The position numbers were made by a program, and so were the translations under genes. Below the pieces are notes generated by a model. It did not search any database. It was given only the letters and a program-made list of their open reading frames with translations, and had not been told where the DNA came from. Of a DNA stretch of 64,000 nt, positions 1 to 64,000 are shown one piece after another. Origin of the DNA: Gammaproteobacteria bacterium (lineage in GTDB: Bacteria; Pseudomonadota; Gammaproteobacteria; UBA4575); the NCBI GenBank assembly GCA_026713925.1, contig JAPONM010000061.1:1-64000 (forward strand), given 5' to 3'. How positions within the stretch are numbered: position 1 is the first letter of the stretch; each line of letters begins with the position of its first letter.

Positions 1-297
1 CGTTTAGCGGCTGCAGTGGATTTGGGTCTAGCGGCTTTTTTTGCGGTCTTGCGTTTAGCGGCTGCAGTGGATTTGGGTCTAGCGGCTTTTTTTGCGGTCT
101 TGCGTTTAGCGGCTGCAGTAGTTTTGGGTCTAGCGGCTTTTTTTGCGGTCTTGCGTTTAGCGGTGGTGGTTTTGGGTCTAGCAGTTTTTTTGGTGGCCTT
201 GCGTTTAGCGGTGGTGGTTTTGGGTCTAGCAGTTTTTTTGGTGGCCTTGCGTTTAGCGGTGGTGGTTTTGGGCCTTGCGGCTTTTTTTGCGACTGTA
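1..297. repeat. In-frame tandem repeat: three 51-bp units and three 48-bp units
   Basis: Units start at 1, 52 and 103 (51 bp each) and at 154, 202 and 250 (48 bp each, the last one diverged). Each begins CGTTTAGCGG on the plus strand. The 3-bp difference keeps the minus-strand frame open and removes one Ala. Copies 1 and 2 are nearly identical, so copy number may vary by slippage. The array continues past the left edge. Confidence 0.9.
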
Positions 298-332
298 CGC
301 TTTTTGGTAGCTTTACGTTTGTTGATGGCCAT
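1..332 (-). CDS. Histone H1-like Lys/Ala/Pro repeat DNA-binding protein (3' end outside window)
   Basis: The minus strand reads without a stop from an ATG at 332 to the window edge (110 codons). The product begins MAINKRKATKK and continues as 16-17 residue repeats such as KTAKKAARPKSTAAAKR and KATKKTARPKTTTAKR. Composition is almost only Lys, Ala, Arg, Thr and Pro, as in the tails of eukaryotic H1 and bacterial AlgP/HctB-like proteins, which bind DNA non-specifically and shape the nucleoid. A strong purine-rich ribosome site (GGGAGGGGAG) lies about 5 bases upstream of the ATG. The C-terminus is not visible. The opposite strand is also open, but reads as an improbable Leu/Ala/Val repeat. The exact role is inferred from composition only. 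Confidence 0.8.
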   Translation of the reverse strand, partial: MAINKRKATKKRTVAKKAARPKTTTAKRKATKKTARPKTTTAKRKATKKTARPKTTTAKRKTAKKAARPKTTAAAKRKTAKKAARPKSTAAAKRKTAKKAARPKSTAAAK

Positions 333-418
333 CAATACTCCCCTCCCAAACTATAAGCGTTGAGTTATAGACGCATTAAAGTATATACGTTTGATACATA
401 AATACTAGTTTTTTTTGT

Positions 419-468
419 AATGCTGAATTAGCCAACATCATTTCACATAAAACAAAAGTTTCAGCATT
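419..468. repeat. 9-bp perfect inverted repeat between the EVE gene and the histone-like gene
   Basis: AATGCTGAA at 419-427 is the exact reverse complement of TTCAGCATT at 460-468, with a 32-base AT-rich loop. It lies in the 204-bp gap between the EVE gene stop and the histone-like gene start. It could be a weak terminator for the EVE gene or a protein site upstream of the histone-like gene. The loop is too long for a classic terminator. Confidence 0.3.
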
Positions 469-536
469 GTGTTTGGTTTATCTTTTTTGGATTTACACAA
501 TTTCTGACACGTAGATTTAAACTATGTCTGCATTAA

Positions 537-989
537 TTATTCGAGAGATAAAATAAAGTCCCAATGCTGCTTGCTTACTGGCATCACTGAAAGCCGGTTG
601 CCACGTTTTAAAAGTTGCAAACCATCCAGTTCTTGATGTTGTCTGAGTTCTGCAAGTGAAATGGTGCGTTTCAGCTTTCGTTTATAACGCACATCCACCA
701 TAAACCAGCGTGGATTATCAGGATCACTTTTAGGATCGTAGTGTTTATTTTCCTGATCAAAGGCAGTGTAATCAGCATAGCTTTCACGTGCGATGGTCAT
801 TACTCCTACAATTCCAATCTCTTCACAGTTTGAGTGATACATAAAGGCCAAGTCACCTTTTTTCATGTCATCACGCATCATGTTACGGGCCTGGTAATTG
901 CGTACTCCATCCCAAGGCTCCACTTGGTCACGTTTCAGGTCATCAATGCTGTATTCACCTGGTTCACTTTTCATTAACCAATACTGCAT
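537..989 (-). CDS. EVE-domain protein (DUF55/thymocyte nuclear protein 1 family)
   Basis: This is a 150-residue protein that starts MQYWLMKSEPGEYSIDDL. It carries the EVE-family core: WDGVRNYQARN near residues 26-36, the basic/acidic stretch MKKGDLAFMYHS, and the GIVGVMTI strand. EVE domains have a PUA-like fold. They are proposed to bind modified bases in DNA or RNA, and a single-domain protein of about 150 residues is the usual bacterial form. In relatives such as Pseudomonas this gene sits downstream of zapA, 6S RNA and a 5-formyl-THF cyclo-ligase. Here the cyclo-ligase is missing, so the gene directly follows 6S RNA. Substrate unknown. Confidence 0.88.
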   Translation of the reverse strand: MQYWLMKSEPGEYSIDDLKRDQVEPWDGVRNYQARNMMRDDMKKGDLAFMYHSNCEEIGIVGVMTIARESYADYTAFDQENKHYDPKSDPDNPRWFMVDVRYKRKLKRTISLAELRQHQELDGLQLLKRGNRLSVMPVSKQHWDFILSLE

Positions 990-1055
990 GACTACTTGTT
1001 CATAAAAGTTTTGATTGTGTACGGGTTCAATAGTGGCCGCAAAGGGCGATGATGC

Positions 1056-1242
1056 GGATACACTCCACGAATACGGTGGCTACCGTTGACCTTGAACCAG
1101 GGGTTCAAGTGGGAGAACTGAAAAACGAATCAGGCTTCCCATGGACTGGATGTGCACAACATCATTTTTACAGTAGGTCCCTGAGTAATAAAATAGGCTC
1201 AAGGCATCTATCCAGCTGCTCACCTGTACCGCAGAGGTATCC
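1056..1242 (-). ncRNA. ssrS: 6S RNA (global regulator of sigma70 RNA polymerase)
   Basis: The minus-strand transcript has the hallmarks of 6S RNA. A closing stem pairs GGATACCTC at the 5' end with GAGTGTATCC at the 3' end (one bulged U). The conserved CCTTGAGCC lies in the 5' arm, GGGAAGCCT after the central bubble, and the CACTTGAACC...GGTTCAAGG hairpin in the 3' arm. Predicted length is 187 nt, against 184 in E. coli. It lies 25 nt downstream of zapA, its conserved position in gammaproteobacteria. 6S RNA mimics an open promoter and binds sigma70 polymerase in stationary phase. Ends are inferred from pairing, so they may be off by a few bases. Confidence 0.88.
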
Positions 1243-1267
1243 GGTGTCAACAAAGTGTAGCAGATTT

Positions 1268-1582
1268 TTAGATTTCAAGCTGCCGTGTGTTTTTCAAAGT
1301 GATATCAATTCGGTCCTGAAGACTGCGAATTCTAGAGTAAAGGTTTTTGTTTGAACGTTCTTGTTCGTTTTGTTGCAGGAGCAGGTCATGGGCCAGGTTC
1401 AGCGCGGCCATTACTGCCATACGGTCTGCCCCCATGACTTTGCCACCATCCCGGATTTCCTGTATCCGTGCATTCAAAAGATGTGCAGATGCCTGTAAGG
1501 ATTCCTCTTCGCCCCTTGGGCACGCGATGCGGTATTCTTTATCCAGTATATTGAGCACTACAGGGGACTTGTTGTTGCTCAC
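1268..1582 (-). CDS. zapA: Cell division protein ZapA
   Basis: The 104-residue product matches ZapA: an N-terminal beta-rich head (VVLNILDKEYRIACPRGEEESL) followed by a long helix with the conserved VMAALNLAHDLL segment and a coiled-coil tail. ZapA binds and bundles FtsZ protofilaments at the division site. The start is GTG. It overlaps the TGA of the ZapB-like gene as GTGA, so the two are probably translationally coupled. 6S RNA follows directly downstream and may be processed from, or transcribed through from, this operon. Confidence 0.92.
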   Translation of the reverse strand: MSNNKSPVVLNILDKEYRIACPRGEEESLQASAHLLNARIQEIRDGGKVMGADRMAVMAALNLAHDLLLQQNEQERSNKNLYSRIRSLQDRIDITLKNTRQLEI

Positions 1583-1812
1583 AGACTGACTTCCATCGAC
1601 TTGAGACGGGTAATCATGGCCTCTACACGTTTTCGAGCCTGATCATTTTTGTCTATAAGGCTGGCACGTTCAGTTGTATATGAGTCCTGTTGTGCCTTTA
1701 AAAGGTTATTTTCTTTCTTGAGAACTTCGCATGTCTGGATAAGCTCATTCACGCGAATTTCAAGTTGTTCGATATCCTGCTCATTCAGCAGGCCTGAATC
1801 TGTCTTTTCCAT
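1579..1812 (-). CDS. ZapB-like coiled-coil protein (TIGR02449 family)
   Basis: This small, 77-residue protein is almost entirely predicted coiled coil: LEIRVNELIQTCEVLKKENNLL, then a charged second half ending KSMEVSL. Proteins of this size and pattern directly upstream of zapA form the TIGR02449 family, thought to be cell-division partners like ZapB. Translation starts at ATG 1812 and the stop overlaps the zapA start by 4 nt. The ygfB/UPF0149 gene often found next in gammaproteobacteria is absent. A 253-bp gap separates it from the divergent pepP. Confidence 0.8.
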   Translation of the reverse strand: MEKTDSGLLNEQDIEQLEIRVNELIQTCEVLKKENNLLKAQQDSYTTERASLIDKNDQARKRVEAMITRLKSMEVSL

Positions 1813-1974
1813 TGCAAAATGGTAGGATGAAGTAAGTTTATCGTCAACTTAAATTTCAAATACATCTACAGGCTTGCCCAAAGGAATCATAGGCACTCCT
1901 GTCAGAGAAGGCATTTCAGACGGGTCGGATGCAAAAGAGATTACAAGCAAAAGTAAAAAGGATTTATCTCAATG

Positions 1975-2002
1975 TTGCTGAATGTACTAGTATAAATATA
2001 CT
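1975..2002 (+). promoter_or_regulatory. Possible sigma70 promoter for pepP-ubiH-ubiI
   Basis: TTGCTG (1975-1980) and TATACT (1997-2002) are separated by 16 bp, about 60 bp upstream of the pepP ATG in the divergent gap. The -10 matches 5 of 6 consensus bases, the -35 only 3 of 6. Inferred by eye. Confidence 0.35.
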
Positions 2003-2065
2003 TTGTGGCGAATACATGTAATCTGAATAACTTGGTTTTCAGCCGCACATGAAGATCGATTCAAA

Positions 2066-3376
2066 ATGAACATGAAAGAACTGCTCAAGCGACGAAGGAT
2101 GCTAATGCGGATGGTAGGGCCTAACGGTATCGCCATCATTCCTTCTGCAAATACAGTTACGAGAAACCGAGATGTGGAATATACCTTTCGACAGGACAGC
2201 GATTTCCTGTACTTGACCGGCTTTGATGAGCCTAATGCTTTGGCATTGCTTCTGCCTGAACAAAGAGGTGGCCAATTTATTTTATTTTGTCGTGAACGGG
2301 ATGCCGAAAAGGAACTCTGGGATGGACAAAGAGCCGGGTTAAAAGGTGCAAAAAAGGATTATTGTGCTGATAAGGCCTATGCTATCAGTCAGCTTGATGA
2401 AGTTCTCCCACACTTGCTTTCGGACCGGGAACGGATCTTTTACCCAATGGGTCGTGATGCAAGTTTTGACCGCCAGGTTATCGGTTGGGTCAATCAATCG
2501 CGTGGTTCCGTTCGAGCTGCAGGGCATATTCCTCAGGAACTGCTTTCTCTGGACTACCTTTTGCATGACATGCGCCTATACAAGTCACGCAGTGAATTAA
2601 GCTTGATGCGCCAGGCTGCAAAGATTTCAATTGCCGGCCACATCCGTGCCATGCAAGCCTGTGAGCCAGGGAAGTATGAGTATGAAATAGAAGCCGAACT
2701 GCTATATGAATTCAAAAGGGCAGGGTGTGTTGCCGCCTACCCGTGCATTGTTGGGGGCGGTAAGAACGGTTGTACCCTGCACTACATAGAAAATAAGCAG
2801 ATGCTTAAGGATGGAGACTTGTTATTAATAGATGCAGGTGCGGAATATCAGGGGTATGCAAGTGACATCACGCGCACATTTCCAGTGAATGGAACCTTTT
2901 CGAAAGCTCAGCGTGAAGTGTACGAAGTAGTGCTGGAAGCTCAGGCCGGGGCAATCAAAAAAGTTAAGCCTGGCAATCACTGGAATGACCCGCATAACGA
3001 AGCTGTAAAAATACTCACCAAAGGCTTGGTGAGCTTAGGACTGTTGAAGGGTAGACCTTCCAAATTGGTCAGGGATGAGGAATATCGTCGATTTTACATG
3101 CATCGTACCGGTCATTGGCTGGGTCTGGATGTACACGATGTGGGGGACTACAGGCTGGATGAGGAATGGCGCCTGCTTGAACCAGGTATGACATTGACTG
3201 TAGAACCAGGCTTGTATATTACCCGGTCAAAAGGTGTGCCTAGATGCTTCTGGGATACAGGTGTACGCATTGAGGACGATGTGGTGGTTACCAAAGATGG
3301 TAATCAGGTGCTAACTGAAAAACTGATTCGTGACCCAGGAGAAATTGAAGCCCTGATGGCAGCATCCGTGCACTAG
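2066..3376 (+). CDS. pepP: Xaa-Pro aminopeptidase (aminopeptidase P II)
   Basis: A 436-residue cytoplasmic metallopeptidase that removes N-terminal residues preceding proline; E. coli PepP has 441. The N-terminal creatinase-like domain contains the DSDFLYLTGFDEP motif. The C-terminal pita-bread domain carries the five dimanganese ligands, seen here as D256, D267, H350, E380 and E403 (motifs LLIDAG, SDITRTF, GHWLGLDVHD, TVEPG, RIEDD). It heads an apparent operon with ubiH (11 bp gap) and ubiI, the standard gammaproteobacterial arrangement. Confidence 0.96.
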   Translation: MNMKELLKRRRMLMRMVGPNGIAIIPSANTVTRNRDVEYTFRQDSDFLYLTGFDEPNALALLLPEQRGGQFILFCRERDAEKELWDGQRAGLKGAKKDYCADKAYAISQLDEVLPHLLSDRERIFYPMGRDASFDRQVIGWVNQSRGSVRAAGHIPQELLSLDYLLHDMRLYKSRSELSLMRQAAKISIAGHIRAMQACEPGKYEYEIEAELLYEFKRAGCVAAYPCIVGGGKNGCTLHYIENKQMLKDGDLLLIDAGAEYQGYASDITRTFPVNGTFSKAQREVYEVVLEAQAGAIKKVKPGNHWNDPHNEAVKILTKGLVSLGLLKGRPSKLVRDEEYRRFYMHRTGHWLGLDVHDVGDYRLDEEWRLLEPGMTLTVEPGLYITRSKGVPRCFWDTGVRIEDDVVVTKDGNQVLTEKLIRDPGEIEALMAASVH

Positions 3377-3387
3377 AGTTTATACGC

Positions 3388-4605
3388 ATGCCACGTAATT
3401 ATGATATTGCTATTGTAGGAGGAGGTTTTGTTGGTAGCACCTTGGCATGTGCCTTGGCAGCTTCGACCCATCGAATTGCATTGATTGAAAGAAATCCGGT
3501 TTCTACAAAAAACAGTACGGGTAGGGACCAGGACGAACGTAACATTGCTTTGACTTGTGCTTCTAAAATGATTTTTGAAGCCCTGGGGGTATGGGAACAA
3601 CTGGATGAATATTCGGTGCCCATTGAAAAAATCCACATCTCAGACCAGGGGCGCTTTGGCGCCATGCGTGTGGATTGTCGAAACCATGAGGCAGACAGTC
3701 TTGGGTATCTGGTTCCCGCTGAAAGGCTCACGCAAGCCATTCAGAGTCATATGCGGCATCATAAGCATGTCAAGCGTATTCAGCCTTATAGGGTATCTAA
3801 TATTCAGAGTCATGAGGACAAGGTCACTCTGTATGGGGAGGGTGCACCTATTGAGGCGAAACTACTGATCGCAGCAGATGGCACACATTCGTTTATTCGC
3901 AATGCACTGGGTATTCCTGTCGAGAAAAAGCCATATTGCCAAACTGCCATCATTGGGAATATCGGGGTCACTGATCATCATCCGTATACTGCCTTTGTAA
4001 GATTTACTGAACAGGGTCCTCTCGTACTACTGCCACGTGTGGACAATTGTTACGGGTTTGTCTGGACGCTTGAGGATGGTGTAGCACAGAAGCATATGGC
4101 GCTTTCAGAATACGAATTTTTGCGCCAGCTGCAGTCAGCTTTTGGTCACCGGCTGGGTTATTTTGCCAGACTACGCAAGCGTTTTTCCTACCCATTGTCG
4201 TTACAGGTGAGTCAACGACTTGTACAGCAACGTACAGTGCTGGTGGGCAATGCAGCTCAAACATTGCATCCGGTAGCTGCTCAGGGACTGAACCTTGCCT
4301 TGCGCGATATCGCAGAACTTTGTGAAATCCTGTATGCCAGTCAGGATGCACTTGATGGTGTCAACGACAAACTCCGGGTGTATGAGTCCAGGCGTCAACC
4401 TGATATTGAAGGTACGGTGCACCTCACGGATCGCCTCAATTATTTGTTCACTACAAATAATCCAGTGCTGGCTCGGGTACGCGGGGTAGGTCTTGCGCTA
4501 TTGGGTGCTATCCCTGTTTTGGAACAACGCATCATGCAGCAAAGTTCTGGCGCATTCGGTTCTACAGCAAGGCTTTTACAGGGGAAGGCTTTGCAGACTT
4601 CATGA
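3388..4605 (+). CDS. ubiH: 2-octaprenyl-6-methoxyphenol hydroxylase
   Basis: A 405-residue FAD monooxygenase of ubiquinone biosynthesis that hydroxylates ring carbon 1. The FAD-binding GGGFVG motif is at residues 11-16 and the second FAD/NADPH motif begins at D164 (DGTHSFIR). The third motif at 287-295 is GNAAQTLHP. The Asn-Ala-Ala-Gln form, in place of Asp-Ala-Ala-His, is typical of UbiH and separates it from UbiI/UbiF. Its stop overlaps the next start as ATGA. Confidence 0.92.
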   Translation: MPRNYDIAIVGGGFVGSTLACALAASTHRIALIERNPVSTKNSTGRDQDERNIALTCASKMIFEALGVWEQLDEYSVPIEKIHISDQGRFGAMRVDCRNHEADSLGYLVPAERLTQAIQSHMRHHKHVKRIQPYRVSNIQSHEDKVTLYGEGAPIEAKLLIAADGTHSFIRNALGIPVEKKPYCQTAIIGNIGVTDHHPYTAFVRFTEQGPLVLLPRVDNCYGFVWTLEDGVAQKHMALSEYEFLRQLQSAFGHRLGYFARLRKRFSYPLSLQVSQRLVQQRTVLVGNAAQTLHPVAAQGLNLALRDIAELCEILYASQDALDGVNDKLRVYESRRQPDIEGTVHLTDRLNYLFTTNNPVLARVRGVGLALLGAIPVLEQRIMQQSSGAFGSTARLLQGKALQTS

Positions 4606-5813
4606 CTATACCGGCAGTTGATGTCATTGTTGTTGGGGCAGGAATGACAGGCCTTACACTTGCAAATCTGCTAGCCAGGCAAGGTAAGTCCCTGGCTATT
4701 ATTGATCCTATTTTGCCACCTAGATTTGATGCTACGCAACCTTTGCATGCGCGCGTGACAGCAGTTAGTCCAGGTTCCAGGGCAATCTTCGAGCATGTTA
4801 AAGCCTGGTCAGGAATGAAGGAAAAACGGGTTACCGAGTTCAATGCAATGGTGGTCTGGGATGAAGCTAGCGAGGCTAAGATAAATTTCAATGCGCAGGA
4901 TTTCTGCAATTCCAGCTTGGGCTATATTGTTGAGAACAAGGTCATTCAGTCAAGCTTGCATGAAGCACTCCATGATGTCTCCGGTATTCGATGGTATGTA
5001 CCAGGAAGTGTCGGCCGCGTGGTCAATCGCGACCATGAAATTGAAGTCACTTTAAATGACAATCAGGTGTTGAATGCAAAATTACTTGTAGGTGCAGATG
5101 GCAGTCGGTCTGTGGTACGGCACCTCGCTGAAATTCCCTATGTCGAAATGCCTTATCGGCAGCAAGGCATTGTCGCGAGCATACAGACGGAATTGCCGCA
5201 TCAGCGTACTGCGTGGCAGCGGTTTCTCAAAACTGGGCCGCTGGCCCTACTGCCTGCAGGTAATCAGCATGAACAAGATGAGTGTTCTATCGTCTGGTCG
5301 GCAGACCATGAATATGCAACTAGGCTCATGCAGATGGAAAAGCATGAGTTTGAGCAGGCGCTCACGGAAGCAAGCGGTTTGCAGCTGGGAAATGTCACAC
5401 TGAAATCAGAACGTGCAAGTTTTCCACTTGTTTCCGGTCAGGCCAAAGAGATGGTCAGGCCACGTATAGCATTAGCTGGAGACGCTGCCCACACTATACA
5501 TCCACTGGCTGGTCAGGGAGCGAATCTGGGTTTCACCGATGTGGCAGTGTTGGCAAATTTGCTGGATGATATGCAACGGGATATAGGCAGTTACAGGGTA
5601 TTGCGTAAATATGAGCGGGCTCGTACAGGAGAGATTCGTGTTATGCGACATGCCATGGATGCGTTTGCGACTGTATTCGGTTCGACCCTCTGGCCCGTCA
5701 TTGCAGCGCGCAGTACCGCTTTGAATGCTGCGGATCACATGTTGCCCCTGAAAAGGTTTTTTATGCGGCATGCTATGGGGCTGAACAGCGACAGGCCGAA
5801 GTTTGCCAGGTAA
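4602..5813 (+). CDS. ubiI: 2-octaprenylphenol C5-hydroxylase
   Basis: A 403-residue paralogue of the preceding enzyme. It has the GAGMTG dinucleotide motif at residues 12-17, GADGSRSVVR mid-protein and GDAAHTIHPLAGQG starting at G293. The last motif matches UbiI (VisC) better than UbiF or UbiH. UbiI performs the first (C5) ring hydroxylation in aerobic ubiquinone synthesis. Position as the third gene after pepP and ubiH supports the call. UbiF- or UbiL-like activity cannot be excluded from sequence alone, since some lineages use one enzyme for several positions. Confidence 0.88.
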   Translation: MTIPAVDVIVVGAGMTGLTLANLLARQGKSLAIIDPILPPRFDATQPLHARVTAVSPGSRAIFEHVKAWSGMKEKRVTEFNAMVVWDEASEAKINFNAQDFCNSSLGYIVENKVIQSSLHEALHDVSGIRWYVPGSVGRVVNRDHEIEVTLNDNQVLNAKLLVGADGSRSVVRHLAEIPYVEMPYRQQGIVASIQTELPHQRTAWQRFLKTGPLALLPAGNQHEQDECSIVWSADHEYATRLMQMEKHEFEQALTEASGLQLGNVTLKSERASFPLVSGQAKEMVRPRIALAGDAAHTIHPLAGQGANLGFTDVAVLANLLDDMQRDIGSYRVLRKYERARTGEIRVMRHAMDAFATVFGSTLWPVIAARSTALNAADHMLPLKRFFMRHAMGLNSDRPKFAR

Positions 5814-5840
5814 AACAACCTTTATGCCTATTGCGCTGAT

Positions 5841-5863
5841 CAGGCATTGAGGCATTCTGCCTG
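5841..5863. terminator. Weak hairpin between convergent ubiI and tupA
   Basis: CAGGCA (5841-5846) pairs with TGCCTG (5858-5863) in the 57-bp space between two converging genes. No clear T-run follows on either strand, so this is at best a weak bidirectional terminator. Confidence 0.3.
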
Positions 5864-5870
5864 GTAAAAG

Positions 5871-6695
5871 TTACTGTAATTGCGCATTAGGAAAAAACAA
5901 TTGTTGCCCATTTAAAGTGAACTCGGCAATAACTTGCTGGCCTTCACTGGAGGCGAGCCAGTTCGCGAACAGTTCGGCTTCTTCAAACTTGATATGTGGA
6001 TGACGCTCGGGATTGACCAGGATTATGCTGTATTGGTTGTGTAGTGGCGGGTCATTTTCAAAAAGCAAATCCAGCCCATTGCGGTTCTTAAATGATAACC
6101 AGGTGCTCCTGTCAGTGAGCACGTAAGCCCTCATGCCGTTGGCTATGTTCAGTGTGGCACCCATGCCAGCCCCGGTTTCGTAATACCAGTTACCGCTGTA
6201 TTGTGACACATCAACTCCGGTCAAAGCCCATAACTCCCTTTCTTTCTTGTGGGTGCCGCTGTCGTCACCACGCGATACAAATGGCAATTTGTGTTCATAG
6301 ATTAGGGTGAGTGCGCGTATGGTTTCGTGTTCACCTCTGATGTTCACAGGGTCCTCAGGGGGGCCAGCAATTACGAAGTCGTTATACATGATTTCGCGAC
6401 GTTCAACCCCAAATCCGTTGGATATGAAGTTTTCCTCAGAAGCCCTGTGGTGTACCAGTATCATGTCAGCATCACCCATCTCACCCAGTTTCAGTGCGCG
6501 ACCAGTTCCTACTGCCACTACCCGCACATCAATTCCGGTTCGGTCTCGAAATTTCGGGATCAAATAGTCCAGCAAACCGGAATTTTCTGTCGAGGTAGTT
6601 GAAACTAATGTAATAAAACTGTTTGCCAGTGTAGGTGCAGGTGTAAGTGTCATGCAAACCATCACTGCAATGGCTTTGACCAGACAGTATTTCAT
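5871..6695 (-). CDS. tupA: Tungstate ABC transporter, periplasmic binding protein
   Basis: This 274-residue exported protein has a signal peptide ending near LTPAPTLANS. The mature start LVSTTSTENSG contains the TTST tungstate-binding signature (residues 33-36), which distinguishes TupA from ModA. The family region KLGEMGDADMILVHHR and the ARG-equivalent segment SRGDDSGTHKKE are present. TupA binds tungstate with very high affinity and hands it to TupB/TupC. It is the last gene of the three-gene operon (10 bp after the ATPase). Tungstate serves pterin enzymes such as W-formate dehydrogenases, relevant if this is a C1 user. Confidence 0.93.
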   Translation of the reverse strand: MKYCLVKAIAVMVCMTLTPAPTLANSFITLVSTTSTENSGLLDYLIPKFRDRTGIDVRVVAVGTGRALKLGEMGDADMILVHHRASEENFISNGFGVERREIMYNDFVIAGPPEDPVNIRGEHETIRALTLIYEHKLPFVSRGDDSGTHKKERELWALTGVDVSQYSGNWYYETGAGMGATLNIANGMRAYVLTDRSTWLSFKNRNGLDLLFENDPPLHNQYSIILVNPERHPHIKFEEAELFANWLASSEGQQVIAEFTLNGQQLFFPNAQLQ

Positions 6696-6705
6696 TGTTT
6701 TCCTT

Positions 6706-7434
6706 TTAAATTCTGTTCAGCAACTTTCCAGCAATAAAATCTTCAGCGAGGCGGGTTTTGGGTTGGGCAAAAAACACATTTGCCGGTGTGTGTTCAATTA
6801 GTTTGCCTTGGTGCAGAAACAAAACTTCGTGTGCAAGTCTTTTTGCCTGGTCCAGGCTGTGGGTAGACATGATTATTTTAGTGTTTTGTTGTGCAATTGT
6901 CTTGATTAGCATTTCTATGGTTGCAACCCCGGAAGGGTCCAGTTCCGCCGTAGGTTCATCCAGAAGCATCACTTTGGGCTTGAGTATCCAGGCCCGGGCA
7001 ATATTCAAACGCTGCTGCTCACCTCCGGATAAGGTGCGGGCACTTCGAACTGCAAGCTCTACAAGTCCTGTGTGCTGCAAGGCTTCCCGGATGAGCGCGT
7101 CATGCTCGGTTTTAGCTGTTTTGTGCAGGGATAGTACATATTCGAGGTTAGCCTGAACGTTGCGTTGCAAAAAAACAGGTTTCTGGAATACGAATGTACG
7201 CCAGGAATCCCGAGGCTGCGGAATGTGCTTATTCCATTTTAATGAGCCATGGTCTGGCAGGTCCAGGCCATGCGCAATGCGTAAAAGCAAACTTTTTCCT
7301 GCCCCATTTGGTCCAAGGATGATCGTAATACCAACCGATTCGATGATGGTATTCACGTTGTCCAGCAAGGGTTTTCCTTGTCTGGCAAAGCTCAGGTGCT
7401 GAATCTCCAAAGGCAGGACGGGTGCAGGCTGCAT
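6706..7434 (-). CDS. tupC: Tungstate ABC transporter, ATP-binding protein
   Basis: A 242-residue ABC ATPase: Walker A GPNGAGKS at 41-48, a Q-loop at FVFQKPVFL, signature LSGGEQQR, Walker B VMLLDEPTAELD and the H-loop MSTHS. It lies 5 bp after the permease gene and 10 bp before tupA, so the three form one transcription unit. The short ATPase without a C-terminal TOBE domain fits TupC, not ModC. Confidence 0.9.
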   Translation of the reverse strand: MQPAPVLPLEIQHLSFARQGKPLLDNVNTIIESVGITIILGPNGAGKSLLLRIAHGLDLPDHGSLKWNKHIPQPRDSWRTFVFQKPVFLQRNVQANLEYVLSLHKTAKTEHDALIREALQHTGLVELAVRSARTLSGGEQQRLNIARAWILKPKVMLLDEPTAELDPSGVATIEMLIKTIAQQNTKIIMSTHSLDQAKRLAHEVLFLHQGKLIEHTPANVFFAQPKTRLAEDFIAGKLLNRI

Positions 7435-7439
7435 GATGT

Positions 7440-8144
7440 CTAGCTATATATTTTATAGGCAGCATGTCGTGCACTCATGACAGCTGAAGTAACAATCAAA
7501 GAAAGCATGATCAGTATCATTCCTAATGCAAGTGCCAGCTCGATATCTCCTTTACTGGTTTCAAGTGCGATGGCAGTTGTCATCACGCGTGTGCTGTGAT
7601 TGATATTGCCGCCCACAATCAATACCGCACCTACTTCGGCAATTGCCCTGCCGAATCCTGCAAATACATTGGTTACCAAGCTGTATCTGGTTTCCCATAG
7701 CAGGGTGCCCATCATGCTTGAGGATCTGGCGCCAAGTGCACGTAACTGCTCGTGACACTCATCATTGGCGTCCAGTATGGTTTGGCGTGTAAGGGCAGCA
7801 ATTATTGGTGCGATCAAACACACTTGTGCAATGATCATGGCTGTGGGGGTAAACAGCAAACCCAGTGCTCCAAGTGGGCCTGAGCGGGAGAGAATCAGGT
7901 ATACCACCAGACCTACTACCACTGGCGGCAACCCCATGAAGGTATTGAGTAATGCAACAACTAGGCCGCGCCCATGAAATTTGTATAAGGCCAGTGCGGC
8001 ACCAAGTGGCAAACTAATCATGCTGGCTATAAAAACCGCAGTCATGCTAACCTGTAAAGACAGGGTAACGATCTCTATCAAACCCTCATCGAACTGCAAG
8101 ATCAACTGGGCGGCTTTCAGGAAAGCTTGTGAAAAATCATTCAA
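7440..8144 (-). CDS. tupB: Tungstate ABC transporter, permease
   Basis: A 234-residue inner-membrane permease with about five to six hydrophobic segments. The EAA loop is visible as ECHEQLRALGARSSSMMGTLLWE, typical of TupB-like importers, and a GFGRAIAEVGAVLIVGG region follows. It is first in the tup operon. The start appears to be TTG at 8144 (TTG AAT GAT TTT); the overlapping ATG is in another frame, and the next in-frame Met lies well inside the first membrane helix. No strong ribosome site is visible. Confidence 0.9.
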   Translation of the reverse strand: MNDFSQAFLKAAQLILQFDEGLIEIVTLSLQVSMTAVFIASMISLPLGAALALYKFHGRGLVVALLNTFMGLPPVVVGLVVYLILSRSGPLGALGLLFTPTAMIIAQVCLIAPIIAALTRQTILDANDECHEQLRALGARSSSMMGTLLWETRYSLVTNVFAGFGRAIAEVGAVLIVGGNINHSTRVMTTAIALETSKGDIELALALGMILIMLSLIVTSAVMSARHAAYKIYS

Positions 8145-8246
8145 GACAGGTACCGGTTGGTGTATTGGTCACATTGTGGTTACGAGTGAATTGTTTTATA
8201 GGTCGACGTAGCCAGTAGGACAAGCAAGTTATTCCCCTGGGCGATA

Positions 8247-8264
8247 CTGACCCCCCAGGGTCAG
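8247..8264 (-). terminator. Hairpin just downstream of the PCuAC gene
   Basis: CTGACC and GGTCAG form a 6-bp stem around a C-rich loop, starting 3 bp past the stop codon. There is no T-run, so termination is uncertain. Confidence 0.25.
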
Positions 8265-8266
8265 GC

Positions 8267-8710
8267 TTAATTGACTTTGGATTTTTTGACTGGCATGACA
8301 ATATCAAATTCTGCCTGCTTATTATTGTTCAATATACATAGCGTAACCATCAATTCATCGCCAGCCTTGAAACCTGTTCGGGGGCCCATCAACATCAGAT
8401 GATAATCACCAGGCTTGAAAACCAGTGAGCCAAACGGCGGTATAGCCAGTGTATTGTGATGGTGCATACTAGCCATGTCGTCCTTAATAACAGTACGATG
8501 AAACTCAATGCCTTTAAAATAATCACTTTTTGCGCTGGTAAGCGTGTAGTTCTCAGAGGTATTGTTGTGTAGGGTCAGATACCCGACCATGGTGGTTACA
8601 TTTGGCGGAGCTTCGCGAATCCAGGCATTTTGTACAGTAATGGGTGCTTGCTGCGCCTGCACGTAGGATGCAAGCAGGCTCGGCACTACAACCATGATTA
8701 ATCCAAGCAT
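8267..8710 (-). CDS. PCuAC-family periplasmic copper chaperone (DUF461)
   Basis: A 147-residue exported protein with a signal peptide ending around SYVQAQQA. It has the exact PCuAC copper site H-x10-M-x21-H-x-M: H71, M82, H104, M106. An extra His cluster (MHHHN) lies next to M82. PCuAC proteins deliver Cu(I) to the CuA/CuB centres of cytochrome oxidases with Sco proteins. No sco, oxidase or copper transporter gene is adjacent. It is divergent from gcvH. Confidence 0.9.
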   Translation of the reverse strand: MLGLIMVVVPSLLASYVQAQQAPITVQNAWIREAPPNVTTMVGYLTLHNNTSENYTLTSAKSDYFKGIEFHRTVIKDDMASMHHHNTLAIPPFGSLVFKPGDYHLMLMGPRTGFKAGDELMVTLCILNNNKQAEFDIVMPVKKSKVN

Positions 8711-8819
8711 CAGAGTTATTGCTTTGTTGGCATGCGTTCGGTGATATAAAATAAACCATTATGCTGATATGTCAAACAGTTACTAGAAGAAAGGCTGACT
8801 CTGACTTGAGAAGTTACTT

Positions 8820-9206
8820 ATGAGTACCTCACCCAGTGATCGAATCTACTCGCAGCAGCACCTCTGGTTGAAAATGCAAAGCGATTCCACTGCTACGATT
8901 GGCATTACAGAGTTTGCCCAATCAGAACTGGGAGATATTGTGTATGTTGAACAACCGAATTTGGGTGGCGAATTTCAAACCGGTGAGGTTTGTGCTGCAA
9001 TAGAGTCTGTCAAAACAGCAAGTGACGTCTACATGCCCGTACATGGAAGAGTAATTGAACTTAACGAGGATTTACTAGATTCACCCGAGGTTATCAATGA
9101 ATCACCATATGAAAGCGGTTGGCTCTTCAAAATAGAGTTGCTGGATAAAACAGCAATTGACAGCCTGCTTGATGCAAGCCAATATGAAGCGTATCTAGGC
9201 GCGTAA
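8820..9206 (+). CDS. gcvH: Glycine cleavage system H protein (lipoyl carrier), stand-alone
   Basis: A 128-residue lipoyl-domain protein. The lipoylation site is K65 in ESVKTASD; other H-protein motifs are GITEFAQSELGDIVYV, SPEVINESPYESGW and the C-terminal LLDASQYEAYL. H protein shuttles the aminomethyl group between GcvP, GcvT and GcvL, and is the primary lipoyl acceptor for LipB/LipA, both encoded in this window at about 32-33.7 kb. No gcvT or gcvP lies nearby. In sulfur oxidisers, GcvH-like LbpA proteins serve the sHdr pathway, but this sequence reads as ordinary GcvH. Confidence 0.93.
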   Translation: MSTSPSDRIYSQQHLWLKMQSDSTATIGITEFAQSELGDIVYVEQPNLGGEFQTGEVCAAIESVKTASDVYMPVHGRVIELNEDLLDSPEVINESPYESGWLFKIELLDKTAIDSLLDASQYEAYLGA

Positions 9207-9273
9207 GCAGAGCATCCGAGTCTGTCTTGCGTAAGTACAGCAGGATAGTGGGTCTTAGCAGCCGGTTATGGAA

Positions 9274-9301
9274 TTCAGAATTTTTTCTTGAAAAATATAA
9301 T
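9274..9301 (+). promoter_or_regulatory. Likely sigma70 promoter of tpx
   Basis: TTCAGA (9274-9279), a 16-bp spacer and a perfect TATAAT (9296-9301). The predicted transcript starts near 9308, just ahead of the GGAGA ribosome site and the ATG at 9327. Confidence 0.5.
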
Positions 9302-9326
9302 AAAGCCCACCACTGGAGAAATAGAA

Positions 9327-9836
9327 ATGGCAAAGATCACTCTACAGGGAAATGAGATTCATACCAGCGGAAACCTGCCAGAAATTGGCTCTCGTGCGCC
9401 TGACTTCACGCTGGTCAACAAGGATCTGGAAGATGTGTCTCTTTCAACCTTCCCGGGCAAAAGGAAAATACTCTGTATCGTTCCTAGCCTGGATACCCCG
9501 GTTTGTGCAGTATCAGCAAAAAAATTTGATGAATACGCTAAGGAGTATGATGATACCGTGACCTTGGTGATTTCAGCAGACCTGCCTTTTGCATCTTCAC
9601 GGTTTTGCCTGTCTGAAAACCTGGAGCAGGTTATTACGCTATCTGTCATGCGTTCACAGAATTTCGCCAAAGATTACGGTGTGCTGATTGAAAGTGGCCC
9701 GCTGTCAGGGATTACAGCGCGTGCAATTGTCGTACTGGATCAGAAGAATTCAGTTATTCATACAGAACTCATCAGTGAAATTGCACATGAGCCGGACTAT
9801 AAAGCTGCCCTCCTGGCGCTAGGCAGAATGCACTAG
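9327..9836 (+). CDS. tpx: Thiol peroxidase (atypical 2-Cys peroxiredoxin)
   Basis: 169 residues (E. coli Tpx 168). The peroxidatic Cys is C60 in PSLDTPVCAVS and the resolving Cys is C94 in SSRFCLSENL, the Tpx pattern. It reduces alkyl hydroperoxides using thioredoxin. I chose ATG 9327 over an in-frame ATG at 9288: a GGAGA ribosome site precedes it, and the shorter form starts MAKITLQGNEIHTSG, as the family does. The stop codon shares the palindrome CTAG with the stop of the converging plsC-like gene. Confidence 0.94.
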   Translation: MAKITLQGNEIHTSGNLPEIGSRAPDFTLVNKDLEDVSLSTFPGKRKILCIVPSLDTPVCAVSAKKFDEYAKEYDDTVTLVISADLPFASSRFCLSENLEQVITLSVMRSQNFAKDYGVLIESGPLSGITARAIVVLDQKNSVIHTELISEIAHEPDYKAALLALGRMH

Positions 9837-10588
9837 GCAGCAGTTTCAACCACTTCGGCAATTGCATTTCTTGCCAACTGTGCCAGCTGCTTTCTTAACC
9901 GGCCGTCACATGGCACTGGTTTGCACAGGGTTATTTCAGCAACAGTGCGCTTGGCAGACATAATACGAAATGCGTGCCTTACCAAGTTGCTTTTTCTGAC
10001 ATAAGGTACGATCGGATTCACGCCATCAGCATGCGGGTAAACAAGTGCCACAGGTTGAATGGTGGAGTCAGTTTCAATTGCTGCGGCAAACAGTCGAGGG
10101 TGGAATACACGGACAGAGCTTCCATCTGTAGTAGTGCCCTCGGGAAAAGCTGCCACACTATTTCCTGATTTGAGTCTTGCACACATCAGACTGATGGCTT
10201 CAACCACACCGTTTTTTGTACCGCGGCGGATAAAGAGAGTACCGGCCTTGGTTGCTAGAGTTCCGATTACAGGCCATCTGCGCACTTCTGACTTGGAAAG
10301 AAATGAAACCGGCAGCACTGAAGCAATTATAACTATATCCAGCCATGAAATATGATTGGCGACTACAAAGGCCGGTGATTTGTGTGGAGTACCATGCACT
10401 TTCAGGTCAACGCCGATGATTTTTGTCACTTGGTACAGCCAAGTCTGTATGGCCTTGTGCTGCACCTCTGTCACGTCATGGTTCTGGATGACCCGCAAGG
10501 CTGTATAGCAAATGAAAATACCTTTGAGGAGATGGACAAGGACGTGAAGTAAACGAAGTAACCCCCTGAGAGTACCCATTGAACTCAT
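9833..10588 (-). CDS. 1-acyl-sn-glycerol-3-phosphate acyltransferase (PlsC family)
   Basis: About 251 residues with an N-terminal membrane helix and the acyltransferase motifs NHISWLDIV (the NHx4D catalytic pair) and FPEGTTTDG. It makes phosphatidic acid from lysophosphatidate or a related acceptor. The frame stays open upstream into the preceding gene; ATG 10588 (MSSMGTL) lies just after that gene's stop, with ATG 10579 as an alternative. Whether this is the housekeeping PlsC or a paralogue such as an ornithine-lipid OlsA-type enzyme cannot be told. Confidence 0.85.
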   Translation of the reverse strand: MSSMGTLRGLLRLLHVLVHLLKGIFICYTALRVIQNHDVTEVQHKAIQTWLYQVTKIIGVDLKVHGTPHKSPAFVVANHISWLDIVIIASVLPVSFLSKSEVRRWPVIGTLATKAGTLFIRRGTKNGVVEAISLMCARLKSGNSVAAFPEGTTTDGSSVRVFHPRLFAAAIETDSTIQPVALVYPHADGVNPIVPYVRKSNLVRHAFRIMSAKRTVAEITLCKPVPCDGRLRKQLAQLARNAIAEVVETAA

Positions 10589-10604
10589 ACCGTATCGTTC
10601 GACT

Positions 10605-12692
10605 TTACTGCTGAACACAGATGCCGGATATGGCATTCTGCAGTTCGGCAAGGTGCTCAATTGGAGCTCTGCACTGCATACCTTCACATATGTAAGCCAC
10701 TACACCCTCGGGGCTCGGTTCCCTGAATTTTTTTTCCGCTAGCGCGTCCGGTAGGTTTTTTTTATCTGCTTCGATCGCAAATACCAATTGTCGAGGAGCA
10801 TAACCCTGTACACATTGCTGCTGCCATTTTTCGAGCTCAGTATATTGCCCCCGCAAAATTATGATTTGTGGTGGGCAACACCGTTCTTCGAATGCATTGA
10901 CCAGGCTTGCATGCCCGGTTGGGGAATGGTGGATAGCTTGGCCTGCAAACTGCAATACGCGTTCCGCTGCATCCAGGTATCTTGTCTCACCCAGCAAGTA
11001 GCCCAGACGTGTCAAGGCCATTGCTGCAACCCCGTTTCCTGAAGGCATGGCTTCGTCACCCAAGGTCTTGGACCGCTGGATGAGTTGCTCATGGTCTTTT
11101 GAGGTGAAATAGAAGCCACCTAGGGAAACATCTTCAAATTGCTCCAGCAGTACATCCGCAATTTCTCTGGCCCAGTTCAAATCCCGGGTACGCCAGCGGG
11201 CCTGCAGCCCTTCCAGAACGGCGTCTAGCAAGAACGCGTAATCATCAAGGTAGGCGTCCAAGTGGGCCTTGCCATCCTTATATGTAGCAATCAGGCGCTG
11301 ATTGACCCACATTGTCTGGTACAAGAAGTCCAGGGCGCGCTGTGCTGACTGCATGTATTCGGGTCTTCCAAGTATCCGTCCGGCAATGATCATGCCCCGT
11401 ATCATCAGGGCATTCCAACTGCTCAAGATTTTTTCGTCACGTCCGGGACGAACACGCTGCTGGCGAAGTAAGAGCAGTTTATGTTTGGCCTGCTGAAGCA
11501 GGATGTCAAAATTTTCAGGTGAAACTGATACCTGCTGACACACTTCCTCCTTCTTGACGAAGATATGCAGGTGGTAACTGTCTTCAAAATTGGCCTGCCT
11601 GTCAAAACCGAAATGGGGTGCGAATATCGCATATTCCTCTGGGTCAAGCGCCTGCTCAACCTGCTTGCGATCCCAGACATAGTATTTTCCTTCTATGCCT
11701 TCGGAGTCGGCATCCAAAGAAGAGTAGTATCCCCCTTCCGGAGACTGCATCTCGCGCATCACCCATTGTGCTGTAGCTTCACATACATCCTGGAATTGCC
11801 CTGAACCGGTCAAGGCAAAGCTTTGAGCATACAAGGCAAGCAGAGGGCCATTGTCATACAACATTTTTTCAAAATGGGGAATCATCCAGCCGGCATCCAC
11901 GGAATAGCGACAAAATCCTCCTCCCAAGTGATCAAAAATCCCTCCCGCTGCCATTTTTTCCAGAGTATATAGTGCACCATGCAAGGAATCGGAACTTTCC
12001 TGCTGGTCTGGTTTTGGTTGTGCCTGATAGCGTAACAGCCGGTCTATATAGGTCGGATGGGGAAATTTGGGGGCGGCTCCAAATCCGCCGTTTTGCATAT
12101 CTAAAGCCTGTCTCAGTTTTTGGTCACAGATTCCGAAAAGCTCAGGTGACAGGTCTTGTTTGGAATAGTCAGGTTCATGAATCTTTTGCAGGGCATTCAG
12201 AATGGATTGATTTTGCGTCATGATTTGTGCCCGTTGGGTATGATAGGCATTTGAAATGTGCTGCAATAAATCCTTGAATGCAGGCAGCCCATGGCGCGCT
12301 TCCTTTGGGAAATACGTACCCCCAAAAAACGGAACTTGATCTTGGGGGGTTAGAAACATTGTTAATGGCCAACCACCTGTTCGTTGTGTAATCAAGTACT
12401 GGGCAGTCTGGTAGATCTTGTCAATATCCGGGCGTTCTTCACGATCAATCTTGATGTTAACGAACAGTGCATTCATCAATTCTGCAGTGGCATCATCTTC
12501 GAAAGACTCATGTGCCATGACGTGACACCAGTGGCAGGCGGAATACCCGATGGACAGTAAAATGGGTTTGTCCTCCTCCATGGCGCGCTCCAAGGCCTCG
12601 TTGCACCATGGATACCAGTCCACGGGATTGTCTGCATGCTGGAGCAAGTACGGGCTAGTTTGATTGGCGAGATGGTTTTTATCTTGAATCAT
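10605..12692 (-). CDS. YyaL/DUF255 thioredoxin-like protein with glycosidase-like (six-hairpin) domain
   Basis: A 695-residue protein of the DUF255/SSP411 (spermatogenesis-associated 20) family. The N-terminal thioredoxin-like domain (about residues 1-170) starts [21 protein letters not shown] and has the CHWC redox-type motif near residue 54, then [11 protein letters not shown]. The rest is an alpha/alpha toroid resembling N-acylglucosamine 2-epimerases ([28 protein letters not shown]). The family is widespread and well conserved, but its biochemical function is not established. The plsC-like gene follows 16 bp downstream. Confidence 0.9.
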
Positions 12693-12782
12693 GTTTATGA
12701 TGTGCCCAGTTGGTGGTCTTTATGCATAGATTTTCCGGTTTCTCCTGCCGGTGTAACGGGATGCGTATGTGGATGACGTAGC

Positions 12783-13583
12783 ATGTTGAATTTCCCGGAT
12801 ATCGATCCCGTTATCTTTTCCATCGGCCCGCTGAAATTGCACTGGTATGGCTTGATGTACGCAATTGGCTTTCTGGCATTCTGGGGGCTGGGCCGCATGC
12901 ACGCAAGAAACAGGCATATCCTAGTACAACCTGCAGATGTTGGCGATATTTTTTTTTACGGGATGCTAGGGGTAGTGATCGGTGGTCGATTGGGCTCGGT
13001 ATTGTTTTACAATTTTTCCTACTTCCTTGAGGACCCGCTTTATGTGTTCAGAATCTGGGAAGGTGGTATGAGTTTTCATGGTGGTCTGCTGGGTGTCATC
13101 ACAGCGCTATGGGTGTGTCAGCGGTCGAAAGAATATGGTTTGCTTGATTTATGCGATTTTGTTGCCCCAGCAATACCCGTCGGGCTGGGAGCAGGCCGGA
13201 TAGGAAACTTTATCAACGGTGAGTTGTGGGGACGTGCAACCGATGTGCCTTGGGGCATGGTATTTCCTAATGCAGATGCCTTGGCCAGGCATCCTTCGCA
13301 ACTGTACCAGGCTTTCCTGGAGGGTTTGGTGATGTTTGGAGTGCTGTGGCTTTTTGCGCAAAAGCCGCGTCCTGCCGGGGCGGTAGCAGGTTTATTCGTA
13401 CTTTTGTACGGAATATTCCGGTTTGCAGTGGAGTTTGTACGGGAGCCGGATGCAAATCTGGGATTTATTGCCATGGACTGGCTGACAATGGGTCAGCTAC
13501 TGACTATGCCCATGATCCTGGTTGGCTTCTTGATGCTGTTACTGGCATACCGGAAATTTGGGACAGTGGGTCAGGGGCACTGA
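12783..13583 (+). CDS. lgt: Phosphatidylglycerol-prolipoprotein diacylglyceryl transferase
   Basis: A 266-residue inner-membrane enzyme with about seven membrane segments. The Lgt signature is visible as [16 protein letters not shown], along with [13 protein letters not shown] and the essential-Arg region ending [11 protein letters not shown]. Lgt attaches diacylglycerol to the lipobox Cys, the first step of lipoprotein maturation. The stop lies 2 bp before thyA, so lgt-thyA-folA form an operon, a common gammaproteobacterial order. Confidence 0.95.
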
Positions 13584-13585
13584 CA

Positions 13586-14380
13586 ATGCGGCAGTATCTG
13601 GAATTGCTGGAGCATGTCATGACGCATGGAGTGGAAAAAGAAGATCGCACTGGTACCGGTACGCTCTCTGTATTCGGTTACCAGATGAGATTCAATTTGG
13701 CCGAAGGGTTTCCTCTTTTGACTACGAAAAAACTTCATCTCAAATCGATCATTCATGAGCTGCTATGGTTTCTGCAGGGCGAGACAAATATTTCGTACTT
13801 GCGCGAAAACGGTGTTTCAATCTGGGACAAGTGGGCAGATGAAAACGGGGATTTAGGCCCGGTATATGGAGCACAATGGCGCAGTTGGGGTTGTGCGGAT
13901 GGCAGCACAGTTGATCAAATCAGTTCATTGATTGACAACCTGAAAGATACCCCTATGTCTAGAAGGCACATTGTCAGCGCCTGGAATGTTGGGGCATTGA
14001 ACATTATGGCACTTCCACCGTGCCATGCGCTTTTTCAGTTTTATGTAGCCCGGAATCGAATCTCGTGTCAACTCTACCAGCGCAGTGCAGACGTATTTCT
14101 TGGTGTGCCATTTAACATTGCATCTTATGCGCTGCTGTTGAAAATGGTTGCACAGGTGACCGGCTATCAGGCTGGTGAATTCATACATACTTTTGGTGAT
14201 GTACACCTGTATAACAACCACATCCGGCAGGCCCGTCAACAGCTTGAGCGTACTCCTTTTGGTTTGCCGGAGATGTGCATTAATCCGGAGGTCAAGTCCA
14301 TCTATGAATTTGTGTATGAAGATTTTGAGTTACGCAATTACCAGTGTCATGGGCATATTTCAGCTCCAGTAGCGGTATAG
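13586..14380 (+). CDS. thyA: Thymidylate synthase
   Basis: 264 residues, exactly the E. coli length. It has the catalytic Cys C146 in [13 protein letters not shown], the folate/dUMP residues in [16 protein letters not shown] and the [18 protein letters not shown] loop. It methylates dUMP using 5,10-methylene-THF and releases dihydrofolate, which the next gene product reduces. The frame is open far upstream into lgt, but ATG 13586 gives the family N-terminus MRQYLELL and sits 2 bp after the lgt stop. Confidence 0.96.
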
Positions 14381-14392
14381 CTGGCAGTGGAG

Positions 14393-14887
14393 ATGATCCT
14401 GATCGTTGCCATGACCCGTCGGGGTGTCATCGGGAAAAACAATCAGATTCCTTGGCATCTACCCGCGGATTTACAGCGCTTCAAAAAGATAACGATGGGC
14501 TATCCGATTGTGATGGGACGCAAAACCTTTGAATCTTTACCCGGAATACTGCCAGGCCGCCGGCATATTGTGCTTACACGCAACAAAAAGTTTCATGCAA
14601 AGGATTGTGAAATAGTTTCTGGCTGGAACGAAATGGAAGCTCTACTTGCAGGGTCAGAAAAGGTATTTGTAATTGGCGGAGCTGACATTCATAAGCTTGC
14701 GCTTCTGCACGCCCAATATCTCTTTCTTACGCTCGTGCATGCAGACCTTGACGGGGACACTTATTTTCCAGACTGGAACACAGACCACTGGAAGGAGGTT
14801 TACAGGAAGTTTTATCCAAAAGACAAGAGCAACCGTTATGACATGGAGTTTGTTCAGTATCGACGCAAGGACATTTGCACGTCGTGA
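14393..14887 (+). CDS. folA: Dihydrofolate reductase
   Basis: 164 residues starting MILIVAMTRRGVIGKNN. It has the DHFR hallmarks: IPWHLPADLQRFKKIT (substrate Asp region), VMGRKTFESLPG and VIGGADIHK (NADPH loop). It regenerates THF after ThyA. ATG 14393 matches the usual DHFR start; an in-frame GTG at 14387 would add two residues. Neither has a well-spaced ribosome site, so reading through from thyA (12 bp upstream) is likely. Confidence 0.95.
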   Translation: MILIVAMTRRGVIGKNNQIPWHLPADLQRFKKITMGYPIVMGRKTFESLPGILPGRRHIVLTRNKKFHAKDCEIVSGWNEMEALLAGSEKVFVIGGADIHKLALLHAQYLFLTLVHADLDGDTYFPDWNTDHWKEVYRKFYPKDKSNRYDMEFVQYRRKDICTS

Positions 14888-14948
14888 CCCGGTTTCCAAG
14901 CCAGATTTACGACAGTGCGGTATCACGACCACGGTGCATTGCCCGGGA

Positions 14949-15821
14949 TCAACGCTTGTTGGGAGGATCTCCGGTGGACCGGGTTAGGTTTACAGGAACA
15001 GTACGCTTGGCCTCACATTCAATTTGATATTTCCTGTTTTCAGTGCCTCCGATCCTTACAGCGGTTAGCAGGCCTCCCCAAAGACATCCAGTATCGGTAG
15101 AAATAATATTGTTTTTTTCTTGGTAGCCTAATGTGGACCAGTGCCCAAATACGATCGTAGTACTTTTGCTTTTTCGTGAATTGATTTCGTACCAGGGTTG
15201 CATTTTTGGGCTTTGGGTACCTGGAGGTCCTTTGTCCATTAGGTTCATTACACCTTTGGAATTGCAATAACGCAGCCTTGTAAACGAGTTGGTGATCACA
15301 CGCAGTCGGTCCCATCCTGTCAGGGTGCTGTCCCAGTGATTGGGTGTATCTCCGTACATGTTTTTCAGGAAATCTGTGTAGTTCCCTGAACGCAAGATTT
15401 CTTGAACTTCTTGTGCGCAGGCCAAGGCATTTTCGATACTCCATTGAGGGATTAGACCTGCATGTACCATAGCGATATTGAGCCTGGCTTCATAATGTAT
15501 CAGTGGGCGATGCCTTAACCAGTCAATGAGTTCAGTCGAATCTTTGGCCCGAAGGGCTGGAGCGAGGCTGCTGGATTCTGTAACCGGTTTTACTTTCGCG
15601 TAGGCTGCCAACAAATGAAGATCATGGTTGCCCAATACAGTGACCGCCCTATCACCCAGTGACTTTACCCAGCGTAGGGTTTCAAGTGATTTGGGACCCC
15701 GATTCACTAGGTCTCCGACAAACCATAGTTTGTCGGACTCAGGCTTGAATGGGATTTTTTTAACCAGTGCTGTTAATTCATCAAAACAACCCTGTACGTC
15801 TCCAATTGCGAAGATGGCCAT
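14949..15821 (-). CDS. apaH: Bis(5'-nucleosyl)-tetraphosphatase, symmetrical
   Basis: A 290-residue metallophosphoesterase with motifs GDVQGCFDEL, GDLVNRGP and LGNHDLHLL near the N-terminus, and a later VFGHWSTLG. ApaH cleaves Ap4A to two ADP and also removes Np4 caps from RNA. It is last in the lptD-surA-pdxA-ksgA-apaG-apaH run, 147 bp after apaG, and converges with folA. Unlike in E. coli, folA is on the opposite strand. Confidence 0.94.
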   Translation of the reverse strand: MAIFAIGDVQGCFDELTALVKKIPFKPESDKLWFVGDLVNRGPKSLETLRWVKSLGDRAVTVLGNHDLHLLAAYAKVKPVTESSSLAPALRAKDSTELIDWLRHRPLIHYEARLNIAMVHAGLIPQWSIENALACAQEVQEILRSGNYTDFLKNMYGDTPNHWDSTLTGWDRLRVITNSFTRLRYCNSKGVMNLMDKGPPGTQSPKMQPWYEINSRKSKSTTIVFGHWSTLGYQEKNNIISTDTGCLWGGLLTAVRIGGTENRKYQIECEAKRTVPVNLTRSTGDPPNKR

Positions 15822-15968
15822 GCCTGAATCCTAACTATTCGGAATCAAGGTGCATAGCAACTGATAACTTTGCCCGGGTGATGAAAACAAGAATGTACCA
15901 CATGGTCCGCTGTCCCAAAAATATTCACTTGAAGGGTATTGCGCGGGGTTAGAAATGTGAAGAGTGGT

Positions 15969-16346
15969 CTAGTGTAAAACGCGGGGTGCAGCCAGGATAA
16001 ATGGATTGATTTCTGCATCAAACATTGTTCCGTCATCAGTGATCATTTGATAACTGCCCTGCATAATACCTGCAGGCGTTTCAAGCATTGTGCCACTTGT
16101 GTACTGAAATGTTTCACCAGGACGTAAATAGGGCTGCTCACCCACGACACCCTCGCTTTTTACTTCCCGGGTTTTGCCATTGGAGTCAGTAATAATCCAA
16201 TGACGTGTTATCAGTCTCGCAGGTACCAGACCAGCATTATGTATGGTTACTGTATAGGCAAAAATGAACCTGTTTTGTTCTTCGTCGGCTTCGATGAATG
16301 CGCTGTCTACACTTACATCGATGTTATGAATTTCTGATTTGTCCAC
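15969..16346 (-). CDS. apaG: ApaG protein
   Basis: About 125 residues, all one ApaG/DUF525 domain: FAYTVTIHNAG, ARLITRHWIITDSNGKTREV, GEGVVGEQP-like SEGVVGEQPYLRPGE, and TPAGIMQGSYQM. The fold is fibronectin type III-like and the bacterial function is unclear. GTG 16346 gives the E. coli length; a GTG at 16385 overlapping the ksgA stop as GTGA would add 13 residues and is equally possible. The frame is open further upstream inside ksgA, but that part is antisense-like junk. Confidence 0.88.
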   Translation of the reverse strand: MDKSEIHNIDVSVDSAFIEADEEQNRFIFAYTVTIHNAGLVPARLITRHWIITDSNGKTREVKSEGVVGEQPYLRPGETFQYTSGTMLETPAGIMQGSYQMITDDGTMFDAEINPFILAAPRVLH

Positions 16347-16381
16347 AGTGGTGATGCTATCTGTTTGATTAGAAAAAAATA

Positions 16382-17215
16382 TCACCCTGAGAGAAGGTTG
16401 GCAAGATTTATATACTGCTGTACAGAAATATCCTGTGGGCGTTTGCCCGGGTCGATGCCAGCTTGTTGCAATTCCGTCTCTGTGGCCATCCGTGTCAAAC
16501 TGTTTTTGATTGTCTTGCGTCGCTGCTGGAAAGCAGTTTTGACCAGCTTGTTGAACAGCATGTGATTGTGGATCTTGTCCGAACTGCTGGATTCGGGTAG
16601 CAGGCGCATGAAGCTGGATATTACTTTGGGTGGTGGTGAAAACATACTCGGCATGATGTCGAACAAGCTTTCCACTCTGCATCGACTCTGTACACTCACA
16701 CTAAGCCGGCTGTACTCGGAGGTTCCTGGCATTGCCGTGATTCGATCAACCACTTCTTTCTGCAGCATGAAGTGCATATCAACAATCATTCTGGAAAATT
16801 GCAGCAGGTGAAACAACAGGGGCGTGGAAATATTGTAGGGCAAATTGCCGATTAAACGAACCGGATGAGCTGTTGTAGCGACACAATTGAAATCGAATTT
16901 CAAAACATCGGCCTGATGCAAAGTCAAGGTGCCGGCTTGTGAGCATTGTTCAAGCAGTTCACCAGTTAGCTCTCGATCAATTTCAATTGCATGCATTGCA
17001 CCAGAGTTCCTCAGCACTGGCCGGGTGATAGCACCGAGTCCAGGTCCTATTTCACAAATATTTTGTCCTGGAGCGGGGGATATAGTTTGTATGATTGCAG
17101 AGATCGTATTTTCGTCAGTTAGGAAATGCTGTCCAAGATGTTTAATGGGTTTTTTAACCACTGCTGAATCCTGGTTGGAATGACTCAGGCCTGGTTTCTT
17201 GTCGAATTGATTCAA
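16382..17215 (-). CDS. ksgA: 16S rRNA (adenine1518/1519-N6) dimethyltransferase
   Basis: An SAM-dependent methyltransferase of up to 277 residues that dimethylates two adenines near the 3' end of 16S rRNA. Motifs: KHLGQHFL, the SAM motif EIGPGLGAITRPVL, and the catalytic NLPYNIS. The C-terminal helical domain carries the QRRKTIKNSL segment. The longest start is TTG 17215; GTG 17161 would give 259 residues. No in-frame ATG lies before the core motifs. It sits in its standard place between pdxA and apaG, but with an extra gene between it and pdxA. Confidence 0.94.
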   Translation of the reverse strand: MNQFDKKPGLSHSNQDSAVVKKPIKHLGQHFLTDENTISAIIQTISPAPGQNICEIGPGLGAITRPVLRNSGAMHAIEIDRELTGELLEQCSQAGTLTLHQADVLKFDFNCVATTAHPVRLIGNLPYNISTPLLFHLLQFSRMIVDMHFMLQKEVVDRITAMPGTSEYSRLSVSVQSRCRVESLFDIMPSMFSPPPKVISSFMRLLPESSSSDKIHNHMLFNKLVKTAFQQRRKTIKNSLTRMATETELQQAGIDPGKRPQDISVQQYINLANLLSG

Positions 17216-17292
17216 CTTCGATCATTGTTGGTAGGTGTGCCTGATTCAGGTTACTACAGTGGAACTGTACCATGCAGGATAGCAAACCATAT

Positions 17293-17865
17293 CTAACCGG
17301 GTCTGTTTTTGTCTGCTCCAGAAGGTGTGTCAGAATCCGTACTCGATGAGTCCTGTACCGGCTTCAGGTGTTCCAAGCTGTCTGGTTGCTGGGGGTTTAT
17401 CTCTCGCACGGCGTATGTGCAGATGATTTCATAATGATCCTGTTCGACAGGTTTTGCAAGGGCAAGGGTGATGACAATATCAGTGTGGTAAAGCAGCAGC
17501 AGATTGTTTGCCTTAAGGGCCTCTGAAGTGTTTGAATCCGCGACAACACTGAACTTCAGGCCCAAGCTTTTCCCGATCTGGTTTGCGATGATGCGCAGTG
17601 CAGCCAGTGAAGTTGCATTTTCTTTCAACCGCAGCTGTCCAAGGTAGGCGATACCCAGAGAAGATGCGTCTTTTGTACTTTCCAGCATGCGCGCTTTGCT
17701 GGATAGGGATTTGAATTCGAATGCAATACTCTCGCCATGTAGCAATTCGAATTTCTCATTGCTTGAGATGGTAATAGTACTGTTCAGGTCTGCAGTGTAT
17801 GCAACCGAAATACACTGACAAGCCAGCAGCACCGTAACCAATATATAAGCTGTTTTGAGATTCAT
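17293..17865 (-). CDS. Unrecognised exported protein between pdxA and ksgA
   Basis: A 190-residue protein with a clear Sec signal peptide (MNLKTAYILVTVLLACQCISVAYTADL). The mature part is soluble, with a mixed alpha/beta pattern and a long helix around ALRIIANQIGKSLGLKF. It ends in a Ser/Asp/Pro-rich tail (SSSTDSDTPSGADK) that looks disordered. I do not recognise a family. It lies co-directionally inside the lptD-apaH run, which usually has nothing between pdxA and ksgA, so it may act in the periplasm with SurA/LptD. That is only a positional inference. Confidence 0.7.
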   Translation of the reverse strand: MNLKTAYILVTVLLACQCISVAYTADLNSTITISSNEKFELLHGESIAFEFKSLSSKARMLESTKDASSLGIAYLGQLRLKENATSLAALRIIANQIGKSLGLKFSVVADSNTSEALKANNLLLLYHTDIVITLALAKPVEQDHYEIICTYAVREINPQQPDSLEHLKPVQDSSSTDSDTPSGADKNRPG

Positions 17866-17924
17866 TTGCTGTAACGAAATCAGGAAAGCAGGGTTGTACG
17901 TATCTTGAATTGTTTCATTTATAT

Positions 17925-18998
17925 CTAAAGAAGGTGCATTCCCTGCCGTGTGCCTGTGGCTGATTTTCCGATACAGTTTGAGGCCTCCGAAAATGATTTG
18001 ACTGCCAGCTTTGCTGCCAGGGATGCCGCAGCGTAGATGCTGCAGGCATCTGCAAGGCCCTGTCCAGCAATATCCAGAGCTGTACCATGGTCTACTGACG
18101 TGCGTATGACTGGCAGGCCCAGCGTTACATTGACGACATTCCCGAAATCGCTGTACTTGATCACTGGCAAACCTTGGTCATGATACATCACGAGTACTGC
18201 ATCCCTGGTGTGAAGTTTTTTTTGGATAAATGCAGTATCGGCTGATATCGGTCCTTCCAGATTCATACCCTGTTTGCGCAGTTTTTCAAGTGACGGCGTG
18301 ATGATTTCCTTTTCCTCTGATCCCAGGTACCCATCTTCTCCTGCGTGTGGATTCAAACCGCATACACTTATACAGGGCTCTTCTATGCCGAAGCGATGAT
18401 GCAGGTCTTTGTGCAAAATCTGCATCACATTTTCAATCCGTTGTGCTGTAATCTGGGTGGGGATCTTTGCAACTGCAACATGCGTGGTAGCAAATGCTAC
18501 TCGTAGAATGCGGGCAGGGTCCTTGTTACCCATCTCATTGCTGAGCAGCATGACCGGGTCCCCGCCGGTTTGTTCAGAGATGTATTCCGTATGTCCAGAA
18601 AAGGGAATTCCTGCATCATTGATGATACTTTTTTGGACCGGGCCAGTTGTGAGTGCTTGGCAGATACCGCTCTGTACCAGCTCAATTGCAGCATTCAGGG
18701 TTTCGATAACGTAGCAAGAGTGTCTGGCTTCCGGTTTTCCTGCTACGACCTGATTGAGGGTCGGGATATCAATTACCCTGAGTTGCCCGGGCGTATGTGA
18801 GACAGGTGAATCGCATGGATTGAATCTGGTAATCGTAACTTCAAGTTGCAATTGCTGTGCGAGCTTGGCAAGCAATTGTTTGCTGGCAATGGCTACAATC
18901 TCGAATGGAAGGGTCTGCTGCGCAAGCTTGAGTACTAGCTCAGGGCCAATTCCAGCAGGTTCGCCAGGCGTGATAGCGATTCGGATAGGTGGTTGCAT
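17925..18998 (-). CDS. pdxA: 4-hydroxythreonine-4-phosphate dehydrogenase
   Basis: A 357-residue enzyme of pyridoxal phosphate synthesis (DXP-dependent route). It has the N-terminal TPGEPAGIGPEL motif, the metal-binding His in GHTEYIS, LNPHAGEDG and MYHDQGLPVIK, and the C-terminal RTSVDHGTALDIAGQG. It oxidises 4-phosphohydroxythreonine with NAD. The last roughly 15 residues (SATGTRQGMHLL) extend slightly past the typical end. It follows surA by 39 bp. Confidence 0.95.
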   Translation of the reverse strand: MQPPIRIAITPGEPAGIGPELVLKLAQQTLPFEIVAIASKQLLAKLAQQLQLEVTITRFNPCDSPVSHTPGQLRVIDIPTLNQVVAGKPEARHSCYVIETLNAAIELVQSGICQALTTGPVQKSIINDAGIPFSGHTEYISEQTGGDPVMLLSNEMGNKDPARILRVAFATTHVAVAKIPTQITAQRIENVMQILHKDLHHRFGIEEPCISVCGLNPHAGEDGYLGSEEKEIITPSLEKLRKQGMNLEGPISADTAFIQKKLHTRDAVLVMYHDQGLPVIKYSDFGNVVNVTLGLPVIRTSVDHGTALDIAGQGLADACSIYAAASLAAKLAVKSFSEASNCIGKSATGTRQGMHLL

Positions 18999-19037
18999 AG
19001 GGGCAGCGGGTCAATGCACAGGGTCTGAAAACCAAGC

Positions 19038-20321
19038 TTAGTTGGAGGAGTGCAGTCGATTTTCTACGTAGCTTTCATCGAGAAGCTGTCTTAACCACAA
19101 TTCGGTTTCTTCCTCTATTTTTCTTTGCCTGATTTGTTCAAGTGCTTTGGCACGCATGGCTTCCTGGGTATTATCGTGTCTTCGGATATCAAGCAATTGT
19201 ACGATGTGCCAGCCATATTGGGTGCGAAAGGGTTCGCTGATTTCCTTTACCTTCAGGCTGTCCACTACCTCTTTGAATTGTTGTACATAATTGCTTGATA
19301 CGCCCCAGCCTAGTTGGCCGCCGTTTACGGCACTGCCATGGTCTTCAGAATATTCTTTTGCCAGTTCACCAAAGTCTTCACCATCTTTTATTCTTGATTT
19401 GATGGTTTTCAGCTTTTTCTCTGCAGCCTCATCAGATAACAGTGCATTGGTTCGGACCAGAATATGACGCACAAGCACTTGGTTGACCATGGTGTCCTGA
19501 ATCTCTCGTTTGTCGATAAGGTTGAATATATGAAACCCTGCTGGACTTTGGGCAACTTTACTCACATCACCGGGAGACATCTGGTCGATTTGCTGTAAAA
19601 AAATCTGTGGTAACTGTGCCCTGTCACGCCAGCCTAGATCTCCACCTTGCAGGGCATCCTGGGCATCCGACGCTGCTATTGCCAACTGGGTGAAATTACT
19701 TCCTGAAATGGCACGTTCATATATCACGGATGTGCGGTCTGCAGCACTTTTGATTTGTTCCGGTTTTGGGCCCTCCGGCACTGCGACCAGTATATGCGCG
19801 ATGTGGTATTCATATTTTTTTTTTAGCAAGCCCTCATCCGCCCGGGTAATCAGTTCTTCAATTTCGCTTTCTGAAACCTGGATATTTTGGTCGATGACGC
19901 GTTGACGCAATTGTTCGAGCATCATCTCATTTCGCACCTGGTTTCTGAAAGCCACATAGTCCAGTCCCTGTTGAAGCAGGGCATTGCGAAACTGCTCGAG
20001 ATTCAAGTTATTGCGTTTGGCCAGGTTGCGCATGGCTTGGTCAAGACTCAGTACATCAATTTGTATTCCCCTGCGTTCAGCAAGCTGCAGTTGCAGGCGC
20101 TCTACGATTAAACGCTGAAGCACCTGCTCGACAAGTATGTCCTCGGGGGGCAAGGCACTTTGGTTTTGATTGAATTGTTGCAGCAGGACCTGTATGCGTT
20201 GCCTTAATTCGCTTTCCATGATGACGTCGTCTTCCACGACTGCCACAATGCGATCAAGCGCATTTGCACCGGTGCCGCTGAGAAGCAGTACGGCTCCGAG
20301 TATGTACAAAATTCGTTTCAT
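19038..20321 (-). CDS. surA: Periplasmic chaperone and peptidyl-prolyl isomerase SurA
   Basis: 427 residues with a signal peptide (ending SGTGANA), an N-terminal SurA chaperone domain (LDRIVAVVEDDVIMESELRQRI), and two parvulin domains. Their marks are YHIAHILVAVPEG with GGDLGWRDRAQLP, and VRHILVRTNALLSDEAA with GGQLGWGVSSNYV. SurA escorts beta-barrel proteins, including LptD, to the BAM complex. The adjacent lptD gene (36 bp upstream) is a main client. Confidence 0.95.
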   Translation of the reverse strand: MKRILYILGAVLLLSGTGANALDRIVAVVEDDVIMESELRQRIQVLLQQFNQNQSALPPEDILVEQVLQRLIVERLQLQLAERRGIQIDVLSLDQAMRNLAKRNNLNLEQFRNALLQQGLDYVAFRNQVRNEMMLEQLRQRVIDQNIQVSESEIEELITRADEGLLKKKYEYHIAHILVAVPEGPKPEQIKSAADRTSVIYERAISGSNFTQLAIAASDAQDALQGGDLGWRDRAQLPQIFLQQIDQMSPGDVSKVAQSPAGFHIFNLIDKREIQDTMVNQVLVRHILVRTNALLSDEAAEKKLKTIKSRIKDGEDFGELAKEYSEDHGSAVNGGQLGWGVSSNYVQQFKEVVDSLKVKEISEPFRTQYGWHIVQLLDIRRHDNTQEAMRAKALEQIRQRKIEEETELWLRQLLDESYVENRLHSSN

Positions 20322-20357
20322 CCTGAATTTATGGGCTTGCGAGCAAAAAACAGGTCG

Positions 20358-22637
20358 TCAGAAATAATTTTCGCTGTCTCTGTCATCATATCCTCGTACA
20401 CCGCGTTCGAGTAACTCGCCTAGGGGTGCGCCAATCTGCCCCAGACCTTTCAGGACCAGTTGCAATTCGATACTGTTATTATAATCCTCATCTGTGTTCT
20501 GACTATAGCGCCTTCCCGCCAGTCGAAGTTTCCAACAGCAGGTGTCGTACTCTAGCCCGGCAAGAAGTTCAAGGTTGCGTTTTTCAACCAAGTCATAATT
20601 CCAGCGCACTGCAGCTCGCCAGTTGTCATTTACTGGCAGCAACATGGAGAAATCAGATTGTTCAAGACTTTGCCTCAGGTTCGTTTCCGGGTCGACCGGC
20701 TCTAGGTCCCTATGCCGGTAGCGGTAGGCTATATTCAATATCAGGTTATTGTCACTGCGATACTGAAACCGCAAGGAGTTTCTTTCCGTATGATCATTGT
20801 GCGTGTCCAGCAGAGTGGAGGCAATGGCCTCCCAGCGGTCACTCAGGCCAATTTTCAACTCTGCCGCCACTTGGGAGGACTGTTCGCGTTCAACCGGGTT
20901 GCCCGGTAATCCAGTCTTCCGGTCCCTGAAGTAAAAAATGCGCCCCAGGCTGGCTTGCATTTTCTCCTTCCCGTCTTCAAGGTCTAGAATACGTGAGGTC
21001 AGTCCAACACTCAGATGATCGGCTTCCTCAATACGGTCATGTCCGCTGAAACGACTGTTACGGAAAAGCTGCTCAAATTCAAATTCGTATTCAGCAGTAT
21101 CGAAGACAGGGATATCGGTCTGGTCGCGAAACGAGGTATGCAGGTAATACATTCGCGGTTCAAGAGTCTGGATGCCTCCAAGTTGCTTCAACCTTCTTTC
21201 AAATATCAGCCCTGCATCCAGGTAAATGCTGGGAAGGCTTCTGGTGGGCTCGTCATCCAGATCGTCTTTACGGCGCAAGTCATACCGGGTGTGGGACAGG
21301 TGTACGCCAGGCCGGACAAAATAAGCCAAATCTTCAAAGGGATGTTCGATTTTTATTCCCAGGTGCAGGCGCTCTCCGTCGGTTTTGTCATCATGCTGGA
21401 AGCGTACCCACTCACTTTCAGAACTTATATTTATTCCACCCGCAACAGCAGGGTAGTTTCCGTTCAGTTTCAACTGCGGAAGGCGTTTGAATGGCTTGTC
21501 TTTGTTCGGCAAACTCTGGTCAACCGACTGGAAACTCTGCACATGCCCAGTAAACTCCCAATGCTGACTCCGGTAGGCCAAACGGCCGTATTGCTCTATA
21601 AACTGGGTGCTGCTGTATCCTAGGGCGTTGCCAAGATCCTCAAAATACCTTTCATCCGAAACCCTGTTGTATAGGATATCCAGTTCGGTTCTGGGAGTCA
21701 GGAAACCCTGGTGTTTTACCAAGGTCAGGTAACGCTCATCTTTGAACTCGTCATCGTCCAGATACTCGATCCCAACTTCACTCAGACCTTTGCGGCTCAA
21801 ATGGCGAAATCCTGATTTCAGCTGTAATCCACGGTCTGAAAGCAGACGGGATGCCAAAACCGCATCGCGGTTCGGAGCAATGTTCCAGTACCATGGTATT
21901 TCGAGTTCCACGCCAGAATCATTGGAGTTGCTGAATGTGGGTGTCAAAAACCCTGAGCGGCGGGTGTTATCAATCGGAAACCGTATCCAAGGGGTGTAAA
22001 AGACTGGCACCCCTTTAAACTTTACCAGAACGTCTTTTCCGGTCCCGTCCCCTGATGATTTATCCAGTTCAAGTTCACTTGCTGCAAGTTCCCATGAATT
22101 GTCTCCCTTTTCACAGGTGGTGTAGGTTGTATTTTCAAGTTCAACAAGGCCATCTGAAACGCGTTCAATGCTGTCAGCTTTGCCTCGTGCATGCAATGGC
22201 TTGTATCGGTAAGTGGTAGAACTCGATTTGAAGTACCCTGAATCGAGGTTCAGTTGCGCGTCCAAACTTTCTACGATCAGTTGATCATTTTCAATGCGCA
22301 CATCGCTGCTTGCTTGTATTTGCCTGCTTGCTTCATGGTAGCGCAGGAGATCTGCATTCACTGTATGCGATCCAAATTTCATTTTCACTTCACCTTGCAA
22401 GGTGACCACACCTGCCTCATCACGTTCGGCACGGTCTGCGCTCAGTTGTACTGGCGTACCGCGTTGGTGTGGTGGGGCAGTCTCGGTAATCTGAGTCGTT
22501 GGACAGGACGTATCCTGACCGTTCAGGGAAACCGCCTGGCCTTCATTTCTGGTATGGGGCAGTTCGCCAGCTGTGGCGGTAAGGCAAGCAAACCCCAAAA
22601 TATATGTGCCTAGCTTACTGAGGGGTTCTTTCGACAT
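20358..22637 (-). CDS. lptD: LPS-assembly outer-membrane protein LptD
   Basis: A 759-residue protein with an N-terminal signal region, a periplasmic OstA/jellyroll domain (about 60-200: LSADRAERDEAGVVTLQGEV), and a C-terminal beta-barrel ending in YF. The four cysteines that form the essential disulfides are visible as C45, C175 and the pair C700-C701 (YDTCCWKLRL). LptD with LptE inserts lipopolysaccharide into the outer leaflet. It heads the run lptD-surA-pdxA-ksgA-apaG-apaH. Confidence 0.95.
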   Translation of the reverse strand: MSKEPLSKLGTYILGFACLTATAGELPHTRNEGQAVSLNGQDTSCPTTQITETAPPHQRGTPVQLSADRAERDEAGVVTLQGEVKMKFGSHTVNADLLRYHEASRQIQASSDVRIENDQLIVESLDAQLNLDSGYFKSSSTTYRYKPLHARGKADSIERVSDGLVELENTTYTTCEKGDNSWELAASELELDKSSGDGTGKDVLVKFKGVPVFYTPWIRFPIDNTRRSGFLTPTFSNSNDSGVELEIPWYWNIAPNRDAVLASRLLSDRGLQLKSGFRHLSRKGLSEVGIEYLDDDEFKDERYLTLVKHQGFLTPRTELDILYNRVSDERYFEDLGNALGYSSTQFIEQYGRLAYRSQHWEFTGHVQSFQSVDQSLPNKDKPFKRLPQLKLNGNYPAVAGGINISSESEWVRFQHDDKTDGERLHLGIKIEHPFEDLAYFVRPGVHLSHTRYDLRRKDDLDDEPTRSLPSIYLDAGLIFERRLKQLGGIQTLEPRMYYLHTSFRDQTDIPVFDTAEYEFEFEQLFRNSRFSGHDRIEEADHLSVGLTSRILDLEDGKEKMQASLGRIFYFRDRKTGLPGNPVEREQSSQVAAELKIGLSDRWEAIASTLLDTHNDHTERNSLRFQYRSDNNLILNIAYRYRHRDLEPVDPETNLRQSLEQSDFSMLLPVNDNWRAAVRWNYDLVEKRNLELLAGLEYDTCCWKLRLAGRRYSQNTDEDYNNSIELQLVLKGLGQIGAPLGELLERGVRGYDDRDSENYF

Positions 22638-22773
22638 GAGTGATTTCAGTACATGTTAAACTTTGATAGCCGCATGGGCCGTGCAGTATTTTTCAGAGCA
22701 ATGCAGGGTGTTAGTATCACCTTGTTCATACCCCCTCTAGCAACTCAAGATTCACTGTACCATACAGACATGT

Positions 22774-24777
22774 TTACAACAGAGGCGCAATGACGAGGCT
22801 AACGATGGCCATGACATTGATGAGGATATTCATTGCCGGCCCTGAAGTGTCCTTGAGTGGATCGCCGACTGTATCCCCGACTACCACGGCTTTGTGAGTA
22901 TCTGACCCTTTTCCGCCAAAATTTCCTCTCTCGACAAATTTTTTTGCGTTGTCCCAGGCACCTCCTGCGGTGGTCATCGTCAATGCAAGCAGGACGCAGC
23001 CCAGTAGAGCACCTCCAAGCATGCCACCCAGTGTCTTGGCTCCAAACCCGAAGCCAACGATAACAGGTGCGATGACTGCCAGTAGACCTGGTGCAACCAT
23101 GCGTTTCAATGCGGCGGTGGTTGCGATATCTACACAGCGAACGGTATCCGGTTTGGCATTGCCCTCGAGCAATCCGGGAATTTCTTTGAACTGCCTTCGA
23201 ATTTCCTTGATCATGTCAAAGGCAGCATCACCGACAGCCGTAATGGTCAGTGAAGCTACAATGAAGGGAAACGCTCCGCCTATGAACAACCCGGCCAAAA
23301 CCGATGGGTCGCTCAAGTCCAGAACTATGGGTTCCTTGCCGTGACTTACCTCGGAGAGAAATGCAGTGATGATTGCCAAGGCGGCAAGGGTTGCTGCTCC
23401 GATTGCAAATCCTTTGCCAATTGCTGCCGTGGTATTTCCCACCTCATCCAGTTCATCTGTAATTTTGCGTACGTCATCTCCGAGTTCTGCCATCTCCGCA
23501 ATACCGCCGGCGTTGTCTGCCACAGGCCCGTAAGCATCTATGGCCATAGTGATGCCGACTGTAGCCAACATGCCAACTGCTGCAATGCCTACCCCGTATA
23601 AATCTGCAAATTGGTTTGCCAAAAAGATGATTGCAACCAAGCTCAAGATGGGTATTACCACGGACTGTGTTCCCACTGCCAGGCCGGCAATGATGACAGT
23701 TGCAGGGCCCGTTTCTCCATCTTTGGCAATTTTTCTTACCGGCTTGCCACCTGTGTAGTATTCAGTCACCAGGCCGATGATAATTCCGCCGATTGCACCA
23801 GCCAGAACGGAAGCCCAGACTCCTAGGCTAACTCCCAGTGCATCAATTACCAGATAGGCGGCAACAATAAATATCACTGCTGCTGAAAGGGTGCCTATCC
23901 GCAGAGCTGTAGCAGGGGACTTGCGTGCTGCGACTTTAACCAGAAGAATGCCAAGGATAGAACAGACTATACCGGTTGAAGCCAGACCCAGAGGCAAAAA
24001 CATCAGGGCCTGTCTTTCACCCAGTTGTTCAATGACAGCTGAAGACAAAGTTGCGGAAAGTGCGATGGTGGCAATAATTGAACCACAGTAGGACTCAAAA
24101 ATATCTGATCCCATGCCTGCTACATCGCCGACATTGTCTCCGACATTGTCGGCGATGACGCCCGGGTTGCGCGGATCATCCTCTGGTATACCAGCTTCGA
24201 TTTTGCCTACCAGATCTGCTCCTACATCTGCACTTTTGGTATAAATTCCTCCGCCTACCCGTGAAAATAGGGCCACACATGATGCACCCATGCCAAAACC
24301 GTGAATGACATTTGCCGTTGCTGGATCACGTCCGAAGGCCAGGTACAAGGCGCCAAGTCCCAACAAGCCCATTGCAGCAACGGTAAGCCCCATAATGGAA
24401 CCACCCATAAAGGCGACATTGAGTGCGGCATCCCTGCCTTTTTCATGTGCTGCCACTGTAGTTCGGACATTGGCGCGAGTGGCCGTATACATCCCGATAT
24501 AACCCGCTGCTGATGAACACAGCGCACCTACGACAAATGCGATAGCAGTATTCTGGCCCAAGTCTGAAATCCAGATGGCAACTGTGACCAGTGCTGCAAA
24601 CACAAACAGGATAGTATATTCACGACGCATGAAGGCCATTGCACCTGTATGAATGGCATCAGAAATTTCGACAATCTTGTCACTGCCTTGGGGATGGCGC
24701 AGTATTGACTGATAAATCAAAAACGCAATGATCAGGCCAATAACGCCCAGGGCAACGGGCAGATAATGAATGGTCAT
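22774..24777 (-). CDS. hppA: Membrane-bound ion-pumping pyrophosphatase, K+-dependent type
   Basis: 667 residues with about 16 membrane helices. Catalytic motifs are [19 protein letters not shown] (184-202) and [12 protein letters not shown] (210-221), plus a late [13 protein letters not shown]. In the diagnostic [10 protein letters not shown] (447-456), Ala451 and Gly454 occupy the positions that mark K+-dependent enzymes; K+-independent ones carry Lys and Thr there. Such enzymes pump H+ or Na+ from PPi hydrolysis, and the ion cannot be decided by eye. Monocistronic by position. The 283 bp between it and divergent mrdA holds only a CACGAC/GTCGTG hairpin (around 24900) and no gene. Confidence 0.94.
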
Positions 24778-25060
24778 GAATAGTTCTCCGTGCTAGAGGT
24801 GGAAATTTATTACTTCTGGCTTAAAGAGTCGATCGCATCCTGCTGAATGAGTATAGACCGGCAGTAGGGCATTGTACTTGAATACAGGCCCACCAACACG
24901 ACGTGCAGTCGTGCAAAAGGGGTATGCTATAACACCATGGTCGCTAATGAAACACTGAAGCTGTCCTGACTGGATTTCGGTTGAGAGAGTGTATCCACTC
25001 AGCCGTGAGGGTATATATTTGGTATCATCGCTGTGTATGCACTAGATGATGTAGTCAAAA

Positions 25061-26935
25061 TTGGCCGCCCGCGATTTCCTAAAAAACCTCAAGCAAGAAA
25101 TACGCTATTTCAGGATACGGATGTATGTCGTTGCACTGCTCGTAGTGCTGAGTCTGCTGGTACTTGGCCTGCGTCTGTTTTTCATGCAGGTACAAAGTCA
25201 TGACTACTACAAGACCAGGTCGCAGGAAAATCGCATAAAACTTGTGCCTACGCCTCCCATGAGGGGGTTGGTCTATGATCGGAACCTGAATCTACTGGCA
25301 GTTAATAAACCTAGCTATCAAATCAGGGTTACACCTGTGCAGGTTGAGGATGTTGAACAGGCTATTTTGCATTTAAGTGAGCTTATTGAGCTTGATGAGC
25401 ATCATCTCAAAAAATTTCATGCGGATATGAAACGCAAACAGCCATTTGAATCTATCCCTCTGAAAACAAACCTGAACGAAAGTGAAGTGGCGCGATTCTC
25501 GGTAAACCGCCATCGTTTTCCTGGTGTAGAAATTACCGCACATACCAACCGCTACTATCCGATGGACGGGGTGAATGTCCATGCACTGGGCTACGTAGGA
25601 CGCATCGATTCCAGCGAAATTCAGAAACTGGACAAACGGAATTACAGTGGCACCAACTATATCGGAAAACTGGGTGTGGAAAAGTTCTACGAAGAGGTCC
25701 TTCATGGGGAAGTGGGCTATCAGCATGTTGAAATCAATGCACAAGGTCGTAAGCTGCGGGTATTGGAAAGCATTCCCCCTGTACCGGGCGAAGATATCGT
25801 ATTGACTCTGGATGCACGACTGCAGGAAGTAGCTTTGCAAGCCTTGGGTGAGCGCAGGGGGTCTGTTGTGGCCATAGAGCCGGCAACAGGGGAAATACTG
25901 GCCTTTGTGAGTGCACCGACGTATAACCCCAACCTGTTTGTTAATGGTATAGATAGCAAGCGGTATATGCAGTTACGCAGTGATCCGGATCAACCCTTGT
26001 TCAATCGTGCACTGGCGGGCCAGTATCCTCCTGGTTCAACCATCAAGCCGATGGTGGCGCTTGCAGGGCTGCATTATGGGGTGGTCCAAGCACAAGACAC
26101 GATCTGGGCAGGGCCTTATTTCCAGCTTCCTGGGCATCGACGCAAGTACCATGACTGGAAAAAAGAAGGCCATGGATGGGTCGACATGACCAAGGCAATT
26201 ACCCAGTCCAGCGACGTATATTTCTACACCTTGGCTCATAACCTGGGTATTGACCGGATGTCTGAGTTTCTTGAGCATTTTAATTTTGGTCACAAAACTG
26301 GGCTGGATACTTGGGGTGAGGCAAAGGGAATCCTGCCTTCGCAGGAATGGAAAAACAGGATGTACGGGCAGCCTTGGTACCCGGGTGAGACCGTCATCAC
26401 CGGTATCGGACAGGGGTACATGTCAGCTACTCCACTGCAGCTTGCTATCGCAACAAGTGTGTTGGCGACACGTGGACAACGCATTCAACCTAAGATTTTG
26501 CGTGCTGTGCGCACATCTGGCGCTGTTGAACAGCCTGCGCATTCAGCCGCCACGCGTTCTGTTGACGTGGCCGACAGGTTTTACTGGGAGCTAGTTATAA
26601 ATGCGATGGTGGATGTTGTGCACAAGCCCAATGGAACGGCATACCTTGTTGGGAAAGATGCTGGCTATCAGATTGCTGGGAAGACAGGAACCGCTCAGGT
26701 TTTCAGCTTAGATCAGGATGAGGAAACCAGAAGAGCACAAAAAGAGAACATTGATGAAAGGCTTCGTGATCATGGTCTGTTTATCGCATTTGCTCCCGTG
26801 AAGGACCCAAAGATAGCCATTTCAGTTATTGTGGAAAATGGTGGCAGTGGTAGCGGGGCTGCAGCACCAGTGGCAAAAGCTGTTATGGATTATTACCTGT
26901 TGGGGAAAGTGCCTGGCCAGCCGGATGCGTCCTGA
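25061..26935 (+). CDS. mrdA: Penicillin-binding protein 2 (elongasome transpeptidase)
   Basis: A 624-residue class B PBP with an N-terminal membrane anchor (VVALLVVLSLLVLGLRLFFM). The family motif QENRIKLVPTPPMRGLVYDRN follows. The transpeptidase domain has YPPGSTIKPMVAL (SxxK), SSD and KTGTAQVF (KTG). It crosslinks side-wall peptidoglycan with RodA. The start is TTG 25061 (MAARDFLKNL), which gives the usual cytoplasmic tail; the next Met is at the membrane helix. It heads mrdA-rodA-mltB-rlpA-dacA. Confidence 0.95.
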   Translation: MAARDFLKNLKQEIRYFRIRMYVVALLVVLSLLVLGLRLFFMQVQSHDYYKTRSQENRIKLVPTPPMRGLVYDRNLNLLAVNKPSYQIRVTPVQVEDVEQAILHLSELIELDEHHLKKFHADMKRKQPFESIPLKTNLNESEVARFSVNRHRFPGVEITAHTNRYYPMDGVNVHALGYVGRIDSSEIQKLDKRNYSGTNYIGKLGVEKFYEEVLHGEVGYQHVEINAQGRKLRVLESIPPVPGEDIVLTLDARLQEVALQALGERRGSVVAIEPATGEILAFVSAPTYNPNLFVNGIDSKRYMQLRSDPDQPLFNRALAGQYPPGSTIKPMVALAGLHYGVVQAQDTIWAGPYFQLPGHRRKYHDWKKEGHGWVDMTKAITQSSDVYFYTLAHNLGIDRMSEFLEHFNFGHKTGLDTWGEAKGILPSQEWKNRMYGQPWYPGETVITGIGQGYMSATPLQLAIATSVLATRGQRIQPKILRAVRTSGAVEQPAHSAATRSVDVADRFYWELVINAMVDVVHKPNGTAYLVGKDAGYQIAGKTGTAQVFSLDQDEETRRAQKENIDERLRDHGLFIAFAPVKDPKIAISVIVENGGSGSGAAAPVAKAVMDYYLLGKVPGQPDAS

Positions 26936-26965
26936 TAGAGATCCATCTACATTTGGAGTACAAGC

Positions 26966-28069
26966 ATGCTTGATTCGCCCATCAGCAAACGGGAGGGACA
27001 ACTGCTTAACATTGACCCTGTCCTGATGGGCGCACTGGTTGTGCTGTGTGGTATGGGGCTGGCGGTGCTATACAGTGCAGCCAATCATGAAATGGATGTC
27101 ATCATTCGTCAGTCTGCACATTTTGCAGTTGGCTTTGTGGTGTTGCTTTTTCTCGCACAGATTCCTAGCAAACAGCTATTCAAATGGTCTCCATGGTTAT
27201 ATCTGGCGGGTTTGGCTTTACTGATTACTGTGCTGATGATCGGATACACGGGCAAGGGTGCCCAGCGCTGGCTGGATTTGGGGATTCTTCGTTTTCAGCC
27301 ATCCGAGTTTATGAAGATATTTGTTCCCATGATGGCTGCTTGGTATCTCAGCAATAAACACGCACCTCTCCCCTTGCGGCATGTATTTGTAGCTGTACTG
27401 ATCGTTGGGGTTCCGACTTGGCTTATCTCTATCCAGCCCGACTTGGGTACCGCTTTGCTGGTGTTATGTGTTGGCATTTTCGTCATCTTTCTTGCAGGCA
27501 CAACCTGGCGTTCACTAGCAGTTTTCGGGAGTTTAATTTTGGTTGCACTACCGGTTTCCTGGTTCTATCTGCATGATTATCAACAACAACGGATTTTGAC
27601 CCTGTTGGATCCTGAACGAGACCCGCTTGGAACTGGCTACCATATCATTCAGTCCAAAATCGCAATCGGCTCTGGCGGAGTTTATGGGAAAGGATGGTTG
27701 AATGGAACTCAGTCTCAACTAGATTTCATACCTGAACGTTCAACTGATTTTATTTTTGCGGTGCTTGGCGAAGAATTCGGCTTTTTGGGAACCGTGTTAT
27801 TGCTGCTTACCTACGGGTTTATCGTGATGCGTGGTTTAAGTATTGCATATCGTGCAGAGGATACTTACTCTAGGGTGCTTGCCGGCAGCCTGAGTTTATC
27901 CTTTTTTGTGTACTTTGTAGTGAATATCGGTATGGTAAGTGGTTTGTTGCCCGTCGTGGGTGTCCCGTTGCCATTGATAAGTTACGGAGGGACTTCAGCC
28001 GTTACAATTCTGGCAGCATTTGGGATATTGATGTCGATTCATTCACACCGAAAACTGTTTGTACCTTAA
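26966..28069 (+). CDS. rodA: Rod-shape SEDS peptidoglycan glycosyltransferase RodA
   Basis: A 367-residue SEDS polytopic membrane protein with about ten helices. Motifs: RWLDLGILRFQPSEFMK, IQPDLGTALLV and LPLISYGGTSAV, all typical of RodA/FtsW. Immediately downstream of PBP2 it is RodA, not FtsW. GGAG lies about 8 bases before the ATG. Together with MrdA it polymerises and crosslinks lateral wall glycan under MreB control. Confidence 0.95.
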   Translation: MLDSPISKREGQLLNIDPVLMGALVVLCGMGLAVLYSAANHEMDVIIRQSAHFAVGFVVLLFLAQIPSKQLFKWSPWLYLAGLALLITVLMIGYTGKGAQRWLDLGILRFQPSEFMKIFVPMMAAWYLSNKHAPLPLRHVFVAVLIVGVPTWLISIQPDLGTALLVLCVGIFVIFLAGTTWRSLAVFGSLILVALPVSWFYLHDYQQQRILTLLDPERDPLGTGYHIIQSKIAIGSGGVYGKGWLNGTQSQLDFIPERSTDFIFAVLGEEFGFLGTVLLLLTYGFIVMRGLSIAYRAEDTYSRVLAGSLSLSFFVYFVVNIGMVSGLLPVVGVPLPLISYGGTSAVTILAAFGILMSIHSHRKLFVP

Positions 28070-28073
28070 ACGT

Positions 28074-29078
28074 ATGAAACAATTATTGGCTATTGTACTT
28101 TTCCTGAGTTTTCCCAGTGCCAGCATAAATGCTGCCAGTGAGAGCTATCTAGATCGACCAGAGGTCAAACACTTTATTGACGATTTTTCTGATCGTCACC
28201 AATACCCTAAATCTTCACTGATCGCGCTTATCAGCAATGTGAAGAAACAGACGGAAGCATTGAATGCCATACAACGTCCTGCAGAGAAGAAAAAGAACTG
28301 GAGAGAGTACAGAGAAATATTTATCACCACAAAACGGATCAACGAGGGTTTGCGGTACTGGGGTGAGAATGCACAGATACTGGAAGCTGCTGAAAAACGT
28401 TTTGGTATACCGCCTGAAATCATCGTTGCCATTATTGGAGTCGAATCGTTTTATGGAAGATACGAAGGAAGATATCCGGTGCTGGATTCGCTGGTGACAC
28501 TGGGATTTGAATATGAACCGCGAAAGAAGTTCTTTCGTGAAGAACTGGAACACTTTCTCCTGTTGATACGGGAAGAAGCACTGGACCCAGATACGATAAA
28601 GGGTTCATATGCAGGCGCAATGGGTAAAAGCCAGTTTATTTCAAGCAGCTATCGAAGATACTCAGTCGATTTTGATGGGAACGGCAAGCGTGATTTATGG
28701 GAGAGCAATGCTGATGCCATTGGCAGCGTGGCTAATTATCTCAAGGAGCACGGTTGGCAGACAGGTCAGCCTGTAGCCTTTCCTGTAAATATTCACGGGG
28801 ACCGGTACAAGGAACTTCTTGGGAAAGGACTGAAGCCTACTGCCTCAATATCTGAGCTGGCCCAGTATGGTGTCGAGCCAGGGAAAGAGCTGCTTACTGC
28901 AAAGGGAGATGTTGCGTTACTTGAGTTCAAAAAGGACAACTCATCAGAATACTGGGCAGGTCTGAAAAATTTTTATGTCATCACACGGTATAATCACAGC
29001 CATATGTACGCGATGGCTGTGTACCAGCTAAGCCAGCAGGTCAAACAGAAATTCAAGGACTACGTTGCTAAAAACTGA
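28074..29078 (+). CDS. mltB: Membrane-bound lytic murein transglycosylase B
   Basis: 334 residues from ATG 28074, 4 bp after the rodA stop (a TTG at 28059 would add five residues). It has a signal peptide ending near SASINAAS. The catalytic Glu is E124 in IIGVESFYGRYEG, and the MltB motifs YAGAMGKSQFISSSYRRY and DGNGKRDLW follow. It cleaves glycan strands to give 1,6-anhydroMurNAc. No lipobox Cys is present in the signal region, so this may be a soluble periplasmic form. Confidence 0.93.
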   Translation: MKQLLAIVLFLSFPSASINAASESYLDRPEVKHFIDDFSDRHQYPKSSLIALISNVKKQTEALNAIQRPAEKKKNWREYREIFITTKRINEGLRYWGENAQILEAAEKRFGIPPEIIVAIIGVESFYGRYEGRYPVLDSLVTLGFEYEPRKKFFREELEHFLLLIREEALDPDTIKGSYAGAMGKSQFISSSYRRYSVDFDGNGKRDLWESNADAIGSVANYLKEHGWQTGQPVAFPVNIHGDRYKELLGKGLKPTASISELAQYGVEPGKELLTAKGDVALLEFKKDNSSEYWAGLKNFYVITRYNHSHMYAMAVYQLSQQVKQKFKDYVAKN

Positions 29079-29964
29079 CGCCTTTAGGGCGGTTACCTGT
29101 TTCATCATTTTTTGGGTTTTTGTCCTGCTGGTAACAGGACAGGTCGCGTGTACAACAAAAAAACATCCAGGAGTGATTACGGCCATCCCGCCCGTGGCAA
29201 AAGCCCCCCCGCGAGAATTGCCGCCTGATGCAATACCCAGGGTTGAACCCCGCAGTCCTTATGGCAATCCATCCTCCTACACCGTATTCGGCAAACGCTA
29301 CTACACGCTTCCCAACAGCCAAGGCTTTACGGAAAGAGGTATCGCCTCCTGGTACGGCAAGAAATTTCACGGCCGGCGTACTTCCAGTGGTGAAACCTAT
29401 GACATGTATGCCATGACGGCAGCGCATACCAGGTTGCCATTGCCTACTTATGTCCAAGTGACAAACCTTGAAAATGGCAAACAGGTAGTAGTACGCGTCA
29501 ATGACCGCGGACCATTTCATCAGAACAGGGTGATCGATTTATCTTATTCGGCTGCAAGCAAACTTGATATCGTCGAGCAGGGAACGGGCCTAGTGGAAAT
29601 TCGTGCCCTTGATCCATTACACTACCGGCTTTCTGAAAAACCCGGAGACACGCCCTCGCAAAATGCGGATGCAAGAGAGCACCAAGATGCACCCGCTTGG
29701 GCCAGCAGCCCGGGTCAGCAGCCCGGCAGGCCTATAATTTTTGTGCAGGTGGGTGCATTCAGTGAGCGTGCTGGCGCAGACCAGTTGTCGAATCAGCTTC
29801 GTTTGCTTGATCTTGGGGCAATTTCAATATCCTCGATCATCAAGGATGCAGAGGAACTGCACAGAGTACGCATCGGGCCGTTGCCTACGGTTCAGTCTGC
29901 TGATGATACGTTTGCCAAGCTTAGTGACATGGGGATGAGAGAACATAGAGTAGTAATTGAATGA
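29065..29964 (+). CDS. rlpA: Septal ring lytic transglycosylase RlpA
   Basis: About 299 residues. A signal region ends VTGQVAC, a non-ideal lipobox with Gln at -3. Next come a Pro-rich linker, a double-psi beta-barrel catalytic domain (GIASWYGKKFHGRRTSSGE, later VRVNDRGPF and RVIDLSYSAA) and a C-terminal SPOR domain (VQVGAFSERAGADQL) that binds denuded glycan at septa. The start is TTG 29065, overlapping the mltB stop by 14 bp; no in-frame ATG occurs before the catalytic domain. Confidence 0.93.
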   Translation: MLKTDAFRAVTCFIIFWVFVLLVTGQVACTTKKHPGVITAIPPVAKAPPRELPPDAIPRVEPRSPYGNPSSYTVFGKRYYTLPNSQGFTERGIASWYGKKFHGRRTSSGETYDMYAMTAAHTRLPLPTYVQVTNLENGKQVVVRVNDRGPFHQNRVIDLSYSAASKLDIVEQGTGLVEIRALDPLHYRLSEKPGDTPSQNADAREHQDAPAWASSPGQQPGRPIIFVQVGAFSERAGADQLSNQLRLLDLGAISISSIIKDAEELHRVRIGPLPTVQSADDTFAKLSDMGMREHRVVIE

Positions 29965-30001
29965 TTGTTCATAGGAAAAGTCCTTATAGGGTCAGAAGCG
30001 C

Positions 30002-31138
30002 GTGAAGCTTAAAGTGGTTGTCCTGATCGTCGGGTTAGCATGTGTCGGCACATTCGTAGATGCTGAACCGTTGCCCATTCCCGCACCACCTGAATTTGAA
30101 GCCTCCAGTTACGTGCTGATGGATTTCGCCAGCGGCACTGTGCTTGCGGATCACAACTCCAGGGAACGTGTAGACCCTGCAAGTCTTACAAAGATCATGA
30201 CGGCATATATCGTATATAAAGCTTTGGCACGAGGTGAAGTGCATCTGGATGATTCCGTGTCAATCAGTGAGAAGGCCTGGCGCAGTATTGGTTCAAGGAT
30301 GTTTATCGAGGTAGGGGATAGGGTTTCCCTGGAAGACTTGCTGCGGGGCATGGTTATTCAGTCAGGAAATGATGCCAGCATAGCGCTTGCCGAACACATT
30401 GCCGGTACTGAAAAAAGCTTTGCAGACATAATGAACGTGCAGGCAGAGCGATTGGGCCTTGAAGACAGCAACTTTGTCAATGTGACTGGCCTGCCAAATG
30501 CTGATCACTATACAACGGCTTATGATGTGGCCCTGCTTTCACGTGCAATGATTTGGGAATTTCCACAGGAATATAAGCGCTACGCACAAAGGGAGTTCAC
30601 TTTCAACAATATCAGGCAGCCCAATCGTAATCGGCTGCTATGGCGCGATGACACAGTGGATGGCATTAAAACCGGCTATACTAAAGCCGCACGCTATTGC
30701 CTAGCAGCCTCAGCGGTACGCAAGGATATGCGTTTGATATCGGTGGTAATGGGCACACCCAGTTCCCGTTCCCGCATGGCAAACAGCCAGGCTTTGCTCA
30801 ACTACGGATTCAGGCATTATGAATCGCACAAGTTATATCAGGCAGGTGATGCCCTGGTCGAGCGACGCATGTGGAGTGGAGTATCGAAATTGACTCAACT
30901 GGGATTGAGTCAAGACCTGTTCGTAGCCGTTCCACATGGCCAGTTCAGCAGCCTAAAGGCGGTTGTCCAAGTTCAGCCGGATATCATGGCGCCCGTGTCC
31001 AAAGGTGATCAGCTTGGCACCTTCAAGGTAACTCTCAAAGGAGAAGATGTTTTGGAAAAACCTCTGATAGCCTTGCAGGCAAATCCAAAAGGGAGCTTTT
31101 GGAGACGCCTTGTTGATTTCTTTGTACGGCTTTACTAG
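30002..31138 (+). CDS. dacA: D-alanyl-D-alanine carboxypeptidase (PBP5/6 family)
   Basis: 378 residues with a signal peptide (ending GTFVDAEP). Active-site motifs: SLTK (S61-K64), SGN (121-123) and KTG (223-225). The C-terminal beta domain is followed by an amphipathic membrane anchor (SFWRRLVDFFVRLY). It trims terminal D-Ala from peptidoglycan pentapeptides. The start is GTG 30002, 37 bp after rlpA. Confidence 0.95.
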   Translation: MKLKVVVLIVGLACVGTFVDAEPLPIPAPPEFEASSYVLMDFASGTVLADHNSRERVDPASLTKIMTAYIVYKALARGEVHLDDSVSISEKAWRSIGSRMFIEVGDRVSLEDLLRGMVIQSGNDASIALAEHIAGTEKSFADIMNVQAERLGLEDSNFVNVTGLPNADHYTTAYDVALLSRAMIWEFPQEYKRYAQREFTFNNIRQPNRNRLLWRDDTVDGIKTGYTKAARYCLAASAVRKDMRLISVVMGTPSSRSRMANSQALLNYGFRHYESHKLYQAGDALVERRMWSGVSKLTQLGLSQDLFVAVPHGQFSSLKAVVQVQPDIMAPVSKGDQLGTFKVTLKGEDVLEKPLIALQANPKGSFWRRLVDFFVRLY

Positions 31139-31154
31139 CTTTTGCATACCGACC

Positions 31155-32003
31155 ATGGCACAGGTTCCAGCCTTTCTAAATGATGCATACATGTCCCTAG
31201 AGGCATGCCGCATATCACCTTTGGATCGTGGCTTTATATTTGGCGACGGCGTGTATGAACTGATTCCTGTTTACGGACGAAAGGCGTTTTGTTTGCAGCA
31301 GCACTTGGTGAGGCTTGCACGTAGTATTGAACAGGTCCGCATGCATAATCCGTATACCCAGTCGCAGTGGGAAGATATGGTTGAAAATTTGATTCAGCAG
31401 GCGATCAGTCCCGACTTGGCAGTCTATATTCAGGTGACGCGGGGTGTTGCCACACGTGATCATGGGTTTCCAGAAAGTACAAGCCCAACCGTGTTTGCAA
31501 TGGCAAACCCTTTGATGGAAATTCCAAATGAACAATTGCAAAAAGGTGTTGCACTGGTCACTGTAGATGATATCCGCTGGCAACGCTGCGACATTAAAGT
31601 GGTTGATTTGCTGCCCAATATCCTGGCAAAGCAGGATGCGCTACAAGCGGGTGCTGCAGAGGCCATCATGGTCCGTGATGGATTTGCTCTGGAGGGTTCT
31701 TCCAGCAACCTGTTTGTGATCCGAAAAGGGGAAGTCTATACACATCCCAAGGACAATCTGATTCTGCCTGGCATCACGCGTGAGATTATCTTGGAATTGC
31801 TGGGTGCACTAGGGCTGAAATTCCACGAACAGGCAATTCCTGAAAATTGGCTGTATCTGGCTGATGAGCTTTGGATAACAAGTTCAGCCCGGGAAATTCT
31901 GGCAGCTACGACAATTGATCAGCACACCGTAGGAGATGGGGTACCGGGGAAGCTTTGGAAGGATGTCTATGCCCTGTATCAGCAAAGAAAAGTAGGGGAC
32001 TAG
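31155..32003 (+). CDS. dat: D-amino acid aminotransferase (class IV)
   Basis: A 282-residue fold-type IV PLP enzyme. It has the N-terminal SPLDRGFIFGDGVYE motif, the PLP lysine K148 in RCDIKVVDLLPNILAKQ, and EGSSSNLFVI. The DIKxxDLLPN pattern points to D-alanine transaminase, not IlvE. It would make D-Glu or D-Ala for peptidoglycan, which fits its place after dacA. ATG 31155 gives the family start; a TTG at 31110 would overlap dacA. In E. coli this slot holds ybeD, which is missing here. Confidence 0.88.
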   Translation: MAQVPAFLNDAYMSLEACRISPLDRGFIFGDGVYELIPVYGRKAFCLQQHLVRLARSIEQVRMHNPYTQSQWEDMVENLIQQAISPDLAVYIQVTRGVATRDHGFPESTSPTVFAMANPLMEIPNEQLQKGVALVTVDDIRWQRCDIKVVDLLPNILAKQDALQAGAAEAIMVRDGFALEGSSSNLFVIRKGEVYTHPKDNLILPGITREIILELLGALGLKFHEQAIPENWLYLADELWITSSAREILAATTIDQHTVGDGVPGKLWKDVYALYQQRKVGD

Positions 32004-32084
32004 CCGCCAGCTAGCATGTTGGAGGCCAGCTGCTGGAGAGGGCTTTTATTGTAATGGGATCATGATATTGTGATACACCCATAG

Positions 32085-32726
32085 ATGTGTGAGCTCAAGA
32101 TCCGTTATCTGGGCCTGCGGGAATACCGCCCGGTTTATGCAAGAATGCGCGAGTTCAATACCAGCAGAAACTCTACAACTGCTGATGAATTCTGGTGCTT
32201 GCAGCATCCACCTGTGGTCACGTTGGGTGCCCATGCCAGCAGCCAGCATATCCATTCGGGGCTGAGCATTCCGGTTGTACCTACGGACCGCGGAGGTCAG
32301 GTCACTTATCATGCGCCTGGACAGGTGATCATCTACCTGCTGGTCGACCTGCGGCGAAAGGCATTGGGCATCAGGCAGTTCGTGCAACACATGGAGCAAG
32401 CTGTAATCGACTTGCTGGACAGTTACCAGATCATTGCTCAAGCGCGTACCGATGCGCATGGGGTGTATATCAAAGATGCGAAAGTTGCTTCGCTTGGTTT
32501 GAGAGTCAGTGGCGGATGTTGTTACCATGGTGTGGCACTTAATGTTGATATGGACTTGACGCCATTTTCACTCATGGATCCTTGTGGGTTTCCGGGACTG
32601 GCTGTCACGCAGTTAAGGGATCATGGAATCGGGTCAGATTGCCAGCAGATCCATACAGAATTAGCGAAGCAGTTGTATAACCAGCTTGATTATAAAGAAG
32701 CGGATATAGAAGTAATTGGCCAGTAA
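32085..32726 (+). CDS. lipB: Octanoyl-ACP:protein N-octanoyltransferase
   Basis: A 213-residue cytoplasmic enzyme that moves octanoate from ACP to lipoyl domains. The catalytic pair is K133 ([11 protein letters not shown]) and C167 (MDPCGFPG); [15 protein letters not shown] is the family motif. Its stop overlaps the lipA start. A lipoyl acceptor, gcvH, is encoded elsewhere in this window. Confidence 0.95.
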
Positions 32727-33663
32727 ATCACATCTTGCAAAACTTGGCGTGAAGCAGCGAGGCAGGGAGAAGATTTTGCGAATCCCAGTCAGCCTTGAGG
32801 GCTCAATACCACGCGTACCGAAACCGGCATGGCTTCGTGTACAGGCACCTACTGCCAAGGCAATAGCATTAAAAAATCTGTTGAAGGAACAGAATCTGCA
32901 TACCGTGTGCGAGGAGGCTTCCTGCCCAAACCTTAGCGAGTGTTTTGGGCATGGCACGGCCACGTTCATGATTATGGGTGATGTCTGTACGCGACGTTGC
33001 GCATTTTGTGATGTTGCACATGGTAGGCCATTGCCATTGGACGAACAGGAGCCGGGCCGCCTGGCTAAGGCCATCGGGCTGATGGGACTGCGTTATGTTG
33101 TGGTCACTTCTGTTGACCGCGATGATTTGCGTGATGGGGGTGCCAGCCACTTCACAGAGTGTATACGGCAGATACGAGAATCTTGTGCAGGTGTAATAAT
33201 TGAAATCCTTGTTCCTGACTTTAGGGGACGGTTGGGCCGGTCTTTACAGATCCTGTGTCAGCAGCCGGCAGATGTGTTCAATCATAACCTGGAAACCGTT
33301 CCGCGCCTGTATCCTCACGTACGCCCTGGCGCTGATTACCAGCATTCACTGGACCTGTTGTACCGGCATAAGCAACAGCTAGTGCATGTTCCAACAAAAT
33401 CGGGTTTGATGCTTGGTCTGGGAGAGTACACAAATGAAGTCATCCAGGTGATGAGGGATTTGCGCCAGCATGATGTAGACAGGCTTACCCTGGGGCAGTA
33501 CCTCCAGCCAAGTCGTCACCACCTGCCAGTGCAACGCTATCTCAATCCTGCAGAGTTTGACAAGTTGCGTAGCGTGGCAGAAAGTCTGGGCTTCAGTCAT
33601 GTTGCCAGTGGACCACTGGTACGTTCTTCTTATCATGCAGATATTCAGGCTCACGGGCACTGA
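32716..33663 (+). CDS. lipA: Lipoyl synthase
   Basis: A 315-residue radical SAM enzyme that inserts two sulfurs into octanoyl-lysine. The auxiliary cluster cysteines are C65, C70 and C76 ([12 protein letters not shown]). The SAM cluster cysteines are C91, C95 and C98 (CTRRCAFC). The C-terminal Ser ligand is in VRSSYHA. It must start at a non-ATG codon, since the first Met after the TTG at 32716 is inside the SAM motif region. It overlaps lipB by 11 bp. Confidence 0.96.
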
Positions 33664-33749
33664 ATCTTTATCAGACAAAGTCCGGCACAATAAAGCCACT
33701 GTTCGCTACTGCTCAGTGCCTTGTTATACGCTTTCTCCGCTTCCGGAAA

Positions 33750-34415
33750 TCATCCAGCTTCTGAGAAAAAAATTTCCGCCTGTTTAAGCCGTTCAGCAGT
33801 GCCAATGTCAAACCATTGACCAGTGTAGTATTCGGCGCTTACATGCCCCTGTTCCACGGCAGAGTGCAGTAGCGGGGCCAAGGCGAGCTGTCTGGTTGAA
33901 CGGTTCCGGAATAGTTCAGGGGTATAAACTCCTATGCCGCTGAAAGTAAGGAAACTTTTTCCTGTGTTGTAGACCTTTCCGGATTGATAGACAAAGTCGC
34001 CCTCGGGGTGATGGGGCGGATTATCTACGAGTATCAGATGTGCCATGTCCTGTTCAAGTTCAGGAAATGACAAGGGATGGTCACACCAAATGTCACTGCT
34101 GATTACCAGAAACGGTTTGTTGCCCAATAGTGGCAGAGCATGAATAATCCCACCACCTGTTCCTAGGGGTTGTTCGCCTTCATGGGAATATTCAATTCGG
34201 ACTCCGTGGCGTCGTCCGTCTTGGAGCTGTTGTTTTATCTGGTCCCCTAGATAGGAAAGATTGATAACAATTTCCTCATAGCCTGCACCTGCTAGCCTTT
34301 CCAAATGGTGCTCGATTAAAGATTTGCCTGCGAGCTTCACAAGAGGTTTGGGGGTCTGATGGGTTAGAGGCCTTAATCGCTTGCCCAAGCCTGCTGACAA
34401 TAACATGCACTTCAT
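33750..34415 (-). CDS. murU: N-acetylmuramate alpha-1-phosphate uridylyltransferase
   Basis: A 221-residue nucleotidyltransferase. Motifs: LSAGLGKRLRPLTHQTPKPL (NTP binding), PLGTGGGI and SSDIWCDHPLSF. It makes UDP-MurNAc from MurNAc-1-phosphate, allowing recycled wall sugar to bypass MurA. The assignment among sugar nucleotidyltransferases rests on its coupling to amgK, whose stop overlaps its ATG as ATGA. In Pseudomonas the pair lies upstream of lptD; here it converges on lipA. Confidence 0.9.
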   Translation of the reverse strand: MKCMLLSAGLGKRLRPLTHQTPKPLVKLAGKSLIEHHLERLAGAGYEEIVINLSYLGDQIKQQLQDGRRHGVRIEYSHEGEQPLGTGGGIIHALPLLGNKPFLVISSDIWCDHPLSFPELEQDMAHLILVDNPPHHPEGDFVYQSGKVYNTGKSFLTFSGIGVYTPELFRNRSTRQLALAPLLHSAVEQGHVSAEYYTGQWFDIGTAERLKQAEIFFSEAG

Positions 34416-35398
34416 TGTGGTCTGAATGAAACCTTTTCGTTAATGAAGTCAGCAAGTTCGCGTGTTTCAGGATATTTAGGTGCAACAGTTTTTATGTAGC
34501 CTAATGTACGTGGGATATCCTGCAAATATCCAGACTTGCCGTCGCGCAGCTTCAGGCGCGAAAATATACCGATTGCTTTCAAATGTCGCTGGATCCCCAT
34601 TAAGTCAAACCACTTTAGAAAGATATCATTTTCGATATTGCTGATTATGTTATGTCTAAGTAGCTTGTCTTTATACCGTAGTGCCCAGGTCTCTACCCGG
34701 GCGGAGGGCCATCCGATATAACAGTCTCGCAGCAGGGAGACCAAATCGTAAGTAAGCGGACCACAGACGGCATCCTGATAGTCTATAATTCCAGGCCAGT
34801 CCGCATTGATCTGCATCAGGTTACGTGAATGATAATCACGATGTACAAATACCTGTGGTTGATCCAGGGCGTTGTTTCTCAAGTGAGTGAATGTTTGGTT
34901 CAAAAGCTCCTGATCTGAACCTGAAAGCTGAATCGCTAGCAGCCGACTCAAAAACCATTGTCGGAATAGCTCCATTTCCTGAGATAAAAGTTGCTGACTG
35001 TAATCTGGCAGACTACCTGCTGGAATTTTCTGGATGACTGTCAGTGCCTCCAGTGCATTGTTATAAAGAGTGTCAGCATTCTCGGGGTTCAGTGTATCCA
35101 GGAGCAGGGTGTCTCCGAAATCATCCAGAAGAAAGTAACCGGATTCCAGTTGGCTGTAGTGAATATGCGGTACGGGAAGCCCATCTGCTTCAAGCAAATG
35201 TGTAATGTGTGCAAATGCTTTATTTGCTTCTTTTTCTGGGGGGGAATCAACTGCGATATATTGCTCGCGTTCAGACCGGAGCCGAAAGTAGCGCCTGAAG
35301 CTCGCGTCACCTGAGACCGGTTTGAGCGTATAGGGAACGTTTCCGATTATTTCTTTGATCCACTCGTGCAGTCGACCAAGACGAGGGTCTGGGCTCAT
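34412..35398 (-). CDS. amgK: N-acetylmuramate/N-acetylglucosamine 1-kinase
   Basis: A 328-residue kinase of the aminoglycoside phosphotransferase fold. Motifs: VHRDYHSRNLM (catalytic Asp) and GIIDYQDAVCGPLTYDLVSLL (metal-binding Asp). The N-terminal lobe includes PVSGDASFRRYFRLR. It phosphorylates the anomeric hydroxyl of MurNAc or GlcNAc to feed MurU. Together they give a cell-wall recycling route that is insensitive to fosfomycin in Pseudomonas. Confidence 0.9.
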   Translation of the reverse strand: MSPDPRLGRLHEWIKEIIGNVPYTLKPVSGDASFRRYFRLRSEREQYIAVDSPPEKEANKAFAHITHLLEADGLPVPHIHYSQLESGYFLLDDFGDTLLLDTLNPENADTLYNNALEALTVIQKIPAGSLPDYSQQLLSQEMELFRQWFLSRLLAIQLSGSDQELLNQTFTHLRNNALDQPQVFVHRDYHSRNLMQINADWPGIIDYQDAVCGPLTYDLVSLLRDCYIGWPSARVETWALRYKDKLLRHNIISNIENDIFLKWFDLMGIQRHLKAIGIFSRLKLRDGKSGYLQDIPRTLGYIKTVAPKYPETRELADFINEKVSFRPQ

Positions 35399-35548
35399 AA
35401 TTCCATATCTGGGTAGGTAGGCAACTGCGGTTCAATAGAAGCTGCCTGATGCAGGTTTCGAGGCACTTCCGTTATGTGCAAGGACCAACGGCTACATCAA
35501 GCATTTGTTTTTGTACAAACTGCATGATAGCTGAATTCTGCAGTCATC

Positions 35549-35950
35549 CTAGAGTAGGCTTACATTTTCTGCCTGAGGGCCTTTTGCACCCTGAACTATA
35601 TCCATGGAAACTTTCTGGCCTTCGCGTAATGGCCTTTTCCTGCCATTGACAATGGAATTATGGTGTACAAATACATCTTCACCATTTTCCTGCTCAATAA
35701 ATCCGAAACCTTTTTTGTAATTGAACCACTTCACAGTCCCTTTGGCCTGTTTGCGAGTCTTTGCTAGTCTGGTTGAGTTTCTTTTTGTGAGGCCCCGGGC
35801 CAGCTTGATCATAATGGGTGTGACTACTATGGATACAATCACTAGGCCCCCGGCAATTAATAATGTGGTGGTATTACTGTCCATGAGTATGGCAAGTGTG
35901 ACACCTATCACAATGCCAAGGCTTATCAACAGGGTGGAATTGTTCTTCAT
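35549..35950 (-). CDS. Membrane-anchored cold-shock-domain protein
   Basis: 133 residues. Two hydrophobic helices (about 5-24 and 27-48) are followed by a basic linker ([20 protein letters not shown]) and a cold-shock domain (70-133). The domain has [16 protein letters not shown] (RNP1) and DVFVHH (RNP2). The domain should bind single-stranded nucleic acid; by the positive-inside rule it would face the cytoplasm. Most Csp proteins are soluble and about 70 residues, so this is an N-terminal membrane fusion. Function is inferred only from the domain. Confidence 0.88.
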
Positions 35951-36047
35951 TAGCTAACGATCTCTCCTGAGTTCTGTTTCTTATTCATTTGGGGGTCGAG
36001 TATACTGGTTCAGTGTTTTCCAATAAAACCTCCCATCCGGGACTATG

Positions 36048-37364
36048 CTATCGAATTGTTTTGAAATACACCCTTGAGTTGCGCAGGTGGTTGTAAAGTA
36101 CCTGTTTTTTCATTGGCAAATCTTCGATTTTTGCCGGCTTGAATCCATGCTCCTGAAACCAGTGTTCAGTTTGTGTTGTGAGTACAAAAAGCTTGCTGAA
36201 ACCGGCTTCATTGGCTTTTTTTTGCAGGTGCATCAACATTTTGCTGCCACGTCCAATGGACTGGTATTCGGGATGTACTGCCAGACACCCCACCTCGGCA
36301 GCGTTATCCTCAGGAAAAGTGTACAACGTTCCACAGGTGAGCAGTACACCATCTCGTTCAATCACGTCAAATCGGTCGATTTCAAGCTCAAGTTGTTCCC
36401 GTGAACGAGGCACAATCGCACCTTTTTCAATGAAAGGTTGTATGAGCTTCTGTATTCCGTCAATGTCATTGAGGGTTGCAGGCCGAATCTCATCGTACTC
36501 CAGCGCTGTAACCAGTGTAGCTGCACCATCCAGGCTGTACAGTTCTTGCAGCAACGTGCCCGGCTTTCCCGCATCGACTAAATGGACATGCTTGACATTT
36601 TCAGAACATGCCTGAATAGCAATGTCCAGGTAGCGTTTGGCATCTTGTTTTGGACCGGGTAATTTTTTCGCCAGGTCCCGGGCTTCACGAATGCTGTAGT
36701 GGTCTTCACCTTGGGTTTTGTTGCCCTGAAGCCTGAAGTTCCCTAGCATCAATATAAGTTTTTCACACCCAAGCTCACTTGCTGTATGCACTGCAACCTC
36801 CGCCCCTGCCAGAAGAAACATGCTCCCTGTTGCTGAATGACCCAGCGGTGTGATCCCTACGACATTGTTCTGATCAAGCTGCTGCTGTATCGCCGTCTTA
36901 GTGATCTTGTATTCTACTCCGTGCTGATCGTCGATCTTGCCATCAAGGTTTGCAGGCTCCATATGCAGGAAATCGCCAAAAACTATATTCGGTTCTACTG
37001 CAGACATTGGGGTATTGACCAGGCCGGAAGTGAAAAGGGTTTTCAGGTTCTCGCATATGCTTTTAGCAACTTTCTTGACATGTTCGTTGAGGTGGGAATC
37101 TGTAAGGTATTTACTTTCCCGCGAGAAACTTTTGCTCTGCCCTCCTGTTTTTTGTTTGATAAATGTTCTCAGCCCCAGCACCAGTACGAGTTTGACACCC
37201 AGTGTATGCATCAATGCTAAGTCCTGGACGAGTGCTGCAAGTGTGTTTTCCCCCGACAGGGCATCGCTGCTTAAATAGACTACAAATGTCTTGCCGCGGT
37301 GAGCATGGATATAATGCGTGGCTTCGCGCAAACTCCCGGGCTGGAACGGGGGAATACTGCTCAT
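36048..37364 (-). CDS. argA: N-acetylglutamate synthase (amino-acid kinase plus GNAT)
   Basis: A 438-residue first enzyme of arginine synthesis. The N-terminal amino-acid kinase-like domain (about 1-290) starts SLREATHYIHAHRGKTFVVYL and gives arginine feedback control in relatives. The C-terminal GNAT domain (about 295-438) has the acetyl-CoA loop EYQSIGRGSKML. Length and order match E. coli ArgA (443). argE lies 2 kb away on the same strand, separated by three unrecognised plus-strand genes. Confidence 0.95.
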   Translation of the reverse strand: MSSIPPFQPGSLREATHYIHAHRGKTFVVYLSSDALSGENTLAALVQDLALMHTLGVKLVLVLGLRTFIKQKTGGQSKSFSRESKYLTDSHLNEHVKKVAKSICENLKTLFTSGLVNTPMSAVEPNIVFGDFLHMEPANLDGKIDDQHGVEYKITKTAIQQQLDQNNVVGITPLGHSATGSMFLLAGAEVAVHTASELGCEKLILMLGNFRLQGNKTQGEDHYSIREARDLAKKLPGPKQDAKRYLDIAIQACSENVKHVHLVDAGKPGTLLQELYSLDGAATLVTALEYDEIRPATLNDIDGIQKLIQPFIEKGAIVPRSREQLELEIDRFDVIERDGVLLTCGTLYTFPEDNAAEVGCLAVHPEYQSIGRGSKMLMHLQKKANEAGFSKLFVLTTQTEHWFQEHGFKPAKIEDLPMKKQVLYNHLRNSRVYFKTIR

Positions 37365-37562
37365 GGTTTATGCTGTGACCGTATTTGTGTGTATTTTGAG
37401 GTAAATAAACCAGGGGCAAGCCCATGGGATAGTGCAGGTTTATTTTGGTAGGCTTTTTTCCTGTCTCAGGCCCGGCTTGAGCCTTAATAATAGGGAGCCA
37501 AGTTTCGTCAAAGGTAGTATTATTGGGTTGACTGGTCATATTTTATACATAAGGAACAAAGA

Positions 37563-38255
37563 ATGCGAAACGTTTCGCTATGTGGAAAAAGCCTGGGTTT
37601 CTTGGTGCTGGCAGCAGTCAGTTTGCCAGGTTTGGCAGGTGGTGAAACAGTCAAATCTCCCATTCTTGATCGCACGGAAGTAGTCTATTCTGCACCTGAG
37701 AATCTGGACCAGCTGACACTGGAGGAACTGCAGGCGGAAAAGGCTGTACGTACACAGGATCTTGTTGCCATTCAGCAGGCAAGTGACACGGATGTTGCCA
37801 GACAAAAACTTCTTGAAATAATTTTTGAACATGACGACAAGCGTCTGCAGATCGTGAAGGTGATACCCGAGCTGATTGATGAATATCAAATTGAAGGAGA
37901 ATTTCGCAACGCGTTGCTGGGATACAGGGATACATTTGATGTGGATATCAGGGATGCCCGCAAACACGTACATACACTGGATGACTATAAGTCGTATGAC
38001 TTTCGGTTTTCTGCGGTCTATATGTCTATGATGTTTAAATTCAGTGAAAATCCGGAATTCCAAAAGCGAATGGCTGTCGACATGCGAAACCCGGATACAC
38101 TTGTAGGCAGGTACCAAAAGGAACTGTCTGAATCTTATGCTAAAGTTGAGCGGAACAAGTATCTCTTGCAAGACAGCCATTCGATTAATGAACTTGAGAA
38201 TGCAATAGAAATCATCGAGGAAGAAATATCTAGGCGGAATCATGCTGAGTTATAG
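37563..38255 (+). CDS. Unrecognised exported helical protein
   Basis: 230 residues with a signal peptide (CGKSLGFLVLAAVSLPGLAGG). The mature part is highly charged and largely helical (LTLEELQAEKAVRTQDLVAI; ELENAIEIIEEEIS), probably with coiled coils. No family recognised. A good ribosome site (AAGGA, 8 bases before the ATG) and codon use like its neighbours support a real gene. It overlaps the next gene by 14 bp, so the two are probably coupled. It is divergent from argA. Confidence 0.72.
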   Translation: MRNVSLCGKSLGFLVLAAVSLPGLAGGETVKSPILDRTEVVYSAPENLDQLTLEELQAEKAVRTQDLVAIQQASDTDVARQKLLEIIFEHDDKRLQIVKVIPELIDEYQIEGEFRNALLGYRDTFDVDIRDARKHVHTLDDYKSYDFRFSAVYMSMMFKFSENPEFQKRMAVDMRNPDTLVGRYQKELSESYAKVERNKYLLQDSHSINELENAIEIIEEEISRRNHAEL

Positions 38256-38664
38256 ATATCAAGGGGCTTGGGTGATGGTTGCAGTAACCTGTGCATTTTT
38301 GGTGACAATTCTATGGATGGGAACCTTGATGGCTGCGGAAGATACAGAGGTCAGCAGACCACCCGAAATTGTTCTGGATGCACCACCTGCCAAAAAGCCG
38401 GATCCGTCATTGCAAATAACTGAACCGAAAGCAGTCACCGTTTATGAATCAAAAATTTTTCCTGGCTTCCGCCCCTGCACATCACAGGACTACCACGATC
38501 ATGATTACAGTCCTGTTGCTTGCCAGGATAACGACGCGGCTCGCGTATTGTCCACTCGTGATGAGGAAACAGCAGCGAGTGACCTTGTGGGAGGCGAAGC
38601 GATATCGCAGGGGAATATTTACAAGTTACGTTTTGAGCGGTTTTTCAAAGGCAAAAAACGGTGA
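38242..38664 (+). CDS. Unrecognised small membrane-anchored or exported protein
   Basis: 140 residues. An N-terminal hydrophobic segment (VMVAVTCAFLVTILWMGTLMAA) acts as signal or anchor. A Pro-rich linker (APPAKKPDPS) follows, then a small domain with two cysteines (FRPCTSQDYHDHDYSPVAC) and three His/Asp pairs that could bind metal or form a disulfide. It ends in a very basic tail (FERFFKGKKR). No family recognised. It sits between two other unknown genes in one apparent transcription unit. Confidence 0.6.
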   Translation: MLSYRYQGAWVMVAVTCAFLVTILWMGTLMAAEDTEVSRPPEIVLDAPPAKKPDPSLQITEPKAVTVYESKIFPGFRPCTSQDYHDHDYSPVACQDNDAARVLSTRDEETAASDLVGGEAISQGNIYKLRFERFFKGKKR

Positions 38665-38748
38665 GTCAGGCAGCAATCTGGCAATCCTGAAAATGGACTC
38701 GAAAAAGAAACACTGCCTCCTCACGTATCTCCCTGTTGACCAAAGCTT

Positions 38749-39273
38749 ATGGCCATGAGCCTGAAAGATTCACCTGAGTTATACCGGGCTTATCTCGTGA
38801 AAGTCGACATGCGTCTTTTTTCACACTTTGCAGACTTCATACTGGAAAATGGTGTTGAGGCATATGTGGAGTTGAGCCTGACTATCAAATTGGCATTAAA
38901 AATTGCACTTGTCATGTGTTATGCACGTCCATTCACAGGGCACGAAAATGATTACGGGAGTAATCGGGAAATTATGGAAGCTGCACTGATCAAAAGCTTT
39001 CTAAATGAAGAGAAAGTGATACACAGGAACATCCTGGAGTTACGTAGCCGCGATGTCGGTCAGTATAACTCGTCAATCCGGGATATAGACCGGCTTGAAT
39101 CCAATATTGTGCATATAGCCATGTCTAGGAATGTCGGGATCCCTCTGGAATATACCATTGTGGAATCCATGAAAAGGATGTCCGATAAGATCAGTGCTGA
39201 AGCAGATAGGCTAGCAAACAATCTGCTGGAAAATGATGTGTACCTCATGAGACAGCCTGCCAATGAAGTCTGA
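38749..39273 (+). CDS. Unrecognised helical cytoplasmic protein
   Basis: 174 residues, mostly predicted helix, no signal peptide. The pattern ALVMCYARPFTG, then a spacer, then HRNILELRSRDVGQYN loosely resembles small all-helical proteins of the HEPN/AbiV-like kind, in which an Arg-x4-His end is usual. Here that end is not intact (RSRDVGQ), so I do not claim the family. Third gene of the unknown trio between argA and argE; converges on argE. Confidence 0.6.
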   Translation: MAMSLKDSPELYRAYLVKVDMRLFSHFADFILENGVEAYVELSLTIKLALKIALVMCYARPFTGHENDYGSNREIMEAALIKSFLNEEKVIHRNILELRSRDVGQYNSSIRDIDRLESNIVHIAMSRNVGIPLEYTIVESMKRMSDKISAEADRLANNLLENDVYLMRQPANEV

Positions 39274-39339
39274 AGACTGGAGCGATGGTGGCGCGAGCGG
39301 TATAGGGAAATTTCTAGTACAGGAAAGGGCCGAGCCAGG

Positions 39340-40491
39340 TCATGACTGTTCACAAATTGACCGGATCATGCTTTTCAGAATATTAATTGTGGGACCAAGC
39401 ATGGAGAGTTCGATAAATTCATTTGGCTGGTGAGCTTGATTTATTGAACCGGGTCCCAGTACTACCGTCTCCATTCCCATGGAATTGAAAAATGGAGCTT
39501 CTGTTGCAAAGGTTACTGACATCGGGTTTTTGCCTGTATGCCGGGTTGTCAATTGAACTATCCTTGAGTCACTCGATGTTTCAAAGGCAGGAACGCCGTC
39601 GAACAGTGCATTGAATTTACAGGTAAGATCCAGTCCTTCCACTGTTTGTGTGATACGTTCGTGCAGTTCATCGCGCAGGGTGCCAACCTGCATGCCTGGT
39701 AACAGGCGTATATCAATATGCAGTTCACATTCTGCACATATTCGATTCGGGTTATCCCCGCCGTGGATGTGACCAAGATTCAATGTTGGAATGGGTACGA
39801 TAAAGTCGTGGTCGACATACTTTTCAGCAAGCTCCTGTTTAAAACGGTCCAGTTCATTGAGCACAGCGCGCATTCCTTCCAGCGCATTATTGCCAAGGGC
39901 CGGATTGCTTGCATGGCCTGCCTTCCCATAGAGGGTAATCGCCTCCATAAATACCCCTTTATGCCGATGTACAGGGGTCAGGCTTGTCGGTTCTCCTATG
40001 ATGCAAAAGCGCCCTAGTTTCTTGTTTTTCTCCACCAGTGTGCGAACGCCTTGCATCGTGCTTTCTTCATCAGCTGTAGCAATAATAGTCAGACGTTCTT
40101 TAAGAGGTTTATCAACAAAGTCTTTGGCTGCTTCAATTGCAATCGCCAAAAACGACTTCATATCTGCCGTGCCCAGACCATATAGGCGGTTGTCTGCATG
40201 ATGTACTTGAAACGGATCAGTATCCCACCCTGTCTGATCGCAATTTACAGTATCGGTATGACCGGATAATACCAGGCCATCTTCTCCTTCTCCGATCCAT
40301 GCCACCAGATTGACCTTGTCATCGGACGATGGAACGATTTCTATGTGAAAACCCAGACCATCCAGCCAGTTTGACAAACAGTCTATGATGGGTTTGTTGC
40401 TCGTATCAAATCGTGCCTGAGTGCTGCTGACAGATGGGATGGCTATCAGTTGCCCGATCATTTCAAGCAGCTTGGGTGATGAAGAACTCAT
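39340..40491 (-). CDS. argE: Acetylornithine deacetylase
   Basis: 383 residues from ATG 40491, the E. coli length. An M20 zinc peptidase-fold enzyme with metal motifs LSGHTDTV, GTADMKSFLA and ATADEEST, and a dimerisation region beginning HKGVFMEAITLYGKAGH. It releases acetate from N-acetylornithine. The ATG lies 1 nt after the mtdA stop, so it is probably translated from the serine-cycle operon; an upstream ATG at 40503 would overlap mtdA. An argE-argA pair implies the linear, not the cyclic, arginine pathway. Confidence 0.93.
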   Translation of the reverse strand: MSSSSPKLLEMIGQLIAIPSVSSTQARFDTSNKPIIDCLSNWLDGLGFHIEIVPSSDDKVNLVAWIGEGEDGLVLSGHTDTVNCDQTGWDTDPFQVHHADNRLYGLGTADMKSFLAIAIEAAKDFVDKPLKERLTIIATADEESTMQGVRTLVEKNKKLGRFCIIGEPTSLTPVHRHKGVFMEAITLYGKAGHASNPALGNNALEGMRAVLNELDRFKQELAEKYVDHDFIVPIPTLNLGHIHGGDNPNRICAECELHIDIRLLPGMQVGTLRDELHERITQTVEGLDLTCKFNALFDGVPAFETSSDSRIVQLTTRHTGKNPMSVTFATEAPFFNSMGMETVVLGPGSINQAHQPNEFIELSMLGPTINILKSMIRSICEQS

Positions 40492-40492
40492 G

Positions 40493-41359
40493 TTAGGCGG
40501 CATGCGTCATTTTTCGGGCAATATCGTAGATGACATTTGCATCCAGCACCTGATCGTTGGAAGTAAACAGTTTTTCAATACAGGTGCGGTGGAGTTTGAG
40601 TTTCAATGCACCGATTCCAAGGCCTCCAAATATCCTCTTGCCAAATCTTTCGATATTCCTGTCGGTCATGTGAATGCCTTCAAAACCGGATGCCTCGGCT
40701 GTATTGACATCGGCCAGAACCTCAAGAGTGTCATGTTGCTGCCACTGACTAGCGTTGAGCAACTGAATGCCTGCCTTAGCAGTGCCGAATACGATCTGTG
40801 CGCCTTCCAGTGCAGCCACAGTGGAACCGGCATCACTGGCTTCTACTGGCTCAAGTGTGACCGCAAATCGTTTTTCCATCTCTTTACACGCTTGTTCGGA
40901 GCGGTTTTGCTTGCGAGAAGTCAGCCGTACCCGAGCGCCACTTTGTGCCAGCATCACTGCGATGCGCTGACCCACTGGACCAGTACCTGCCAGCACCACT
41001 GCAATCTTGCCTTGCAATGCTGTGGTTGAGTCTAGCAGGGCAACACTGGCAGCCGCAGTCGTATTGCATCCGTTGCTATCGAGCATCACTGACACGCGGA
41101 AGTTTTGAAAGAACCGGCTTTTGACAGCTTCAAACAGGGACTGCCCTGCAGCAAGATCACTCCCGCCAACAAAGATTGCAGTATTTTTTTTGTGTTTTGG
41201 TGCACGGGTGTAGATGGCGCCATCAACCAGGCTTGCACAGTTGTTCTCATGAATACCTCCGAGTTGAGTGACGTGGTCCGCGCCCCCGTCGTAGGCGACA
41301 ACAGAATCAAACACACTGGGGACAGGGTCAGTATCGAAGTGATATAAAAGCTTTTTCAT
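40493..41359 (-). CDS. mtdA: NADP-dependent methylene-THF/methylene-H4MPT dehydrogenase MtdA
   Basis: A 288-residue enzyme matching Methylorubrum MtdA almost end to end: LLYHFDTDPVPSVFDSVVAYDGGADH, AIFVGGSDLAAGQ, MLDSNGCNTTAAASVAL, the nucleotide motif VLAGTGPVGQR, and FGGLGIGALKLKLHR. MtdA converts methenyl- to methylene-tetrahydrofolate (reversibly, NADPH), supplying the C1 unit for serine. Its Arg/Ser/Lys-rich loop RLTSRKQNRS is where the NADP 2'-phosphate should sit. It lies in the serine-cycle operon, 39 bp after ppc; the usual partner fch is absent from the cluster. Confidence 0.93.
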   Translation of the reverse strand: MKKLLYHFDTDPVPSVFDSVVAYDGGADHVTQLGGIHENNCASLVDGAIYTRAPKHKKNTAIFVGGSDLAAGQSLFEAVKSRFFQNFRVSVMLDSNGCNTTAAASVALLDSTTALQGKIAVVLAGTGPVGQRIAVMLAQSGARVRLTSRKQNRSEQACKEMEKRFAVTLEPVEASDAGSTVAALEGAQIVFGTAKAGIQLLNASQWQQHDTLEVLADVNTAEASGFEGIHMTDRNIERFGKRIFGGLGIGALKLKLHRTCIEKLFTSNDQVLDANVIYDIARKMTHAA

Positions 41360-41398
41360 GGCTTTTTGGGGACGATTACAGCACCATGATAAGGCGAG

Positions 41399-44173
41399 CT
41401 AGCCCGTGCTACCAATGCCTGCAGCCACACAGTTGATTGATAAAAGCAGGGAAACTAGTACGTCTTGTCTGTCCTCTACACTGGACTGATCATCGCGAAA
41501 CTTCTTGACCAACTCAGCCTGTTCGATGCCTATTTGATTCAGGGAATTCAGCCGTCGATTAAAGTGTCGTTTGAAGTTGGGAAAGCGATCACATAATCGT
41601 TCTTCCCCGGTGACCTGCAAAATCATTTTCTTGGTGCGCGCATATTCAGAACGTATGTCTGAAAAAATTGTTCTGCTGTAATGGGAATTTGTTACCAGCT
41701 CTGAATATTTTTCAGCCACTTCCATGTCAACCAATAGTAATGTTTTTTCAACACTATCCAATATGAGTCTGAATAGAGGATGTTTATTATATAACTCCTG
41801 CAGCAGTTCTTTTCCGAGTTCGCCTCGAATCCCGATAAGCTGTTCAAAGCTGCTACCAACTCCATACCAGCCAGGAACCAGGATACGGTTTTGTGTCCAG
41901 GCAAATACCCAGGGAATTGCACGCAGATCCTCCAAGGTTGAGGCGCCAAATCTGCGCGAAGGCCTTGATCCGATTTTCATTAGCGTTAATTCTTCAACTG
42001 GGCTTGCTTGCTGATAGAACTCCATCAGACCGGGAATTTCAATAAATTTTCGGTACGTGACATATGCGGTACCCGAGAGTGCTTCCATGACTTCATCCAG
42101 TTCAGCATTGGTTTGATAGGCCAGTTCTTTGCCTGACATAAGCGTGTGGGTGAGTGCACTGGAAGCAAGTATTTCCATTTGTTCTTCTGCAAATCCACGG
42201 TTTGCATACTTGTAAGACACGACTTCCCCCTGCTCCGTGACTCGCATGCGTCCATTAATCGTACCGGCCGGCTGTGCTGCGATAGCGCGCCCGCTTGGTG
42301 CGCCCCCCCGGCTTACAGAGCCTCCTCGGCCGTGAAAAAATGAGATTGGAATTTTGTGTTTGCTGCCTGCCTCCCTGATCAGGGTCTGGGCTTGACTGAT
42401 GACCCAGTTGGAAGTAAGGAATCCACCGTCTTTGTTCGAGTCGGAATACCCCACCATAATCTCTTGTGAACCCCCATGTTTGCGTATCGTCCGTCTGATA
42501 AATCCGTGTGCCAGTAACTCATTCAGAATGGCGGGTCCGTTTTTAAGGTCCTCGAAGGATTCTAGTAGGGGAACTACCAGGATTCGGCAGGCTTCAAGAC
42601 CATCAGCATCAGTAAACAAGCCGACATACTTTGCGAGGAGGTAAACACCCAGTACGTCAACGGAGGTTTGCGTTGTGCTGAGTATGAAGGGGCCAAATGT
42701 TTTGGGGTCCAGCTTACTGCGGTAATGTTTGACCTGTTCAAGCATGGCCAGTGTGGCCTGCGCCTGTTCGGAGAGGATGTCAATGTTCGGTATCACGCGC
42801 AACGGCTGCATGAGTTCACTCGTGATCCATTCCTTCCATTCATCGGATTTGGAATCCGGGACATCGAAGTGTGTTTTTTGATAGCAGGCCTGCCAAATTT
42901 CTGCAAGGACACCGTTTGTAACGGTCGTATTTTCACGAAGGTCCAGGCTGGCTGTACGGAATCCGAAGGTATTGACCATATGGCGCAACGGTGACACATT
43001 CGATGTGCTCAGGTGCTCGCATCGGGAGTCGTTCAGACCTAGCTCAAGTGTTTGCAGGTCGTCTGACAGGTCAGCTGCATTATGATAGGCAATGGTTGAT
43101 TTGGCCGGGTTATCAATATGTTCCAGGGTTGCATCGATTCTACGCAGCATACAGCTCAGGTATTGACGATAAATCTCGCCCGGGTATCGTTTTGAAAGGG
43201 ATTCGACTTTCCCGAGCAGCTCCAGTTTTTGTTTCAAAGCTTCGATAAAATCCTCTGGGACCCTCACTGAATGACTGGCAATGCTGAGCTTTGCGCCGAC
43301 TTTAATCAATTCCTGACGATATCGTTTTAAGCAGGTTTTGGCACCTTCATGAATGGCGAATGCTGTAACTTCGGTATTTACATGGGGATTCCCATCCCGG
43401 TCTCCACCTATCCAGGTGCCAAAACGGAACAATGGCGGTACATCAAACTCAAAGTGCGGGTATGTCTGTCTTAATGCACGATCCAGTTCGCTGTAAAATT
43501 TCATTACGCCGTCGAACAGGGATTCTGTAAAAAAATGCAGCCCCCAGGTGACTTCCTGGGCAACAGTTGGCTTTTCCAAACGAATCTCACCTGTTAGCCA
43601 CAACAGATCAATTTCGTTGCGCAGTTCGAGAGTCAGGTCTTCACGTTCTTGGGGTGTCCAGCGTGTCAGTTCCAGTTGTTTCAGCAAAATATAAATCCGC
43701 CGGTGTATTTCCAGCACTGTTACACGCTTGGCTTCGGTGGGGTGCGCCGTGATTACCGGGCAGATGCAACTGTTTTCCAGAACTTTCTGGAGCTCTTCTG
43801 CTGGAATGTCGTGCTGGGCCGCTGTGGAGAACGTATAGGCAAAGGTCCCTGGAACGCGCTCACGCCCATATTCTTTTTCAATCTGCCTGCGCCGCTGCAC
43901 TGTCGTATTTTGTTCAGCGATACTGAGCAGTTGAAACCAGATACCATAGGCCTCAAGGATATATAGAACCTGTGAACCTGTACTGTCACGAATGTCTTTC
44001 TGACCTTCAAAAAATGCTTCTATGTCAGGTTGTCGGATACGCAGCACGCTAAGTAGCTGCTTGTGCAGCAGGGATACCAGCTTGTTTTCATGACTTGCAG
44101 CTGGATCAATGATTGTGCGACCTGTGGCGACCCTCGTTAGCTGAGTCCAGGAAAGTTGTGGGGCATCATTCAT
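41399..44173 (-). CDS. ppc: Phosphoenolpyruvate carboxylase
   Basis: 924 residues, longer than E. coli Ppc (883) and close to the serine-cycle Ppc size. Active-site motifs: ITAHPTEAKR (H144), FRFGTWIGGDRDGNP, GYSDSNKDGGFLTSNW and FFHGRGGSVSRGGAPSG. It makes oxaloacetate from PEP and bicarbonate, the carbon-fixing step of the serine cycle. The C-terminus is GIGSTG; the canonical end is QNTG, where the final residues close the active site. Methylotroph Ppc enzymes can lack acetyl-CoA control. 105 bp follow the reductase gene. Confidence 0.94.
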   Translation of the reverse strand: MNDAPQLSWTQLTRVATGRTIIDPAASHENKLVSLLHKQLLSVLRIRQPDIEAFFEGQKDIRDSTGSQVLYILEAYGIWFQLLSIAEQNTTVQRRRQIEKEYGRERVPGTFAYTFSTAAQHDIPAEELQKVLENSCICPVITAHPTEAKRVTVLEIHRRIYILLKQLELTRWTPQEREDLTLELRNEIDLLWLTGEIRLEKPTVAQEVTWGLHFFTESLFDGVMKFYSELDRALRQTYPHFEFDVPPLFRFGTWIGGDRDGNPHVNTEVTAFAIHEGAKTCLKRYRQELIKVGAKLSIASHSVRVPEDFIEALKQKLELLGKVESLSKRYPGEIYRQYLSCMLRRIDATLEHIDNPAKSTIAYHNAADLSDDLQTLELGLNDSRCEHLSTSNVSPLRHMVNTFGFRTASLDLRENTTVTNGVLAEIWQACYQKTHFDVPDSKSDEWKEWITSELMQPLRVIPNIDILSEQAQATLAMLEQVKHYRSKLDPKTFGPFILSTTQTSVDVLGVYLLAKYVGLFTDADGLEACRILVVPLLESFEDLKNGPAILNELLAHGFIRRTIRKHGGSQEIMVGYSDSNKDGGFLTSNWVISQAQTLIREAGSKHKIPISFFHGRGGSVSRGGAPSGRAIAAQPAGTINGRMRVTEQGEVVSYKYANRGFAEEQMEILASSALTHTLMSGKELAYQTNAELDEVMEALSGTAYVTYRKFIEIPGLMEFYQQASPVEELTLMKIGSRPSRRFGASTLEDLRAIPWVFAWTQNRILVPGWYGVGSSFEQLIGIRGELGKELLQELYNKHPLFRLILDSVEKTLLLVDMEVAEKYSELVTNSHYSRTIFSDIRSEYARTKKMILQVTGEERLCDRFPNFKRHFNRRLNSLNQIGIEQAELVKKFRDDQSSVEDRQDVLVSLLLSINCVAAGIGSTG

Positions 44174-44278
44174 GCTGCAATGTCAAACTTGACGTGCATG
44201 CGGCAGCCAAGAGCCGAAAACCCTCCGCCGAGGGAGGTATGTACTGTATCTGGAATGGCGAGTGGTATAGATATGGAT

Positions 44279-45250
44279 TTAGACCAGCTTGTCTTTTGGT
44301 GACTGGCCTGCTTCAAATGCAGCCAGGTTATCCAACACTCGGTTACCCATTGCGATCCGTGTTTCAGTTGAAGCACTCCCTAGATGAGGAAGCAGCACAG
44401 CATTTTCCAATTCAAGGAAACGCTCATCCAGACTAGGTTCACCTTCAAAGACATCAAGACCTGCACCTGAAATTGTGCCATTTTTCAATGCTTCGATCAG
44501 CGCATCATTATCCACTACATCACCACGTGCCGTATTGATTAAAAATGCACTGGATTTCATTTTGGCAATGTTTTCGTTGTTGAGCAGATGATACGTTTCC
44601 TTGCCGCCCGGGCAGTGCACCGAAACAAAATCCGAGATTTCAAGAACTTCATTGATCGATTCACACTGCGTTGCATCAAACTCCTTGATTACATCGTCAG
44701 AAGGCGGGTAAGGATCCACGAAAACTATATTCATCCCGAAGCCATGATGCGCCCGTTTGGCAACGGCCTGTGCAATCCTCCCCATGCCAATCATACCCAG
44801 TGTTTTGCCTGTAACCTTGGTAGCCAGCAAATGAGTTGGTCGCCAGCCTGTCCAAGCTTTTGCACGTAAATGACGTTCACCCTCACTTGTGCGCCGCGCC
44901 ACAGTCAGCAACAGTGTCATGGCAATATCGGCAGTGCAATCAGTTAGCACCTCAGGTGTATTGGTAACAGTGAGTCCACGTGCCTTGGCAGCATCCAGGT
45001 CAATGTGGTTAAAACCGACGCCGAAGTTGCCAATAAATTTTGTGCGCAGTGGCTCTGTACTCAGTACTTCTGCATCAACGGGGTCTGTAACTGTGGGCAG
45101 GAAAGCATCACATGCACCCAGTGCATTCTTCATTTCTTCTCTGGTCATTGCAACGTCAGTCTCATTCAGTTGCACGTCATATCTTTCTTTTAATGTTGCT
45201 TCCACTTCTGCAGGCCAAGCACGTGAGACGATGACTTTTAATTTGCTCAT
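44279..45250 (-). CDS. D-2-hydroxyacid dehydrogenase, probable hydroxypyruvate/glyoxylate reductase (GyaR type)
   Basis: 323 residues with the NAD motif GMIGMGRIAQAVAKR and the catalytic Arg/Glu/His set in NTARGDVVDNDAL, GLDVFEGEP and LLPHLGSAS. In this operon it should reduce hydroxypyruvate to D-glycerate. The sequence resembles the GyaR/GHRB-type D-glycerate dehydrogenases (NFGVGFNHIDLDAAKARG, WTGWRPTHLLATKVTGKTLG) more than Methylorubrum HprA, so a different family member appears to fill the HprA slot. It lies 12 bp after mtkB. Substrate preference is inferred from context. Confidence 0.88.
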   Translation of the reverse strand: MSKLKVIVSRAWPAEVEATLKERYDVQLNETDVAMTREEMKNALGACDAFLPTVTDPVDAEVLSTEPLRTKFIGNFGVGFNHIDLDAAKARGLTVTNTPEVLTDCTADIAMTLLLTVARRTSEGERHLRAKAWTGWRPTHLLATKVTGKTLGMIGMGRIAQAVAKRAHHGFGMNIVFVDPYPPSDDVIKEFDATQCESINEVLEISDFVSVHCPGGKETYHLLNNENIAKMKSSAFLINTARGDVVDNDALIEALKNGTISGAGLDVFEGEPSLDERFLELENAVLLPHLGSASTETRIAMGNRVLDNLAAFEAGQSPKDKLV

Positions 45251-45262
45251 TTTACTTTTCTC

Positions 45263-46153
45263 CTAGGCAACTTCTTTCATGACCTTTTCCATGGTTGAGC
45301 CAAGCTCTGATGGGTCGGGTGCAACTGTGACTCCGGCTTCTTGCAGCATTGTCACTTTTTCAGCAGCACTTTCTCCCTTGCCGGAAACGATTGCGCCTGC
45401 ATGGCCCATACGGCGGCCTTTAGGTGCAGTTAGGCCAGCAATGTAGGCTACCAATGGCTTGCTCATATGTTGTTTGAAATATTCCGCAGCTTCTGCCTCC
45501 TGTGGGCCGCCAATTTCCCCGATCAGCATCACTGCCTTGGTTTCCGGGTCGGCTTCAAACAGTTCAAGTATATCCCGATGTGAGCAGCCATTAATGGGAT
45601 CACCACCAATACCGACACTGGTCGAAACCCCGATTCCGCAGGCCTTCATTTGAGAGGCTGCCTCATAACCTAGTGTGCCCGAGCGGGCCACTATGCCTAC
45701 GTTGCCAGGCATGTAGATATGGCCAGGCATAATGCCAAGCAGGCATTTGCCCGGGCTGATGGTGCCTGCACAATTTGGGCCTGTCAGGCGCATGCGGTCC
45801 TCTTTTTTGTAGCGGTACATGTAACGTTTGACAAGCATCATGTCCTGTGCAGGAATGCCGTCGGTGATTGCAACACAGGTTGTAATGCCTGCATCCGCAG
45901 CTTCCATAATTGAATCAGCAGCGAACGAAGCAGGTACGAATACTATGCTGGCATCTGCACCTGTTTCCGTTACGGCATCCTTCATTGTATTGAATACAGG
46001 CAGCCCAAGATGGGTTTGGCCTCCTTTGCCAGGGGTTACACCACCGACCACCTGTGTGCCGCATTCGAGCATTTCCTTGGCATGAAAGGTACCAATCTTC
46101 CCGGTAAATCCCTGAACCAGTACCCTGGTTTCGTTATCGATCATTACGCTCAT
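45263..46153 (-). CDS. mtkB: Malate-CoA ligase (malate thiokinase), alpha subunit
   Basis: A 296-residue member of the succinyl-CoA synthetase alpha family. CoA-binding GFTGKIGTFHAKEM, RSGTLGYEAASQM and the phospho-His H251 in RRMGHAGAIVSG are all present. It is close to methylotroph MtkB throughout. With MtkA it forms malyl-CoA from malate, ATP and CoA. Malyl-CoA lyase, serine-glyoxylate aminotransferase and Ppc genes nearby make malate, not succinate, the expected substrate. It starts 18 bp after mtkA. Confidence 0.93.
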   Translation of the reverse strand: MSVMIDNETRVLVQGFTGKIGTFHAKEMLECGTQVVGGVTPGKGGQTHLGLPVFNTMKDAVTETGADASIVFVPASFAADSIMEAADAGITTCVAITDGIPAQDMMLVKRYMYRYKKEDRMRLTGPNCAGTISPGKCLLGIMPGHIYMPGNVGIVARSGTLGYEAASQMKACGIGVSTSVGIGGDPINGCSHRDILELFEADPETKAVMLIGEIGGPQEAEAAEYFKQHMSKPLVAYIAGLTAPKGRRMGHAGAIVSGKGESAAEKVTMLQEAGVTVAPDPSELGSTMEKVMKEVA

Positions 46154-46171
46154 GTGTATGTCTCCTAAATC

Positions 46172-47350
46172 CTATGCAGCATTGATGACACGGTTACGCT
46201 CAGCCACCACTTTCTCTGCAGCTTCGGATAGCGTGTTTGCAGTAATCACCGGGTAGCCACTGTCTTTGAGCATTTGCATGCCTTTTTCTACATTTGTGCC
46301 GGAAAGACGTACAACCACGGGAGTTCTGACATCCAGTTTGCCAAACGCCTGTATGACACCTTCGGCAATCCAGTCGCAGCGGTTGATGCCTGCAAAAATA
46401 TTGACCAGCATTGCCTTCACGCTTTCATCATCCAGTACCAGTTTGAACGCCTTGGTTACCCTGTCTGGAGAGGCTCCACCTCCGATGTCCAGAAAGTTGG
46501 CAGGTTCCCCGCCTTTGTGTTTGATCATATCCATGGTAGCCATTGCCAGCCCGGCACCGTTGATCATGCAACCTATATCCCCATCGAGACCAACGTAACT
46601 CAGGCCTCGGTCTGAAGCGGCAGTCTCGCGCGAGTCTTCCTGGGATTTGTCACGTAACTCGGAGATCCTTGGACGTCGGAACAGGGCATTGTCATCAAAA
46701 CTCATCTTGGAATCCAAGGCCAGAATATGGTTGTCCTTGGTTACTACTAGAGGGTTGATTTCAACAAGTGTGGCATCGAGTTCTCGAAATGCGCGGTAGG
46801 CTCCTTCGACACAATGCACTGCCTGGCTGATCAGTTCGGGATGAATATTAAGTGCAAAAGCAAGTTCCCGTGCCTGGAAATCCCGCAAACCTACTGCAGG
46901 TTCTATTTCCAGCCTGAATATTGATTCCGGTTTTGTAGCAGCCACTTCCTCAATGTCCATGCCACCTTCGGATGAAGTGACAATGACTACTCGCTGTTTG
47001 TTTCGATCCAGAACCAGAGCAAGGTAAATTTCGCGTTCAATTTCTGAGACCTGTTCAATGTACAGGCGATACACTACCTTCCCGTTCGGCCCGGTCTGGT
47101 GGGTTACCAGACGTTTACCGAGCAATTCTTCTGCTGCATTCCATATCTCTTCGTCATTCGAGCAGACTTTTATACCACCTGCCTTGCCTCGTGCGCCGGA
47201 ATGGATTTGTGCCTTGACTACCCATTGGTGACCTCCAATTTCCTTGGCCCGGTAGACAGCTTGTTCAGGACTGTATGCGAGTCCACCTGGCGCAATACTT
47301 ACACCAAATTCTGATAACAGTTCTTTCGCTTGATACTCATGGATATCCAC
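46172..47350 (-). CDS. mtkA: Malate-CoA ligase (malate thiokinase), beta subunit
   Basis: 392 residues. An ATP-grasp N-terminal half ([31 protein letters not shown]) and a CoA-ligase C-terminal half ([48 protein letters not shown]). It matches Methylorubrum MtkA far better than SucC. The start is GTG 47350. The 187-bp gap upstream, towards mcl, holds hairpins, so transcription may be partly re-set here. Confidence 0.94.
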
Positions 47351-47511
47351 TTGTATTCCCTCCCGAGAATAATTATTCGTTTCCCTATCAGGTCAGTCGA
47401 AAGTAACTGCGTCTGACCGAAATTGTTTATAGCCCATTCTGAGGCCTTTCGACAAACCCTCTTGTTGGATAGGTGCCTGAAGATTAAGTAAGGCAAAGGC
47501 GGCCTGTAAAA

Positions 47512-47526
47512 CAGGCAATGCAAATG
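47512..47526. repeat. 6-bp stem hairpin between mcl and mtkA
   Basis: GCCTGT and ACAGGC face each other around AAA, 12 bp after the mcl stop. A second looser pair, GGTCAG with CTGACC, lies around 47390-47420. There is no T-run, so these may slow or process the operon mRNA and not end it. Confidence 0.35.
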
Positions 47527-47537
47527 TTGCTAAAATT

Positions 47538-48479
47538 CTATGACTTGGCAGCAATTGCCTCAGCAGCACGTACAATATTCTCAGCCATACGAGCTGAAGC
47601 TGCATCTATCATTTTACCATCCAGTGAAGCGGCTCCCTTACCTTCCTTGGCAGCTTTTTCCAGCTCTTCGAGAATTCTTTTGGCCTTGGTGACTTCAGCT
47701 TCAGGTGGTGTGAAGACTTCATTTGCCAGCTCAATCTGTCTGGGGTGGATTGCCCATTTTCCTTCGCATCCCAAAGCTGCTGCACGACGCGCTGCCAGCA
47801 AATAACCGTCAGGGTCATCGAAATCACCAAATGGACCGTCAATCGGACGCAGCCCATAGGCACGGCATGCAACAGTCATGCGGGAAATCGCAGCATGCCA
47901 CTGATCACCAGGGTAGTCCGGATTTAAACCACCAATATTGACAGTGCGGGCACGATTGCTTGCTGCATAATCAGCTACTCCGAAATGCATGGCCTCCAGT
48001 CGTGCACTGGACGTTGCAATAGCTTCAACATTTGCCATTCCCAGGGCTGTCTCGATGAGGGCTTCAAGGCCTATCCTGTTTTCGAGACCTTTCGCCTCTT
48101 CAATCTGGGTCACCATGGCATCCACCATGTACACATCGCCAGTGGTGCCTACTTTTGGAATGAGTATAGTGTCCAGCTTGCTGCCCGCCTGCTCGACGAC
48201 ATCCACTACATCACGGTACATGTAATGGGTATCCAGTCCGTTGATGCGCACTGAAACTGTTTTGCCATGGCCCTTCCAGTCGTGTTCATTTAACGCTGCA
48301 ATTATATTTTTGCGTGCCTGCACCTTGTCATCGGGTGCCACGGCATCTTCCAGATCAAGAAACACATAGTCTGCAGCACAGGTAACTGCCTTTTCTATCA
48401 TTCTGGGGTTGGATCCCGGTACAGCCAGTTCACAACGTTGTATCCGTTGCCGGGCAGGTTTGTATTGGGTAAAGCTCAT
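47538..48479 (-). CDS. mcl: L-malyl-CoA lyase
   Basis: A 313-residue HpcH/HpaI (citrate-lyase beta-like) enzyme. Motifs: RCELAVPGSNPRMIEKAV, VFLDLEDAVAPDDKVQARKN, VRINGLDTHYMYRDVVDVVE, LEALIETALGMANVEAIA and FGVADYAASNRART, nearly identical to Methylorubrum MclA. It splits malyl-CoA to glyoxylate and acetyl-CoA, the step that regenerates the glyoxylate acceptor of the serine cycle. It lies 20 bp after sgaA. Confidence 0.95.
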   Translation of the reverse strand: MSFTQYKPARQRIQRCELAVPGSNPRMIEKAVTCAADYVFLDLEDAVAPDDKVQARKNIIAALNEHDWKGHGKTVSVRINGLDTHYMYRDVVDVVEQAGSKLDTILIPKVGTTGDVYMVDAMVTQIEEAKGLENRIGLEALIETALGMANVEAIATSSARLEAMHFGVADYAASNRARTVNIGGLNPDYPGDQWHAAISRMTVACRAYGLRPIDGPFGDFDDPDGYLLAARRAAALGCEGKWAIHPRQIELANEVFTPPEAEVTKAKRILEELEKAAKEGKGAASLDGKMIDAASARMAENIVRAAEAIAAKS

Positions 48480-48499
48480 CTTTTATTTCCTCAATAGTT

Positions 48500-49750
48500 T
48501 TACTTTTTGGCTGCAACTCTTGCTTCACGAGGAGCTTTGGCTGAACCGAATTTCTTGATCTTCTTCGCAGTTTTACGGTAGTACTCGCCGGCTGCTGCAA
48601 CACCGCTGCCAGGCTTCACGTTCATACCGGCATCGCGCATTGCCATTTCCACTACGCCAAGAACAGCCATCATGCGGGCTTCATTATTGTCTCCCAGGTG
48701 TCCGATCCTGAAAACCTTGCCGGCAACCTTTGACAGGCCTGCACCTAAAGATACATTGTAGCGGTGATAGGCAATATGAATCACTTCTGCAGCATTGACA
48801 CTCGGAGGTACCTCAATTGCAGTCACGGTATCGGAATACCATTTAGGTGCCTTGGCGCAAGGTTTCAATCCCCAAGCCTTGATCGCTCTGCGCACACCTT
48901 CGGCCAGTCGATGATGGCGTTTGAACACGTTCTCCAGACCTTCTTCCAGGAGCAGGTCTATTGACATACGCAATCCACGCAGCATGGGTACCGAAGGGGT
49001 ATAGGGAAAATAACCGTCTTTGTTGGTATTGATATGGTCCTGTATGTCCAGGAAGCAACGCGCACATCGGGCTTTTTTACGAGCCCTCAATGCCTTGGAG
49101 CTGAACGCAACAATAGCCATGCCCGCAGGCAGCATGAATCCTTTTTGCGACCCACTGACTGCCACATCCACGTTCCATTGATCCATACGAAAATCTATGC
49201 TGGCAATCGAGCTTACCCCGTCCACCATCAGCATTGCCGGATGTTTCACGGCATCCATTGCCCGGCGCAGTCCCGCTATATCACTGGTTACGCCTGTTGC
49301 AGTTTCATTGTGACAAACCACTACTGCCTTGATCTTGTGTTCCTTGTCCATGGAAAGGATGCGCTTGAATTTTGCAATCGGGACACCTTCTCCCCAGGGG
49401 GTTTCAACGAGTTCGACATCCAGGCCGATCCGGCATGCAAGGTCATACCACAGGTGGCTGAACTGTCCGAATCGTGTAGTCAGGATTTTGTCTCCAGGCG
49501 ACATGGTATTGGCCAGCGCCACTTCCCAGCCTGCTGTGCCGGTTGCAGGGAATAGAAAACATGTACCCTTTGTCGTTTTGAAAATCTTTTTGCAGTCACG
49601 CAGCAGTGGCTTGACAAGCTCTGGAAAATCAGGTGCCCGGTGGTCCTCTTGTGGGACAATCATGGCATTTTGCACAGCCTGGGGGATATGCGTAGGGCCT
49701 GGTGCAAATAAGTAATTTCTTCCAGGAAAAGCTAATTTTTCGCTAGGCAT
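48500..49750 (-). CDS. sgaA: Serine-glyoxylate aminotransferase
   Basis: 416 residues from ATG 49750, which has an AAGGA ribosome site; the open frame 5' of this lacks family similarity. A class V aminotransferase starting NYLFAPGPTHIP, with PLP lysine K203 in VSGSQKGFMLPAG and VDGVSSIASIDF. It moves the amino group of serine to glyoxylate, giving hydroxypyruvate and glycine. The C-terminal tail is Lys/Ala rich (KKIKKFGSAKAPREARVAAKK), longer than usual. Confidence 0.95.
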   Translation of the reverse strand: MPSEKLAFPGRNYLFAPGPTHIPQAVQNAMIVPQEDHRAPDFPELVKPLLRDCKKIFKTTKGTCFLFPATGTAGWEVALANTMSPGDKILTTRFGQFSHLWYDLACRIGLDVELVETPWGEGVPIAKFKRILSMDKEHKIKAVVVCHNETATGVTSDIAGLRRAMDAVKHPAMLMVDGVSSIASIDFRMDQWNVDVAVSGSQKGFMLPAGMAIVAFSSKALRARKKARCARCFLDIQDHINTNKDGYFPYTPSVPMLRGLRMSIDLLLEEGLENVFKRHHRLAEGVRRAIKAWGLKPCAKAPKWYSDTVTAIEVPPSVNAAEVIHIAYHRYNVSLGAGLSKVAGKVFRIGHLGDNNEARMMAVLGVVEMAMRDAGMNVKPGSGVAAAGEYYRKTAKKIKKFGSAKAPREARVAAKK

Positions 49751-49870
49751 AATAAAAATCCTTGTTCCGATGTGTAGTAAAAAGCGAATGTGCCTCGGTT
49801 GTTGTTCCTGCGATTGGAACGGCCATTCCCGCTGAAACAGTCTTTGTCCGAAAAACCCAGCATCTTGCCA

Positions 49871-49894
49871 CAAGCACTATGCTTGACTCAAGCA
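49871..49894. promoter_or_regulatory. Three-part CAAGCA/TGCTTG palindromic site upstream of sgaA
   Basis: CAAGCA (49871-49876), TGCTTG (49880-49885) and CAAGCA (49889-49894) alternate in orientation with 9-bp phasing. The last two form a perfect 15-bp palindrome TGCTTGACTCAAGCA. It lies about 120 bp upstream of the sgaA ATG in the 182-bp ftr-sgaA gap. It resembles a dimer- or tetramer-binding operator, such as that of a LysR-type regulator, but no regulator gene is adjacent. It could alternatively be an RNA hairpin. Confidence 0.4.
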
Positions 49895-49932
49895 ATTTGG
49901 ACAATCCGCACCCGCGGTCTGCCGTGAGGCTG

Positions 49933-50850
49933 TCAGGGCTGTTTATCGGGATTCAGGTAAATAAAGCTCTTGCCCAGACGACCGCCGTAGTTACCGGCAG
50001 AAATCATGATTAGCCCTGGTGTATCCACGGAGGCCCTGATGGCAGCTTGCGTGGCGTCAATGATGGGCTGCATGCCCTGACCATTCATGATAATTTCCAT
50101 TACCGAATGAACACCTTGGGGCAGACTCGCCTCGACGCCCGGGTCATTCTGCAACATCGGGCAGAATTTCTCATAGGTGCTGGCAATGGTGAAGTCATAA
50201 CTGCTTCCCGCCTTGGAACCACTTCCCGCAATTCCTCCCGGAAAAGTGGTGATCACGCCAGGTATGGGTTCAATGGCTATCACCCCTTTTTCAGCCGCCT
50301 CGAGCGCTGAATCCACGCTGTCACCAAAAAACCACAAATTACCGCCCATCAGGCCATCGTCATACCCAAGCCTGCGGTCCAGAACGAATTCGCCCCCCAG
50401 TATGGGGATCCACCACATTTTGCGTCCAAACCGTTCAATGCGTTTTTGATGGCCATCTCCAAAGTAGGCTACCTTGCGGCCCATGTGGTAATAGTCTTCT
50501 GAATCGATCAGGTTGAAACATGAAGCAGTCGGACAGGTAAGCACATTCTGGCTGATTCGCACCAGTGCTGAACGTTCCAGGGCCTTGACGCGGTCCTTGC
50601 GGAAACGCGGGATATGCAGTTGCACAATGGCCCCTGGTCGACCGTCAGGAGTTGCGAAATCCTCATCTCCACCGGGTCCTACGTAGCGGTCCATGCCCGC
50701 TTCGCAGTCACATAGGATGGAGCTTGAAGCATTGCCGGTGGCTGCATGAACGGCATGGTCCAGCCATTTCCGGTCACGTGCAGTGATCAGGAATTCAGTG
50801 TACAGGCTCCTGAACGCTTCTGCGTAGGTATCATCGATTTTTGCTGCCAT
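49933..50850 (-). CDS. Formylmethanofuran:tetrahydromethanopterin formyltransferase family (Ftr/FhcD)
   Basis: 305 residues covering the whole Ftr fold: DTYAEAFRSLYTEFLITA, then ATPDGRPGAIVQLHI, VLTCPTASCFNL, GGEFVLDRRLGYDDGLMGGN, FPGGIAGSGSKAGS and ISAGNYGGRLGKSFIYL. Known Ftr/FhcD enzymes move a formyl group between methanofuran and N5 of tetrahydromethanopterin. There are no fhcA, fhcB, fhcC, mch or fae genes here. Instead the ATG lies 2 nt after the stop of a 5-formyl-THF cyclo-ligase gene and within a serine-cycle operon. Ordinary H4MPT-pathway function is the conservative reading; formyl transfer to folate N5 is a testable alternative. Confidence 0.9.
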   Translation of the reverse strand: MAAKIDDTYAEAFRSLYTEFLITARDRKWLDHAVHAATGNASSSILCDCEAGMDRYVGPGGDEDFATPDGRPGAIVQLHIPRFRKDRVKALERSALVRISQNVLTCPTASCFNLIDSEDYYHMGRKVAYFGDGHQKRIERFGRKMWWIPILGGEFVLDRRLGYDDGLMGGNLWFFGDSVDSALEAAEKGVIAIEPIPGVITTFPGGIAGSGSKAGSSYDFTIASTYEKFCPMLQNDPGVEASLPQGVHSVMEIIMNGQGMQPIIDATQAAIRASVDTPGLIMISAGNYGGRLGKSFIYLNPDKQP

Positions 50851-50852
50851 AT

Positions 50853-51491
50853 CTAGTCCCGCCCAATACCTTCATAGACAGCATCCTCGGTGATGACCTT
50901 GTCCATGTAGACGTCATGAGGGGCAACCAGGACCTCATCGAAAAGTTGTGATTCATAGCACAAGGCCACCAGTGGGCAATTCGGGCGCGCTTTTTCAAGC
51001 AGGCGGTCATAGTAACCCTGTCCATTTCCCATGCGCCCTCCTTTTCTGTCAAATCCCACGCCCGGCACCATAATGATATCCAGGTCCTCCGGCTCCACTT
51101 CTTTTTCAGGATTCCCCCACAGTTCCCTGGGTGGTTCAAGAATGTTCCACTTGCCTACGACCATTTCCTCCAGACTTTCCATCCACCACAGACCCAGTTT
51201 GTTTTCGCCGTTCTCGTCTTCAGTGCAATAGGGTACGATGATTTTCTTTTTGCCCCTGGCCACTTCTTCCAGCAGGTGTGACTTGGTGCGGGTTTCGGAG
51301 CGGCAGTCAATGTACCACATTGCAATGTTTGAACGGTGGTACTCGGGGAGGTCCATGAATCTCTGGCAGGCCAGTGCACTGATTTCATCCTTGTTTTCCT
51401 GCGCTTTGCGGCGGTCATAGGCTTCACGCCGCATCTTGTTTTTGCGCTCCATTACGGCTTCAAGTTCTTCGGGGGATAATAGTATAGCCAT
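50853..51491 (-). CDS. 5-formyltetrahydrofolate cyclo-ligase family protein
   Basis: 212 residues from ATG 51491, with a strong AGGAG 5 bases upstream. The family signature is PGVGFDRKGGRMGNGQ, followed by GYYDRLL (143-165); the N-terminal basic helix ERKNKMRREAYDRRKAQ is the ATP/folate region. The enzyme turns 5-formyl-THF plus ATP into 5,10-methenyl-THF. The sequence does not look like the typical gammaproteobacterial Fau and recalls planctomycete-type members. It is first in the serine-cycle operon, directly before ftr. Fau normally sits beside 6S RNA, where it is absent here. Confidence 0.9.
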   Translation of the reverse strand: MAILLSPEELEAVMERKNKMRREAYDRRKAQENKDEISALACQRFMDLPEYHRSNIAMWYIDCRSETRTKSHLLEEVARGKKKIIVPYCTEDENGENKLGLWWMESLEEMVVGKWNILEPPRELWGNPEKEVEPEDLDIIMVPGVGFDRKGGRMGNGQGYYDRLLEKARPNCPLVALCYESQLFDEVLVAPHDVYMDKVITEDAVYEGIGRD

Positions 51492-51552
51492 CACAACTCC
51501 TGAGATCGTCTTTGTTATACCGGTCACATGATTCGTGGTCGAAAGGTGTAAT

Positions 51553-51580
51553 CCTATAGGATTTGCAGCGCGCTTGACAA
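51553..51580 (-). promoter_or_regulatory. Likely sigma70 promoter of the 5-FCL-ftr-serine cycle operon
   Basis: On the minus strand, TTGTCA (51580-51575), a 16-bp spacer and TATAGG (51558-51553) lie between the ilvD stop and the cyclo-ligase ATG. The -10 sits in the palindrome ATCCTATAGGAT, which could also be an operator. The predicted leader is about 55 nt. Confidence 0.45.
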
Positions 51581-51590
51581 TTTAGGATTT

Positions 51591-53273
51591 TCAGTCCGTG
51601 GTGGCCCCGTTTGATGCTGAACGTACCTGTTGTGCATATTTCGCCAAAACGCCCCGGGTATAACGAGGCTTGGGGAAACGCCAGCTTTTTTTTCTTTGTG
51701 CCAGCTCTTTTGCAGAGAGCTTGACGTTGATTTCGCGCTTTTGTGCGTCAATAGTGATTTGGTCGCCATTCTTCAGCAGTGCCAGGGGCCCGCCTACTGC
51801 GGCTTCAGGGGTGATATGTCCGACCACAAAGCCATGGCTGCCGCCCGAGAATCGGCCATCAGTGATCAGGGCAACCTCCTTTCCCAGCCCCTTACCCATA
51901 ATGGCGGCAGTGGGAGACAGCATCTCGCGCATGCCCGGCCCCCCCTTGGGGCCTTCATAGCGGATGACTATGACATCCCCTTTGCGGACCCCGCCATCCA
52001 GGATTCTTGACAACGCCTTTTCTTCCGAGGGGAAAACACGGGCTTTGCCTGTAAAGCGTAACCCTTCTTTCCCGGATATTTTTGCTACCGCACCTTCAGG
52101 TGCAAGATTTCCATACAGGATGACCAAGTGACCGTCTTTTTTGATGGGATTGGAAAAGCTTCTTACGATACCCTGGGACTTTGGATAGGGTTTCACGCCT
52201 CGCAGGTTTTGCTTCAGTGTCTTGCCTGTAACGGTCAGGCAATCTCCCTCCAGCAGACCCTTGCCTAACAGCATGCGCATCAGGGGCTGAACCCCTCCGA
52301 TCTCAATCAACTCAGACATCATGTACTGGCCGCTGGGTCTCAAGTCCGCAAGCACAGGTACCTTTTTACCGATGCGTGTGAAGTCATCCAGGGTCAGGTT
52401 AACCCCGATGGCATGGGCCATTGCAAGCAGGTGTAGCACCGCATTGGTCGAGCCGCCCAATGCAGTCACCATGGCTATCGCGTTCAAAAAGGCTTTCCTC
52501 GTCATGATGTCTTTGGGACAAATGTTGTTTTGCACCAGGTTCATGACCGCTTTGCCTGCAGCAAGACAGTCCTGCTGTTTTTCTCTTGAGACTGCATTCT
52601 GCGCAGAACTGTTCGGCAAGCTCATGCCAAGTGCCTCGATGGCACTGGCCATCGTGTTTGCCGTATACATCCCGCCACAGGATCCGGGGCCCGGTATGGC
52701 TGACCGCTCAACCTGAGCGAGTTCGCGGTCCGTCAGTTGGTGCTTGGCATGTTGTCCTACTGCCTCAAACACTGATACGACATCCACATTGGTATTTCTG
52801 TACTGGCCCGGCATGATGGTGCCACCATAGACAAATATCGACGGCCGGTTGAGGCGTGCCATCGCAATCAGGCATCCAGGCATGTTTTTGTCGCAGCCTC
52901 CGATCGCCACCACACCATCGAATCCTTCACAGCCGACTACCGTTTCCACGGAATCTGCAATGACTTCACGTGAGACCAGGGAATATTTCATGCCTTCTGT
53001 CCCCATGGAGATGCCGTCAGAAACTGTGATGGTATTGAATACGACGGCCTTGCCGCCAGCCTGATTGGCGCCTTTGGCGGTCTCTTTGGCCAGGAGGTCA
53101 ATGTGCATGTTACAAGGTGTGACCATGCTCCAGGTTGACGCGATCCCGATCTGGGGTTTTGCAAAGTCACCGTCTTTGAAGCCTACAGCTCTCAGCATGG
53201 CACGACTTGGTGCCCGTTCAACCCCGTCGACGATGACAGAGGAATAGTGCCGTGTTTGTTTGTTGCGGGCCAA
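51591..53273 (-). CDS. ilvD: Dihydroxy-acid dehydratase
   Basis: A 560-residue Fe-S enzyme of branched-chain amino acid and CoA synthesis. Cluster motifs: [15 protein letters not shown] and [12 protein letters not shown]; substrate motif [20 protein letters not shown]; late [14 protein letters not shown]. It dehydrates dihydroxy-isovalerate and -methylvalerate. The start is TTG 53273 ([12 protein letters not shown]); the next in-frame ATG would remove 24 conserved residues. It lies directly upstream of the C1 operon, but both have their own candidate promoters. Confidence 0.94.
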
Positions 53274-53369
53274 GTTGACTAGTTTCCGGTAACCGTCATC
53301 GGGAAAATGACATGAATCGAGAATATCCTATATGTTGTGTGATCGGAATTTCTTGCATGAACGCCGCTT

Positions 53370-53398
53370 TTTATAGCCGGTATAGGCCCGGATTGCAA
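53370..53398 (-). promoter_or_regulatory. Likely sigma70 promoter of ilvD
   Basis: Minus strand TTGCAA (53398-53393), 17-bp spacer and TATAAA (53375-53370), giving a leader of about 90 nt before the TTG start. Position and spacing are good. Confidence 0.5.
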
Positions 53399-53475
53399 AG
53401 TTTTGCTAAGTAAACTGATGATCTGCTGGTCAGTGATGTGGCCCCCAGACTGCCTGCAGGACAGGTCTTCGGACA

Positions 53476-54549
53476 CTAACGCAGGTTGCCCGCTCGTTCG
53501 GTAGGGTTGCGCGCAAAGACCACGAGGTGCTCTAGGTCCAGCTTTATGCCGATCGGCTCTCCAATCTGGTGGTTATGATGGCTGGGAGCATAGCAAAGCA
53601 CGAAATTCCCGCTTCGCAGGCGAAGTTTGTAGAGGAATTCTGCCCCCCGAAAGCGTTTTTCTTCCACCAGTGCTGTAATGGGGCTGCTGTCATCATGGGG
53701 GATATCATCGGGACGAACCAGGAGATCAACTTCCTGGCCGGATGTGAAGCTCGGGTCGAAATCTCCACTTACCTGACCAAATTCAGTTTCGAGTGTGCAG
53801 GCATCGAGGACTTTTGCCGGCACCATGCTTCCCAATCCTACGAAATCGGCCACAAACCGAGTTCTGGGCTTGTGGTAAATATTGTAGGCACTGTCCCATT
53901 GTTCGACCCTGCCATCCAGCATGACACCAACCTCATCAGCCATGGCAAAAGCTTCGTGCTGGTCATGAGTAACCAGAATCGCCGTTACGTCTTCATGCTT
54001 GAGGATTTTGCGCACCCCTGTAGCCATCTGTTCGCGCAGATCAGGATCAAGATTCGAAAAGGGCTCATCAAGCAAGAGAATTTCGGGCTTTGGCGCCAGG
54101 GCACGTGCCAGGGCTACACGCTGCTGTTGCCCCGACGACAACTGGTGGGGGTATTTCCCTCCCTGGTGATCGAGTTCTGTCAGTTCGAGAACCTGGCGAG
54201 TGCGGGTACGCTTGTCGCCGCCGTTCAGTGACTTGAGACCAAAGCTAATGTTTTGCCTGACCGTCAGGTGAGGGAACAATGCCAGATCCTGGAACATCAT
54301 GCCGATATGCCGATTTTCCGGGGCCAGTGTAAACTGCGACGTGCTGAGCAGTTTTTCATGCACATGAATCTCGCCGCTGGAAACCGGCAGGAATCCTGCG
54401 AGGGCACGTAACAGTGTCGTCTTGCCACAGCCACTAGGCCCCATTATGGCGGCAATACAGGCTGGCTCCAGTTTCAGGGATACATTTCGAAGAATGCTTT
54501 CATTTTGCAGGTTTGCACTGACATTGCGCACATCAAGCTTGGCTGCCAT
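53476..54549 (-). CDS. fbpC: Ferric iron ABC transporter, ATP-binding protein
   Basis: 357 residues from ATG 54549, which has GGAG 6 bases upstream and overlaps the end of fbpB by 17 bp. Walker A GPSGCGKT (37-44), signature LSSGQQQRVALARAL, Walker B ILLLDEPFSNLD, and a C-terminal TOBE-like regulatory domain (LLVRPDDIPHDD). It powers the FbpB channel. The MOI family could also move other anions or thiamine, but the linked binding protein fits iron. Confidence 0.9.
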   Translation of the reverse strand: MAAKLDVRNVSANLQNESILRNVSLKLEPACIAAIMGPSGCGKTTLLRALAGFLPVSSGEIHVHEKLLSTSQFTLAPENRHIGMMFQDLALFPHLTVRQNISFGLKSLNGGDKRTRTRQVLELTELDHQGGKYPHQLSSGQQQRVALARALAPKPEILLLDEPFSNLDPDLREQMATGVRKILKHEDVTAILVTHDQHEAFAMADEVGVMLDGRVEQWDSAYNIYHKPRTRFVADFVGLGSMVPAKVLDACTLETEFGQVSGDFDPSFTSGQEVDLLVRPDDIPHDDSSPITALVEEKRFRGAEFLYKLRLRSGNFVLCYAPSHHNHQIGEPIGIKLDLEHLVVFARNPTERAGNLR

Positions 54550-56230
54550 GCAAGACTCCGGCTTGTGCAATGGAACGATTCAAAACCAAAATAGGCAAAA
54601 TACTGATGACCACAATCAGTAATGCGCTGCATGCAGCATCGGCCAGACGCTCATCAGAGGCAAGCTCGTACGTGCGCACCGCAAGCGTGTTGAAGTCAAA
54701 CGGGCGTAACACCAGAGTGGCCGGCAATTCCTTGATCACTTCGACAAATACCAGCAGTGCAGCTGTAAATATGCCACTTCGGATCATGGGAAGATGGATA
54801 CTTGCAAAGCGGTCAAACGTCTTGTGCCCCAGCAATTGTGCAGCATCGTCGATGCTGCGATGGATTTTTGCCAGACTGGCATCCACCGAATTGAGTCCGA
54901 TTGCCATGAACCGGACAACATGGGCGAAGACCAGCGATGCTAAAGTGCCGGTCAGGATCAGGCCGGACGAAATTCCGAATTTCTGTTGCAACCAGGTGTC
55001 AAGAGTATTGTCCAGCCATGCAAAGGGAAGCAGTACGCCTACGGCAATGATGATGCCAGGCACGGCATAGCCTGTCGCGCTCAAGTTCACGGCGTAAGGA
55101 ATGGAGAAGTGTGTGCTGACACGTTTGCCGTAAGCCAGCAAGGTGGCTGCAATGACGACGGTCATGGTCACCATGACAGCGAGCAGCACTGTGTTGTAAA
55201 TCAGGACGAGAAAAGACATATTGATCATTTCTGATGCAGTGTGCATCGCCCATATGCTTAATTGAAACGCAGGGATTATGAACCCGAGAAAGATGGGTAT
55301 GCAACAGATGCCAGTGGCCAGGATAGCTTTGGTCGTTGATAACGGGTAGTACCGGAATTTTTGTGTTTTTGTCGGGTTCTGATAGCGCACCGTCTTCCTT
55401 GAGTATCGTTCTGCCAGCAATACGGCGAAAACACAAAGCAGCAGTATACTGGCCAATTGTGTGGCTGCGATTCGATCGCCCAGGCCAAACCACGTGCGGA
55501 AAATCCCGGTAGTGAATGTTGGCACGCTAAAGTAGTGAACGGTCCCGTAGTCGGCAAGGGTTTCCATCACGACCAACGTCAGTCCTGCAACGATGGCAGG
55601 TCGAGCCAAGGGCAGAATGATCGTAAAGAAGGTCTTGTATACTCCTGTTCCGAGTGTGTGGCTGGCCTCGCGTAGACTGGCCGACTGTTCAGAAAATGCG
55701 GTCCTTACGAGTAAATAGACGTAGGGGTATAAAACCAGGGATATCATGACAATTGCCCCGCCTATTGAGCGGATTTCCGGAAACCAGTAGTCGCCATATT
55801 CCCAGCCGAAGAAATTGCGTATCGAGGTTTGTACGGGACCGGCAAAATCAAGCATGCCCGTATAGGTATAGGCGATGATGTAAGGTGGAAATGCAAGGGG
55901 CAAGAGCAATGCCCAGCTGAAAAGCCTTCGGCCCGGGAAGCTGCAGGTACTGCACAGCCATGCAGTAGTGATCCCTAGCAGGCACGTGCCAAGACAAACA
56001 CCCGCAGCCAGCACAAATGAATTTAAAATGTAATCAGGAAGAACGGTGGACCGAAGATGTAACCAGACCTCGCTTCTGGGCAACAGGATCGAATACAGTA
56101 CCGTGATGATGGGAATGCTCAGCAATAATGTCGTACATGCTGTACAGAACAGCCAGCCCAGATTGCTTTTTTGCTGCCAGGATCTCTGACCAAGTCCGGG
56201 CCGGACTAGCGCATCATGCCCTAAGTTCAT
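54533..56230 (-). CDS. fbpB: Ferric iron ABC transporter, permease (fused double domain)
   Basis: 565 residues with about twelve membrane helices in two homologous halves, each with an EAA loop (REASHTLGTGVYKTFFTIILPLARPA and DDAAQLLGHKTFDRFASIHLPMIR). This fused arrangement is typical of FbpB/FutB-type ferric permeases. It lies 18 bp after fbpA and overlaps fbpC. Confidence 0.91.
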   Translation of the reverse strand: MNLGHDALVRPGLGQRSWQQKSNLGWLFCTACTTLLLSIPIITVLYSILLPRSEVWLHLRSTVLPDYILNSFVLAAGVCLGTCLLGITTAWLCSTCSFPGRRLFSWALLLPLAFPPYIIAYTYTGMLDFAGPVQTSIRNFFGWEYGDYWFPEIRSIGGAIVMISLVLYPYVYLLVRTAFSEQSASLREASHTLGTGVYKTFFTIILPLARPAIVAGLTLVVMETLADYGTVHYFSVPTFTTGIFRTWFGLGDRIAATQLASILLLCVFAVLLAERYSRKTVRYQNPTKTQKFRYYPLSTTKAILATGICCIPIFLGFIIPAFQLSIWAMHTASEMINMSFLVLIYNTVLLAVMVTMTVVIAATLLAYGKRVSTHFSIPYAVNLSATGYAVPGIIIAVGVLLPFAWLDNTLDTWLQQKFGISSGLILTGTLASLVFAHVVRFMAIGLNSVDASLAKIHRSIDDAAQLLGHKTFDRFASIHLPMIRSGIFTAALLVFVEVIKELPATLVLRPFDFNTLAVRTYELASDERLADAACSALLIVVISILPILVLNRSIAQAGVLHGSQA

Positions 56231-56248
56231 GGCCGCCTTTTCGTGTGT

Positions 56249-57277
56249 TCATTTCCACTTGGCATGATCCATGATCATTACTGCTTTTGCATTGAGTTCG
56301 CCCAGCAGATGCAGGTTTAGGGAGTCGGCTTTAAACTTGCCCCAGGTTGACAGAATCTCGCTGGCTGGGATCGCAGGCTTGACCGGATATTCGAAATTGG
56401 TTTCAGCATACCATTGCTGTGCGGCGTCACTGACCAGGAATTCGAGCAACGCAATGGCATGTGCTTTATTCTTTGAAAACCGTGTCACCGCACCACCGCT
56501 GATGTTCACGTGTACCCCCCGGTTTTCCTGGTTGGGCCAGAAAATTCTTACTTTCTCGGCAGCTTCCCGCTGGGCAGGGTCTTTGGATGCGAGCATCTTT
56601 CCAAGGTAGTAGCTGTTTGCAACTGCCACATCACATTGGCCTGCCGCGACGGCCCTGATCTGGTCACGGTCTCCACCTTGGGGGGGTCTGGCAAAATTGT
56701 CCACCAGGCCTTTGGCCCAGGCAAGGGTGCTCTCTTTGCCCAGGTGGGCGAGCATGGATGCAACAAGTGACTGGTTATAGATGTTGTCAGATGATCGTAT
56801 GCAGATTTTTTTTTGCCAGACAGGGTGACCCAGGCGTTCGTATGTGGAGAGGTCTTCCGGTCTGACACGATTCAGGTCGTACATGATAGGGCGTGCTCTG
56901 ACGGACAGTCCGAACCAGTATCCATTCGGATCCCTGTACTGTTTTGGAACGGAATTCGTGAGAACGGCAGATTCGATCGGCTGCAGCACATTCGCTTGCT
57001 GAGCCCTGTACAGACGTCCTGCATCGATGGTAATCAGCACATCGGCAGGACTATGCACGCCTTCACTGATGATACGCTGCAGCAAGGTATCTGCTTTTCC
57101 CGTTATCAGGTTGACAGGGGTACCGGTTTGTTCTTCAAATTTCTGTAGCAGCGGTTTGATGAGGCCTTCTTTTCTCGCCGAGTAGACATTCACTTCCGCA
57201 GCATTGAGCAATGAGCCGGACAGGCAAGCACAAAGCGCAAGTCCAAGCTGTAGTTTGTGCAGGCACTGAATGTTCAT
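56249..57277 (-). CDS. fbpA: Ferric iron ABC transporter, periplasmic binding protein
   Basis: 342 residues with a signal peptide ending LLNAAEVN and the FbpA/FutA start VYSARKEGLIKPLLQKFEEQTG. The paired tyrosines for Fe(III) are visible in VANSYYLGKML. AAGGAG lies just before the ATG. It is first in the fbpABC operon and divergent from glnE, with a candidate Fur site in the shared region. Confidence 0.92.
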   Translation of the reverse strand: MNIQCLHKLQLGLALCACLSGSLLNAAEVNVYSARKEGLIKPLLQKFEEQTGTPVNLITGKADTLLQRIISEGVHSPADVLITIDAGRLYRAQQANVLQPIESAVLTNSVPKQYRDPNGYWFGLSVRARPIMYDLNRVRPEDLSTYERLGHPVWQKKICIRSSDNIYNQSLVASMLAHLGKESTLAWAKGLVDNFARPPQGGDRDQIRAVAAGQCDVAVANSYYLGKMLASKDPAQREAAEKVRIFWPNQENRGVHVNISGGAVTRFSKNKAHAIALLEFLVSDAAQQWYAETNFEYPVKPAIPASEILSTWGKFKADSLNLHLLGELNAKAVMIMDHAKWK

Positions 57278-57321
57278 CGGGAAGACTCCTTGTTGGGGCT
57301 GGAATTACTGTGTAAGTGTAC

Positions 57322-57365
57322 AATAGTAATAGTAGCTATTCTTATTTGCATTTAGAATATCTCAA
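57322..57365 (-). promoter_or_regulatory. Candidate fbpA promoter with overlapping Fur box
   Basis: Minus strand TTGAGA (57365-57360), 16-bp spacer and AAGAAT (57343-57338). The 19-mer at 57322-57340 (AATAGTAATAGTAGCTATT on the plus strand) matches the E. coli Fur consensus at 11 of 19 positions and covers the -10 end. Iron repression is inferred. Confidence 0.4.
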
Positions 57366-57425
57366 TCGTACAGGCCTGCAGCAAAAGTTTCTCACCTGCT
57401 TTATATTTTGATTTATATTGCAGTC

Positions 57426-60290
57426 ATGTCCGCATCACCGCCCAGCCAGCTTATTTCCAGACTCGAGCAGGACTTCGAGATGTTGCTTGAGCGAATCGAG
57501 GATGAGTTGGTCGCGGAACATCGAGATGAGATCCTGTCCATATGGTATGCCAGCCCTTTTGTCAAACGTGTCTGCCTCGCGCAGCCACAATGGATGCAGG
57601 ATCTGCTTAAAAAGGGGGAGCTGCATGTCGATTGCAGCACGAAAGATTACGCACAACGGCTGAGGGTTTCCATTTCCCATGTCACGAGTGTTGAAGATTT
57701 GCAGCAGTCATTGCGCCGTCTGAGATATTCTGCCTACGCACGCATTGCCTGGCGCGATCTTCAGCAGTATGCAAGCGTCGAGCAAACGTTAATGGAACTC
57801 AGTGCGTATGCGCAGACCTGTATCGATCAGTCACTTTCATGGTGTTTTGAATGGTTGAAGTCGCGCCCCCATGCCGGTCAATTTGAGCAGTCTTTGCCAA
57901 ACGATGTTGTGGTGTTTGCGCTGGGCAAACTTGGTGGTCGCGAACTTAATTTTTCATCTGATGTGGATGTCGTGTTTGCCTATGCAGCCAACCCGGAACA
58001 CACCCAGGACCAGCAGGCCAAGGCCAGCAGCTTCTACCTGAAGCTTGTGCAGTTATTGATCAAGGTTCTTGCTGAACAGACCCAGGATGGATTTGTATTC
58101 AGGGTTGATACAAGGCTGAGACCTTTTGGCAATTCTGGTGCGTTGGTGCCAAGTCTTGCGGCAATCGACCAGTATTTTCAGACCACCGGGCGCGACTGGG
58201 AGCGTTATGCCTGGATCAGGGCCCGTGCGATCGCTGGTGATGTGGAGACGGGTGAACAGTTTCTCAAGGATGTCAGCCCTTTTGTGTACCGCCGTTATCA
58301 TGATTATGGCGTGATGCAGTCCTTGCGTGAAATGAAAGGCATGGTGGACCAGAAGGCTAGTCAGGCTGCGGACCAGGACGACCTGAAAATCGGTCAGGGA
58401 GGGATTCGGGAAATCGAATTTGTGGCGCAGATGTTCCAGCTGATTTATGGCGGCAGGGACCCTGACCTGCGAATTCGCTCGACCCTCGGAGCACTGGCCT
58501 ATCTGGGCGGCTCCGGAAGATTGTCCGGTGAAAGCCATGCTGCCTTGAACCGTGCCTATTTGTTTTTGAGGAAAGCTGAAAATATTCTGCAGATGCGCGA
58601 GGATCTGCAAGTTCAAAGCCTGCCCGCGAGAGATCCTGACCGATTGCAGTACGCGCATGCGATGGGGGCTGAATCCTGGGATGAGTGGTATGCCGAATAT
58701 CAGTTACATACTGCAAACGTAAGTGACATTTTCCATGGCCTTCTGCAAACCGATCCAACGGGCCCTGACAACCCCCCAAAAGACCTGAGTGATTTTGCGT
58801 TCGTGTGGCAGCAGGTTCAGGACAAGCCATCTTGCATGGATATTCTGGCCAGGTATTTCAGTGAAGATACCGGGGAGATCTACCAGCGTCTGCGGGGATT
58901 TGAAGGGTCCGTCCAACAGGCTGAGCCAGTGGCAAAACAAAGACTCGACAGATTTGTTCCTGTGCTTTTGCAAAACCTTTCGTGCAGCACGCAGCCAGTC
59001 TTGGTGCTGACCCGCTTTCTGAGGATTCTGGGGAAGATTGTACAGCGCTCTACGTATATCTCCCTGCTGACCGAGAATCAGGACAGGCTTGCAAAGCTGC
59101 TCAAGCTTATCGAGGCCAGTCAATGGGTGGCACAATACATTGCAACGCATCCGCTCTTGCTGGACGAGTTGCTGCATACGGATAACTATGATCCGCCGGA
59201 CCTGGAGGAGATGCAATATCAGTTACAGGTGCTTGAGCAATTGCAGATGCTCATTGATGCATCGGGGGACGATCTGGAGGCATACATGGAACGTCTGCGT
59301 GAATTCAAGCATGCCCAGGTCTTGCGAATTGCCGCGGCAGACATCGTTTCTGATTACCCGATCATGCGTGTCAGTGATCATCTGTCATGGCTGGCCGAGA
59401 CCTGTATCAAGAGTGCCGTACGCAAGGCATACAGTGACTTGGCAACCAAGCATGGTACGCCGACGTGCAAACAGGATGGGAACGTAATGATTCCCGAATT
59501 GCTGATCATAGAGTACGGGAAACTGGGTGGCCTGGAACTGGGGTATGGATCTGATCTTGATGTGGTTTTCGTGCACAACAGCCCAGGTACGTCAGGTGAA
59601 ACAGATGGCGACAACAAAATGCAAAATACCGTTTTCTTCACTCGGGTTGTACAACGTGCAATTCACCTGCTCACGACTGTTACCGCATCAGGAAAGGTGT
59701 TTGACATTGATACGAGGCTCAGGCCGTACGGTACATCAGGGCCCGTGGTCTGTTCCCTTGCGGCATACGAGGAGTATTTGCGAAACAAGGCCTGGCTGTG
59801 GGAGCATCAGGCCCTGATTCGTGCGCGGCCCGTAACCTCGAGCCGGAGTCTGGCGGATACTTTTCTGGAGCTCAGGCAAGACGTGCTTTGCCAGGTGCGT
59901 GACAGGGAAGAAGTTCGAACGGCAGTGATTGAGATGCGGGAAAAAATCGTGTCAGGTCACAACGCTAGGAATGGGGCACGGTTCCACCTTAAGAAAGACA
60001 GGGGCGGAATTATCGACATAGAGTTCATTGTCCAGTTTTATGTGCTCAGCTATGCGCAAAAATTCCGTGAAATCTGTACCCATACTGACCATGTGAGAAT
60101 TCTGGATGGGTGCGCGCAAGCCGGTCTGATCGGGTACGAGTCTGCAGAGGAACTTAAGGCAATTTACATCGCATACCGCAAACATCTTCACCAGTTAAGC
60201 CTGCAGTTGTTGCCTGAAACTGCTGCTGCGGACAAGTTTGCTGAAGAGCGGGCCATCGTGCAAAACTACTGGACAAGTCTGCTACACTAA
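57426..60290 (+). CDS. glnE: Bifunctional glutamine synthetase adenylyltransferase/deadenylase
   Basis: 954 residues from ATG 57426 (a TTG at 57408 would add six); E. coli GlnE has 946. Two nucleotidyltransferase domains are visible. The N-terminal adenylyl-removing domain has GKLGGRELNFSSDVDVVF near residue 167. The C-terminal adenylylating domain has GKLGGLELGYGSDLDVVF near residue 697. Each is followed by a GlnD-PII-type helical domain. GlnE tunes glutamine synthetase to nitrogen status via PII. Confidence 0.95.
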   Translation: MSASPPSQLISRLEQDFEMLLERIEDELVAEHRDEILSIWYASPFVKRVCLAQPQWMQDLLKKGELHVDCSTKDYAQRLRVSISHVTSVEDLQQSLRRLRYSAYARIAWRDLQQYASVEQTLMELSAYAQTCIDQSLSWCFEWLKSRPHAGQFEQSLPNDVVVFALGKLGGRELNFSSDVDVVFAYAANPEHTQDQQAKASSFYLKLVQLLIKVLAEQTQDGFVFRVDTRLRPFGNSGALVPSLAAIDQYFQTTGRDWERYAWIRARAIAGDVETGEQFLKDVSPFVYRRYHDYGVMQSLREMKGMVDQKASQAADQDDLKIGQGGIREIEFVAQMFQLIYGGRDPDLRIRSTLGALAYLGGSGRLSGESHAALNRAYLFLRKAENILQMREDLQVQSLPARDPDRLQYAHAMGAESWDEWYAEYQLHTANVSDIFHGLLQTDPTGPDNPPKDLSDFAFVWQQVQDKPSCMDILARYFSEDTGEIYQRLRGFEGSVQQAEPVAKQRLDRFVPVLLQNLSCSTQPVLVLTRFLRILGKIVQRSTYISLLTENQDRLAKLLKLIEASQWVAQYIATHPLLLDELLHTDNYDPPDLEEMQYQLQVLEQLQMLIDASGDDLEAYMERLREFKHAQVLRIAAADIVSDYPIMRVSDHLSWLAETCIKSAVRKAYSDLATKHGTPTCKQDGNVMIPELLIIEYGKLGGLELGYGSDLDVVFVHNSPGTSGETDGDNKMQNTVFFTRVVQRAIHLLTTVTASGKVFDIDTRLRPYGTSGPVVCSLAAYEEYLRNKAWLWEHQALIRARPVTSSRSLADTFLELRQDVLCQVRDREEVRTAVIEMREKIVSGHNARNGARFHLKKDRGGIIDIEFIVQFYVLSYAQKFREICTHTDHVRILDGCAQAGLIGYESAEELKAIYIAYRKHLHQLSLQLLPETAAADKFAEERAIVQNYWTSLLH

Positions 60291-60354
60291 AAGGCTATGC
60301 ACTGTTGCATGAACACTTTGCAGTGTGCGTTTTATCTGAAGGAGCTCAGTAGAC

Positions 60355-61275
60355 ATGTCGATGCATGATAGGGATGGCTTCATCTGGCACGACGGCAAGT
60401 TTGTGCCGTGGCGAGAAGCAACCACACATGTACTCACTCATACCCTGCATTACGGCGGAGGGGTATTTGAGGGGGTACGGGCATACCAGACTGATCGGGG
60501 GACAGCGATCTTTCGACTTCACGATCACACCAACAGGTTGTTCAATTCGGCAAAAATAATCAGTATGCCCCTGCCTTTCAGTCCGCAACAGGTTAATCAG
60601 GCACAACTCGATGCAGTCAGTAAAAATAACCTGCGTTCAGGTTACATACGGCCAATGTGTTTTTATGGTGCTGAGGGAATGGGGTTAAGGGCAGACAGTT
60701 TGGAAGTCCACTGTATTGTTGCGGCATGGGGGTGGGGCTCTTATTTTGGTGAAGAAAATATGAAAACCGGAATCCGGGTCAAGACTTCGTCGTATTCGCG
60801 TCATCATGTGAATGTCGCAATGTGTAAGGCGAAGCTTAACGGTAATTACGTGAATTCAATGCTTGCATTGAATGAAGCCCTACAGGACGGCTATGATGAA
60901 GCACTGTTGCTCGATGTGGATGGTTTCGTGGCAGAAGGGAGCGGTGAAAATATTTTCATCGTCAAGGAAGAAAAACTCTTTACCCCGGAACTGACTTCCG
61001 TACTTGATGGGATCACACGCAATACCGTGATCGAACTGGCAAGGTCCGTGGATATCCCCCTGGTTGAAAAACGAATAACACGTGATGAAGTGTATATAGC
61101 GGATGAGGTTTTTTTCACAGGTACGGCAGCCGAGGTCACACCCATACGAGAACTGGACAACCGTGTTATCGGGGAGGGCGTGCCGGGTCCTGTAACCAGG
61201 AAACTGCAAACGATGTATTTTGATCTGGTGCATGGGAAAGATGACCGGTACAACTCCTGGCTTTCTTATGTGTAA
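60355..61275 (+). CDS. ilvE: Branched-chain amino acid aminotransferase
   Basis: A 306-residue fold-type IV PLP enzyme. HTLHYGGGVFEGVRAY, probable PLP lysine K160 (KAKLNGNYVNSM), EGSGENIFIV and FFTGTAAEVTPI are typical of IlvE. It completes Val, Leu and Ile synthesis. AAGGAG lies 10 bases upstream of the ATG. The glnE-ilvE order is conserved in Pseudomonas and relatives. Confidence 0.95.
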   Translation: MSMHDRDGFIWHDGKFVPWREATTHVLTHTLHYGGGVFEGVRAYQTDRGTAIFRLHDHTNRLFNSAKIISMPLPFSPQQVNQAQLDAVSKNNLRSGYIRPMCFYGAEGMGLRADSLEVHCIVAAWGWGSYFGEENMKTGIRVKTSSYSRHHVNVAMCKAKLNGNYVNSMLALNEALQDGYDEALLLDVDGFVAEGSGENIFIVKEEKLFTPELTSVLDGITRNTVIELARSVDIPLVEKRITRDEVYIADEVFFTGTAAEVTPIRELDNRVIGEGVPGPVTRKLQTMYFDLVHGKDDRYNSWLSYV

Positions 61276-61310
61276 GATCCGGTTTGGAATCGCCTGTCAA
61301 CTGGTTTGTT

Positions 61311-61489
61311 TCAGCCTCCCTGCATGATATGTATTACAATTTCGGACGTACTCATACCAGCCTGAGAGCGATACCGGCTATGGAAACTGGCATGGCAGAT
61401 CTGTATGGTCACTGGAAGAAATTGCAAGCCTAGTCAAAGATGAGCCACCTGAGAGACGTGGCCCGTACAAAAAGAGGATTTCAAGCTGA
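61311..61489 (+). pseudogene. Remnant of an IS-type DDE transposase (3' end, frameshifted)
   Basis: In the ilvE-hldE gap, one frame reads SLHDMYYNFGRTHTSLRAIP then AMETGMAD, and a second frame continues VWSLEEIASLVKD then RRGPYKKR and a stop at 61489. Joined, these match the C-terminal end of a common IS transposase family (HxxYNFxRxHxTLRxTPAMxAG...W(S/T)xEE). The break is near 61401, consistent with loss of one base from a His codon. No terminal repeats or N-terminal part were seen. It is a fossil, not an active element. Family recognised by pattern only. Confidence 0.7.
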
Positions 61490-61532
61490 GCCGCTACCAT
61501 TTCTGTGATTGTCTGCAGCGGGTTTTATCTTC

Positions 61533-62951
61533 ATGAATCTGAACAACCTCAGCACTGCTAAAGTCCTGGTAGTCGGCGATGTCATACTGGATCAGTACTG
61601 GTTTGGCGAAGCCACCCGCATATCCCCCGAGGCGCCTGCCCCGATTGTCAATGTTGAGAACATGGAAAATCGATTGGGGGGCGCCGCCAATGTAGCCATG
61701 AATGTTTGCAGTCTTGGAGCCGCAGTCACATTAACCGGGATGGTCGGAAACGACGAGAATGGAAACAGGCTGCTGGCTTTACTTGACAGTACGGGCATCG
61801 ATACAAACATCCTTCGCAAGGAAAATTTCAAAACGCCTGCCAAGTTGCGTGTGGTCAGCCGTAATCAGCAATTGCTCAGGCTGGACCATGAAAATCATGA
61901 TTATAAGGTGGATAACACCGACGTGGTTGAGCTCTGCAAACAGCAGATTCCCAGTCATGAGACCGTAGTGATATCTGATTATGACAAAGGGGCCGTCACG
62001 CAAATCCGGGAAATTATTGAGGCTGCACGGAAAGAAAAAAAACAGGTCATTGTGGACCCCAAGGGAACCTGCTTTGACAAGTACAGGAATGCAAACATTA
62101 TCACGCCCAACTACCAGGAGTTTATGCAGGCTGCAGGCCCATGTGAGGGTGAAGCCGAACTTGAGGATAAGGCGATCAGCATGTGCAAGGAACTGAATCT
62201 TGATGCATTGCTGCTTACGCGCAGTGAGCGTGGCATGTCTTTGTATGTGCGGGACCAGCAGGTAAGACATTTTCCTACCCAGGCCAAGGAAGTCTACGAC
62301 GTCACGGGTGCCGGGGATACGGTTGTCGGGCTGTTTGCATCTGCAATTTCTGCAAATTTTTCCCTGTCGGAATCCGTGAAAATTGCAAATCTGGGAGCAG
62401 GGATCGCGGTGAGTAAACTCGGAACGGTTTCTGTGACAGTCGAGGAGCTGGATCTTGGCTTGCATGCCCCTGCCGTCAAAGGAAAAAGGGTTGCGGACAT
62501 TGATGAGTTAAGGCGTTCACTGTCTGTGTTGAGAAGCAGTAATGAAAAAATTGTTTTCACCAATGGGTGCTTTGATCTGATTCACCGTGGCCATATCGCT
62601 TGTTTGCGTGATGCCAGGTCCAGGGGAGACTGCCTGGTCGTCGCTATAAATGACGACGATTCGGTCAGAAACCTGAAAGGTGACGGCCGTCCTGTTTGCA
62701 GTCTGCACAACCGCATTGCCGTACTGGAGGAATTAAGCTGCATTGACTGGGTCATACCGTTTTCTGAACAGACCCCGCTGGCCTTGATACGGGAGTTAAA
62801 GCCCGACGTCTATATCAAGGGTGGGGATTACGAAGAAGATGAGCTTGTTGAATCCGAACTGGTCCGCAGTTACGGAGGTGAGGTCATTCTGTCACCCTAC
62901 ATAGAAGGCTGCTCGACAACAACCATCATCGATTCCATATTGAATTCTTGA
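61533..62951 (+). CDS. hldE: Bifunctional heptose 7-phosphate kinase/heptose 1-phosphate adenylyltransferase
   Basis: 472 residues from ATG 61533 (E. coli HldE 477); a TTG at 61509 would add eight. The N-terminal ribokinase-type domain (to about 320) has RLGGAANVAMN and DVTGAGDTVVG. The C-terminal nucleotidyltransferase domain has FTNGCFDLIHRGHI (HxGH) and the KGGDYEEDELVESELV end. It makes ADP-heptose for the LPS inner core, matching the LptD-dependent outer membrane here. Confidence 0.95.
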   Translation: MNLNNLSTAKVLVVGDVILDQYWFGEATRISPEAPAPIVNVENMENRLGGAANVAMNVCSLGAAVTLTGMVGNDENGNRLLALLDSTGIDTNILRKENFKTPAKLRVVSRNQQLLRLDHENHDYKVDNTDVVELCKQQIPSHETVVISDYDKGAVTQIREIIEAARKEKKQVIVDPKGTCFDKYRNANIITPNYQEFMQAAGPCEGEAELEDKAISMCKELNLDALLLTRSERGMSLYVRDQQVRHFPTQAKEVYDVTGAGDTVVGLFASAISANFSLSESVKIANLGAGIAVSKLGTVSVTVEELDLGLHAPAVKGKRVADIDELRRSLSVLRSSNEKIVFTNGCFDLIHRGHIACLRDARSRGDCLVVAINDDDSVRNLKGDGRPVCSLHNRIAVLEELSCIDWVIPFSEQTPLALIRELKPDVYIKGGDYEEDELVESELVRSYGGEVILSPYIEGCSTTTIIDSILNS

Positions 62952-63341
62952 TTTGGGTGTCAGCGGTTCACCCCCTTGCTGCCCCCACGTCTCCTGGATG
63001 GGCATTCCAGTGGCGTTACACGGGTAATGCAATGGCAGACAAGGTCATGGCACATGCAACACATGGTTGTATACGTATTGCTGCCTCGCAGGTTTTCTTT
63101 GCAATACCAGAATATCAAGCAGCAACGGTTTCAACGCCATGCATAGTGCTTCGTACAGTATGACTTTGTTGCGGAGTTGGAGTAGGGTAAGTTGGCTTTT
63201 CCACTGCGCTTGTACTGCAACAGTGGGTGGCATTTGGTATAAAAGTGGAATTGAGTATGTAGCTGTGCAGGGATTGCACAATGTTGAAAACTGGAAGCGA
63301 AGTAGTTACCAGCAGCGTTAACTTGGCAAGGATCAAACGGT
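62952..63341. other. 390-bp region without a recognisable gene
   Basis: Both strands contain only short open frames without family similarity, plausible starts or ribosome sites. A GGGTG/CACCC hairpin follows hldE. A weak promoter-like pair, CTGCAA (63215-63220) and TATAAA (63238-63243) spaced 17 bp, could drive the next gene. It may contain decayed DNA like the transposase fossil 1.5 kb upstream. Confidence 0.5.
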
Positions 63342-64000
63342 ATGAAGAAAGACCTGCACTGGTCGCTTTGGGTTGTACTGCCTGTGGCTGGTTTTCTCCT
63401 GCCTTACCTGTCTCGCCTTGGCACTGCAGCCGCTGATGGCTATTTGTACGGGGAGAGTGGATGGGTAGAACTGCTGACTGTGATGTACCTGCTTGTCGCA
63501 ATCCTCTTTGGTGTAATGTTTTTGGTGTCAGGCAAGGCAGGCGGCCACGGCTGGATGCGATGGTGGATGACCTTGCTGGTTCTTGGCAGCGTGTATTTTG
63601 CCGGTGAGGAAGCAAGCTGGGGGCAGCACATCTTTGGCTGGGAGACACCCGAGCAATGGCTGGACGTCAATGATCAGGGCGAAACGAATATCCACAATAC
63701 AAGTGTATTCTTTGACCAGTTTCCAAGAGCCCTCCTGTCCGTGGCAGCATTGGTCGGGGGTGTGATGGCACCTCTTTATTGTGCCGTCACTGGCCGGCAT
63801 CCGGCCAGGGGGTCACTGCAGTACTGGTTGTGGCCTACGTACGTATGCCTGCCTGCTGCACTGTTTTCACTTCTGGTAAGCTGGCATGAGAAAATGTATC
63901 GGGTTCTGGGAGTTGAAATTCCCACTGTACTGGATGTCCGGGCAGGTGAGGTCAAAGAAAGCCTGCTGGCGCTGTTTATCATGCTTTACGTCATGTCAGT
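63342..64000 (+). CDS. Uncharacterised polytopic membrane protein (3' end outside window)
   Basis: The first 219 codons, starting at an ATG with AAGGA 9 bases upstream. At least five hydrophobic helices are visible. Between the second or third helix and the next, the conserved-looking FAGEEASWGQHIFGWETP (residues 86-103) and ETNIHN (113-118) occur. I recall the EExSWGQ...NxHN pattern from a widespread, unnamed family of bacterial membrane proteins. Function unknown; its polar Glu/His/Asn residues suggest an enzymatic or lipid-binding site. Confidence 0.72.
   Translation, partial: MKKDLHWSLWVVLPVAGFLLPYLSRLGTAAADGYLYGESGWVELLTVMYLLVAILFGVMFLVSGKAGGHGWMRWWMTLLVLGSVYFAGEEASWGQHIFGWETPEQWLDVNDQGETNIHNTSVFFDQFPRALLSVAALVGGVMAPLYCAVTGRHPARGSLQYWLWPTYVCLPAALFSLLVSWHEKMYRVLGVEIPTVLDVRAGEVKESLLALFIMLYVMS

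Follow-up and report, generated by a model that had tools for sequence, protein, structure and literature searches.

How do one-carbon (C1) units reach the folate of a serine-cycle bacterium that lacks both FtfL and Fch? The question is raised by a window of 64,000 nucleotides (positions 1 to 64,000 of contig JAPONM010000061.1, from a gammaproteobacterium), in which an Ftr-type formyltransferase gene sits next to a 5-formyl-THF cyclo-ligase gene. The cyclo-ligase gene, cl (50853..51491), and the formyltransferase gene, ftr2 (49933..50850), both lie on the minus strand and are separated by 2 nt in the ORF list of the window. The cl gene starts with the ATG at 51491, with AGGAG just upstream. 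Its product, a member of a special subfamily, scored 124 bits against TIGR02727 (cut-off 84.9) and was above the cut-off of PF01812; a match to PF06411 was judged spurious. Ftr2 is a paralogue within the Ftr family and the proposed THF N5-formylating enzyme. In the profile scan it reached 309.7 bits with NF002554 (cut-off 297) and stayed slightly under the cut-off of the FhcD equivalog TIGR03119 (289.2, cut-off 292.6). Its two lobes, PF01913 and PF02741, were both over the cut-off with 144.5 and 153.6 bits.

The pair is followed on the minus strand by the serine-cycle genes. The first is sgaA (48500..49753), which encodes an aminotransferase of the serine/aspartate-glyoxylate type (NF045640, 599 bits, under the cut-off of 650) and starts with the ATG at 49753, preceded by AAGGA. 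It is followed by mcl (47538..48479; malyl-CoA lyase type, matching the CitE/malyl-CoA lyase families), mtkA (46172..47350; malate-CoA ligase beta subunit, NF010647 with 687 bits, cut-off 604) and mtkB (45263..46153; the alpha subunit, over the cut-off of succinate/malate-CoA ligase alpha families). Further downstream are hpr (44279..45250), a D-2-hydroxyacid dehydrogenase and probable hydroxypyruvate reductase with matches to the glyoxylate/hydroxypyruvate reductase families, and ppc (41399..44173), a phosphoenolpyruvate carboxylase matched almost over its full length by NF000584 (759 bits). The last gene is mtdA (40493..41359), a methylene-THF/H4MPT dehydrogenase type (PF09176 Mpt_N, 103 bits) that would reduce methenyl- to methylene-THF. 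All the serine-cycle genes that were searched for (sga, hpr, ppc, mtkAB and mcl) are thus present in the window. The ORFs and the family scans agree with an earlier note on this DNA, which had placed the pair at the head of a serine-cycle operon. The order and the strand hold, whereas co-transcription of all nine genes does not follow from them. Since ftr2 and sgaA are separated by a gap of 179 nt, a single operon from cl to mtdA is only plausible. A promoter-like site upstream of cl (51580-51551) was within chance expectation, and the terminator scan was no more informative.

The folate-loading genes were searched for with profiles in the genome of the window's own organism (1.99 Mb in 64 contigs, 92.8% complete). 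Neither FTHFS/FtfL nor Fch (FTCD_C) was found in this 92.8%-complete assembly. The only cyclo-ligase is the one in the window. Besides ftr2, there is one further Ftr gene, a canonical fhcD within the fhc/fwd cluster of contig C25, whose product scored 409 against TIGR03119 (cut-off 292.6). The earlier note had proposed that the pair replaces FtfL and Fch. It had regarded as contrary evidence an intact ftfL-fch pair elsewhere, or an FhcABC set with Ftr2 as its only Ftr. The genome has neither gene of the pair, its congeners lack both as well, and its Fhc set has an FhcD of its own, so that Ftr2 is not the sole Ftr of this genome. Both genes are also missing from the single-contig relatives G007 and G012; the absence is therefore not merely missing sequence, and an oversight through incomplete assembly was ruled out. 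Among the 19 genomes of the same family, own genome included, 18 encode Ftr2 at 81% identity or more besides FhcD, and the one without Ftr2 (G010) also lacks cl. Of the 19, a single genome had FTHFS over the cut-off, and none had Fch.

The gene order was then compared between relatives. Wherever the flank was available, cl lies directly before ftr2 across the family. The order ilvD-cl-ftr2 or cl-ftr2 was seen in all same-family genomes with a flank and in most other loci, which argues against adjacency by chance. In the family's other genera folD and then sga come after ftr2, so that in most relatives folD fills the position of the 179-nt gap. In the window's genus folD sits elsewhere, in the own genome on contig C25. 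The FolD encoded beside ftr2 resembles the structurally known bifunctional FolD and keeps the Y-x-x-x-K, QLPLP and DVDG motifs. The earlier note had named MtdA as the finishing enzyme; in the genomes compared, FolD is a usual partner of the pair alongside MtdA.

A scan with one genome per species gave 47 Ftr2 loci, nearly all from MAGs by record title. They belong to several gammaproteobacterial families, including Candidatus Porisulfidus sponge symbionts, 'Thiothrix' records and UBA2778, and to Planctomycetota. The hosts, which live in the sea or in association with sponges, have not been cultured, and many bear the names of sulfur oxidisers. Most gammaproteobacterial loci had the order cl-ftr2-folD-sga-mcl-mtkA-mtkB-hpr. 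In G385 (CP070821, a chromosome record of 2.6 Mb; locus L050), cl-ftr2-folD is divergent from hpr, an aminotransferase gene, mtdB and mch. The search for a canonical FhcD in this record gave no match, so that Ftr2 is the only Ftr found there and G385 is the exception to the arrangement in the own genome. In a planctomycete locus (L083:4826-6901), ftr2 and a neighbouring gene are divergently oriented; the neighbour resembles by eye panB, a methylene-THF user.

The co-occurrence of the genes was analysed in 41 genome records with Ftr2 (33 gammaproteobacterial and 8 planctomycete, some possibly near-duplicates). The special cyclo-ligase was present in all 41, with 48-92% identity to that of the window, the window itself aside. 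Outside these records the cyclo-ligase matches had 24-46% identity, with the upper values coming from short stretches; the one exception was a match of 51% in G265. In four Planctomycetota (G390, G391, G394 and G398) both genes are present on different contigs. FTHFS was missing in 36 of the 41 records and Fch in 40. The five with FTHFS are G014, G102, G225, G391 and G395, the last of which has Fch too. Apart from G385 and G398, all Ftr2 genomes that were tested have a separate canonical FhcD as well.

For a control, we used the FhcD-only members of a set of 369 genomes drawn evenly from the Gammaproteobacteria. In this class draw, with phylogeny ignored, FTHFS was present in 31 of 39 FhcD-only and 2 of 11 Ftr2 genomes (p = 3.6e-4), and Fch in 22 of 38 and 0 of 11, respectively (p = 4.7e-4, likewise with phylogeny ignored). 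When families were counted as units, the contrast in FTHFS lost significance (p = 0.06). FtfL is also missing in some FhcD-only genomes. Since the p-values ignore phylogeny, the one-to-one pairing with the cyclo-ligase and the synteny weigh more. Two FTHFS matches carry one in-frame TGA each, at C1:83704-85341 in G101 and at C95:3446-5086 in G224 (both of family f84). In G265, the special-type cyclo-ligase gene with 51% identity lies beside two tandem genes for dehydrogenases that look Mpt_N-type by eye (L151:7608-10479). This genome has FtfL and Fch and no Ftr2; its cyclo-ligase may be a relic or have another use.

Both proteins were then placed in trees. The cyclo-ligase tree had long branches among the ordinary enzymes, and only the clade of the special cyclo-ligases was used. 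They form one clade (support 99/98), in which the planctomycete pair L075/L087 is nested among the gammaproteobacteria, the same as in the Ftr2 tree. The distances of Ftr2 and cyclo-ligase were correlated in a mirror-tree comparison (r = 0.889), and none of 5000 permutations was as high. These trees indicate that the two genes were co-inherited into Planctomycetota. The cyclo-ligase has the G-x-G-x-GYYDR motif, and most motif positions and E66 are invariant across the subfamily.

Ftr2 likewise forms one clade (100/100), whose stem measures 1.33 changes per site. The clade lies outside the FhcD and archaeal Ftr sequences sampled. It is thus distinct from FhcD, a point that the earlier note had left to phylogeny. 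The median identity of Ftr2 is about 42% to archaeal Ftr and about 36% to FhcD of Methylorubrum extorquens, compared with about 47% between bacterial FhcD and archaeal Ftr. Members of the clade, which come from two phyla, are 64-92% identical to the window Ftr2. A single change of function followed by strong constraint would be expected to leave such a pattern. In the alignment, Glu245 of M. kandleri, known from an Ftr-ligand structure as the key catalytic residue, corresponds to E252 of Ftr2 and is conserved in Ftr2 and FhcD alike. In the comparison with FhcD and Ftr, 58 columns were common and 17 were switched, inserted positions included; columns 19, 77, 79, 100, 114, 128 and 168 (Ftr2 numbering) are among the latter. 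The predicted fold of Ftr2 (pLDDT 73) matches 1ftr, 1m5s, 1m5h and 6s6y with a TM of about 0.75.

The source of the formyl group was sought in the cluster on C25. It contains mch, an Mpt_N-type dehydrogenase gene (MtdB type), genes for a MptN-like ligase and a methanofuran-synthesis-like protein, and then fhcC-fhcD-fhcA-fhcB. FhcB has 452 aa and aligns along all of its sequence with archaeal FwdB (E about 1e-110), whereas FhcB of M. extorquens matches weakly (4e-13). It retains the FeS cysteines (CxxCxxxCDD) and the SVCHGPS cysteine and is not of the reduced hydrolase type, and a FwdD-like subunit is encoded after it. Since FhcB is of the FwdB type and FwdD is present, we read the sole fhc complex of the window's genus as an archaeal-type formylmethanofuran dehydrogenase, which is predicted to release CO2 and not formate. 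If the H4MPT branch yields no formate, FtfL would have little substrate, and formyl-methanofuran (formyl-MFR) is the natural branch point. The suggestion of the earlier note that free formate is bypassed is thereby strengthened for this genus. Dehydrogenase-type FhcB was also seen in G388 (Porisulfidus), G197, G303, G057, G386 and G393. The hydrolase type was present in G007, G012, G005, G138 and G102, and both types in G014.

Archaeal-type Fwd clusters (fwdD, active-site FwdB, A, Ftr and C) were observed in many Gammaproteobacteria, namely at L150:639-2365 (own C25), L155, L157, L158, L159, L164, L165, L166, L168 and L169. A 2016 opinion article had described fwdD as absent from Proteobacteria (PMC5020050). 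In L168 (G029) and L169 (G136), which are from FhcD-only gammaproteobacteria, clusters of the dehydrogenase and the hydrolase type lie in tandem about 7 kb apart. Selenocysteine in FwdB of the Porisulfidus-type genomes was rejected on the basis of L157 and L166, whose correct reading frames encode Cys. Near the fhc/fwd cluster, C25 encodes a methanethiol oxidase (NF052453, 762 bits, cut-off 650), which is a likely source of formaldehyde and suggests methanethiol as a source of C1 units and sulfur. The oxidase gene is accompanied by MauG-like di-haem and SCO-like genes (L150:4501-8954).

Ftr acylates the N5 of a pterin, and the substrate of the cyclo-ligase is 5-formyl-THF. We consider it probable that Ftr2 and the special cyclo-ligase constitute an N5 folate-loading route from an archaeal-type carrier, which best explains the genomic data. 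C1 units would be oxidised on H4MPT from methylene via methenyl to 5-formyl-H4MPT by MtdB and Mch, and the canonical FhcD would carry the formyl group from H4MPT to formyl-MFR. Ftr2 would transfer the formyl group from formyl-MFR or formyl-H4MPT to the N5 of THF. The resulting 5-formyl-THF would be converted by the cyclo-ligase to 5,10-methenyl-THF with one ATP, and its reduction by FolD and/or MtdA would give the methylene-THF that serine hydroxymethyltransferase and the serine cycle need. Such loading would stand in for FtfL and Fch at equal ATP cost and make free formate unnecessary, while 10-formyl-THF for purines would still be available through the cyclohydrolase of FolD. In genera with dehydrogenase-type Fwd, formyl-MFR would be the fork between oxidation to CO2 and assimilation. 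From the sequences we infer THF as acceptor, formyl-MFR as donor, the assimilatory direction, for which the ATP-driven cyclo-ligase argues, and the expression of the pair. The Fhc complex of M. extorquens binds its methylofuran tightly (PMC8141765), so formyl-MFR may be out of reach for Ftr2. Together with G385, which lacks FhcD, this makes direct use of formyl-H4MPT possible, a donor that fits G385 equally well.

Alternatively, the pair might act wholly on H4MPT. Ftr2 would then make 5-formyl-H4MPT from formyl-MFR, and the cyclo-ligase would use ATP to form methenyl-H4MPT, bypassing Mch in an ATP-driven reductive branch with MtdA working on the H4MPT form. Activity on 5-formyl-H4MPT has been suggested for cyclo-ligase homologues of methanogens (PMC3087415), an MtdA-type gene lies in the window, and in G265 the special-type cyclo-ligase gene adjoins the two Mpt_N-type dehydrogenase genes, their family judged by eye. 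However, in most lineages the pair is followed by folD, which encodes a folate enzyme, and the same genomes have Mch, which closes the ring reversibly without ATP. Where FtfL is missing, no entry into folate would be left, and we regard this alternative as unlikely.

The two enzymes could also be an ordinary pair, with Ftr2 a redundant or conditional isoenzyme of Ftr. 5-Formyl-THF is an inhibitory by-product of serine hydroxymethyltransferase, and the textbook role of the cyclo-ligase is to clear it, here in a high-flux serine cycle. The window cyclo-ligase is the only one of its genome. However, most FhcD-only genomes have an ordinary cyclo-ligase that is not linked to Ftr. The long stem of Ftr2 followed by high identity across two phyla and the co-inheritance of the pair into Planctomycetota also argue against mere redundancy, and folate loading would stay unexplained. 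We consider this quite improbable. Since known members of the Ftr family are reversible, Ftr2 might drain 5-formyl-THF by passing its formyl group to methanofuran, to end as formate or CO2, with the cyclo-ligase competing or recycling, but this is very improbable, as the ATP-driven step towards methenyl-THF opposes drainage and the cluster leads into the serine cycle, a consumer of methylene-THF.

If the N5-loading route operates, it would be a third junction between H4MPT and folate, beside formate with FtfL and the spontaneous capture of formaldehyde. 5-Formyl-THF, commonly regarded as a dead end or a storage form, would gain a place in central carbon flux together with its cyclo-ligase. As FtfL and Fch are missing, C1 assimilation in the host bacteria seems incomplete by standard annotation. 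The small set of two or three genes might feed C1 units into synthetic serine-cycle strains without free formate.

The enzyme families are known and appear here in a new connection. Ftr2 shares with canonical Ftr and FhcD the fold, both Pfam lobes, the Glu245 equivalent and the 58 conserved columns. It differs by its separate clade outside FhcD and archaeal Ftr, an identity of about 36-42%, the 17 switched columns and its gene location, as no fhcABC or fwdABC genes were found adjacent to ftr2. The proposed acceptor is THF, whereas Ftr and FhcD use H4MPT. The FtfL-Fch-MtdA link of M. extorquens is similar in that it delivers methylene-THF to the serine cycle with one ATP per C1 unit, has MtdA as the last enzyme and is encoded with or near serine-cycle genes. 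However, it starts from free formate at N10, whereas the window's genome has no FtfL or Fch and the proposed route would use N5 formyl transfer and the cyclo-ligase.

The Hakuba Actinobacteria have a fwdDBA-ftr-fwdC cluster, a THF Wood-Ljungdahl pathway and no genes for H4MPT synthesis (PMC7325909). They likewise combine a methanofuran-type complex and Ftr in a folate-using bacterium. Unlike ftr2, their ftr lies within the fwd operon, and in the passages of that report that deal with these genes folate is loaded via formate and neither a transfer from Ftr to THF nor a pairing with a cyclo-ligase is proposed (PMC7325909). In the open literature we found no paper that joins methanofuran or methylofuran with 5-formyl-THF as a route, and none in which the cyclo-ligase, formylmethanofuran and the serine cycle come together. 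The earlier note knew of no description of such a route, which holds for the Ftr step but not for a general N5 entry through the cyclo-ligase.

Such an entry was postulated by Braakman and Smith as an unrecognised uptake of formate, at N5 as read from the context, that feeds the cyclo-ligase in organisms lacking 10-formyl-THF synthetase; they saw it as an intermediate between the methanogenic and acetogenic pathways (PMC3917532). In a CO2-fed version of our route, Fwd of the dehydrogenase type would reduce CO2 to formyl-MFR, and Ftr2 and the cyclo-ligase would lead on via 5-formyl-, methenyl- and methylene-THF to serine. We hold this version to be unlikely. If true, it would join the archaeal methyl branch with the bacterial one at N5 in a single hybrid pathway, and the postulated intermediate in C1 reduction would have a living example. 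Taken together, N5 loading and the use of the cyclo-ligase in place of 10-formyl-THF synthetase are common to the postulate and to the route proposed here, which, if true, would name an enzyme for an entry step postulated from phylogenetics. Braakman and Smith have formate as the source and name no enzyme (PMC3917532), whereas our proposal would have an Ftr-type transferase act on a carrier-bound formyl group.
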